Part shown: positions 1 to 47,134 of the stretch, one piece after another
Position numbering within the stretch: position 1 is the first letter of the stretch
Layout of the letters: the number at the start of each line of letters is the position of its first letter
Origin: Acidimicrobiales bacterium
GTDB taxonomy: Bacteria > Actinomycetota > Acidimicrobiia > Acidimicrobiales > RAAP-2
Length of the DNA: 47,134 nucleotides
Reading direction: 5' to 3'
NCBI GenBank assembly: GCA_017883025.1
Contig: JADGOH010000059.1
Span: forward strand, 1 to 47,134
Program-made: the position numbers and the translations under genes
Notes under the pieces: model-generated
The model's database searches: none
What the model saw: only the letters and a program-made list of their open reading frames with translations
What the model was told of the DNA's origin: nothing

Positions 1-1
1 C

Positions 2-379
2 TATCCCATCCTGAGCCTCATCTGGATGATGTTCATGTTCTTCGTGTTCGTCCTCTGGATCTGGCTGCTCATCAGCGTCTTCATGGACATCTTCCGGAGC
101 TCGGACCTCAGCGGCGGGCTCAAGGCCGTCTGGGTCCTCTTCGTGATCATCCTCCCGTTCCTGGGCGTCCTCGTGTACCTCATCGCCCGTGGCGGCAAGA
201 TGCACGAGCGCGCGGCCGAGCAGGCGGCCCAGCAGCAGAAGGCGTTCGACGCCTACGTCAAGCAGGCCGCCGGCTCGGGCAGCTCGACCGACGAGCTCGC
301 CAAGCTCGCCGACCTGAAGCAGAGTGGCGCCATCACCGATGCCGAGTTCGAGGCGCAGAAGGCCAAGATCCTGGCCTGA
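2..379 (+). CDS. PLDc_N/SHOCT domain small membrane protein (5' end truncated by window)
   Basis: Frame is open to the window edge; hydrophobic helices followed by C-terminal SHOCT motif LAKLADLKQSGAITDAEFEAQKAKILA. Confidence 0.8.
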   Translation, partial: YPILSLIWMMFMFFVFVLWIWLLISVFMDIFRSSDLSGGLKAVWVLFVIILPFLGVLVYLIARGGKMHERAAEQAAQQQKAFDAYVKQAAGSGSSTDELAKLADLKQSGAITDAEFEAQKAKILA

Positions 380-401
380 CGCACCTCGTCGGCCCGACGG
401 G

Positions 402-438
402 TGGCCGCCCCCTGTGCCCCGTGCACGGGAGGCGGCCA
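402..438 (+). terminator. Candidate hairpin terminator after SHOCT gene
   Basis: Perfect 8-bp arms TGGCCGCC (402-409) / GGCGGCCA (431-438) with inner palindrome CCCGTGCACGGG (418-429), 22 nt after the stop; no U-tract. Confidence 0.4.
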
Positions 439-488
439 TCGTCGCGTCCGGCCGGAGGAGCGTCCACGGTGACCGTGGGACCCGCCGA

Positions 489-494
489 TACAGT
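489..494 (+). promoter_or_regulatory. Putative -10 box TACAGT, leaderless promoter for the GTG at 501
   Basis: TANNNT ending 6 nt upstream of the GTG start; no SD sequence. Confidence 0.5.
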
Positions 495-500
495 GGACCC

Positions 501-1838
501 GTGACAATCGAACCCCCGGCGGACGGCAAGAATCTCGACGCGCTCCAGCACGAGGTCGAGGCGCTGGCCCAGGAGAACGAGGCACTCCGCCACGAGGTGG
601 AGGCCACCACACCGCCGAAGCCGAAGAAGAAGCGGGGGAGGACGATCGCCTCGTGGGTGCTGATCGTCCTGGCGTGCCTGATGGCCATCTTGTCCGTCGT
701 CGTCGTCTACGCCCGCAACGAGCTGCTGAACACCGACACGTTCGTGGCCACGGTGGGTCCGCTGGCCAAGGACCCCAACGTCCAGAAGACCGTCGCCACC
801 AAGGTGAGCGACAGCTTGGTGGCGAAGTCCGACATCGAGCAGCGGGTGAAGAACGCACTGCCCGCCAGGGCCGGCTTCCTCGCCAACCCGATCAGCGGTG
901 CCGTCCAGACCGCCGCCTACCAGATCACCCTCAAGCTGGTGCAGAGCTCGCGGTTCCAGCAACTGTGGGAGCAGGCCCTGCGCAACTCCCACGCCCAGCT
1001 CGACAACCTGCTGCTGGGCGACAAGGTCGGGGCGTTCCAATCCACCAACGGCCAGGTCACCGTCGATCTCACCCAGGTCGAGGACGCGGCCAAGAAGCAG
1101 CTGGCCGCGCGCGGCCTGTCGGTGTTCGACAAGGTCCCGAACTACACCGGTGCGCCCCTGGTGCTCTTCCAGTCCGACCAGCTGGCCAAGCTCCAACGGT
1201 GGATCAGGTTCCTCAATCACCTGGCCCTGGTGCTGCCGATCCTCTCGATCCTGGTGTTCGCCGGAGCCGTCCTGCTCGCCCGGGACCGGAGACGGGGCCT
1301 CGTCCACGCCGCCTCGGCGCTCGCCGTGTCGATGGCCGTGTTGCTCATCGGGGCCAATGTCGGCCGCAACCAGTACCTGGCGTCGCTCAAGGTCACCCAG
1401 TCGAAGGCCACGACGGCCGCAATCATCGACACGGTCGACGCCGCGCTGCTCGACACCGTCCGCGTCGTGCTGATCCTCTCGGCGATCGTGGCGATCGTCG
1501 CCTTCGTCGTCGGGCTCGGGCCGGTGCGGAAGTGGATGGAGGAGCGCACCATGCCGTCGTGGCTTTCCGGCGGGCCCGTCCACGACACGGTGGCCGCCCA
1601 CCGCAAGGCCTTCCAGTGGGGTGTTCTCGTGCTCGGACTGGTGGTCCTGGTGCTGTGGAACCAGCCGACGGTCGCGGTGGCGCTGATCATCGTACTGATC
1701 ACCCTGTTCGTGGTCGTGCTCGTCGGCCTCTACGGGGGACGCCGCCCGCCGGCGGGCCGGTTGCCCGAGATCGGCGACGGTCCCGGGCCTGACGCGGCAC
1801 TCGCCGCCGGCAACGGCTCCACCACCGCCCCGGACTGA
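501..1838 (+). CDS. Multi-pass membrane protein with N-terminal coiled coil, function unknown
   Basis: GTG start VTIEPPADGKNLDALQHEVEALAQENEALRHEVE; several TM segments; the track ORF starting at 324 overlaps the previous gene, so the internal start is preferred. Confidence 0.75.
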   Translation: MTIEPPADGKNLDALQHEVEALAQENEALRHEVEATTPPKPKKKRGRTIASWVLIVLACLMAILSVVVVYARNELLNTDTFVATVGPLAKDPNVQKTVATKVSDSLVAKSDIEQRVKNALPARAGFLANPISGAVQTAAYQITLKLVQSSRFQQLWEQALRNSHAQLDNLLLGDKVGAFQSTNGQVTVDLTQVEDAAKKQLAARGLSVFDKVPNYTGAPLVLFQSDQLAKLQRWIRFLNHLALVLPILSILVFAGAVLLARDRRRGLVHAASALAVSMAVLLIGANVGRNQYLASLKVTQSKATTAAIIDTVDAALLDTVRVVLILSAIVAIVAFVVGLGPVRKWMEERTMPSWLSGGPVHDTVAAHRKAFQWGVLVLGLVVLVLWNQPTVAVALIIVLITLFVVVLVGLYGGRRPPAGRLPEIGDGPGPDAALAAGNGSTTAPD

Positions 1839-1856
1839 GGCGGGTCGGACCGGACC

Positions 1857-2714
1857 GTGACGATGCCAACCGCCCGCGAGTGGTGGCTGGCGCTCGAGCC
1901 GGTCCACGCCGTCGTCTACTTCGACGAGGGGTGCCGCGCCTCCATGGCCGACCTCGGCCTGCGGGGCTTCTGGATGGGTTACTTCGCCGGACGCGCCGCA
2001 CCGCTCGGTCCGGTGGGGCCCGAGGTCGTGGCGGCGACGTTCTTCAACTTCGCGCCCGGAATGGTGGCCCGCGCGCTCCCCGACGCCTGGGCCATCGCTG
2101 GCCCGGACGGCGTCTGGGCGGCACGACGGGTCGGGGCGGCAGCAGCGCTCCGACGGTTCGCGTCCGACGTCGACGAACTAGCGGCGAGAGCGGCGCCGCT
2201 CCTCGCCCGCCCGGTCGCCGCGGCGTCGGGCGCCGGCCGGCCCCTGTTCGCGGCCACCCGGGCGACGAGCCGGTCGGACGACCCCGTCGAGGCGCTGTGG
2301 CACGCCTGCTCCTGCATGCGGGAGCACCGCGGGGACGGTCACGTGGCTGCCCTGACGGCTTCCGGGCTCGACGCGGTCGAGGCGCTCGTCCTGTTCGCCG
2401 CCTCCGAGGGGCTGCCCGAGTCGCTCTTCCTGGCGGCCCGCGGCTGGTCGGCCGACGAATGGGCCGCCGCCGGCGCCCGGCTGGCGGCCCGTGGGCTGGT
2501 CGGGGCGCAAGGGATCACCGGGGAGGGTGCGCACCTGCGCCGGTCCGTGGAGGCGATGACCGATCACCAGGCGGGCCTGCCCTTCACCGTCCTCGACGAC
2601 GGGGAGCAGCGGGTGCTGCTCGACGCGTTGGGCCGGATCGGCGCGGACGTCCACGCAGCCGGCGTCATCGCGTACCCGAACCCGATGGGCCTGCCGCGGC
2701 CACCTCCCGTCTGA
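1857..2714 (+). CDS. SCO6745-like helix-turn-helix family protein
   Basis: N-terminus AREWWLALEPVHAVVYFDEGCRASMADLGLRGFWMGYFAGRAAPLGPV and C-terminal wHTH-like region typical of the SCO6745 family. Confidence 0.75.
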   Translation: MTMPTAREWWLALEPVHAVVYFDEGCRASMADLGLRGFWMGYFAGRAAPLGPVGPEVVAATFFNFAPGMVARALPDAWAIAGPDGVWAARRVGAAAALRRFASDVDELAARAAPLLARPVAAASGAGRPLFAATRATSRSDDPVEALWHACSCMREHRGDGHVAALTASGLDAVEALVLFAASEGLPESLFLAARGWSADEWAAAGARLAARGLVGAQGITGEGAHLRRSVEAMTDHQAGLPFTVLDDGEQRVLLDALGRIGADVHAAGVIAYPNPMGLPRPPPV

Positions 2715-2717
2715 GGC

Positions 2718-5700
2718 TCAGCCGGGGTCGGTGACGTCCGTGACGCCGCGGGCGTCCGGAACAGCCAACGGCGACGGTGACGGCGGCGCCTCAGGTGCCG
2801 GCCCGTCGGCCCCCGCCACCCGCACGCCGTCCTCGTCCCAGGCCACGATCGAGGCCAGGAACTCGTCCGTCTCGCGCTGGGCGGCGACCATCCGCTTCTC
2901 GGCACCGGCGGCCAGCAATCGGCCCAGCACCGGGATCTCCCACAGCGACTCGGCCCGCAGGATGGCCATGACCACGGGCACCAGGTGCTCGGCCGTGTCG
3001 AACACCACGAAGCGGGGGAGCCACTCCGGTTCGTACTTGGCATTGAACTTCCAGAGCGATTCGATCTGGGCGAAATTCGACAGGCGCTTGAGGAACCAGC
3101 GCTCGGCCCGCTGCATGGTCCCGTCGCCCTTTTCCCCGGCCAACGTGGAGCGCATGGCCGCGAAGTTGAGGCTGAGGCCGTCGAACCCGCGGGCGGCCAG
3201 ATGCTCGATGGTGGAGCAGAGGGCGAAGTCGAGGAGCCCGTTCGGGTGGTCGCCCGGGTCCCGGCGCATGAGGTCGAGTGAGAAGCCGTTGATGCCGGTC
3301 GCCGGCACGAACTGGCACATGGCCGCCGCCGTGCCGTCGGGGGTGCGTACGACGGTGAGCAGGAGCCCGGTGTCGCGCGGGTCGAAGACCCGTCCGAGCA
3401 TCATCGAGAACCCCCGCTCGTGCTCGCCCTGACGCGACAGGCGCATCAACGACGTGAGCTCCTCGACGAGCCCGGGGCCGATCTTGGCCGGGTCGTGGAA
3501 GGTGACGGTGTAGCCGTACTTCTGGATCCGGTTGTGGGCCTGGCGCAGGCCCTTCATGTGCTTGCCGGCAAGGCTGAATTCCTGGAGCTGCACCACGGCC
3601 TCGTCGCCCAGGTAGATGTGGTGCATGCCCGAGTCGCGGTAGGTGGGGAGCCACTGCTCACCGGCCCCCATGACCGCGGTGGTCCAGCCGTGGGAGTCCG
3701 CGAACGCCCGGAAGGCCCCCCACACCTGCTCGCGTTCGTTGCGGGGTCCGATCGGGTCGGGCGAGATCAGGCAGACGCCCCCGTAGACGGCGTAGGCCAC
3801 CAGGCTGTCCCGGTGGAAGAACCACCGCTTGTCCGACCGCAGGGCGAAGTAGTCGAGCGTCGTCGAGCCGTGCCGGCGGACGATATCGCGCGCCCGGAAC
3901 TCGGCGGCCCGGCCGGACCCGAGGCGGCGGTCGACCACCGGGCGGGTGAGCAGGTAGAGGGTGACCGCCACCAGGCACAGCCCGATGGTGAGGAGTGCGG
4001 GGGCGAGGAACCGGTCGGCCCGCTCGGGCAGGTCGATGGTGGTGATGCCGGCGAAGCGTTCGGAGACGGCCCAGAAGACCGTCCACCACGCCAGCGTCTG
4101 GCCGTGGTGGCCGACGTGGGTGAACAGCTCGATGGACACCGTGGTCAGCACGGCCACGCCGAGGGCCACGGCTGCCAGCGTGACCAGGGCGGAGCGCAGC
4201 GACGTGGCGTCGGAGGCGGACTGGAACTCCCTGCGGTTCACCAGGAGGAAGACCAGCACCGCCCCGGTGATCAGCGATTCCTCGACGTCGGCCCCGGCGA
4301 CGACGTGCAGGAGGATCGTGCCGGCCAGCAGCGCCACCGACACCCGCCACGCCCGCCGCTGACCCCGAAGGATGCCGCGTCCGAGGGCGATCAGGGCGAG
4401 TCCGGCCATGGCGACGAGGGCGCCGGCGGCCACGCTGGCCCGCACCGGCAGGTACTGCTCGAGCACGTGGAGGCGGCCGTGCAGGGGCGGGGTGATCGAG
4501 TCCAGTACGTCGATGATCCCGGTCACCAGGATGGCGGCCGCGCCCCACCGGCGGACCCGGCGGGTGCGGCGGTGGGACTGGCGCAGGTCGTCTGCCGGCG
4601 GCCACGAGGCGCCCACCGGGTAGGAGGCGACGAGGGACGGGTGCAGTGCCCCGCCGGCCCGGCCGCGGGTGACCACCCGCTCGAGGCGGCTCGGGGATGC
4701 CAACTCGTCGTGGGCGAGGAGCATCCGGACGTGCAGCTCGGCGCCGGACTCGAGCTCGACCCAGCTGACCCACCGGCTGTGCAGGAACACCGGGGGGAGG
4801 CCGAACCGGCCCCGGTGCTCGGCCACGACCTCGGTGGTCGCGCCCACGTTGGCGTAGAACCCGGTGCCGAGGTTGGTGAGCTCGGACTTGAAGGTCGCGG
4901 CGGTGACCAGCCCGGCGTAGCCCCGGGCCACCAGTCGGCGTGCGTCGTCCCGCGCCGTGTCGTTGGGGCCGGTGTCGGTACGCACCTCCTGGAGGGCACC
5001 GCCGCCCAGGATCGACCACATGCGGCGGCTCAAGAGGCCCAGGACCACGGCAAGGACGCCCAGGACGACGACGGACGCCCCGATGGCGACGACCAGCTGG
5101 TCCTGGAAGTCGGCGAAGTGGGCGTGGCGGATCGCCCGGGCGGGGAGCCCCGACCCGAGGTGCTGGAGGACCCACGGGGTGACGGCGATGCGCAGGAGCA
5201 GCGCCACACCGAAGGGCACCAGCAGCCACCATGCGTACCGGCCGAACCGGCGGTAGAGCGTGCGCGACACCAGGAACCGGGTCAGCGCCGACGGGTCGCT
5301 CAGGTGGTCGAGGCCTTCGAACCAGGGCGCGTCCTCGCCTGCCTCGGGCACCAGCGAGCGCCAGTGCCGGCCGGCCGCCGAGGTCGACACGGCTCCCGGC
5401 TTGGTGTCGGGGGTCGGATCCGCGGCGGGTCCGGTGTCGGCGATATCGTGCCCGACGACGGCAGCGCAGGCACCCGGGTGCACCCGCACCACCCGCACCC
5501 CCGTGCCCGTCTGGACGTGGAGATCGACCGCCCCGAGGTGCTCGACCCCGGCGGCGGCGAGCGTGGCCACCACATCGGACGCCCCGTCGGGCACGGTCCC
5601 GACCCGGCGGGCGAGGTCCTCGGGCTCGTGGCTGCCGCGCTGGCGGAGCACCCGGCGCTCGTCGATGCCGAGGAAGCGGATGAGCGATTCGGCCAGCGCC

Positions 5701-6014
5701 GGGTGGGCGTCGAGGGCGCGACCCGCAGTGGTCAGGGGGTCGTCGTCCCCGGTGAGGTCGAAGAGGTTGCCGGCGATGATCAGGATGCCCGGGCCGTCCC
5801 AGGTGTCGAGGGCCTGGGCCAGTTCGGCGGTGACGGCCAGGGTGGAGGGCGTGGCGTCGGGGGTCAGGAGGAGGTCGCTCACGACCATGACCCGCCGCCC
5901 TATGGGGACGTCGACCTGGGTGCCCCCCGGCTCGGGGGTGAATTGTGGGGTGCGGGCGGGCGGGCCGACGGGCTCGAGGTCGCTCGGGTCCTCGGTGTGG
6001 GTCGTCGTGCTCAC
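2718..6014 (-). CDS. MprF-like phosphatidylglycerol lysyltransferase-domain (DUF2156) membrane protein with N-terminal metallophosphoesterase-like domain
   Basis: C-terminal DUF2156 motifs (FHRDSLVAYAVYGGVCLISPDPIGPRNER; QEFSLAGKHMKGLRQAHNRIQKYGYTV), central TM helices, N-terminal MVVSDLLLTP...IIAGNLFDL...RGSHEPED resembling a degenerate calcineurin-like phosphoesterase. Confidence 0.75.
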   Translation of the reverse strand: MSTTTHTEDPSDLEPVGPPARTPQFTPEPGGTQVDVPIGRRVMVVSDLLLTPDATPSTLAVTAELAQALDTWDGPGILIIAGNLFDLTGDDDPLTTAGRALDAHPALAESLIRFLGIDERRVLRQRGSHEPEDLARRVGTVPDGASDVVATLAAAGVEHLGAVDLHVQTGTGVRVVRVHPGACAAVVGHDIADTGPAADPTPDTKPGAVSTSAAGRHWRSLVPEAGEDAPWFEGLDHLSDPSALTRFLVSRTLYRRFGRYAWWLLVPFGVALLLRIAVTPWVLQHLGSGLPARAIRHAHFADFQDQLVVAIGASVVVLGVLAVVLGLLSRRMWSILGGGALQEVRTDTGPNDTARDDARRLVARGYAGLVTAATFKSELTNLGTGFYANVGATTEVVAEHRGRFGLPPVFLHSRWVSWVELESGAELHVRMLLAHDELASPSRLERVVTRGRAGGALHPSLVASYPVGASWPPADDLRQSHRRTRRVRRWGAAAILVTGIIDVLDSITPPLHGRLHVLEQYLPVRASVAAGALVAMAGLALIALGRGILRGQRRAWRVSVALLAGTILLHVVAGADVEESLITGAVLVFLLVNRREFQSASDATSLRSALVTLAAVALGVAVLTTVSIELFTHVGHHGQTLAWWTVFWAVSERFAGITTIDLPERADRFLAPALLTIGLCLVAVTLYLLTRPVVDRRLGSGRAAEFRARDIVRRHGSTTLDYFALRSDKRWFFHRDSLVAYAVYGGVCLISPDPIGPRNEREQVWGAFRAFADSHGWTTAVMGAGEQWLPTYRDSGMHHIYLGDEAVVQLQEFSLAGKHMKGLRQAHNRIQKYGYTVTFHDPAKIGPGLVEELTSLMRLSRQGEHERGFSMMLGRVFDPRDTGLLLTVVRTPDGTAAAMCQFVPATGINGFSLDLMRRDPGDHPNGLLDFALCSTIEHLAARGFDGLSLNFAAMRSTLAGEKGDGTMQRAERWFLKRLSNFAQIESLWKFNAKYEPEWLPRFVVFDTAEHLVPVVMAILRAESLWEIPVLGRLLAAGAEKRMVAAQRETDEFLASIVAWDEDGVRVAGADGPAPEAPPSPSPLAVPDARGVTDVTDPG

Positions 6015-6022
6015 GGCCCCCC

Positions 6023-6028
6023 ATTGTA
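6023..6028 (-). promoter_or_regulatory. Putative -10 box TACAAT, leaderless promoter of the MprF-like gene
   Basis: TACAAT on the minus strand, 8 nt upstream of GTG at 6014. Confidence 0.5.
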
Positions 6029-6103
6029 AAGGGCCGCCGGCGTTAGGCTGAGGCGGTTGCGGAACGGGACCGTCCAGGTCCGGCCGGACGTGAAGGGGGA
6101 GCA

Positions 6104-8113
<2,010 letters not shown>

Positions 8114-8115
8114 GG

Positions 8116-8604
8116 GTGGGGGACCCCGGGAACTGGTCCTGGCGAGACGGGCGGATCGAGCAACCGGGTGAGGCCGTGGTGTTCGATGTCGACGGGGTGC
8201 TGTCCGATGCCGTCGGCCGCCAGCACTTCCTCGAGCGGGGACGGCGCGACTGGGACGCATTCTTCGATGCCTGTGGCGAGGACGCCGTCATCGCCGAACT
8301 GGCCCGGGTGCTCGAGCTGCTCGACCCGAAGCTCCAGATCATCCTGCTGACGGGGCGTCCGATGCGGGTCCAGCCCCAGACGCTGGCCTGGCTCGAGCGC
8401 TACGACCTGCGGTGGGACCTGCTGGTCATGCGGTCGCGGGGGGACTACTCGCAGGTCACCTGGTACAAGCGCGACACCGTGGACGAACTGCGCCACTTCG
8501 GGTTCGACCTGCGCCTCGCCTTCGAGGACGACCCCAACAACTTCGCCATGTTCCACGCCATGGGCATTCCCTGCGTGTACATCCACTCCGGCTACTACGA
8601 GTAG
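8116..8604 (+). CDS. HAD-superfamily phosphatase, T4 polynucleotide kinase 3'-phosphatase-like
   Basis: VVFDVDGVLSD, ILLTGRP, GDYSQVTWYKRDTVDEL and FDLRLAFEDDPNN match HAD motifs I-IV and T4 Pnkp phosphatase-specific spacing; 2 nt after the acs stop. Confidence 0.65.
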   Translation: MGDPGNWSWRDGRIEQPGEAVVFDVDGVLSDAVGRQHFLERGRRDWDAFFDACGEDAVIAELARVLELLDPKLQIILLTGRPMRVQPQTLAWLERYDLRWDLLVMRSRGDYSQVTWYKRDTVDELRHFGFDLRLAFEDDPNNFAMFHAMGIPCVYIHSGYYE

Positions 8605-10313
8605 CGGCGGCCCCGGGCACGGGCGGCCAGCCACCACCCGGCGACCAGCGCGACGCCGGAGGCGAGCAGGACGGGCGTGTCGCCCAGGCGGACGTACAGC
8701 GTCCGACCGACCCGCCGCTGCAGGACGGCGGGGACGACCTGGCGCACACCCAGTGTCGAGCGTGCGAGAAGTGTCCCCCGGTTGGTGACCCATGCGCTGA
8801 ACCCGGTGGGCGCCGCCTGCAGCAGGTCCCGGCCCTGCTGGACGGCCTGGACCTCGCTGGCGGCGATCTCCTGAGTGGGGATCTGGCCGGTGGCGTAGGA
8901 GGAGGTGTTGGTGGGCACGACCAGCAGCTCCGCCCCGGCCCGCACCGGCGTCCGCCCCCGATCGGCGTAGAAGACCTCGAAGGAGATCATCGCCCCGAGC
9001 GGACCGGCCGGTGTGCGCAGCAGGCCGGTGCCGGTGCCGGGTACGGCGTCGCGTGGCACGGCCGACAGATCGCCGAGGCGGGCGAAGACCGACCGGTAGG
9101 GGACGTACTCGCCGAAGGGCACCCGGTGGACCTTCTCGTACCGGGAGACCACGGTGCCGTCGGGGCCGAAGGCGACGACCTCGTTGCGGAACGCGGCGTC
9201 CGACAGGGTCTCGGTCACCCCGACCACCAGGGTCGACCCGAGCCGGCGGGCCAGGGCGGACAGCGCCGCCTCCTCGGCCGAGCCGTCGAGGGGGCCGTCG
9301 AGCGAGACGACGTCCTCGGGCCACAGCACCAGACCGAGCGGCCGGCCGGCCGTGTGCCTGGCCAGCTGGTCGGTGGCGGCCACCGCCGCTGCCAGCACCG
9401 TCGCGGGGTCGACCTGGGACTTCCGGAAGCCGCGTTGGCCACCGCCCTGGACGGCCGCGGCCGTCACCGCCCCGACCGAGGCGCCCCCGTCGGGGGCGTG
9501 GGCGGCGGCCACTCCGGTCCCGAGGACGGCGGCCACCGCCACCGCCGCCACGCCGACGAGGCTGCCGAGCCCGGCCACGGCCCCACGCCACGGTGCGGGC
9601 GCCGTCGGGTCGTCGGCGGTGCGGCGGAACTCGGCCACCCGCCGGTGGTCGCGCACCGCCAGGGCCACGGCGGTGCCGGCGGCCCCGAGGGCCACGCCAC
9701 CGAGGTACACGAGGGCGGTAAGGGCGAGCGGCCCGCCGAGGCGCGCCGTCCCGAGCAGGGGCCCGTCGGCCTGTCCGAGGAAGACCCCGCCGATCGGGAG
9801 CCCGCCGAATGGCCAGCCCTGGCGTGCCGCCTCGGCGAGGGTCATGGCGGCGGGGAAGGCCAGCGCCCGGGCCCATACCGGCCCGCGTGGGACGGCCAGG
9901 CAGGCGACGCCGACGAAGACCGCTTCGGTGGCGATCAGCACGGCCGCACCGAGCAGGGTGAAGGCACGGGCGAACATGAGGCCGGGCACGTAGCACCCGA
10001 GCCCGGCCAGCCATCCGGCCCACAGCCGGGTCCGTGATCGCAGCCCGGCGAGCCGCCACCACAGCAGCCCGGCGGCGGGGAAGGCGAAGACCCAGAAGCC
10101 CCACGGGGGGAGCGACAGCGCCAGGCCGACCCCGGCGGCCACGGCGGGCAGTGCCACCCCGCCCCGCCGGGGGACGACGATGCCCGACCGGTCGGCCACC
10201 ATCGTCACCCGGGACGGCCGCCACGGCGGGCGGTCGTCGCCGGCCGTGGCGGCGACGACCCCGGGCGCACCCGGGTCGGGCCGCGCCCCCGGGCCCGGCG
10301 ACCCCGGGTTCAT
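8595..10313 (-). CDS. lnt: Apolipoprotein N-acyltransferase (nitrilase-fold), Cys-to-Ser variant at the nucleophile position
   Basis: TM-rich N-terminus (SLPPWGFWVFAFPAAGLLWW), LVLWPEDV (Glu), YEKVHRVPFGEYVPYR (Lys), MISFEVFYAD at the usual ICYE position. ATG at 10313 overlaps the hemG stop (ATGA). Confidence 0.85.
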   Translation of the reverse strand: MNPGSPGPGARPDPGAPGVVAATAGDDRPPWRPSRVTMVADRSGIVVPRRGGVALPAVAAGVGLALSLPPWGFWVFAFPAAGLLWWRLAGLRSRTRLWAGWLAGLGCYVPGLMFARAFTLLGAAVLIATEAVFVGVACLAVPRGPVWARALAFPAAMTLAEAARQGWPFGGLPIGGVFLGQADGPLLGTARLGGPLALTALVYLGGVALGAAGTAVALAVRDHRRVAEFRRTADDPTAPAPWRGAVAGLGSLVGVAAVAVAAVLGTGVAAAHAPDGGASVGAVTAAAVQGGGQRGFRKSQVDPATVLAAAVAATDQLARHTAGRPLGLVLWPEDVVSLDGPLDGSAEEAALSALARRLGSTLVVGVTETLSDAAFRNEVVAFGPDGTVVSRYEKVHRVPFGEYVPYRSVFARLGDLSAVPRDAVPGTGTGLLRTPAGPLGAMISFEVFYADRGRTPVRAGAELLVVPTNTSSYATGQIPTQEIAASEVQAVQQGRDLLQAAPTGFSAWVTNRGTLLARSTLGVRQVVPAVLQRRVGRTLYVRLGDTPVLLASGVALVAGWWLAARARGRRYS

Positions 10314-11848
10314 CACACCGGTGCGGTCGGCGGCGCCCCGTCGAGCGACGCCAGCACCACACGGGCGGCGGCGCGGCCGCTGCCCACGACGGCCGGGATC
10401 CCGACGCCGCGGTAGGCGCTGCCGGCCACGGCGACCCCGGGCAGCTCGGCCACGGCCTGCTCGACGCGGTCGGACCGGGCGAGGTGCCCCGGCGTGTACT
10501 GCGGGAAGGCACCGTGCCACCGGGTCACCAGCGACTCGCTGGGGCGACCGTCGATGCCGAGGATGCGGGCCAGCTCCTCGAAGGCGGCGGCCGTCAGCTC
10601 GTCGTCGTCGATCGAGTCGGGGCGCTCGTCGCCGAACCGGCCGACCGACAGCCGGATCAGCTCGTCCCCTGGACGAGCCAGGCCCGGCCACTTCCGGGTC
10701 AGGTAGGTGCAACCGGTGATGAGCGCCGTCCGCCCACCCACAGGCGACGTCCGGGGGACGAGGAACCCGGTCCCCACGAGCTCGCCCCGGATGGCCCTGG
10801 ATGGCACGGCCAGGGTCACCACCGAGACCGACGAGTGACGGATGTCCCCCAGGACGGCGGCCGCCCGGGGCGCGTGGTCGGCCAGCAGTCCCGACGCCTG
10901 GCCGGCGGGCACGGCCAGGATGACCCCGTCCACGGCGAGCGTCCGGGCGGCGTCGGAGGGGCCCGAGGCGCCGGGCACCGATGCGGTGTCCCCGGCCAGG
11001 GTCAGTTCCCAGGCGGGGCCGCCCGTCGCGTCGTCGGCCCGCCGCACGAGGGCCTCCACGGCGACACCGGTGTGGACGGCGACGCCGCGGGCGACGAGGG
11101 CGGCGGTCAGTTCGGCCGGGAGCCGGGCGGCTGTGCCGTCGAGGGACCAGAAGACCGGCGACGGCGCCCCGGACGGATCAGGCGGCGGGGTCGCCGGCAG
11201 GCGGAGCCGCCGCATGAGGCTGCCCGCCTGTCGGTCGGCCGACAGTAGCGGAGGGAACGTGGCCTCGGCACTCAGGTCGTCGACCCCGCCGGCGTGGATC
11301 CCGCCGATGAGCGGGTCGACCAGGCGCTCGGTGACCTCGTGGCCGAGCCGGGCGGTGACCACGCCGCCGACGGCGCGGTCACCGGCGGCTGCCGGATCGG
11401 CGCGATGGGGTCGCACCAGGTCGAGCGCGGCGCGGGCTGCGCCCGCGTGCCCGAGGATGCCGGACCGGGCGAGTGGCCACCACCGGGTGGGGACGCCCAG
11501 GTTGACGCCGTCCGGCATCATCCGCAGCCGTCCCCGGGCCCACAGGGCGGCGCCCGACGTCCCCGGGGCGACGAGTGCATCGGTCAGGCCGAGCTCGGCG
11601 CACAGTCCGGTGGCCTCCGGTCGACGGGCGAGGAAGGCGTCCGCAGCCAGGTCGACCTGGCGTCCGGCGAACTCGGTGGACCGCACCTTGCCGCCGGTCC
11701 GAGCGCCTGCCTCCAGCACCAGCACGCGGGCGGTGCCGTCGGCGGGCGCGCCGAGGTCCTGGCTGAGTTGCCATGCCGCCGCCAGCCCGGCCATGCCGCC
11801 GCCCACGACGGCCACCACCGGCTGCCTGCCGTCGTGGCCCGTGGTCAT
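10313..11848 (-). CDS. hemG: Protoporphyrinogen/coproporphyrinogen III oxidase (HemY-type flavoprotein)
   Basis: VVAVVGGGMAGLAAAWQL FAD motif, C-terminal GVAVAGSAYRGVGIPAVVGSGRAAA; lies in the hem cluster. Confidence 0.9.
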   Translation of the reverse strand: MTTGHDGRQPVVAVVGGGMAGLAAAWQLSQDLGAPADGTARVLVLEAGARTGGKVRSTEFAGRQVDLAADAFLARRPEATGLCAELGLTDALVAPGTSGAALWARGRLRMMPDGVNLGVPTRWWPLARSGILGHAGAARAALDLVRPHRADPAAAGDRAVGGVVTARLGHEVTERLVDPLIGGIHAGGVDDLSAEATFPPLLSADRQAGSLMRRLRLPATPPPDPSGAPSPVFWSLDGTAARLPAELTAALVARGVAVHTGVAVEALVRRADDATGGPAWELTLAGDTASVPGASGPSDAARTLAVDGVILAVPAGQASGLLADHAPRAAAVLGDIRHSSVSVVTLAVPSRAIRGELVGTGFLVPRTSPVGGRTALITGCTYLTRKWPGLARPGDELIRLSVGRFGDERPDSIDDDELTAAAFEELARILGIDGRPSESLVTRWHGAFPQYTPGHLARSDRVEQAVAELPGVAVAGSAYRGVGIPAVVGSGRAAARVVLASLDGAPPTAPV

Positions 11849-12792
11849 GGTGCGGCGTCCGCCGCCGCCCGCACCACGTCGGCCAGCATCGCCAGGAACG
11901 CGGGGTCGTCATTGAGCGACGGGGTCCGGGCGAAGGCGATCCCGAGGGCGTCGGCCTTGTCGAGCGCCTCGATGTCGAGGTCGTAGAGGACCTCGAGGTG
12001 GTCGGAGACGAAGCCGACCGGGCACACCACGACGGCGGTGGCGCCCTCGGCTGCCACCCGCTCCATCTCCAGCAGCAGGTCGGGCCCGATCCACGGGTCG
12101 GCCGTGCGGCCGGCGCTCTGCCAGGCGGTGCCCCAGGTGACGCTCGGGTCGGCGTCGAGGTCGAGCTCCCGGGCGATGTCGGCCCCCGACTCCGTCACCT
12201 GGTCCGGGTAGGGGTCGCCCTGGGCCACCACACGCTGGGGGAGACTGTGCGCCGTGAAGAACACCGCCACCTTCACCCGGGCGGCCACGTCGAGGGCGTC
12301 GAGGACGGCACGGGTCCGGGCGGCCAGGAGGGGGACGAATTCCGGGGCCCGGTGCCACGACGGGATCACGGTCAGGGCGAGTGGCGTGCCCGCGGCAGCG
12401 GCTGCTGCCTCGGCCCGCTCGAAGTACTCGCCCGAGCCCATCGTCGACTGGTGCGGGGTGAGGACCACGCCGACGATGCGGTCGACGCCCAGGCCGGCCA
12501 GCTCGGCCACGCCCTCCTCGATGGTCGGCGCCACGTACTTGGTGCCGAGGCGGACGGCGAAGCGCCCCGGTTCGGTGGCCTCGAGGGCGGCGGCCAGCCC
12601 TTCGACCTGGGCACGCGTGCGTCCGGTCAGGGGCGAGGTGCCCCCGATCGCCTCGTAACGACCGGTGAGCTCGGCGAGCAGCTCGGGCGTGGGCGGCCGG
12701 CCCCGGCGGATCCGGGTGTAGAAGGCCTCGATCTCCTCCGGCGTGTCCGGTGTCCCGTGCGCCATCACCAGGACACCCGTGGGGGCCGTCAC
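11845..12792 (-). CDS. hemH: Ferrochelatase (coproporphyrin/protoporphyrin)
   Basis: GVLVMAHGTPDTPEEI, FTAHSLPQRV (catalytic His), VVVCPVGFVSDHLEVLYDLD (catalytic Glu). GTG start at 12792 overlaps the hemE stop (GTGA). Confidence 0.92.
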   Translation of the reverse strand: MTAPTGVLVMAHGTPDTPEEIEAFYTRIRRGRPPTPELLAELTGRYEAIGGTSPLTGRTRAQVEGLAAALEATEPGRFAVRLGTKYVAPTIEEGVAELAGLGVDRIVGVVLTPHQSTMGSGEYFERAEAAAAAAGTPLALTVIPSWHRAPEFVPLLAARTRAVLDALDVAARVKVAVFFTAHSLPQRVVAQGDPYPDQVTESGADIARELDLDADPSVTWGTAWQSAGRTADPWIGPDLLLEMERVAAEGATAVVVCPVGFVSDHLEVLYDLDIEALDKADALGIAFARTPSLNDDPAFLAMLADVVRAAADAAP

Positions 12793-13877
12793 GTCGGCTC
12801 CACCCCGGCCCGGCCCTCGGCGTGGACGAGCTCGACGATGCGCTCGAGGATGGCGGGATCGGTCTCGGGCAGCACGCCGTGACCCAGGTTGAACACGTGG
12901 CCGGGGGCCGTGCCCGCCCGGGTGAGGACCTCGCGGGTCTCGGCCGCGGCCACCTCCCACCTGCCGAGGCACATGGCGGGGTCGAGGTTGCCCTGGACGG
13001 CCGTGCCCGGGCCGACCCGGGTGCGCGCCACGTCGAGGGGGACCCGCCAGTCGATGCCGACGACCGACGTGCCGGCCGTCGCCATCAGCGGGAGGAGCTC
13101 GCCCGTGCCGACGCCGAAGAGGATGGTCGGGACGCCCGGGTGCGACTCACCCAGTTCGGCGACCAGGCGTCGGGTCGCGGGCAGGACCAGCTCCTCGTAG
13201 TGACGGGGCGTGAGGATTCCGGCCCAGCTGTCGAACACCTGCACGGCGGAGGCCCCGGCGTCGAGCTGGGACCGAAGGGACGCCAGCGCCATGTCGGTCA
13301 GCCGCTCGACGAGGGCGTCCCACAGTGCGGGCTCGGCCTGCATCAGGGCCTTGACCTTGGTGAAGTTCTTGGACGGGCCGCCCTCTACCAGGTAGCTGGC
13401 CACGGTGAACGGACCGCCGGCGAATCCGATGAGCGGCACATCGAGCGATCCGGCCAGGATCTGCACCGCCTCGATGACGTAGGGGGTGTCGAGCTCGGGT
13501 TCGAGCGGGCGCAGCCGCTGCAGGTCGGCTGCCGAGCGGAACGGCTCGGACACCACCGGTCCCGTGCCCGGGGCCACGTCGACGCCGAAGCCGACGGCCG
13601 CGGCCGGCACCACGATGTCGCTGAAGAAGATGGCGGCGTCGGTGCCGTAGCGGTCGACGGGCTGACGGGTCAGCTCGGCCACCAGCTCCGGCTGGGCGAT
13701 GGCGTCGAGGATGCTGCCCGGTCCCCGGGCAGCCCGGTACTCGGGCAGGGACCGTCCGGCCTGGCGCATGAACCAGACCGGCACGTGGTGCACGGGCTGG
13801 CTGCGGCACGCCTGGATGAACGGGGCGTCGTCGAAGCGACCGGGCGCGCGTGACGCGCGGGGCGCGGCGGTGGACAT
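12789..13877 (-). CDS. hemE: Uroporphyrinogen decarboxylase
   Basis: HVPVWFMRQAGRSLPEYR signature, FFSDIVVPAAAVG, GFAGGPFTVASYLVEGG, NLGHGVLPETDP. Confidence 0.95.
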   Translation of the reverse strand: MSTAAPRASRAPGRFDDAPFIQACRSQPVHHVPVWFMRQAGRSLPEYRAARGPGSILDAIAQPELVAELTRQPVDRYGTDAAIFFSDIVVPAAAVGFGVDVAPGTGPVVSEPFRSAADLQRLRPLEPELDTPYVIEAVQILAGSLDVPLIGFAGGPFTVASYLVEGGPSKNFTKVKALMQAEPALWDALVERLTDMALASLRSQLDAGASAVQVFDSWAGILTPRHYEELVLPATRRLVAELGESHPGVPTILFGVGTGELLPLMATAGTSVVGIDWRVPLDVARTRVGPGTAVQGNLDPAMCLGRWEVAAAETREVLTRAGTAPGHVFNLGHGVLPETDPAILERIVELVHAEGRAGVEPT

Positions 13878-13883
13878 GGCCCG

Positions 13884-13889
13884 AGTCTA
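13884..13889 (-). promoter_or_regulatory. Putative -10 box TAGACT, leaderless promoter of hemE
   Basis: TAGACT on the minus strand, 6 nt upstream of ATG at 13877. Confidence 0.5.
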
Positions 13890-13921
13890 CGGGTGGGGGG
13901 AGCGCGCCCGGGAGCGTGGGA

Positions 13922-13952
13922 GCGCCCCCGGCGCACGCGTGTCCGGGGGCGC
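13922..13952. promoter_or_regulatory. 31-bp inverted repeat in the hemE/helD divergent region
   Basis: GCGCCCCCGG-CGCACGCGTGT-CCGGGGGCGC, perfect 10-bp arms, directly upstream of the helD TACAAT box. Confidence 0.6.
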
Positions 13953-13953
13953 A

Positions 13954-13959
13954 TACAAT
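13954..13959 (+). promoter_or_regulatory. Putative -10 box TACAAT for helD (leadered)
   Basis: TACAAT on the + strand; about 70-nt leader to an SD-like GGAGGT and GTG at 14037. Confidence 0.4.
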
Positions 13960-14036
13960 CGAGGGTTCCCCTGAGCCGGGCGCGGACCCATCCGGTCGGG
14001 TGCACGGCAGGCAGCGGGCAGACAGGAGGTCGGGGC

Positions 14037-16310
14037 GTGGAGACGGAGCTGGAGTCCGAGCAGGACTTCGTGGACCTCGCCTATGCGCGGCTCGACGCAA
14101 TGCGTGGCGACGCCAACTCGATGCTCGAGGGCGTCCTCGACCTGGGCCGCGGCGGCACCTTCCAGTCCCGGACCGAGCGCGACGTCATCGTGCGGACGAG
14201 CCTGGCGCGCCTCGAGCAGCTCGACATCGGCGACCAGGCCCTGACCTTCGGCAGGATCGACCGCCTCACCGGTGAGCATGCGTCCGACGGCACCCCGCCC
14301 AGCGAGACCTTCCACATCGGCCGTCTCGCCATCCACGGGTCCGACCACGAGCCCCTGGTCGTCGACTGGCGGGCGCCGGTGGCCGAGCCCTTCTACCGGG
14401 CGACCGGACGGGATCCCCTCGGCCTCGTCCTGCGCCGCCACCTGGCCCTGCAGGGGCGCACCGTCGTCAGCGTCGAGGACGAGCGGTTCGGCACTCCGGG
14501 CGAGGTCGTGGACACGCTGACCACGGAGGACGGCACCGAGGACGCCGCCGAGGCCTCGACGGACGGCTCCGGGGAACTCCTCGTCGGCGACCTTCCCATC
14601 GGAGGGCCGGCCGCCCTCCTGGCCGCACTCGACCGTGCCCGGTCGGGCCGGATGACCGACATCGTCTCGACCATCCAGGCCGAGCAGGACGAGATCATCC
14701 GGGCGCCGCTCAGCGGGGTGCTGGTCGTCCAGGGAGGTCCCGGGACGGGCAAGACGGCGGTCGCCCTCCACCGGGCCGCCTACCTCCTCTACACGCACCG
14801 GTTCCCGCTGGAGCGCCAGGGCGTGCTCGTCGTCGGGCCGAACCCCCTCTTCCTCCGCTACATCGAGCAGGTCCTCCCCTCACTGGGGGAGACCGGTGTC
14901 ACCCTGTCGACCGTGGCCGGCCTGGTGCCCGAGATCAAGGTGCAGGAGAACGGGCCCGCCCCCGTGGCACGACTGAAGGGCGACGTGCGGATGGCCAAGG
15001 TGGTCGCCCGCGCCGTGCGGACCCGCCAGCGTCCGCTGCACGAAGGCATCGAGGTCCCCTACGGCGCGCTCGTCCTGCGGCTGACCGCCGAGGAGTCCCG
15101 CCGGATCGTCGAAGGGGCGCGTCGCCGCCCGGGGACCCACAACGCCCGGCGCCGCCTGGTCGAGCAGTCCGTCGCCCAGGTGCTGGCCGACCGGGCCCGC
15201 CAGACCCAGCAGCGCCTGGGAGTGGGCACACCGGCGGTGACCGCCTTCCCCGGCTACGAGGACCCCGCCGAGCTGGACGAGGACGAGTTCGACTTCGAGG
15301 ACTTCTCCCGCAAGGTGCGGCGGGTGCCGGAGCTGGCGAGGGCGCTGGACCGGATGTGGCCCCGGCTGTCGCCGCACGAGCTGCTCCACGACCTCTACGG
15401 GGCACCCCCGCTCATCGCTGCGGCCGCCAATGGCGTGCTCACCCCCGAGGAGCAGGCCCTGTTGCGTCGCCCGCGCTCGGCGTCCTTCGACGAGGTGGCG
15501 TGGTCACCGGCCGACGCCGCGCTGGTGGACGAGGCGCGCCACCTGCTCGGCCCCCGTGCCGGCGGCGCCGACGACGCGCTGCGCAAGTACGGGCACATCG
15601 TGGTCGACGAGGTCCAGGACCTCTCGCCCATGCAGCTGCGCATGCTGACGCGTCGCTCACTGGCCGGCTCGATGACGGTGGTGGGGGACATCGCGCAGGC
15701 GACGGCGCCGTGGGCGCCGACGTCGTGGGCCGACATCGTCGAGCACCTGCCCCGTCGGCGCCCGGCCCGCACGGTCGAGCTCACCGTCAGCTATCGCACG
15801 CCCGCCGAGGTCCTCGCCGTGGCCGGCCGGGTCCTGGCCGTTGCCGCCCCCGAGCTGGCCCCGCCGAAGCCGGTCCGCCGCACCGGCGTGGAGCCCCGCA
15901 TGGTCCGGGTCAACGGCGCCAGCGGACCGGCGACCGCAGACGACCTCGCCCTCGCCGTGGCCACGGCGGCGGCCGAGGAGATGGATGCCGTGCGTCCCGG
16001 CCGGGTCGCGGTGATCGCCCCCGAGTCGCTGCGCGTCGCACTCGCCGAGGCCCTGGCCGAGGCCGGCACCCCGGTGGTCGACCCCCGGGACATGCGCAGG
16101 GGTGGGCTGTCCGAGCCACTGGTGCTCCTCGGGGCCGACTCCACGAACGGCCTCGAATTCGACTCGGTCGTGGTGGTCGAACCGGCCCTCATCGCCGGGG
16201 AGACGGCCCGCGGGCTGCGCACGCTCTACGTGGCCCTCACCCGGCCCACGCAGCGCCTCGCGGTGGTGTCGCTGACCGCGCCACCGGCCGCCCTGACCGC
16301 CCCGGTCTGA
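14037..16310 (+). CDS. helD: HelD-type UvrD-like helicase / RNA polymerase recycling ATPase
   Basis: Walker A GGPGTGKTAVALHRAAYLLYTHR, VVDEVQDLSPMQLRML, VVGDIAQATAPWAP, LYVALTRPTQRLAVV; AGGAGGT SD before GTG at 14037. Confidence 0.85.
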   Translation: METELESEQDFVDLAYARLDAMRGDANSMLEGVLDLGRGGTFQSRTERDVIVRTSLARLEQLDIGDQALTFGRIDRLTGEHASDGTPPSETFHIGRLAIHGSDHEPLVVDWRAPVAEPFYRATGRDPLGLVLRRHLALQGRTVVSVEDERFGTPGEVVDTLTTEDGTEDAAEASTDGSGELLVGDLPIGGPAALLAALDRARSGRMTDIVSTIQAEQDEIIRAPLSGVLVVQGGPGTGKTAVALHRAAYLLYTHRFPLERQGVLVVGPNPLFLRYIEQVLPSLGETGVTLSTVAGLVPEIKVQENGPAPVARLKGDVRMAKVVARAVRTRQRPLHEGIEVPYGALVLRLTAEESRRIVEGARRRPGTHNARRRLVEQSVAQVLADRARQTQQRLGVGTPAVTAFPGYEDPAELDEDEFDFEDFSRKVRRVPELARALDRMWPRLSPHELLHDLYGAPPLIAAAANGVLTPEEQALLRRPRSASFDEVAWSPADAALVDEARHLLGPRAGGADDALRKYGHIVVDEVQDLSPMQLRMLTRRSLAGSMTVVGDIAQATAPWAPTSWADIVEHLPRRRPARTVELTVSYRTPAEVLAVAGRVLAVAAPELAPPKPVRRTGVEPRMVRVNGASGPATADDLALAVATAAAEEMDAVRPGRVAVIAPESLRVALAEALAEAGTPVVDPRDMRRGGLSEPLVLLGADSTNGLEFDSVVVVEPALIAGETARGLRTLYVALTRPTQRLAVVSLTAPPAALTAPV

Positions 16311-16390
16311 GCCGACCGGATCCCTCGAGCGGACCGTCGGGGCAGTCGTGGGCCCGATTTGGCCCCCAGCCCGTTCCGTCGACTAAAACT

Positions 16391-17008
16391 ATGGCCGTGA
16401 CCCAGGCTCTCGCCGCCGATCCGGCCATCCCCCGTCCCGCGCGCCACCGCCCCGACAGGCCGCCCATGCTGGCCGTGGGCGTCATCATCTGGCTCGGCTC
16501 CGAGGTGATGTTCTTCAGCTCGCTGTTCGCCGCCTTCTTCACGATCCGGGCCCATGCCACGGTGTGGCCGCCCCCGGGCGCCCACCTCGACACGGTCCGC
16601 GCCGGGATCTTCACGGTCATCCTGGTGGCGTCCAGCTTCACCATGCAGAAGGCCGTGTTCGACCAGGAGCGCGAGGACCGCAAGAGCGCCAAGCTCTGGG
16701 TGTGGATCACCCTGGCACTCGGCACCCTGTTCGTGGCCAACCAGTTCTTCGAGTGGGTGGACCTGTCCCACAACCCGGCCACCAACCCGACCCACACGGC
16801 CTTCGGCTCGCTCTTCTACATCATGTCGGGCCTCCACGGCCTCCACGTGTTCCTGGGCCTGGCTGCCATGATCTTCCTCCTCGCCCGACTCCGCGGCCCG
16901 GCCGGTGACCCCGGGGAGACCTCGGTGTTCCAGGGGGTCAGCTACTACTGGCACTTCGTCGACGTGGTGTGGGTCGGCCTCTACAGCTGCCTCTTCCTCC
17001 TCAAGTGA
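16391..17008 (+). CDS. ctaE: Cytochrome c oxidase subunit III
   Basis: SEVMFFSSLFAAFFTIRAH, GLHGLHVFLGLAAMI, SYYWHFVDVVWVGLYSCLFLLK; first gene of ctaE-qcrCAB. Confidence 0.93.
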   Translation: MAVTQALAADPAIPRPARHRPDRPPMLAVGVIIWLGSEVMFFSSLFAAFFTIRAHATVWPPPGAHLDTVRAGIFTVILVASSFTMQKAVFDQEREDRKSAKLWVWITLALGTLFVANQFFEWVDLSHNPATNPTHTAFGSLFYIMSGLHGLHVFLGLAAMIFLLARLRGPAGDPGETSVFQGVSYYWHFVDVVWVGLYSCLFLLK

Positions 17009-17994
17009 TGACCGAGACCCCCCGCCGCTCCGTGAAGTCCCGCCTGGCCGCGCCGGCCGCCCTCGTGGGCGCCGTGGCCATCTTCGGCCTCGTCGCCTTC
17101 TCCTCCGGCCCGGCATCGGCCGACACCACCACGACCACGACCGGCCCGACGCCCACCCCCTACGGGGTCGGCTCGTCCGGCAACGGCGCAGCCGGCACGA
17201 CGGGCAGCACCGTCCCGGGCGCCCAGCCGGGCACTGTCCAGCAGACGCCCACGGCGATCAGCGCCGTCCCGTCCCCGGCCGCCGCGGCCAAGGCCAACGC
17301 ACCGGCCAACGAGACCGGGATCTACTACACCGAACTCCCGTCCTCCTTCATCGCACCGGGCCAGGCGCTCTTTGCCGCGAACTGCTCGAGCTGCCACGGT
17401 GCCGAGGCGAACGGCAAGGCCGGGGTCGCCCCGAACCTGCAGGGCCTGGGCGCGGGCACTGTCGACTTCTGGGTCTCCACCGGACGCATGCCGCTGGCCA
17501 ACACCAGCGTGCAGGCGGCCCGCAAGCCCCCCCGCTTCAACCGGATCCAGACCCTGGAGATCGCCGCCTGGGTGCAGTCGCTCACGCCGGGGCAGGGCAC
17601 CAAGGTGCCGGTCGTCCACACGGCGGGCGCCGACCTCGAGAACGGGAACACCCTGTTCACACTCAACTGCGCGGCCTGCCACACCATCTCGGGCGCCGGG
17701 GACGCGCTGGCCGAGGGCGCCTACGCCCCCGGCCTCCACCTGGCGTCACCCACCCAGGTGGTCGAAGCCATCCGTTCGGGCCCGGGCAACATGCCCCGTT
17801 TCGCCCCCGGCAACATCACCAACACCGAGGCCCGGGACATCGCCGCCTACGTGACCGGCGTGCTCCAGCACCCGAACAACTCCGGTGGTGTGGGCCTGGG
17901 CGGCATCGGCCCGGTCGGTGAAGGCTTCGTCGGACTACTCCTCGGCGTCGGCATCCTGATGCTGTTCTGCTTCTGGATCGGAGATCGCTCGTGA
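17008..17994 (+). CDS. qcrC: Diheme cytochrome c subunit of the cytochrome bcc complex
   Basis: Two CxxCH motifs (CSSCH, CAACH), C-terminal TM; TGATG overlap with ctaE. Confidence 0.92.
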   Translation: MTETPRRSVKSRLAAPAALVGAVAIFGLVAFSSGPASADTTTTTTGPTPTPYGVGSSGNGAAGTTGSTVPGAQPGTVQQTPTAISAVPSPAAAAKANAPANETGIYYTELPSSFIAPGQALFAANCSSCHGAEANGKAGVAPNLQGLGAGTVDFWVSTGRMPLANTSVQAARKPPRFNRIQTLEIAAWVQSLTPGQGTKVPVVHTAGADLENGNTLFTLNCAACHTISGAGDALAEGAYAPGLHLASPTQVVEAIRSGPGNMPRFAPGNITNTEARDIAAYVTGVLQHPNNSGGVGLGGIGPVGEGFVGLLLGVGILMLFCFWIGDRS

Positions 17995-18962
17995 GCGACA
18001 AGACCACCCCCCTCGAGGGCACCCTGCCGCCCGCCACGCTCGACGACCCGCACCTGCTGCCGTCGGCCAAGAACCCCAAGCGCATGGAGGCCCTGGCCGC
18101 CCTCGCCATGGTCATCGGCATGGCCGGCTTCGTCGCCTTCATCTACGTCTACTGGGTGAACGCCTCCAACAAGTGGGAGGCGCTCACCCTCGGCATCGGC
18201 ATGCTCGGCCTGGGCGTCGGCGTCATCGCCTGGGGCAAGTACCTCATGCCCCAGGGCCCCTTCGTCGAGGAGCGTCACGAATTCCACTCCACCGACGACG
18301 AGCGCGAGTCCTTCAACGCGGCCATCACCGGTCGCGGCGGCATCGAGGTCAAGCGCCGCAAGATGCTGCTCGGGGTCTTCGCCCTCGGCGGGGGCGTCAT
18401 GACCCTCGCCCTGCTCATCCCGGGCGTGCGCTCGCTCGGCCCGAAGCCGGCCAAGTCCGAGGGCACCCAGGGGTCGACCGAGGACTCGCTCTTCACCACC
18501 AACTGGAAGAAGGGCGCCAAGCTCGTCACCGTCGGCGGCCGGCCGGTCAAGGTCGACGACCTCGACGTCGGCGGCGTGCTCACCGTGTTCCCCCAGGGCC
18601 ACGAGGGCTCGTCCCCCGACCAGGTGATCCTCATCCGCCTGGCCCAACTCGGTCCGAACGACCCGCCCTACCCGATCGCCGCCCCCGGCAGGACCGAGTG
18701 GGGCGTCCAGGGGTACGTGGCCTATTCCAAGCTCTGCACCCACCTGGGCTGTCCGGTCGGCCTCTACCAGGAGCGCACCCAGCAGCTGGTGTGCCCGTGC
18801 CACCAGTCGATCTTCAACGTCAATGCCGGCGCCATCCCGCAGTTCGGCCCCGCCCCCCGCCCGCTGCCGATGCTGCCCATCACCGTGGACGCCACCGGGC
18901 AGATGCGGGCCAACGGCGGCTTCGACCAGGCAGTCGGCCCCGGATTCTGGGAGCGCCCATGA
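17991..18962 (+). CDS. qcrA: Rieske iron-sulfur subunit of the cytochrome bcc complex
   Basis: CTHLGCPVGLYQERTQQLVCPCHQSIFN; GTGA overlap with qcrC. Confidence 0.95.
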   Translation: MSDKTTPLEGTLPPATLDDPHLLPSAKNPKRMEALAALAMVIGMAGFVAFIYVYWVNASNKWEALTLGIGMLGLGVGVIAWGKYLMPQGPFVEERHEFHSTDDERESFNAAITGRGGIEVKRRKMLLGVFALGGGVMTLALLIPGVRSLGPKPAKSEGTQGSTEDSLFTTNWKKGAKLVTVGGRPVKVDDLDVGGVLTVFPQGHEGSSPDQVILIRLAQLGPNDPPYPIAAPGRTEWGVQGYVAYSKLCTHLGCPVGLYQERTQQLVCPCHQSIFNVNAGAIPQFGPAPRPLPMLPITVDATGQMRANGGFDQAVGPGFWERP

Positions 18963-20443
18963 TCGACAAGTCCCTCAACTGGCTCGACGACCGCCTCGGC
19001 TTCGCCAAGGGCGGCCGGACGTTCCTCGACAAGATCTTCCCCGACCACTGGTCGTTCATGCTGGGCGAGATCGCCCTCTACTCCTTCGTGATCCTGCTCG
19101 GCACCGGGGTCTTCCTGAGCCTCTACTTCGTGCCCTCCGGGCACGAGATCGTGTATCACGGCAGCTATGTGCCCCTGCGGGGCCAGCACGTGTCCGAGGC
19201 GTACGCGTCGACCGTGGGCCTCTCGTTCGACGTCCGGTCCGGCCTCCTCATGCGTCAGGCCCACCACTGGGCCGCGGACATCTTCCTCGGGGCCATCGCC
19301 GTCCACATGGCCCGGGTGTTCTTCACCGGCGCCTTCCGCAAGCCCCGTGAGTTCAACTGGATCGTCGGCACGCTGATGCTCATCCTGGGCATCGTCAACG
19401 GCTTCCTCGGCTACTCGCTGCCCGACGACCTGGTGTCTGGGACCGGTATCCGCATCGCCTTCTCGATCATCGAGTCGATCCCGGTGGTAGGCAGTTACCT
19501 GGGCTTCTTCCTGTTCGGGGGCAACTATCCGGGCTCGGGCATCATCATCCCGAGATTCTTCACCATCCACGTGCTGATCGTGCCGGCCATCATCGTCGGC
19601 CTCCTGGCCGCCCACCTCGGGTTGCTGGTCAAACAGAAGCACACGCAGTTCCCGGGGAAGGGCAAGACCGAGCACAACGTCGTCGGGTCCCCGATGTTCC
19701 CGACCTTCATCGCCAAGACGACCGGCTTCCTGTTTGTGTCGGCGGCCGTCACCTTCCTGCTCGGCGGCTTCGCCCAGATCAACCCCATCTGGCAGTTCGG
19801 CCAGTACGAGCCCTACCAGATCTCCTACGCCGTCCAGCCGGACTGGTACATGGGCTGGCTCGACGGTGCCCTGCGGATCATGCCGAGCTGGGAGTGGGTC
19901 GGCTGGGGCCACACCCTCCCACTCGAGGTGTTCCTGCCGGCCGTGATCTTCCCGGGCCTGATCTTCAACATCCTCATCGTGTGGCCGTTCATCGAGTCGA
20001 TCTACACGAAGGACCACGAGTACCACAACCTGTTGGACCGCCCGCGTGACCGTCCCAAGCGGACGGCCGCCGGTGCGTCGATGCTCACCTTGCTGTTCGC
20101 AGTGTTCTTCGCGTCGTCCACCGACGTGATGGCGAACTTCTTCCAGGTGCCGCTCATCGACGTCCTGTGGTTCTTCCGGTTCTTCGTGCCGCTGGCGCCG
20201 ATCGCCGCCTACTTCCTTACCCTCAAGATCTGCCAGGAGATGCGGGCGGCCGAGGGCATCGGCAAGCGCAAGCACGCGCTGGTCGTCGAGCGGTCCACGA
20301 CCGGTGAGTACACGACGACCGCGTCGCCGGTCCGCCCGGGCGACGAGCACGAGGAGCTCGAGGCCATCCCGGTGCCGACCTTCATCGACACCACGGACCC
20401 CGAGCTCGCGACCGCCGCCGGCGTCCGCCGCGTGATCCGCTAG
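18959..20443 (+). CDS. qcrB: Cytochrome b subunit of the cytochrome bcc complex
   Basis: DHWSFMLGEIALYSFVILLGTGVFLSLYF, HHWAADIFLGAIAVHMARVFFTGAFRKPRE, PDWYMGWLDGALRIMPSWE; ATGA overlap with qcrA. Confidence 0.95.
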   Translation: MIDKSLNWLDDRLGFAKGGRTFLDKIFPDHWSFMLGEIALYSFVILLGTGVFLSLYFVPSGHEIVYHGSYVPLRGQHVSEAYASTVGLSFDVRSGLLMRQAHHWAADIFLGAIAVHMARVFFTGAFRKPREFNWIVGTLMLILGIVNGFLGYSLPDDLVSGTGIRIAFSIIESIPVVGSYLGFFLFGGNYPGSGIIIPRFFTIHVLIVPAIIVGLLAAHLGLLVKQKHTQFPGKGKTEHNVVGSPMFPTFIAKTTGFLFVSAAVTFLLGGFAQINPIWQFGQYEPYQISYAVQPDWYMGWLDGALRIMPSWEWVGWGHTLPLEVFLPAVIFPGLIFNILIVWPFIESIYTKDHEYHNLLDRPRDRPKRTAAGASMLTLLFAVFFASSTDVMANFFQVPLIDVLWFFRFFVPLAPIAAYFLTLKICQEMRAAEGIGKRKHALVVERSTTGEYTTTASPVRPGDEHEELEAIPVPTFIDTTDPELATAAGVRRVIR

Positions 20444-20467
20444 CCCCGACGGTCCCCTACCGGCGAA

Positions 20468-20485
20468 CCGCCCCCCCTGGGGCGG
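20468..20485 (+). terminator. Putative terminator of ctaE-qcrCAB
   Basis: CCGCCCC-CCCT-GGGGCGG, perfect 7-bp stem and 4-nt loop, 25 nt after the qcrB stop; no U-tract. Confidence 0.5.
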
Positions 20486-20511
20486 GACGACCGGCGCCAG
20501 CCTCGTCGACC

Positions 20512-20769
20512 ATGGAGCCGCGCGTCGACGGACTGGTCGATCTCCACCGCCACCCGGTGCTGGACCCGTCCGGGTAAGGGTTCGCGGCGCTGGTCCGGGA
20601 CGCCCGGTCCCATCTGCGGTCGACGGGTGCCGTGGAGTTCGCCGGGTTCGTCCACGCCGCCGCGGCCGCGACCCTGGTGGCTCCGTCGGCGTGGCGGTGG
20701 TTCTCGTCGAATGCCACGGCCAACTACGCGCTGGAGCCGGAAGGATGGCGGCGCATCCGGGGACGGTAG
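20512..20769 (+). pseudogene. Decayed N-terminal fragment resembling 2OG-Fe(II) oxygenase / BesD-HalD-like halogenase family
   Basis: In-frame reading MEPRVDGLVDLHRHPVLDPSG*GFAALVRDARSHLRSTGAVEFAGFVHAAAAATLVAPSAWRWFSSNATANYALEPEGWRRIRGR* with TAA at 20575; resembles the (L)IDLDRYP...ARxxLxxxGxxxLPGFLxPxAV N-terminus of that family. Confidence 0.4.
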
Positions 20770-20890
20770 GAGCCCGACGACCGGTGCTCCGGCCCAGCGG
20801 GGCCGTCAGGTCGGACGGTCCAGGTGCTCGACCATGACGGTGTCTGCGGCTACCGCCGGGTCGACGCGGGGCGGCTGGCCTCACTGCCGA

Positions 20891-23542
20891 CTAAGACCAA
20901 TGGGCGAACTCCTCGTCGATGAGCCGCTGACTGTGGCGGGCCGCCCGGTCGAATCGTTCGAGCGGAGGATCGGCCTCGACCAGCCGATCCAGGTGGTCGA
21001 GCGCGTCCGCCTCCGTGGCCCCGACGGACTCGAGTCGCAGCCAGATGGAGATCGGCCCCGCTCCGAAAGGCGCAGTGTGAGCGACGATCTCCCGGCAGCG
21101 GTCGTCGTCACCGGCCATCCGCCGGAGGTAGGCGAAGCCCTGGAGCACATCGGAACGGATGTTCGGCCGACGCGACACTGGTTCGCGCATGGTCGTGGTG
21201 AGTGACCGACCCGCCGTCACGGGATCCTCGCTGTGCCCCCGCACCGTGTGGGCGTAGATCGAGTTCAGGTGGGCCCATTGGGACCCGGAGGGGATCGGCG
21301 TGAACGACGCGATCGCGCTCACGGCCTCGTCGATCAGGTCCTGGCGCAGCAGGGCCCACACACGGTAGGACTCGATGCCGTGCCGCCAGGCGTACTCCGG
21401 TGCGGCGGCGAGGCTCTCGTCCGCCAGTTCGATGCACTCGTCGAACCGGAGCTGTGAGCAGAGGGACCCCATGAGGAAGAGGTTCGCACCGGCCTGCAGG
21501 AGCGCGTCGCCCGACCGGATGGCGAGCTCGTGGGCCTGGTCGTTGAGGGTGCGGGCGCCGCGGGAGTCACCCAGGGTGGCCAGAATCGACGCCTTCACGT
21601 CGAGCGAGAAGATCATGAAGTCCCCCGGCGCCTCCCGGCCGATGGCCAGCGCCCCGTCGACCGCTGGCAGGGCAGCGACGTCGCCCTTTGTCGCCAGTGC
21701 CCAGCCCAGGATGCTCCTGGCGAGCGCGTCGGCCGCCGGTTCGAGCGCCACCGGCCGGCGGAGAATGTCGACGGCCAGGTGGATCTCCCCCCGGGCCGCC
21801 GCTGGCTCCGTGCCCATGGCGGCCATGCGCACCGCCTTCTCGTCCTGACCGCGTTCGAGCGCCCACGAGATCGCCGTCCGGAAGTTCTCGTACTCCCGAC
21901 CCGACCGGATCAGGCGCTCGAGATCGGACCAGTGGTGCAGGGTCATGGTGGCGTCGCCGGCGAAGTGTTCGAGGTGCCGGTCCCGGGCGTCGACCGCCTC
22001 GCCCCCCTCCACCAGCTTCGACAGTGCGAACAGCCGGATCGTCTCCAGGAGTCGGTGGCGGACCTCGCCGGAGCCGTCCCGGGTCACGTCGACCAGCGAC
22101 TTCGCCGCCAGGGCGTCGATCAGCTTGCGCGCGTTGAGCTCGGAGACCTGGGCGACGACGGCGACGTCCGGGGCGGCGAACCCGCCCTGGAAGACGGCGA
22201 GCACACGGAGTAGGGCCTGCTCGTCCTCGGACAGGAGGTCGTAGGACCACTGCACGGCACCCTCGAGCGTCGCCTGGCGCTGGCGCGAACGACGGGACCC
22301 TCCGGACAGCAGGCTGAACCGGTCGTCCAGGAGGTCTCGGATCTCGGGCACGGACATGCTCCGCATGCGTGCCGCGGCCAATTCGATGGCGAGCGGGATC
22401 CCGTCGAGTCGCTCGACGACGTCCCGGACCGCCTCCATCGTGCGCACGTCGCCGGCGAGGAGCTGGACCCCCGCGGCCTCGGCCCGGTCGACGAAGAGCT
22501 GGACCGCCGGGGCGTCCCGGCCGGTCGGCAGTGACGGCACCTTCCAGGTGAACTCCCCGTCGACCTCGACCGCCTCGCGGCTGGTGGTCACGATGCGGAG
22601 CGCCGGCACCGAGTCCAACAGCCGATCGATGACATCGGCCACTGCGTCGATCACGTGCTCGCAGTTGTCGATCACCATGAGGGCGGTCCGGGGCGCGAGG
22701 TAGGCGGTCACCTGGTCCAACGGGTCCGTCGTGGTGTCGGTGGTGAGGCCGAGCGCGGCGACGAACGCCCCGGGCAGCGCTCCGTCGTCGGCGATGGTCG
22801 ACAGGTCGACGAACCAGACCCCTTGCGGGTGGGCGGGGATCTCCCGGTACGCCACCTCGATGGCGAGCCGGGTCTTGCCGCAGCCGCCGACCCCGGTGAG
22901 CGTCACCAGCCGGTGGGTGGCGACCAGCTTGCGGACGTGCTCGACGGAGTCGTCCCGTCCGATGAGCGTCGTGCGAGGGGAGGGGAGCGACATGATGGTC
23001 GCTCCGGCGCTCCACAGCGCCGGGAACTCGTGGCCACCGAGCTGGCCGAGGTGAACCGGGCTCTCGATGTCCCGCAACGTGTGGGTGCCGAGGTCGGTGG
23101 TGGCCACGCCCGAGGCGTCCCGTACGCCGTCGGTCAGGATGGTCTGGCCGCCGTGGGCCACGGCCATCACCCGGGCCGCCTGGTTGACCGTGGGGCCGAA
23201 GTAGTTGGCGTCGCGCTCCTCGGCCTCGCCCAGGTGCAGCCCGATCCGCACCGACAGCTCCGGCCAGGCGCCCCAGTCCACGCCGGACAGGGCCACTTGG
23301 ATCGCTTCTGCGCACTCGACCGCCTCGCTGGCCCGGCCGAAGGCGGCGGCGAACGAGTCCCCGGCGGTGGAGAAGACGTGGCCGTCGTACTTGGCGATGG
23401 TGTCGGTGAAGATCTGGTCGTGGATCCGCAGTGACGCCGACATCGCCTCGGGATCGGCGGCCCACAGCCGGGTCGAACCGACCACGTCGGAGAAGAGGAA
23501 GGTGACGGTCCCCGAGGGGACGTTCAGCGGCTCGCCAGGCAC
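20891..23542 (-). CDS. Class III adenylate/guanylate cyclase domain fused to STAND/NB-ARC-like ATPase
   Basis: GTVTFLFSDVVGSTRLW, GDSFAAAFGRA, NYFGPTVNQAARVMAVAHGGQ cyclase motifs; GVGGCGKTRLAIEV Walker A and ALMVIDNCEHVIDAV; no recognisable LuxR HTH at the C-terminus. Confidence 0.85.
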   Translation of the reverse strand: MPGEPLNVPSGTVTFLFSDVVGSTRLWAADPEAMSASLRIHDQIFTDTIAKYDGHVFSTAGDSFAAAFGRASEAVECAEAIQVALSGVDWGAWPELSVRIGLHLGEAEERDANYFGPTVNQAARVMAVAHGGQTILTDGVRDASGVATTDLGTHTLRDIESPVHLGQLGGHEFPALWSAGATIMSLPSPRTTLIGRDDSVEHVRKLVATHRLVTLTGVGGCGKTRLAIEVAYREIPAHPQGVWFVDLSTIADDGALPGAFVAALGLTTDTTTDPLDQVTAYLAPRTALMVIDNCEHVIDAVADVIDRLLDSVPALRIVTTSREAVEVDGEFTWKVPSLPTGRDAPAVQLFVDRAEAAGVQLLAGDVRTMEAVRDVVERLDGIPLAIELAAARMRSMSVPEIRDLLDDRFSLLSGGSRRSRQRQATLEGAVQWSYDLLSEDEQALLRVLAVFQGGFAAPDVAVVAQVSELNARKLIDALAAKSLVDVTRDGSGEVRHRLLETIRLFALSKLVEGGEAVDARDRHLEHFAGDATMTLHHWSDLERLIRSGREYENFRTAISWALERGQDEKAVRMAAMGTEPAAARGEIHLAVDILRRPVALEPAADALARSILGWALATKGDVAALPAVDGALAIGREAPGDFMIFSLDVKASILATLGDSRGARTLNDQAHELAIRSGDALLQAGANLFLMGSLCSQLRFDECIELADESLAAAPEYAWRHGIESYRVWALLRQDLIDEAVSAIASFTPIPSGSQWAHLNSIYAHTVRGHSEDPVTAGRSLTTTMREPVSRRPNIRSDVLQGFAYLRRMAGDDDRCREIVAHTAPFGAGPISIWLRLESVGATEADALDHLDRLVEADPPLERFDRAARHSQRLIDEEFAHWS

Positions 23543-23548
23543 GGCGTC

Positions 23549-23554
23549 ACGTTA
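23549..23554 (-). promoter_or_regulatory. Putative -10 box TAACGT, leaderless promoter of the cyclase-ATPase
   Basis: 6 nt upstream of GTG at 23542. Confidence 0.5.
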
Positions 23555-23619
23555 GCTGGCCTGGGATTTCGTGGCATGGGTATCCGCCCCGCCCGCCCGG
23601 CGCAGCCGTTGAGCACGTC

Positions 23620-24432
23620 CTAGAGCTGCAGCGGGCCCCGCTCCACCTCGCGGGTCTGGATCCCCGCCGCCATTGCCGCCGCCATCCGGTCGGCCGTCTC
23701 GGGGTCGCTCAACGACGACCGGAACTGCTGGTCCTCGACCAGCAGGCCGTCGACCGGGTCGGGCAGGGCGGCATCGACGGCGGTCTTGGCCCGGGCCATC
23801 GCCTCGGGCGGGAACGAGGCGATCCGCCGGGCGAGCGCGTCGACGAACGGCCGAAGCTCGGCGTCCGGCAGCGCCCGGTTGACGTAGCCCCACCGCTCGG
23901 CGGTGATGGCGTCGAGGTCGCCGCACCCGAGGACGACCTCGAGGGCCCGACCTCGTCCGATCGATCGGGGCAGCCGCTGGGTGCCGCTGCCGCCGGGGAT
24001 GATCCCGAGCGCCACCTCGGGCTGGGCCAGGACGGCCCGCTCCAGCGAGGCGAACCGCATGTCGCACGACAGGGCCAGTTCGCTCCCGCCACCCCGGGCG
24101 ATCCCCTCGATGACGGCGATGGTCGCCTTGGGCATGGTCCGGAACCGGTCGACCATGGCCTGGAACCCCGTGAGTTCGCTGTGCAGTGAGATGTCGTCGG
24201 TCGGGATCGCCTGGATCAGGGTGACGTCGGCGTGGGCCGAGAAGAACTCGGGATCGGCCGAGTCGATGATGACGACCCGCGCCTCGGGGTCGCCGGCCAG
24301 GGCCCGGCCGACGGCGTCGAGTTCGATGATGAGCTCCAGGTCGAGCAAGTTGATCGGGGGGTGGTCCAAGGTGACCCGGGCGATCCCACCTTCGAGCGTC
24401 ACCCGGATCGCATGGAAGTCGTCGTACGCCAT
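23620..24432 (-). CDS. Enoyl-CoA hydratase/isomerase family protein
   Basis: Crotonase motifs IEGIARGGGSELALSCDMRFAS...PEVALGIIPGGSGTQRLPRSIGRGRALE. Confidence 0.9.
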   Translation of the reverse strand: MAYDDFHAIRVTLEGGIARVTLDHPPINLLDLELIIELDAVGRALAGDPEARVVIIDSADPEFFSAHADVTLIQAIPTDDISLHSELTGFQAMVDRFRTMPKATIAVIEGIARGGGSELALSCDMRFASLERAVLAQPEVALGIIPGGSGTQRLPRSIGRGRALEVVLGCGDLDAITAERWGYVNRALPDAELRPFVDALARRIASFPPEAMARAKTAVDAALPDPVDGLLVEDQQFRSSLSDPETADRMAAAMAAGIQTREVERGPLQL

Positions 24433-24438
24433 GGGCCG

Positions 24439-24444
24439 ACTCTA
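24439..24444 (-). promoter_or_regulatory. Putative -10 box TAGAGT, leaderless promoter
   Basis: 6 nt upstream of ATG at 24432. Confidence 0.5.
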
Positions 24445-24567
24445 GGACCGGCCCCCGTCCGGCGCTCGGGCGGACCGCCCTGGTACGCCCGCTCCGGCGA
24501 CGTTGACGGTCCCATCCACGCGTGCCACGATGCGCCCGGCACCCACGACCCCGCGATCGGAGCACCC

Positions 24568-25416
24568 ATGTCCCGCCTCGAAGGCCGCCGTACCGTCATC
24601 ACCGGAGCAGCCAGTGGCATCGGCGCCGAGACAGCTCGCCTGTTCGTGGCCGAGGGCGCCTCGGTGGTGCTCGCCGACGTCGAGGTCGAGCGCGGGGCGA
24701 AGCTGGCCGCCGAGTTGGGCGACCGGGCCCGCTTCGTGGCCGTCGACGTGTCCGAGGAGGGGGCGATCGAGCGGGCCATCGACGAGTCGATCTCGACATT
24801 CGGCGGCCTCGACGCGATCTTCAACAATGCCGGCAATCCGGGCTCGCTCGGCCGCATCGAGGATATCGACATGGCGCTGTTCGACCGCACGGTGGCCATC
24901 CACCTGCGGGGCGTGTTCCTGGGCATCCGGGCCGCCGCCCGGGTCATGCGCCCCCAGGGGCACGGCAGCATCGTCAACACGGCCAGCGTGGCCGGGCTGC
25001 GGGCCAACTACGGCGGCCACGACTACAGCGCGGCCAAGGCGGCCATCGCCCACCTGACCAAGACCGCCGCCAACGAGCTGGGCGAGGACGGGGTGCGGGT
25101 CAACGCCATCTGCCCCGGCGGCATCGCCACCTCGATCTTCGGCCGTGGGGCCGGATTGGACGCCAACGATGCGGAAGCCACCGTCGGGGTCATGGAGATG
25201 GTCCTTTCCGACGTGGCCCCGATGAAGCGGTCGGGCCAGCCGATCGACATCGCCGAGGCCGCCCTGTGGCTGGCCAGCGACGCCTCCAGCTTCGTCAACG
25301 GCCAGGCCATCGCCGTGGACGGCGGACTGGTGACCGGGCCGACCTATCGCTCGTCGCGTGCCCGCACCGAGTCGATGGTGGGTGCGCTGGTCGAGGTCGC
25401 CGAACAGGCCAAGTAG
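24568..25416 (+). CDS. SDR family NAD(P)-dependent oxidoreductase
   Basis: TGAASGIGAETARLF Rossmann motif, NNAGNPGS, YSAAKAAIAHLTKTAANELGEDGVRVNAICPGG. Confidence 0.92.
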   Translation: MSRLEGRRTVITGAASGIGAETARLFVAEGASVVLADVEVERGAKLAAELGDRARFVAVDVSEEGAIERAIDESISTFGGLDAIFNNAGNPGSLGRIEDIDMALFDRTVAIHLRGVFLGIRAAARVMRPQGHGSIVNTASVAGLRANYGGHDYSAAKAAIAHLTKTAANELGEDGVRVNAICPGGIATSIFGRGAGLDANDAEATVGVMEMVLSDVAPMKRSGQPIDIAEAALWLASDASSFVNGQAIAVDGGLVTGPTYRSSRARTESMVGALVEVAEQAK

Positions 25417-25444
25417 TCCGGGGGACCGGGGCGTGCCCCCGGAC
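25416..25444. terminator. Bidirectional terminator between convergent SDR and ctaF
   Basis: GTCCGGGGG-ACCGGGGCGTG-CCCCCGGAC, perfect 9-bp arms in a 40-nt convergent intergenic region. Confidence 0.6.
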
Positions 25445-25456
25445 GGGCCGGCTGGC

Positions 25457-25845
25457 TCAGACGGTGCCGCCGCGGCGGCTCTCGACGACGGCGCCGATCA
25501 CGGCCGACAGGCCGAGTGCGGCGGCGATGGGGGCAAGCCACAGACCGAAGACGAACGTCATGGTGGCGAAGAACGCCCCCAAGCCGAGGAGGAACGGCCA
25601 GATGCTCGACCCGGGGAACGAGTCGATGACCCCGGCGCCGTCGGCAACCGTGGCCTCGGGCTCGTCGCCCTCGAGGGGCTTCATCCGCTTGGCCCACCAC
25701 AGGTAGTAGCCGCCGGGCAGGATGCCCAGCAGCGCCGACCCCATGAGCATCAGGAACCCGGCGTCCTCGTAGGACCAGAACCAGTAGACGATGCCGATGA
25801 CCGCGAAGAAGACGCCGATGACGGCGAGGAACGACCCGTTGACCC

Positions 25846-25849
<4 letters not shown>
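25457..25849 (-). CDS. ctaF: Cytochrome c oxidase subunit IV (actinobacterial CtaF-like)
   Basis: Small membrane protein ([35 protein letters not shown]) overlapping the ctaD stop by 4 nt. Confidence 0.8.
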
Positions 25850-27626
<1,777 letters not shown>

Positions 27627-27630
<4 letters not shown>

Positions 27631-28598
27631 AGGGAACCCTTCTTCGAGGAGGGCGCAGCGAGGGCGTTGGACGGTGTCACGTGGGTGTAGGGCGGGGGCG
27701 TGTTGGCCTCCGACTGGGGCTCGCGCTGCAGCGTGTGGCCCGCCGCGACCTCACCGGACAGCCACGTCTGGAACGCGGCGGGGGTGACGGCCTTCACGCT
27801 GAACAGCATCTCGGTGTGGTACAGCCCGCAGATCTGGGTGCACTGGCCGGCGTAGGTGCCGGTGTGGAGGATGTCGAGGTCGAAGAAGTTGGTCACGCCG
27901 GGCAGCGCGTACCGGCTGAAATTGAAGTCCCGCACGTAGAAGCCGTGGATCACGTCGTTCGACACCAGCGTGACCTGGACGGTCTCACCGACGGGCAGGA
28001 CCATCTGGGGCCCGTGGCCGCCGGGGCCGTTGGTGACGTCACCGGCGATCGAGACGTTGTGGTCCGGGTAGCTGAAGCGCCATCCCCACTGGAATGCCGT
28101 GACCCTGACGTGCTCGACGGGGGTCCCGGTCGAGGTCACGGTGGCGTTCACCGGGACGGTGGCGTCCACGTTGTTCTCGGTGAGGACGGTGAACAGGAAG
28201 AGGAAGGCCACGACGAGCACCGGGATGCCGGTGTACAGGATCTCGATCGGGATGCTCTCGTGGAACTGCTTCGGCATCTCCTCCGAGCGGCGGCGGTAGC
28301 GGAGGATCGTGAACAGGATCAGCAGGCCGACGAAGACGCCGATGATGACGCCCGTCGTCATCATGCCGGAGAAGAGCTTGAAGGTGTCCTGGCCCTGCTT
28401 GGTGGCGCCCCGGCTGGCCCCGTAGGACGGGTACATGTTGCACCCGCCCAGGACGAGCGGCGCGGCGACTGCCGCGCCGACGGCGGGCCTGGCCCAGCGG
28501 CGCCGACGGGGCGTGGCCGCCACCTCGGCCGCAGGGTCTGCACCCGTGTGCTCGTGTGCGGGCAGGGACGTCGGAGATCCGTTTGTGAAGGCGTTCAC
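27627..28598 (-). CDS. ctaC: Cytochrome c oxidase subunit II (CuA site variant)
   Basis: Lipobox-like LVLGGCNMY, cupredoxin domain, [18 protein letters not shown] CuA loop. Confidence 0.93.
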
Positions 28599-28605
28599 GG
28601 GGGGA

Positions 28606-28611
28606 AGACTA
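28606..28611 (-). promoter_or_regulatory. Putative -10 box TAGTCT, leaderless promoter of ctaCDF
   Basis: 7 nt upstream of GTG at 28598. Confidence 0.5.
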
Positions 28612-28753
28612 GTGGGGTCCGCGGGTAATTGAGAAGTTGAGCGGACCGGTGCCTGGGGACGGCGAACTCCCTGGTAGGAAGGTTGGAAATCCGGGTCCGC
28701 GGCGTCGACCGACCCCGTGGCCCCTGTCGGCGGGTCCGCACCGGTGGGTGTGG

Positions 28754-29428
28754 TCAGGCGGGCGGGTCCGCCGGCGGGGACTTGGGCCCGGCCAGCTTGC
28801 CGGCGAGTCGTCCGGCCCCGCGCAACGTGCGCTTCACCTGGGCCTCCACCTGGGGCCGGTGCTCGTCGACCACGCGCTTGCCTGCTGTGGCCGCGGCCCC
28901 GGTGGTGCGGCCGGCGCGGCGCAGCGCCGAGTCGGAGTCGTCGCCTTCCGACTCCGCCGGCCGTGCGCCTTCCGGCGGGACCACGGTGGCGGTGGCGTCG
29001 ATGACTGGACCGCGCGCAGTGCGACGGGACCGGCGCCCACCCCGTCCCGAGCTGGTCATCGTCCGGCTCGCCAGGAACACCAGGGCGACGACGGCTCCCG
29101 CGATCACGAGCATCCCCTCGATGTCCGGACGCAGTGCGGGGACGAAGGCGAGCGCTCCGAAGGTGATCGCCGCGCCGGCGACCAGCAGCACGTGCAGCCG
29201 CTGGCCGACGACACGGACCACCCCGAGGGGCCCGTCCGCGGTGAGGGCCAGGAGGCCGAAGACCACACCGCCGGCGATGAGGAACCCGCCGCGCCCGACG
29301 TGGACCGACTGGGTGACGAGGAGGAAGGCGACGCCGAGCTCCAGTACCTGCAGGGCCCAGAACTGGATCCGCCAGTGGTTCCGCCCGTCGGGCGCGTGAC
29401 GCTGGTCCGCACCGACGTCCGGCGGCAT
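28754..29428 (-). CDS. Hypothetical membrane protein, Arg/Pro-rich C-terminus
   Basis: TM-rich ORF (VLELGVAFLLVTQSVHVGRGGFLIAGGVVFGLLALTADG), 13 nt downstream of tatA. Confidence 0.65.
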   Translation of the reverse strand: MPPDVGADQRHAPDGRNHWRIQFWALQVLELGVAFLLVTQSVHVGRGGFLIAGGVVFGLLALTADGPLGVVRVVGQRLHVLLVAGAAITFGALAFVPALRPDIEGMLVIAGAVVALVFLASRTMTSSGRGGRRSRRTARGPVIDATATVVPPEGARPAESEGDDSDSALRRAGRTTGAAATAGKRVVDEHRPQVEAQVKRTLRGAGRLAGKLAGPKSPPADPPA

Positions 29429-29441
29429 CCGGAGGGGACGA

Positions 29442-29720
29442 TCAGGAAGCGGCGTCCGCGGTGCCGTCCGCGGCAGGAGGCGCCGGTGCGGGTGCCTGGA
29501 CGGCCTGCGGTGCGGCCTGCGGTGCTGCCTCGGTCAGCGGAGCGGCGGTCTCGGCCTTGGCCTCCCCGTTGGCGCCTTCGTCCAGCCCCTTCTTGAACTC
29601 CTTCTGCGCCGAGCCGAGTGAACGGGCCAGCTTCGGGATCTGGGTGGAGCCGAAGAGGACGACCGCGATCACGATCAGGACGATGATGCCCTGCTCGCCG
29701 AAGAGTTCTGCTGGTGCCAT
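29442..29720 (-). CDS. tatA: Sec-independent protein translocase TatA/TatE-type subunit
   Basis: IIVLIVIAVVLFGSTQIPKLARSLGSAQKEFKKGLDEG; Ala/Pro-rich tail. Confidence 0.92.
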   Translation of the reverse strand: MAPAELFGEQGIIVLIVIAVVLFGSTQIPKLARSLGSAQKEFKKGLDEGANGEAKAETAAPLTEAAPQAAPQAVQAPAPAPPAADGTADAAS

Positions 29721-29796
29721 GACGTGTCTCCCCTAATTGCCTGCTACTCACAGGTTAGACGTGGTCGGCCGGCGCTGCTGCGCAGGCCGATGTTGC

Positions 29797-30237
29797 TCAG
29801 CCGGCCAGGAAGACGCCCAGGCAGAGGGCAACGACCGAGGCCAGGGCACCGATGGCGCCCCAGACGGCCAGGCCGACCTTCGAGGTCGAGCGCTGGTGGA
29901 GGAAGACGGCGACGCCGGCGATCAGCACGACGGTGATCTTGATGCCGAGCACGGCGTTCCAGGCCGACGAGGCGTGCTTGGCGTCCACGGCCTGGATGTT
30001 CCAGAACCCCGTGACGATCAGGACGGCATATGCCGGCCAGAGCAGCCGTCCGAATGCCCGGGCCACCTTCTTCGGGGCGTCGTCGCCCAGCGACCGGATG
30101 GTCGGGAGCAGTCCGGCCACGGTGAACTGCCCGCCCACCCAGACCGTGGCGGCCAGCACGTGGAGGATGATCCGGAACCCGTCGAGCCCGGGAGCGAGGG
30201 TCGGCCCGGCGGAGGCGAGCACGGCAGCGGTGTGCAT
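29797..30237 (-). CDS. CopD-like integral membrane protein
   Basis: Four TM helices, RIILHVLAATVWVGGQFTVAGLLPTIR, KITVVLIAGVAVFLHQRS. Confidence 0.65.
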   Translation of the reverse strand: MHTAAVLASAGPTLAPGLDGFRIILHVLAATVWVGGQFTVAGLLPTIRSLGDDAPKKVARAFGRLLWPAYAVLIVTGFWNIQAVDAKHASSAWNAVLGIKITVVLIAGVAVFLHQRSTSKVGLAVWGAIGALASVVALCLGVFLAG

Positions 30238-30246
30238 GCCGGCCGG

Positions 30247-31008
30247 TTACCTTCCCGTCCAGTTGGGCTCGCGCTTCTCGGCAAAGGCGACGGCGCCCTC
30301 CATGGCGTCGGCCGAGCGCCCGATCTCCCCGAAGACGGCGTCGTTGATGGCCCAGGCCTCCGACTCGGGCAGCTCGCCGGCCTGCTTCATCACCTGCTTC
30401 GACAGGCGGACGGCGAGCGGCGCGTTCTTGGCGATGCGCTCCGCGAGGGCCAGGGCCTCGGTCATCAGCTGGTCGGCGGGCACCACCCGGTTGACCAGGC
30501 CGATCTGCAGGGCGCGCTCGGCGCTGATGGGCTCACCGGTCAGCGCCATCTCCAGTGCGACGGCCCGGGGGATGCGCTTCGGCAGGCGGATGAGCCCGCC
30601 GGCGCCCGCCACCAGGCCACGGGCCACCTCGGGAATCCCGAACTTGGCGTGGTCGGCCGCCACCACCAGGTCACAGCTCAGCACGATCTCGCACCCGCCG
30701 GCCAGGGCCGAGCCGTTGCACGCGGCGATCAGCGCCTTCGGGAAGTCCCGCTTGGTGATGCCACCGAAGCCCTTCTCGGTGATGGGGAACTCGCCGGTGG
30801 CGAAGGCCTTCAGGTCCATGCCCGCCGAGAACGCCTTGTCGCCCGCCGCGGTCAGCACCACGACCCAGACGTCGTCGTCGGCTTCGATCTCGTCGAGGGC
30901 GCTCGACAGCGCGGTGGCGGTGGCCAGGTTGATGGCGTTGCGCGCCTCGGGACGGTTGATCGTGAGGATCTCGATGTGACCTTGGCGATCGCGGAGCAGT
31001 TCGGACAT
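30247..31008 (-). CDS. Enoyl-CoA hydratase (crotonase family)
   Basis: NRPEARNAINLATA, ACNGSALAGGCEIVLSCDLVVAADHAKFGIPEVARGLVAGAGGLIRLPKRI. Confidence 0.93.
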   Translation of the reverse strand: MSELLRDRQGHIEILTINRPEARNAINLATATALSSALDEIEADDDVWVVVLTAAGDKAFSAGMDLKAFATGEFPITEKGFGGITKRDFPKALIAACNGSALAGGCEIVLSCDLVVAADHAKFGIPEVARGLVAGAGGLIRLPKRIPRAVALEMALTGEPISAERALQIGLVNRVVPADQLMTEALALAERIAKNAPLAVRLSKQVMKQAGELPESEAWAINDAVFGEIGRSADAMEGAVAFAEKREPNWTGR

Positions 31009-31031
31009 GGTGGTCTCCCAGGCAAGAGGTA

Positions 31032-32567
31032 TCAGCGTTCCGCCAGACGGTAGCGCGGCTCGCCGGCCTGGACGACCACGGAGCCGCCGACGAGGCCGGG
31101 GACGTCGAGATCGCCCATGGCGGCGACGACCGAGTCGTCCGCCGGGGCGAGGGCCATCTGGCGCCCGTCGGCCAGCCTGGCCACGAGCAGCGCGCCGGCC
31201 GCCGCCCCGTCGTTGTCACGCCACAGGGTGGCCGCCACGACGGTGGCCGACTCGGGGGCGTCGAGCACGTCGGCCACTTCGACGGCGCTGGCGTCGATGG
31301 CGGCCTGGGCGCCGGCGGTGTCCCCGCGGTGGAACCCGGCCGGTGGCGGGGTGGAGCCGTAGACGCCGAGGGCGTGCTTGGTGACGAACCAGCCGAGCCC
31401 GGTGGCGAGGCCGAGCCGCGTGGCCCCGCCGCCGTCCTCGCGCAGCAGGTCGGTGAGGGTGGCGATCCCGTGGGTCGTGTAGTTGTTGCCAGGCCCCCCG
31501 AAGTACGGGAGGCCCCCGGTAACGGTCAGTCCCCGGGCGTCGTCGGTGGCGATGCCCAGGGCGGCGGTCGCCAGTTGCACGGCGGACGGGAAACACGAGT
31601 AGATGTCCATCCGGTCGATGTCGTCGATCCCGACCGTGCGCCCGGCGGCTGCCGATGCCGACGCGAACAGGGCGCGGCCGGCCGCCGCGATGGCGGGGGA
31701 GCGACCTGGGTCGGGACGTTGGGACACGAACCGGACGTCGACGGCCTCGGCGCCCGACCACACGAACACGGCCCGGTCGGCCACGCCGGCCCGTCGCGCC
31801 TCGGCCAGCGAGCACACGACGAGGGCCGCGGACTGGTCGGAGCCGAGGAAGGCGGTCATGCGCTTCGTGTAGGGCTCGCAGACGATCCGGTTGTCGGGGG
31901 AGGGGGTGGCGATCTCCGACGCGGTGCGCTCCTCGGGGAACCACGCGTACCGGTGGGCCGCCGCCACCCTGGTGAACGGAGCCATGAGTTCGCCGAGGAC
32001 GGCCCGGTGCGCGGCGGCGTCGTGGCCGGCACGTGACGCCAGCACGCTCTCGAACAGCGGGTACACGTGCACGGGGGCGAGCATGGCGACGGCCAGCTCC
32101 GCCGGTCCGAACCCGGGAGCATCGTCGCCCACGACGGGGTCGGGCGCGAGCTCGCCCCGGCCCTCGTCGCGAGGCAGCCCCTGGGCCCGGCGGGACCGGG
32201 ACGACCGGATGGCTTCGGCCCCGGCGATCAGTGTGACCGATCGTTCGCCGCCGGCGATGGCGGAGGCCGCCCGGTTGACGAGCCACTGGGGCGTGTTGCC
32301 CCCGACGGTGGTCACCTCCCGTCGGACGTCGGGCCCGAGGCCCAGCGCCTCGGCCAGTTCGGTTGCCGGGGCCGGCCCCGCCTTGGTCATGATGTCCACG
32401 ACGGTGACCCGGTCGATCCGGTCGCGCAGGCGTGGCACGTCGGCCAGCGCCGCCTCGCACGCCCGGGCCATGAGGTCGACCGGGTTCACCAGCGCCTCGC
32501 GCTCGAGGGCCTGGCCCGACGCGATGACGACGGGGAGGCATTCGGGGTCGGTCGGCGACTGCGGCAT
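31032..32567 (-). CDS. Thiolase-like / acetyl-CoA acetyltransferase family protein lacking the canonical nucleophilic Cys motif
   Basis: Thiolase-like fold cues: EVTTVGGNTPQWLVNRAASAIAGGE, GLTVTGGLPYFGGPGNNYTTHGIATL; internal start MPQSPTDPECLPVVIASG preferred. Confidence 0.75.
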   Translation of the reverse strand: MPQSPTDPECLPVVIASGQALEREALVNPVDLMARACEAALADVPRLRDRIDRVTVVDIMTKAGPAPATELAEALGLGPDVRREVTTVGGNTPQWLVNRAASAIAGGERSVTLIAGAEAIRSSRSRRAQGLPRDEGRGELAPDPVVGDDAPGFGPAELAVAMLAPVHVYPLFESVLASRAGHDAAAHRAVLGELMAPFTRVAAAHRYAWFPEERTASEIATPSPDNRIVCEPYTKRMTAFLGSDQSAALVVCSLAEARRAGVADRAVFVWSGAEAVDVRFVSQRPDPGRSPAIAAAGRALFASASAAAGRTVGIDDIDRMDIYSCFPSAVQLATAALGIATDDARGLTVTGGLPYFGGPGNNYTTHGIATLTDLLREDGGGATRLGLATGLGWFVTKHALGVYGSTPPPAGFHRGDTAGAQAAIDASAVEVADVLDAPESATVVAATLWRDNDGAAAGALLVARLADGRQMALAPADDSVVAAMGDLDVPGLVGGSVVVQAGEPRYRLAER

Positions 32568-32587
32568 CGGTGGCGTCCTCGGGGTGT

Positions 32588-32633
32588 CGGGTGCGGGCGG
32601 GTCGTGTGGCCGGGTGCGGGCGGGTCGTGTGGC
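32588..32633. repeat. Perfect 2 x 23-bp tandem repeat
   Basis: CGGGTGCGGGCGGGTCGTGTGGC at 32588-32610 and 32611-32633, identical. Confidence 0.9.
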
Positions 32634-32761
32634 TGGACGGTCGGATGGGACCGGTGGCCGTACGGGGCGGCAAGCTACCATCGCCACCCTGGGGAGGCCC
32701 CTCGGCGGGCGGCCCGACACGAGGAAGTGGGCGCGACGTGGCGACACGGGAGGAGTCAGCA

Positions 32762-34231
32762 GTGGTGGGCCGCACGCCGTCGTCGGCGGGCGCCGGACTC
32801 GTGCCCCCCGGTTTCCTGCTGGGCGTGGCCACCGCCGGATTCCAGGTCGAGGGCGGGTTCAACGGCCCCGACCAGCCGGCCAACAACTGGCTGGCCTGGG
32901 AGCAGGTGGGCCGGGTGACCCCGTCGGGCGACGCCGTGGGATTCTGGGATCGGCCCGGGGAGGCCCTCGACCGGGCCGCCGCCATCGGGTGCGACAGCTT
33001 CCGCCTGAGCGTGGAGTGGGCCAGGGTGATGCCCGAGCGCGGGGTCGTCGACCGGACCGCACTCGACCGCTACCGCTCGATCGTCGACGGCTGCGTCGAG
33101 CGCGGGCTCACCCCCCTGGTCACCCTCCACCACTTCACCCACCCGGCGTGGCTGGGCGAGGACCTCTGGCTCCGGCCGGACGCGCCGGCGCGGTTCGCGG
33201 CCTACGCCCGCGCCGTGGTCCCCGCCCTGGTCCCGGCGGCACGGCACTGGGTGACGATCAACGAGGTCAACGTCCTGGCGCTCATGACCTACGTCCTCGG
33301 TGCCTTCCCCCCGGGCCGCACCGCCGGGTTGGCCGACGCCGCCCTGGCACTCGACAACCTGCTGGCCGCTCACGTCTTCGCCTACGACGCCATCCACGCC
33401 GGGCGGCCCGACGCCGTGGTCACCACCAACAACGCGTCCGTCACCGTCTACGAGTACGACCGGCTCCTGGTCGACCTGCTGCTCGCCCGGAACCACGGCG
33501 TCGAGCGCAGGGACCTCGACGCCTGGGTGACCGACCGGCGCCGGCGCCACTACGCCCTGCTGCCCACACCCGGCGTGGGCGAGGACCTGCTGCGCCGGGC
33601 CGCCGCCCGGCTCGCCCCCTACGGGTCGACCGGCCGACCGCGGCCGACGCCGCAGCGCGTGCTCGCCGCCCTCGAGGCCAGTCCCCACGAGCGCCCGCTC
33701 GACGTGCTGGGCATCGACTACTACGACCCGCAGGCGGCCCGGCATTTCCGTGTGCCCGGGCACCGGACCGCCGGCGGCCGTTCGTCGGCCCCGGCCAGGG
33801 AACTGTGGGACGACCCGCCGGACCCGGGCGGGCTGGCCCGGTGGCTCGGAGTCCAGCACGAACTCGCGCCCGGACTGCCCCTGTGGGTGGTGGAGAACGG
33901 GCTGTGCAATCGGGTGCGCAACGGGCGTTCCTTCGGACGCCTCGACGGCTGGGACCGCCCCCGCTACCTTCGCGAGAACCTGGCCGCCGTGGTGTCGGCG
34001 GTGGACGCCGGCGTACCCGTCGAGGGCTATTGGCACTGGTCGCTGGTCGACAACTACGAGTGGGGCTCCTACGAGCCGCGCTTCGGCCTCCACGGCGTCG
34101 ACCGCGACCGCGGCCCCGACGGCGGGACGTGGCTCGACACCGACGCCATGGGCCGTGACGCGGCCGGCGAGTACCGCAGGCTCATCGCCGGGCTGCGCTC
34201 CGGTGACCGGTCGGTCCTCGACGCCGGCTGA
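32762..34231 (+). CDS. Family 1 glycoside hydrolase (beta-glucosidase-like)
   Basis: FLLGVATAGFQVEGG, FRLSVEWARVMPE, HHFTHPAWL, VTINEVN (acid/base Glu), WVVENGLCN (nucleophile Glu), GYWHWSLVDNYEWGSYEPRFGLHGVD. Start uncertain (GTG 32738 also possible). Confidence 0.88.
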   Translation: MVGRTPSSAGAGLVPPGFLLGVATAGFQVEGGFNGPDQPANNWLAWEQVGRVTPSGDAVGFWDRPGEALDRAAAIGCDSFRLSVEWARVMPERGVVDRTALDRYRSIVDGCVERGLTPLVTLHHFTHPAWLGEDLWLRPDAPARFAAYARAVVPALVPAARHWVTINEVNVLALMTYVLGAFPPGRTAGLADAALALDNLLAAHVFAYDAIHAGRPDAVVTTNNASVTVYEYDRLLVDLLLARNHGVERRDLDAWVTDRRRRHYALLPTPGVGEDLLRRAAARLAPYGSTGRPRPTPQRVLAALEASPHERPLDVLGIDYYDPQAARHFRVPGHRTAGGRSSAPARELWDDPPDPGGLARWLGVQHELAPGLPLWVVENGLCNRVRNGRSFGRLDGWDRPRYLRENLAAVVSAVDAGVPVEGYWHWSLVDNYEWGSYEPRFGLHGVDRDRGPDGGTWLDTDAMGRDAAGEYRRLIAGLRSGDRSVLDAG

Positions 34232-34240
34232 ACGCGCCGG

Positions 34241-35212
34241 TCAGCGCCCGGCGAACCGGGACATGCCGGCGATCACGCCCTCTGCCTCGGCCACGATGCG
34301 GCGCACGAGGTCGCCCGCCGGCTCCAGCGTGTCGATGGCGCCCACTCCCTGGCCGGTCGGGTAGCCCTCCGTGGCCGGGTCCACGCCCGGCGTCTCGGCG
34401 CCGCCGCCGAGGTGCCACGCCCCGTCCCGCATCGACCGGCCGAGCTGTCCCGGGAACGGCTGCAGCTCTGCCGGGTGGTCCTCGAAGAACTGGGTGTACT
34501 CGTTGCGCAGGACCCGCATGGTCTTGCCGGAGAACGCCCGGCTGATCGTGGTCGAGTCCTCCCGGGCGGCCAGCAGTGCGTCCTTGTAGCCGGTCACGCT
34601 GCGGGCCTCGGGTGTGGCGATGAACCGGGTGCCCATCCACACGCCGTCGGCGCCGAGGGCGAGGGCTGCGGCCAGGCCCCGGCCGTCCACGATCCCGCCG
34701 GCCGCAACCACCGGGATGGCGTCGCCGACCGCGTCGACGATCTGCGGCACCAGCGGCATGGTGGCGACGAGGCCGGTGTGCCCGCCGGCCTCGGTGCCCT
34801 GGGCGACGACCATGTCGCATCCGGCATCGAGCGCCCGCCGGGCGTGGTCGACCTTGCCGCACATGTTCACGACCAGCACGCCGTGGGCGTGACAGAGCTC
34901 GACGACCTCGCCCGGCACGCCCAGGCCGGCCACGAACACCGTCGCCCCGCCCTCGATGATCTGCTCGACCTGGGCGACCATCGAGCCGGGCATGGCGGTG
35001 AGCAGATCGACGCCGAATGGCTTGGACGTGGCGCTCCGAACGGTGGCGATCTCGTCGACCATCCGCCGCTCGTTCATGGTCGAGGCGCCGAGGCAGCCGA
35101 AGCCGCCCGCCTCGGACACGGCGGTCACCAGGGTCGAGTACGAGACACCGCCCATGCCGGCGAGCATGACCGGGTGTTCGACGCCCAGCAGTTCGGTGAG
35201 TCTCGTCTCCAC
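34241..35212 (-). CDS. NAD(P)H-dependent flavin oxidoreductase / nitronate monooxygenase family
   Basis: HPVMLAGMGGVSYSTLVTAVSEAGGFG, AQGTEAGGHTG, VAAGGIVDGRGLAAALALGADGVWMGTRF; GAGGAGG SD before GTG at 35212. Confidence 0.88.
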   Translation of the reverse strand: METRLTELLGVEHPVMLAGMGGVSYSTLVTAVSEAGGFGCLGASTMNERRMVDEIATVRSATSKPFGVDLLTAMPGSMVAQVEQIIEGGATVFVAGLGVPGEVVELCHAHGVLVVNMCGKVDHARRALDAGCDMVVAQGTEAGGHTGLVATMPLVPQIVDAVGDAIPVVAAGGIVDGRGLAAALALGADGVWMGTRFIATPEARSVTGYKDALLAAREDSTTISRAFSGKTMRVLRNEYTQFFEDHPAELQPFPGQLGRSMRDGAWHLGGGAETPGVDPATEGYPTGQGVGAIDTLEPAGDLVRRIVAEAEGVIAGMSRFAGR

Positions 35213-35307
35213 GGCGGCCTCCTCGGGGTCGGGTCCGGGCGTCCGCACCCTAGCGGCGCTCCGAGGCGACCGGCGGCTGCGTGGGTTGGACCGGGCGGGC
35301 GGGGCGG

Positions 35308-35544
35308 CTACACGAGGTAGGGGCAGTGGCGGCAGCCCTGGTGGCAGCAGGCGCCCCGTCCGGCCAGGTAGTCCGAGGTCATGACCAGGTAGCCGGTCGC
35401 AGGGTCGACGTAGCCGGTGGCCCCCGAAGCACGGGCAGCGCGGTGGGCGTCCAGGATCGCGGCGCGCATCGGGTGGTCGGGCGCGAGCCGGGTGGGGTGT
35501 GGCTCGTCCGGTCCCCGGTCGGCGAGGGGCTCGCGCCCCGTCAT
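35308..35544 (-). CDS. DUF5522 family small Cys-rich protein
   Basis: LAPDHPMRAAILDAHRAARASGATGYVDPATGYLVMTSDYLAGRGACCHQGCRHCPYLV. Confidence 0.75.
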   Translation of the reverse strand: MTGREPLADRGPDEPHPTRLAPDHPMRAAILDAHRAARASGATGYVDPATGYLVMTSDYLAGRGACCHQGCRHCPYLV

Positions 35545-35569
35545 CGGCCGCGGCGCCGGTCCGTGCGGG

Positions 35570-37240
35570 TCACCCGGCGTGGGAGGCGGTCGCCGGCGGT
35601 GACCCGTCGGCGACCCCGGCCCCGTCAACCGGTGCGACCTCGGTGTCTCCAGCGGTGGGGCGGCCACCTCCGGGTCCCGTGGCGTCCCCGGCCGGCTTCC
35701 AGTCGCCGTCGCCGATGCTCGGTACGAAGTCCTTCTGCCGCACCAGGAACAGGCAGCCGACGGCGCCCACGAAGGCCACGACGGCGGCGATCCCCATCAG
35801 GTGGTCGAAGGTCGACACGAAGCCGGCCTGGTAGGCGCTGAACAAGGCGTGCCGCCCCGCCTCGACCGGGATGGCGGCCACCGCCTGGCGTATGCCACCG
35901 GAGGACAGGGCCTGCCCGAGGTGGCTGCCGCCGTGGGCGAGGACGCCGGTGCCGACCGGCGTCGACTGGAGCGACGTCACCACCGCCGGTTTGATCTGGT
36001 GGACGAACACCGCGCCCAGGCCGGCGATGCCGGTGGCGATCCCGACCTGGCGGAACGTACTGGCCGCGCCGGTGGCCATGCCGCTGCGCTCGGGGGGCAC
36101 GACCGACACCGAGGCCGAGGCCAGCACCGGGTTGGTGATGCCGATCCCGATCCCGCCGATCAGGAATCCCGGCAGCAGGACCAGCCACGTCGATGTCGCC
36201 TGGACGTGGGACATCAGCTCGCAGCTGAACGAGACGAGCGCGAGGCCCAGCCCCATCATGAACCGCGCCTGGACCCGCACGGTGAGCTTGCCTGCGATCG
36301 GTGCCGCGAAGAAGGCGAGCATGGTCAGCGGCAGGAAGCGCAGGCCGGCCTGGAACGGCGAGTAGCCGAGGACCGTCTGCATGTAGAGGGTGAGGTAGAG
36401 GAACATGGCGAAGATCGAAGCCGACAGGGTGAACGACCCGAGCGCAACGCCGACCATCGCCGGGCGCCGGAACAGCCCGAGGTCGAGCATCGGGTCGGAC
36501 TGGCGCCACTCGCCGGCCAGGAAGACGGCCATCAGGACGGCCGACCCGATCAGCATCGACACGATGTACGTGCTGCCCCAGCCCTTGGCGTTGCCCTGGA
36601 CGAGGGCGTAGACGAGCAGGAACAGCGACGCGGTGAAGGAGACGAAGCCGAGCCAGTCGATCCGGCGCCCGGTCGAGAACTTGGCGTTGTCCACCTTGGC
36701 CAGGGTGATCAGCACGGCGACCACGCCGATCGGGATGTTGATGAAGAAGATCCACCGCCAGCCGATGCCGCTGGTGATGGCCCCGCCGACGAGTGGGCCG
36801 ATGGCCACGGCGCCGCCCACGACGGCGCCGTACACGCCGATCGCCGTGCCCCGCTCCTTGCCCGAGAACGCCTGGGCGATGAGTGCGAGCGACGTGGCGA
36901 ACATGATCGCCCCGCCGACGCCCTGTGCGGCACGCGACAGGTTGAGCATGAGCGGGGTGGTGGCCAGCCCACAGGTGAGGGAGGCGAGGGAGAACAGGAC
37001 CAGGCCGATGGCGAACATGCCGCGGCGGCCGTACATGTCGCCGAGCACACCGGCGGTGAGAAGGAACGCGGCGAGCGTCAGGGCGTAGGCGTCCACCACC
37101 CACTGGAGGTCGGCGAAGGACGAGTGGAGGGCGACCTGGATGTCCGGCAGCGCCACGTTCACGACGGTGATGTCGAGCAGCAGCATGAACGTCCCGCAGC
37201 AGACGGCGATCAGGGTCCACCACTTGCGCTCCACGGTCAC
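35570..37240 (-). CDS. MFS transporter, DHA2/EmrB-QacA-like drug efflux family
   Basis: LLDITVVNVALPDIQ, DAYALTLAAFLLTAGVLGDMYGRR, WRWIFFINIPIG; 14-TM-like hydropathy. Confidence 0.9.
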   Translation of the reverse strand: MTVERKWWTLIAVCCGTFMLLLDITVVNVALPDIQVALHSSFADLQWVVDAYALTLAAFLLTAGVLGDMYGRRGMFAIGLVLFSLASLTCGLATTPLMLNLSRAAQGVGGAIMFATSLALIAQAFSGKERGTAIGVYGAVVGGAVAIGPLVGGAITSGIGWRWIFFINIPIGVVAVLITLAKVDNAKFSTGRRIDWLGFVSFTASLFLLVYALVQGNAKGWGSTYIVSMLIGSAVLMAVFLAGEWRQSDPMLDLGLFRRPAMVGVALGSFTLSASIFAMFLYLTLYMQTVLGYSPFQAGLRFLPLTMLAFFAAPIAGKLTVRVQARFMMGLGLALVSFSCELMSHVQATSTWLVLLPGFLIGGIGIGITNPVLASASVSVVPPERSGMATGAASTFRQVGIATGIAGLGAVFVHQIKPAVVTSLQSTPVGTGVLAHGGSHLGQALSSGGIRQAVAAIPVEAGRHALFSAYQAGFVSTFDHLMGIAAVVAFVGAVGCLFLVRQKDFVPSIGDGDWKPAGDATGPGGGRPTAGDTEVAPVDGAGVADGSPPATASHAG

Positions 37241-37396
37241 TCCCCAGTCCAGTCCGCCACCTGCCTCAACCCGACCGGCGCGCCGTCGCCGACCGCTGTC
37301 GGAGCATGTATAGACCACCGCGTCCGGGACCGGCAACGGAGCACGGCGCCCGCCGCCGGATCTCCCACCGGGGTCGGCGCGGCCGGAGTCGCCGGC

Positions 37397-38689
37397 TCAG
37401 ACCGTGCCGTAGGTGGTGCCGCGGTCCGCCGCCCGAGCGCCGGTGCGGGCGAGTTCGGCGGTGGCGGCCGCCAGGTCGGCGCACAGGTCCTCGACGACGG
37501 CGGCGTGGCCGGCGTGCACCGTGGCGTGCAGGCTGTCCGGCGGGGTCTGGCGGTCGAAGAACCATCCGCCCCGCTCGGCCAGGGCGTCGCCGAGGGCGAA
37601 GGTGTCCACCCCGCCCGGCCCGTCGGTGCCCCCGAAGGCGAATACCGTGGCGTCGGGCACTCCCCGCAGCCCGATCCCGGGGGTGGCCTCGATGCAGGCC
37701 CGCAGGACGGAGGCGGCACGGTGGGCGTCGGCCGCGAGTCGGAGGTAGCCGTCCGCGCCGAGGTGGTGCAGGACGGCCCACCCGGCGGCGATCGGCCCGC
37801 CCGGGCGGGTTCCGGCCATCGACGGCGACCCGTACAGGCCGCCCAGCCAGTCGGTGGTCACGAAGGGCTGGAAGCGGGCCAGCTCCTTGTCGCCGTAGAG
37901 GATGACCGACACCCCCTTGGACGCGTAGCCGTACTTGTGCAGGTCGGCGCTGATCGACGTGACGCCCGGAACCGACAGGTCCCATGGCTTGGTGACGTGG
38001 CCCAGGGTGCCGAGGAACGGCAGGATGAACCCGCCGAGGCAGGCGTCGACATGGCAGAGGACGCCCCGCTCGGCGGCCAGGGCGCCGAGTTCCGGGATCG
38101 GGTCGATGACGCCCTGGGGGTACGACGGGGCCGAGCCGACGACCAGGACGGTCCGGTCGTCGACGGCGTCGGCCATGGCGTCCACGTCGGCGCTGCCGTC
38201 CGGGCGCACGGGCACCCGCCGCGACTCGACGTCGAAGTAGTGGGACGCCTTGGCGAAGGCGGCGTGGGCGCTGGTGGCGAGCACCATGTTCGGGTGGTCG
38301 ACGCCCCGCTCGGCGCGGCCCCAGTCGCGGGCCGTCTTGGTGGCCTGGAGCAGCGACTCCGTTCCTCCCGACGTGAGGTAGCCGCGGACCCCCGAGCTGC
38401 CGCCCGGTCGCCGGTCGCCTCCGAGCAGCCCGGTGGTGATGGTGACGATGTCGTGTTGCATCCACCCCAGGCTCGGGAAGGCCATCGTGTTGAGGGCGTT
38501 CTCCGCCGCATACCGGGCCGCCGCCCGGGTCAGGAGGTCGCGGACGTCGTCGCCGGCGTCGTAGACGAGGCTGAACACCCTGCCGCCCCGCCAGTCCCGG
38601 TCGTCGGCGGCGAACTCGTCGAGGCGGGCCAGGACGGCCGCCGCGTCCATGCCGTGGGCGGGGATCCGGTTGTCGGCGAATTCGGCCAT
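37397..38689 (-). CDS. PLP-dependent decarboxylase/lyase (sphingosine-1-phosphate lyase / glutamate decarboxylase-like)
   Basis: YLTSGGTESLLQATKTARDW, HVDACLGGFILPF, SISADLHKYGYASKGVSVILY (PLP Lys). Confidence 0.85.
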   Translation of the reverse strand: MAEFADNRIPAHGMDAAAVLARLDEFAADDRDWRGGRVFSLVYDAGDDVRDLLTRAAARYAAENALNTMAFPSLGWMQHDIVTITTGLLGGDRRPGGSSGVRGYLTSGGTESLLQATKTARDWGRAERGVDHPNMVLATSAHAAFAKASHYFDVESRRVPVRPDGSADVDAMADAVDDRTVLVVGSAPSYPQGVIDPIPELGALAAERGVLCHVDACLGGFILPFLGTLGHVTKPWDLSVPGVTSISADLHKYGYASKGVSVILYGDKELARFQPFVTTDWLGGLYGSPSMAGTRPGGPIAAGWAVLHHLGADGYLRLAADAHRAASVLRACIEATPGIGLRGVPDATVFAFGGTDGPGGVDTFALGDALAERGGWFFDRQTPPDSLHATVHAGHAAVVEDLCADLAAATAELARTGARAADRGTTYGTV

Positions 38690-38695
38690 GGGGCG

Positions 38696-38701
38696 AGCCT
38701 A
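38696..38701 (-). promoter_or_regulatory. Putative -10 box TAGGCT, leaderless promoter
   Basis: 6 nt upstream of ATG at 38689. Confidence 0.5.
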
Positions 38702-38751
38702 CGACCCGGGCGCCGACCCGTCCCGGGGCGTCGCCGCCGACCGGGGCCGGG

Positions 38752-39543
38752 TCAGGTGATGTCGCGCCGGGCGAGCACGAGCGACCCCATGGTGGCGAAG
38801 GCGAGCCCGTAGGCCAGGATCAGGAGGGACCCCTGCCACCAGTTGAACAGGAAGATCTGCTCCCTCGTCCCCGCCGAGACGTTGGAGGCGGCAAGCGCGG
38901 CACCGCTCGGGAGCCACTTGACCGTCCCGTGCCAGATTCCACCGAAGATGTTCTCGAGGATCAGGAACCACCCGAGGCAGACCACGATGGCTGCCACCTG
39001 GTTGGTGAGCAGTGAGCCCACCCCGACGCCGAGCATGGCGAACAGGGCGTAGACCAGGACCATGCCGGGGGCGACGGCGCCGAGCTGGTGGGCCAGGGCC
39101 GAGAACGACCCGCCCCGGGCCGACAGGGTGATCCCACCGCCGAGCAGCGTGCCGGCCAGCACGATGAGGGCCAGTGCGGCGCCGGCCAGCGCGGCGATCA
39201 GGAGCTTGCCCAGGACGAAGCGGGTCCGGTGCGGGGTGACCAGGAACGACGTCGTGACCGTCTTGTGGCGGAACTCGACGGTGATGATCAGCACGCCCAG
39301 CAGGAGCGAGAACACGTAGATCCCGACGCCGGCGCCCAGCAGGTCCCGGAGCTGCTGGACCGTGTGGGGGATGTCCGGGGTCGGCGGCCCGAAGCCGCCC
39401 GGGTGCTCGGGTCCCCCGTTGCCGTGATTGACGAAGTACAGCAGGATCGAGAGGCCGGTGACGACCAGGGCGATCGCGGTCAGCAGCCACGGGATGCTCG
39501 TGGTCCGGAGCTTCAGCCACTCGGCGCGCAGCACCGCGATCAT
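38752..39543 (-). CDS. ABC transporter permease
   Basis: ABC-2-like permease (ITVEFRHKTVTTSFLVTPHRTRFVLGKLL), overlaps the ATPase gene by 4 nt. Confidence 0.85.
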   Translation of the reverse strand: MIAVLRAEWLKLRTTSIPWLLTAIALVVTGLSILLYFVNHGNGGPEHPGGFGPPTPDIPHTVQQLRDLLGAGVGIYVFSLLLGVLIITVEFRHKTVTTSFLVTPHRTRFVLGKLLIAALAGAALALIVLAGTLLGGGITLSARGGSFSALAHQLGAVAPGMVLVYALFAMLGVGVGSLLTNQVAAIVVCLGWFLILENIFGGIWHGTVKWLPSGAALAASNVSAGTREQIFLFNWWQGSLLILAYGLAFATMGSLVLARRDIT

Positions 39544-40502
39544 GCGGTGCCCGCGTCCGTCGGGAACGGCGTGGGCCCGCGGTCGGGCATCGCGAGCTCC
39601 GGTGTGGCGAACCCGGTGGTCAGCTGGAGGAAGACGTCCTCCAGGCTGCTCTTCTCCTGGACGAGCTCATAGAGCACGATCTGGTGCTGGGCGGCGAAGT
39701 GGCCGAACCACTCGGGCGTGGCCCCGTCGATCACCAGGGTGTCCGGTGCGGTCAGTCGCCATCCGGCCGGGACGGCGTCAAGCACCCTGGTGAGTCGGTC
39801 GAGCTCGGGCGTACGGATCCGCATCCCGGTACCGGTGCCGGCCTGCGCCGCCATGTCGGCGAGGGTGGACTGGAGGACGAGCCTGCCCTCCGAGATGATC
39901 ACGACGTCGTCGACCGTCTCCTCGACCTCGGCCAGCAGGTGGGAGGAGACGAGCACGGCATGGCCGACCTCGGCCTGGTGCCGGATGAACGACCGGAGCC
40001 ACTGGATCCCCTGGGGGTCGAGCCCGTTGGCCGGCTCGTCGAGGATCAGGATCTCGGGCTCGCCCAGCAGCGCCGTGGCCAGCTGCAGGCGCTGGCGCAT
40101 CCCGAGCGAGAACTTGCCGACGCGACGGCGTGCCACGTCGGCGAGGCCGACCAGCTCCAGGGTCTCGCCCACCCGGCGGAGCGGGATGCCGCCGGCGAGC
40201 GCCACGGACTTGAGGTGGTCCTCGGCCCGGCGGGTGGGGTGGAAGCTGGTGGCCTCGAGCGCCGCGCCCACGTGGCGGATGGGGTGGTCGAGGTCGCGGT
40301 AGCGCTTGCCGCCGATCGTGGCCGAGCCCCCGGTGATGGAGACCAGGCCGAGCAGCATGCGGAGCGTGGTCGTCTTACCCGAGCCGTTGGGACCCAGGAA
40401 GCCGGTCACACGGCCCTGGGCCACCTCGAAGCTGAGGTCGTCGACGGCGTGGACGGAGCCGAACCGTTTGGAGAGGCCGCGCACTTCGATGGCCGAGGTC
40501 AT
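39540..40502 (-). CDS. ABC transporter ATP-binding protein
   Basis: GFLGPNGSGKTTTLRMLLG Walker A, FSLGMRQRLQLATALLGEPEILILDEPANGLDP; start MTSAIEVRGLSKRFG at 40502 preferred over 40541. Confidence 0.93.
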   Translation of the reverse strand: MTSAIEVRGLSKRFGSVHAVDDLSFEVAQGRVTGFLGPNGSGKTTTLRMLLGLVSITGGSATIGGKRYRDLDHPIRHVGAALEATSFHPTRRAEDHLKSVALAGGIPLRRVGETLELVGLADVARRRVGKFSLGMRQRLQLATALLGEPEILILDEPANGLDPQGIQWLRSFIRHQAEVGHAVLVSSHLLAEVEETVDDVVIISEGRLVLQSTLADMAAQAGTGTGMRIRTPELDRLTRVLDAVPAGWRLTAPDTLVIDGATPEWFGHFAAQHQIVLYELVQEKSSLEDVFLQLTTGFATPELAMPDRGPTPFPTDAGTA

Positions 40503-40507
40503 GTCAG

Positions 40508-40513
40508 ACGGTA
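40508..40513 (-). promoter_or_regulatory. Putative -10 box TACCGT, leaderless promoter of ABC operon
   Basis: 5 nt upstream of ATG at 40502. Confidence 0.4.
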
Positions 40514-40574
40514 ACGCGGCCGGCCGCGGGTCGAGGGTCACCGCCGTCGGCGGGCCGGCGGACCCGACGCCGGG

Positions 40575-41177
40575 TCAGACGCCGGCGTAGACGTCGATGG
40601 GCAGCAGTAGGCCGATGGCCACGACCAGCTCGTCGTGGACGCGGCCCATGTTGCTCCACCCGTTCACCCAGCCGACGAGGGCCGAGTACCAGACGTGGCC
40701 GAGGATCCGGGCCCGGTCGCTGATGTCGGCGGGCTGGGGCTCCCCGATGGCACGGGTGATGATCCCCTCCATGAGGACCGACACCTGCTGCTGGCACTCG
40801 ATGGCGGCGGGGTCGGGGGACGCCAGGGCGGTGAACACGGCGCCCACCAGGGTCGGCTGGCGCCCCATGGCCCGCAGTGCCCGGTCGAGGGCGTCGATCA
40901 CCCGTTCGGCCGGGCTTGCGCCCTGGGCGGGGGACTGGGCCAGCCGACTGTCGAGCTGCTCCACCCAGTGCACGAGGGAGGCGGCCAGCAGGTGGTCCTT
41001 ACTGGTGAAGTACCGGTAGACGGTACCCATCGCCACGTCCGCCCGGGCGGCCACGTCGCGCATCTGGACCGCCTCGTAGCCGCCTTCGAGGGCCAGGGAC
41101 ATGGCGGCGTCAATGACGCGCTGGCGACGGGCCTGTTGGGCCCGCGTCAAGGTGCGCGGCACCGGACCGTTCGCCAT
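40575..41177 (-). CDS. TetR/AcrR transcriptional regulator (KstR-like)
   Basis: RVIDAAMSLALEGGYEAVQMRDVAARADVAMGTVYRYFTSKDHLLAASL. Confidence 0.9.
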   Translation of the reverse strand: MANGPVPRTLTRAQQARRQRVIDAAMSLALEGGYEAVQMRDVAARADVAMGTVYRYFTSKDHLLAASLVHWVEQLDSRLAQSPAQGASPAERVIDALDRALRAMGRQPTLVGAVFTALASPDPAAIECQQQVSVLMEGIITRAIGEPQPADISDRARILGHVWYSALVGWVNGWSNMGRVHDELVVAIGLLLPIDVYAGV

Positions 41178-41184
41178 GGTCCCC

Positions 41185-41190
41185 ACCCTA
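41185..41190 (-). promoter_or_regulatory. Putative -10 box TAGGGT, leaderless promoter
   Basis: 7 nt upstream of ATG at 41177. Confidence 0.45.
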
Positions 41191-41204
41191 GTCGGACGCC
41201 CTTT

Positions 41205-41235
41205 CCGCACCCGGGGAACCGGTCCCCGGGTGCGG
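41205..41235. promoter_or_regulatory. 31-bp inverted repeat, candidate TetR operator
   Basis: CCGCACCCGGGGA-ACCGG-TCCCCGGGTGCGG, perfect 13-bp arms, between divergent TetR genes and over the expected -35 region of the minus-strand gene. Confidence 0.7.
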
Positions 41236-41294
41236 GGGGAGGACGTGTGCAACTACTGATCGCGACAGACCAGCCATCGGGGCGCCACCCTCGG

Positions 41295-41300
41295 TACCAT
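41295..41300 (+). promoter_or_regulatory. Putative -10 box TACCAT, leaderless promoter
   Basis: 8 nt upstream of ATG at 41309. Confidence 0.45.
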
Positions 41301-41308
41301 GGGCCGCC

Positions 41309-42094
41309 ATGCCCCCTGCCGAGCACGCCGACGACGATCCGGAGCTGATCGCCACCACCGACGGCAGGGTGCCGGGGCGCCGGGGGCTGGCCACCCGCCA
41401 GCGGCTCCTCGAGTGCACCGCCGAACTGTTGGTTGCGACGCCGTGGCGCTCGATCAAGGTGATCGACATCGCCCGCCAGGCGGGCACGTCGCCCGCCACC
41501 TTCTACCAGTACTTCGAGAACGTCGAGGCGGCAATCACGGTCCTGGCCGAGGAGCTCGTCGACGGCGCGGGGGTCCTGGCCGGCCTGGTCGACGGCGACT
41601 GGTCCGAGGGGGCGTCCTGGGGCACGGCGGTCGCCGTCGTCGAAGGGTTCATGGACTACTGGGAGCGCAACCGGGCCGTGTTCCGGGTGGTGGAGCTGAC
41701 CACCGTGGAGGGCGACCTGCGCTTCCAGGGGCTGCGGGTGCGGGCGCTCAACGCCGTGACGGTCACGCTGGCACGGGTCATCGCCAACCAGTCCGGGACA
41801 TCGGGGTCGCCCGCCGGCAGCGACCCGATGGCCGCGGCGGGCACCCTGATCGCCATGTTGGCCCAGGTCGCCGGCCACCGCTACGGATTCGAATTCTGGG
41901 GCATCCGGACGGCATCGCTCGTCGACAGCCAGGCCCGTCTGCTCCACTGGTCGGTGACCGGTCGGCCGGTGCCCGAGGGCGCCCGGGTGCCCGGGTCCGA
42001 GAGTCCCGCGCCCCGCACGGGTCCCGTGGTGGGCGGCGGCGCCGCCTCGGCCCGTACGGCGTCGACGTCGGCGAAGGCACGTCCGCACCGCTGA
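41309..42094 (+). CDS. TetR/AcrR transcriptional regulator
   Basis: LATRQRLLECTAELLVATPWRSIKVIDIARQAGTSPATFYQYFENVEAAITVLA. Confidence 0.9.
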   Translation: MPPAEHADDDPELIATTDGRVPGRRGLATRQRLLECTAELLVATPWRSIKVIDIARQAGTSPATFYQYFENVEAAITVLAEELVDGAGVLAGLVDGDWSEGASWGTAVAVVEGFMDYWERNRAVFRVVELTTVEGDLRFQGLRVRALNAVTVTLARVIANQSGTSGSPAGSDPMAAAGTLIAMLAQVAGHRYGFEFWGIRTASLVDSQARLLHWSVTGRPVPEGARVPGSESPAPRTGPVVGGGAASARTASTSAKARPHR

Positions 42095-42120
42095 CGTCGG
42101 AGCCGACGCGGTCGGGCCTC

Positions 42121-42180
42121 CCGTGCCGGGCGTCCCGCCGGACCTGGCCCCCGTGCCGGGCGTCCCGCCCGACCTAGCGC
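42121..42180. repeat. 2 x 30-bp imperfect tandem repeat
   Basis: CCGTGCCGGGCGTCCCGCCGGACCTGGCCC / CCGTGCCGGGCGTCCCGCCCGACCTAGCGC, 27/30 identical. Confidence 0.85.
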
Positions 42181-43172
42181 AAGGCGACCGGGTTCACCGG
42201 TGAGCCGAGGGCCCCGGTGAAGGGCAGCGGCGTGGCGTCGAGCAGGAACGAGTAGCGCCCGTCTGCGGCGCAGGCGTCGGCCAGGGCGCCGAGGGACCAG
42301 TTCTGGCCCTGGGTCATCCCCATCTCCACCAGGTGGAGCACGTGCACGGGCAGGAAGAGGTCCTCGGATTCGCACGGGTAGACCTCGAGAATCAGGGTGT
42401 CGATGGCCACGGCGGCGACGTCGCGTTCGTGGAACCACGCCGCAGTGGCGACGGTGAGCCCAGGGGTCGGCCATGTGTAGGCCAGCAGGTCCCGCGCCGG
42501 CGGCCGGCCGCCGATGCCGGGGCGACCCTCCAGTGCCAGGTGGGCGGTCTGGCCCGTGCGGACCAGGACGATGTCGCCGGGCTCGACCTCGATCCCACCC
42601 AGGGCGCAGGCGGCGTCGAGGTCGTGAGGGGTGATGGCGTAGCCGGGCTCGAGGAGCTCGAGGCCCTTGGCCCGGGCCACGTCGAGCAGGAGGCCCCGGG
42701 ACACCAGGGACCGGATCTGCTGGATCCCGAGGAGCGAGGCACCGGACTCGGTGATCGAGGACGCCGGGTAACCGTTGTAGAGGACGCGGCCGTCGGGGTC
42801 CGCACCGTAGGAGGTGTGGGCGAGGCCGTCCCAGTGGGTGGCGCACTGCATGGCGAACGTCACGACGTCCTCGGAAAAGGCGACCCACCCCGGGTCGTCG
42901 GTCTGGGGGTGGTCGACCGCGACCATGGAGTGGGTCGGGTTCACCCGGCCCTCGATGAACCCCATCTGGATGCCCTCGGCCTCCGACATCGGGATGCCCA
43001 ACGGGAAGGCCTCCCCGTCCACGACGGCGGCCACGCCCCGCAGCCGGGCGGCGGCGTCGATCAGGTTGAGCGTGCCGATCCGGTCGTCCGGTCCCCAGCG
43101 GCCCCAATTGCTGACCCGTTCGACCATCTCGGTGAATGACGGGGGGATCGTCGGAGGCACAGGTGCAGGCAC
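42174..43172 (-). CDS. Cyclase family protein (kynurenine formamidase-like, PF04199 type)
   Basis: HWDGLAHTSYG metal-binding motif, GDIVLVRTGQTAHL, LLDATPLPFTGALGSPVNPVALR. Confidence 0.85.
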   Translation of the reverse strand: MPAPVPPTIPPSFTEMVERVSNWGRWGPDDRIGTLNLIDAAARLRGVAAVVDGEAFPLGIPMSEAEGIQMGFIEGRVNPTHSMVAVDHPQTDDPGWVAFSEDVVTFAMQCATHWDGLAHTSYGADPDGRVLYNGYPASSITESGASLLGIQQIRSLVSRGLLLDVARAKGLELLEPGYAITPHDLDAACALGGIEVEPGDIVLVRTGQTAHLALEGRPGIGGRPPARDLLAYTWPTPGLTVATAAWFHERDVAAVAIDTLILEVYPCESEDLFLPVHVLHLVEMGMTQGQNWSLGALADACAADGRYSFLLDATPLPFTGALGSPVNPVALR

Positions 43173-43343
43173 GACCCCGTTGTAGTCGATCCGCGCAACA
43201 GTTTTCGCTCCGAACGGCCGATAGAAGCCTGTGGCCGGTCAACCGGACCGCACTCGAGCGCCAGGAGCGGCCGGAGGGGACTCCGACCGGAACCCGAGGC
43301 GCTCGGGATCGTGCAGCCGATTCGACACAGGACGTGTTCACCT

Positions 43344-44897
43344 ATGCCGTACAGCAGGGAAACGACGTGTACCGCCACCCGACCGGCGAGGACCGGAAGC
43401 GGACGCGTCCGGGCCGGGTTCAACCGGGCGGTCGCCGTGACGGCGATCGCGGTCGGTACCCTGCTGGCCCCGGTGGGCCCACCGGCTGCGTCGCCGGCAG
43501 GAGCCGCCGTCGTCGTCCCGAGCCTCGGCTCGGTGCAGTCGCTGTACGCCCAGGACCTGCTCGCACGCGTGAACGCGGAGCGAGCCGTCCGGAATTCGGC
43601 GGTCCAACCGGTTCCCCAGCTGGCGGTGGACCCGGGGCTGGCCGCCGCCGCTCAGGCCTGGTCGGCCCACCTGGCCGCCGTCGGTACGGTCCAGGACCCG
43701 CCCCTTTCCGCCTGCGGGTCCAATCCCGGCCCCGGGCAGCTCTGTGAGCTGGCCGGTAACACCGGGGTCTCGGGCAACGGCTTCTGGCCCGGCGACGGTT
43801 CAGACGGGATGGAGAACGCCTACATGGTCTCGGCGGGGCACCGTCAGAACATGCTGAACGCCGGGTACGACACCGTGGGCGTCGGGGTGACCTGCAGCGG
43901 CGGCCAGGCCTGGACGGTCGAGCTGTTCGGCTTCACCTACGGCGAGCTGGGCCCGGCGCAGAGTCGCCAGGCCGCCCAGAACGCCGTAGAGGGCGCACCC
44001 GTGCCTGCGGGGCCGTCCGTCGCCGGCACCCAGACCGGGGTCCCGGTCTACTGCCCGGGCCAGACTGTCGGTCCGAACGGGCAGACCACGGGCGCCGGGG
44101 GGCAGTACGCGTATCCCTACGCCGTCCCACCGGTGCCGGGTGAGCCGACGGCGGCGACCCAGGATCCGGCCGTCGGCATCGCGGCAGCGCATGGAGCGGG
44201 CTACTGGGTGGCCCGGTCGGACGGTGCCGTGGCCGCCCACGGCTCTGCGGTCGACTACGGCTCGATGGCCGGTCAGCCCCTGGTGGCGCCCGTCCGCCAC
44301 ATCGTCGGGACGCCGGGCGGGCGCGGCTTCTGGCTGGTGGGTGCCGACGGCGGCATCTTCTCCTTCGGCAACGCCGGCTTCCACGGCTCGATGGGCGGCC
44401 AGCCGCTCAACGCGCCGGTGGTCGACATGGCGCCGACCCCCAGCGGCCGGGGCTACTGGCTCGTGGGCTCGGACGGCGGCATCTTCGCCTTCGGCGACGC
44501 CGCCTTCCAGGGGTCGATGGGCGGGATGGCCCTGAACGCCCCCATCGTCGGTCTGGCGCCCACATCCGACGGCGGCGGGTACTGGCTGGTGGCCGCCGAC
44601 GGCGGGATCTTCGCCTTCGGCGACGCCGCCTACCTGGGCTCCACCGGCTCGATGCCGCTGAACGCCCCCATCGTCGGGATGTCGCCCGCCCGGAACGGCC
44701 AGGGCTACTGGCTGGCCGCCGCCGACGGCGGGATCTTCGCCTTCGGCGCCGCGCCCTTCCAGGGCAGCGCCGGCAGCCTGCCGCTGCAGGCGCCGATCAC
44801 CGGGATGGCGGCCTACACCACGAACGGCGGCTACTGGCTGGTGGCAGCCGACGGCGGTGTGTTCGCCTTCGCCGCGCCGTTCGCCGGCGCCGGCTGA
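43344..44897 (+). CDS. Secreted CAP/SCP-domain protein with C-terminal tandem GYWLVxADGGIFAFGDA repeats
   Basis: Signal peptide, CAP-like ARVNAERAVRNSAVQPVPQLAVDPGLAAAAQAWSAHLA...ENAYMVSAGHRQNMLNAGYDTVGVGV, then six 42-aa repeats. Confidence 0.85.
   Translation: MPYSRETTCTATRPARTGSGRVRAGFNRAVAVTAIAVGTLLAPVGPPAASPAGAAVVVPSLGSVQSLYAQDLLARVNAERAVRNSAVQPVPQLAVDPGLAAAAQAWSAHLAAVGTVQDPPLSACGSNPGPGQLCELAGNTGVSGNGFWPGDGSDGMENAYMVSAGHRQNMLNAGYDTVGVGVTCSGGQAWTVELFGFTYGELGPAQSRQAAQNAVEGAPVPAGPSVAGTQTGVPVYCPGQTVGPNGQTTGAGGQYAYPYAVPPVPGEPTAATQDPAVGIAAAHGAGYWVARSDGAVAAHGSAVDYGSMAGQPLVAPVRHIVGTPGGRGFWLVGADGGIFSFGNAGFHGSMGGQPLNAPVVDMAPTPSGRGYWLVGSDGGIFAFGDAAFQGSMGGMALNAPIVGLAPTSDGGGYWLVAADGGIFAFGDAAYLGSTGSMPLNAPIVGMSPARNGQGYWLAAADGGIFAFGAAPFQGSAGSLPLQAPITGMAAYTTNGGYWLVAADGGVFAFAAPFAGAG
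44199..44897 (+). repeat. Six 126-bp (42-aa) coding repeats, last one truncated
   Basis: Units begin at 44199, 44325, 44451, 44577, 44703, 44829; consensus G[YF]WLVxADGGIFAFGDAAFxGSMGGxPLNAPIVGMAPTxxGx. Confidence 0.9.
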
Positions 44898-44898
44898 G

Positions 44899-46368
44899 TC
44901 AGCCGGCCCAGATGATCGACTGCAGCTCCGAATAGGCCTCGAGGCTGTAGTCGCCGCCGTCGCGGCCGATCCCGCTCATCTTGAACCCGCCGAACGGGGC
45001 GTCCATGTTGCGCTGGGCGGTGTTAATGCCCACGTGGCCGGCCCGCAGTTGCTTGGCCACCCGGAACGCCCGGGAGGTGTCCGCGCTGAAGACGTAGTCG
45101 TACAGGCCGAACTCCGAGTCGTTGGCGATGGCCACGCCCTCGTCGTCGTCGTCGAACGGGATGGCCACGACCACCGGCCCGAAGATCTCCTCGCGGGCGG
45201 TGCGCATGTCGTTCGACCCGGTGATGAGGGTCGGCTCGACGTAGTAGCCCCGCTCCATGTGCGCGGGGCGGCCGCCGCCCACCACGACCTCGCCCTCGGT
45301 GCGGCCCGACTCGATGTAGTCGAGGATGCGCTGCTGCTGAGGGCCCGAGATGACCGGGCCGACCACGGTGGACGCCTCGGTCGGATCGCCCACGGTGAGG
45401 CGGCCGGCGAAGGTGGTCAGCCCCTCGACCACCTGGTCGAAGATGCTCCGGTGCACGACGGCCCGGGTGGGGGCCGTGCAGATCTGGCCGGAGTGGAAGG
45501 CCCAGGTGGAGCCGATGGCGGTGATGGCAGCTTTCAGGTCGGCGTCTCCGAAGACCACGGCGGCGCCCTTGCCGCCGAGCTCCATGAGGAGGCGCTTCAT
45601 GGTCGGGGCGCCGGCTGCGGCGATGCGCTGGCCGACGGCCGTCGAACCGGTGAACGACACCATGTCGACGTCGGGGGAGGAGGTCAGCACCGATGCCGGC
45701 TCGGGCCCCTGGGCACTGACCAGGTTGATCACGCCGGGCGGGAATCCGACCTGGTCGAGCACGCGGGCCAGCTCGACGATGGCCAGCGGGTCCTGGGGCG
45801 CGGGCTTGATGACGACGGTGTTCCCCATGGCGAGCGCCGGCGCCACCTTGCCGGCCATGTTGGTGAGCGGGAAGTTGTAGCTGGCGATGGCGGCGACGAC
45901 GCCGACGGGCTGGCGGTAGGCGAGGGCGCTGATCAGGCCTCCGGGTGCCAGCGGGGTGGCGGCCGTGGCGATCGGGGGGAGCATCGACTCCTGGACGTGG
46001 CGGATGTCCCGGCTGTAGCGCTCGAACCGGTCGGCGCTGATCGGGACCTGCATGCGCGACCCGACCGAGGCGGTGGCGCCGGTCTCGGCGATCACCAGGG
46101 GCACGAGTTCGTCGTTCTTGGCCCGGATGGCGGCTGCCGCGGCCTTCAACAGGGCGAGGCGCTCGTCGACCGGGGTGGCCGCCCAGCCCGGGAAGGCCTC
46201 TCGGGCGGCAGCGCAGGCGGCCTCGGCGTCGGCCACCGAGGCGTTGGGGGCATGTCCGACGACCTCTTCGGTGGCCGGGTTGATGATGTCGTACGTGCCG
46301 TCGCCGGCATCGACCCACGACCCGCCGATCAGCAGCTGGGATTCGTCTCTGGTGGCCTGATCACCCAT
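44899..46368 (-). CDS. Aldehyde dehydrogenase family protein
   Basis: VSFTGSTAVGQRIA, LLMELGGKGAAVVFGDADL, SGQICTAPTR (catalytic Cys), EEIFGPVVVAIPF. Confidence 0.95.
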   Translation of the reverse strand: MGDQATRDESQLLIGGSWVDAGDGTYDIINPATEEVVGHAPNASVADAEAACAAAREAFPGWAATPVDERLALLKAAAAAIRAKNDELVPLVIAETGATASVGSRMQVPISADRFERYSRDIRHVQESMLPPIATAATPLAPGGLISALAYRQPVGVVAAIASYNFPLTNMAGKVAPALAMGNTVVIKPAPQDPLAIVELARVLDQVGFPPGVINLVSAQGPEPASVLTSSPDVDMVSFTGSTAVGQRIAAAGAPTMKRLLMELGGKGAAVVFGDADLKAAITAIGSTWAFHSGQICTAPTRAVVHRSIFDQVVEGLTTFAGRLTVGDPTEASTVVGPVISGPQQQRILDYIESGRTEGEVVVGGGRPAHMERGYYVEPTLITGSNDMRTAREEIFGPVVVAIPFDDDDEGVAIANDSEFGLYDYVFSADTSRAFRVAKQLRAGHVGINTAQRNMDAPFGGFKMSGIGRDGGDYSLEAYSELQSIIWAG

Positions 46369-46476
46369 GTGAGGGGTCCTTTCGTCGGGGGGCGTGTCGA
46401 GGTGGTTGGTGTCGAGGTGGATCGTTGTCGGGACACGGTGGCGGCCCGGTGTGGGCGCCCGGATCAGGTGCGCCGG

Positions 46477-47134
46477 TCAGGTTGTGGCCGCCGTGTCGAC
46501 GGTGACGGTGTCGCGACCCGACCGCAGGAGGGTGCCGGGCAGGTTGCCGGTGGGGCGCCCGTCGACCACGGTCTCCACGCCGTTGACCAGGACGCGGGTG
46601 ACGCCGATCGAGTCGGCGATGAGGCGGGGGCTCCCGCCGGGCAGGTCGTCGACCAGGGTGGCCGGCTCCGAGGCGACCGTCGCGGGGTCGAAGACGAAGA
46701 GGTCGGCGCGGAGTCCCTCGGCCACCCGGCCCCGGTCGTGGAGGCCGAACAGGTCGGCAGGCGCCTGGGTCATCCAGTGGACGGCCTGCTCCATCGGGAC
46801 GAGCTTGCGGTTGCGCAGGCAGTCGCCCAGGAACGAGGTCGGGTAGTTGGAGCCGCACATGCGGTCCAGGTGGGCGCCGGCGTCGGACCCGCCGACCAGC
46901 GCGCCGGGGTCCTTCCACACGTCGACCCGGGCCTCCCATGAGGCGGCGTCACCGTCGGAGGCCTTGGGCCACAGCACGGTGCGCAGGTCGTCGGCGATGA
47001 CCAGGTCCAGTAGGGCGTCGAAGGGCTCCTTGCCCTGCTCCTCGGCGATCGAGCCGACGTCGCGCCAGCTGTAGCCGGCGTTCTCGGGGGCGAAGGTGTC
47101 GCCGATGATGTAGTTGGCCCAGTGGGACAGGCGC
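46477..47134 (-). CDS. Amidohydrolase family protein (N-acyl-D-amino-acid deacylase-like), truncated by window end
   Basis: Minus frame open to window edge: RLSHWANYIIGDTFAPENAGYSWRDVGSIAEEQGKEPFDALLDLVIADDLRTVLWP...VGGSDAGAHLDRM...RGRVAEGLRADLFVFDP. Confidence 0.82.
   Translation of the reverse strand, partial: RLSHWANYIIGDTFAPENAGYSWRDVGSIAEEQGKEPFDALLDLVIADDLRTVLWPKASDGDAASWEARVDVWKDPGALVGGSDAGAHLDRMCGSNYPTSFLGDCLRNRKLVPMEQAVHWMTQAPADLFGLHDRGRVAEGLRADLFVFDPATVASEPATLVDDLPGGSPRLIADSIGVTRVLVNGVETVVDGRPTGNLPGTLLRSGRDTVTVDTAATT

Follow-up and report, generated by a model that had tools for sequence, protein, structure and literature searches.

A gene in the window (the whole 47,134-nucleotide stretch of DNA analysed here) encodes a full-length homologue of apolipoprotein N-acyltransferase (Lnt) that carries serine at the position of the catalytic cysteine, and we consider it probable, judging from its sequence and predicted structure, that this protein is a working Lnt that uses a serine nucleophile and an O-ester intermediate and would go on to N-acyl transfer. 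Lnt adds the third fatty acid to lipoproteins and is described as needing a cysteine that forms a thioester. We give slightly better than even weight to the broader proposition that serine-type Lnts are bona fide N-acyltransferases acting through an oxyester, with at least four origins in Actinomycetota and a place as the sole Lnt of their clades, cysteine and thioester not being required. The cysteine-to-serine substitution itself is already known from mycobacterial BCG_2279c, a published precedent to which the original prediction did not refer; new here is that an order, and other clades too, have a serine form as their single Lnt and that this form arose several times.

The features of the gene and its surroundings are collected in Table 1, and residues are numbered throughout on the 572-residue protein. 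The ATG of lnt shares bases with the TGA that ends the hemG-like gene upstream of it (TGATG), and the minus strand around the nucleophile codon reads ...ATG-ATC-TCC-TTC-GAG.... This reading, together with alignment, confirms the original prediction of a serine codon at the catalytic cysteine position: when the protein was compared with solved structures by phmmer, Ser444 fell in the column of residue 387 of E. coli Lnt, the column that the prediction had proposed to align. The best phmmer match was the C387S mutant structure 5vrh, with serine opposite serine, and in 6nwr the same column holds cysteine. The glutamate and lysine motifs (LVLWPED and YEKVHRVPFGE), which had been described as intact, are both present.

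Table 1. Coordinates of the lnt homologue, its catalytic residues and domains, and associated features of the window.
Feature	Position	Strand	Basis or remark
lnt homologue	8595..10313	-	572 aa, from translation; homologues match from residue 1
TCC codon, Ser444, equivalent to catalytic Cys387 of E. coli Lnt	8982..8984	-	Alignment to solved Lnt; helix start in model
Glu333 (LVLWPED), equivalent to E. coli Glu267, triad general base	9315..9317	-	Alignment
Lys394 (YEKVHRVPFGE), equivalent to E. coli Lys335	9132..9134	-	Alignment
Glu402 (YEKVHRVPFGE), equivalent to E. coli Glu343, proposed fourth catalytic residue	9108..9110	-	Alignment
Glu446, equivalent to E. coli Glu389, essential in E. coli	8976..8978	-	Conservation in order
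N-terminal membrane domain LNT_N (PF20154)	9693..10136	-	Pfam, 3e-16, above cut-off
CN_hydrolase (nitrilase-like) domain (PF00795)	8718..9461	-	Pfam, above cut-off
hemG-like oxidoreductase, directly upstream of lnt	10313..11848	-	PF01593
Heme operon hemE-hemH-hemG-lnt, lnt last	10313-13877 plus lnt	-	hemH by sequence reading only
Cytochrome c oxidase subunit II (PF00116, PF02790)	27627-28598	-	Basic signal peptide and lipobox LVLGGC

The window protein scored 153.1 bits against TIGR00546, the NCBIfam lnt equivalog, for which the cut-off is 132.9. An AlphaFold model built from a 67-row alignment (mean pLDDT 90.7, pTM 0.90) placed Ser444 as the first residue of a helix, directly after a strand, and the 24 best PDB fold matches were all Lnt, ranked before any soluble nitrilase (highest TM 0.72 by query, 0.82 by target). 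We rejected identity as a soluble amidase or nitrilase of the nitrilase superfamily because the membrane domain is present and the best profile and fold matches are Lnt. Profile, full-length fold, the glutamate and lysine of the triad, the Glu343 and Glu389 equivalents and the substrate pathway all agree with membership in Lnt, but Ser444 stands where the family has its cysteine nucleophile. We conclude that the gene product is a full-length Lnt homologue, and we file it as an Lnt variant and not as a standard member because the defining cysteine was tested and is absent. The protein resembles the E. coli and P. aeruginosa enzymes (Glu267-Lys335-Cys387) in its full-length fold, its membrane and nitrilase domains and its Glu, Lys, Glu343 and Glu389 equivalents, and differs from them in its serine nucleophile, its heme-operon context and an identity of only about 20%; E. 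coli Trp237 had no aligned residue in the window protein in this alignment.

We collected relatives by whole-genome search, direct retrieval and a scan of named genomes, the matches from the last being labelled nearly all as Acidimicrobiaceae, Acidimicrobiales, Acidimicrobiia or Actinomycetes. Serine occupied the nucleophile position in 147 of 148 Acidimicrobiales Lnt rows (a set that includes duplicates, as some species are present in both collections), in the motif [IVL]S[FYW]E. ISWE-type motifs, vaguely remembered for related Acidimicrobiia when the gene was first described, were indeed seen. The remaining catalytic residues are kept almost without exception: the Glu267 equivalent in 146/146 rows with a letter there, Lys335 in 146/147, Glu343 in 147/147 and Glu389 in 147/148. 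Ser444, Glu333, Lys394, Glu402 and Glu446 are all invariant in the 67-row order alignment. With the same serine in all but one of the rows of the order and the other catalytic residues intact, the view that the substitution is not random decay holds. One Acidimicrobiales copy, L087 (DAHXND010000133.1), has cysteine at the nucleophile together with Lys335 changed to Glu and Glu389 changed to Asp, and is possibly a dead or error-bearing copy.

Outside the order, Lnt is of the cysteine type in most families across the class and phylum. In the complete set, order members included, 294 homologues had a letter in the nucleophile column, and it was always cysteine (121) or serine (173). Serine types occur in family f70 (motif ISFEGDF), in f40/45/48/51/56/59/60 of the same class (ISFEGAF) and in f100/f107 (VSWEVTF). 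Two f92 genomes carry a second, serine copy (VSYEATF, ISFETLF) beside a cysteine type with the motif TCWEVIFD, a pair that resembles mycobacterial BCG_2070c/BCG_2279c; we infer that f92 is mycobacterial. In trees built without the nucleophile-motif columns, the serine groups took separate, well-supported positions requiring six changes (FastTree) or seven changes, four of them forced by strong branches (IQ-TREE with a mixture model). Constraining all serine forms together cost 280 log-likelihood units (AU test, p-AU 4e-6). Both trees and the AU test reject a single ancient serine-Lnt paralogue shared with the mycobacteria-like second copy. We conclude from these phylogenies that serine replaced cysteine in Actinomycetota on at least four separate occasions; we claim only this minimum because f100/f107 pair with the ISFEG group as sisters in just one of the two trees. 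Two cysteine forms nested inside serine clades, L087 and L158, look like reversals in the trees.

Two further observations concern the distribution of these proteins. An Acidimicrobiales-type serine Lnt, L210, lies in a genome of another order (G087, f50 g109), whose same-genus genome G133 has a cysteine type (L147); it is either a lateral transfer or a misbinned contig. The class-level serine clade (e.g. L295 and L193) and f100/f107 (L299-L301) share an invariant cysteine pair, as in NSPCPRVHC, just past the nitrilase domain's first strand and near the E. coli Trp237 loop. The pair, which perhaps forms a disulfide, is also kept in L158, whose nucleophile is cysteine.

Whole-genome searches found exactly one Lnt in 43 of 44 Acidimicrobiales genomes, the home genome among the 43; the exception, G056, carries a second, cysteine-type copy (L059). 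The sole Lnt was of the serine type in all 39 single-copy genomes of the order in which the residue was read, and several of these serine-only genomes are single contigs, 95-99% complete. The home genome, an incomplete draft (71.65% complete, 178 contigs), has one Lnt-grade match, its two other CN-hydrolase matches scoring as ordinary nitrilase-family proteins. A second, cysteine-containing Lnt, for which the original prediction had suggested looking, was found neither in this 71.65%-complete genome nor in 42 of the 43 other genomes of the order. The enzymes that precede Lnt are in place: Lgt is present in 76/76 genomes tested, the home genome included, and LspA in 75/76, the one without it being the incomplete home genome. 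A search of 43 genomes for Lit, which could have stood in as an N-terminal acylating enzyme, gave no match. Within the window, the cytochrome c oxidase subunit II is, from its signal peptide and lipobox, a likely lipoprotein substrate.

The hemE-(hemH)-hemG-lnt neighbourhood is conserved among relatives: of 80 related loci, 67 have hemG close to lnt and 58 have hemE there. Elsewhere in the window (2718-6014, minus strand) lies a gene for a 1098-residue protein whose C-terminal end carries a phosphatidylglycerol lysyltransferase domain (PF09924); no strong Pfam match covers its long N-terminal portion. Seven genomes that are 96-99% complete (G022, G157, G216, G281 and G313 of f1 g10; G073 and G262 of f26) had no Lnt match and possess Lgt and LspA. 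Because these members of the family and order have Lgt and LspA but no Lnt, both Lnt and N-acylation are dispensable in parts of the order, which counts against the favoured reading.

For the serine enzyme we propose the following course of reaction. Glu333 would take the proton from the Ser444 hydroxyl, and Ser444 would attack the sn-1 ester of a phospholipid while Lys394 stabilises the oxyanion. The lyso-phospholipid would then depart, leaving an O-ester acyl-enzyme, and the free alpha-amine of the Lgt/LspA-processed lipoprotein cysteine would attack this ester to give the amide-linked third acyl chain. The first step is plausibly shared with E. coli C387S because that mutant is acylated as an oxygen ester, N-acyl transfer being undetectable in most assays (PMC6828757), a point against the full reaction; elsewhere the E. 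coli serine mutant is called low-activity (PMC10313180). The laboratory mutant (5vrh, 8b0m) has the same catalytic set of Glu, Lys and Ser, but it is an engineered protein that forms the oxyester with little or no transfer, whereas the natural enzymes have long evolved with serine and would complete the second step. We favour the completed reaction because no other Lnt accompanies the serine form, most of the order retains it in a conserved hem neighbourhood, and the serine arose repeatedly. Three readings were first offered for this gene: a serine-nucleophile Lnt, a changed acyl donor chemistry and a non-catalytic paralogue. With the serine order-wide, invariant in the 67 rows, located in the genome's single Lnt and seen in parallel origins, the first of these, taken as a trait of the clade, has the best support.

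Two residues of the second shell, Ser390 and Asn413 (E. coli numbering), are absent from all serine clades and common in cysteine clades; for position 390 there are only four well-supported independent pairs, too few for significance. Residue 411, close enough to Cys387 in E. coli Lnt for a hydrogen bond (PMC5500888), is Thr in the window protein and is no marker of serine enzymes, because it is Thr in most cysteine forms too.

That E. coli C387S performs step one and not step two (PMC6828757) would also fit a serine form that keeps only the first half-reaction, either remodelling lipids by phospholipase A1-like hydrolysis or acylating something different from the lipoprotein amine. AatD, the glycine N-acyltransferase of the Aat system, demonstrates that an Lnt homologue can change its acceptor, but AatD itself retained the cysteine nucleophile (PMC7943197). 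Lgt and LspA produce the usual acceptor, and every genome tested has both, save the incomplete home genome, in which LspA was missing; the Glu343 and Glu389 equivalents are retained as well. We therefore regard such a restricted activity as unlikely, although it is the alternative that survives best.

We think it less likely still that the protein is a non-catalytic Lnt, a pseudoenzyme serving as scaffold or accessory protein, as was proposed for BCG_2279c of M. bovis BCG. BCG_2279c has serine at the same position, does not compensate for loss of the cysteine enzyme BCG_2070c and was read by its authors as likely inactive (PMC3850990). Like BCG_2279c and Rv2262c-Rv2261c (the second Lnt homologue of slow-growing mycobacteria), the window protein has serine at 387 with the other triad residues kept, but the mycobacterial type uses an AGC codon and coexists with a working cysteine Lnt, whereas the window serine Lnt is the only copy. 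If L247 and L276 belong to the BCG_2279c type, as their genome partners suggest, that type has a separate origin nested among cysteine enzymes. We rejected assignment of the window protein to this second paralogue, given the single Lnt of the home genome and of 42 of the 43 others of the order and its separate place in the trees. In our literature search BCG_2279c was the only serine-nucleophile Lnt found, and no biochemical data on Acidimicrobiales Lnt were found.

Codon usage bears on the same question. The Acidimicrobiales serine codons comprise 82 TCC, 28 TCG, 13 TCA and 10 TCT, with AGC/AGT in 13 rows, and within the order the well-supported branches require no fewer than five switches between the TCN and AGY sets. 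No single silent change connects the two sets: the route runs via Thr or Cys, or two changes must occur together. Because each switch needs a non-silent intermediate or a double change, the codons indicate that serine is maintained by selection in Acidimicrobiales, which argues against a pseudoenzyme. So do the want of a partner copy in 43 of the 44 order genomes, the invariant triad partners, the restriction of the 294 homologues to cysteine or serine and the landing of every parallel origin on serine. A non-catalytic paralogue, raised in the original prediction, is accordingly disfavoured.

It is very improbable, and largely refuted, that a different cysteine serves as nucleophile or that the alignment is shifted: the invariant cysteine pair of the class-level ISFEG group and f100/f107 might suggest a relocated thiol, but an alignment survey found no conserved cysteine elsewhere in the Acidimicrobiales or f70 Lnt proteins, both cysteines of the window protein lie in its membrane domain, and Ser444 sits at the helix start of a confident model, aligned with residue 387. 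A sequencing or assembly error at the codon, or recent gene decay, might be suspected in so incomplete a draft and is refuted by serine in independent assemblies across the order, among them single-contig genomes and that of a named strain, Aciditerrimonas ferrireducens MV1.

If serine is indeed the nucleophile of the only Lnt in these environmentally common clades, the thioester would not be essential to the reaction. Lnt has been discussed as an antibacterial target, and E. coli Lnt is sensitive to inhibition by the thiol reagent MTSES; one would predict that thiol-directed inhibitors have no effect on the serine clades. These clades would also serve as natural replicates of the nucleophile exchange, in which one could find what lets an oxyester acylate an amine, and their existence as serine-only lineages would reopen the question of whether mycobacterial BCG_2279c is truly inactive.
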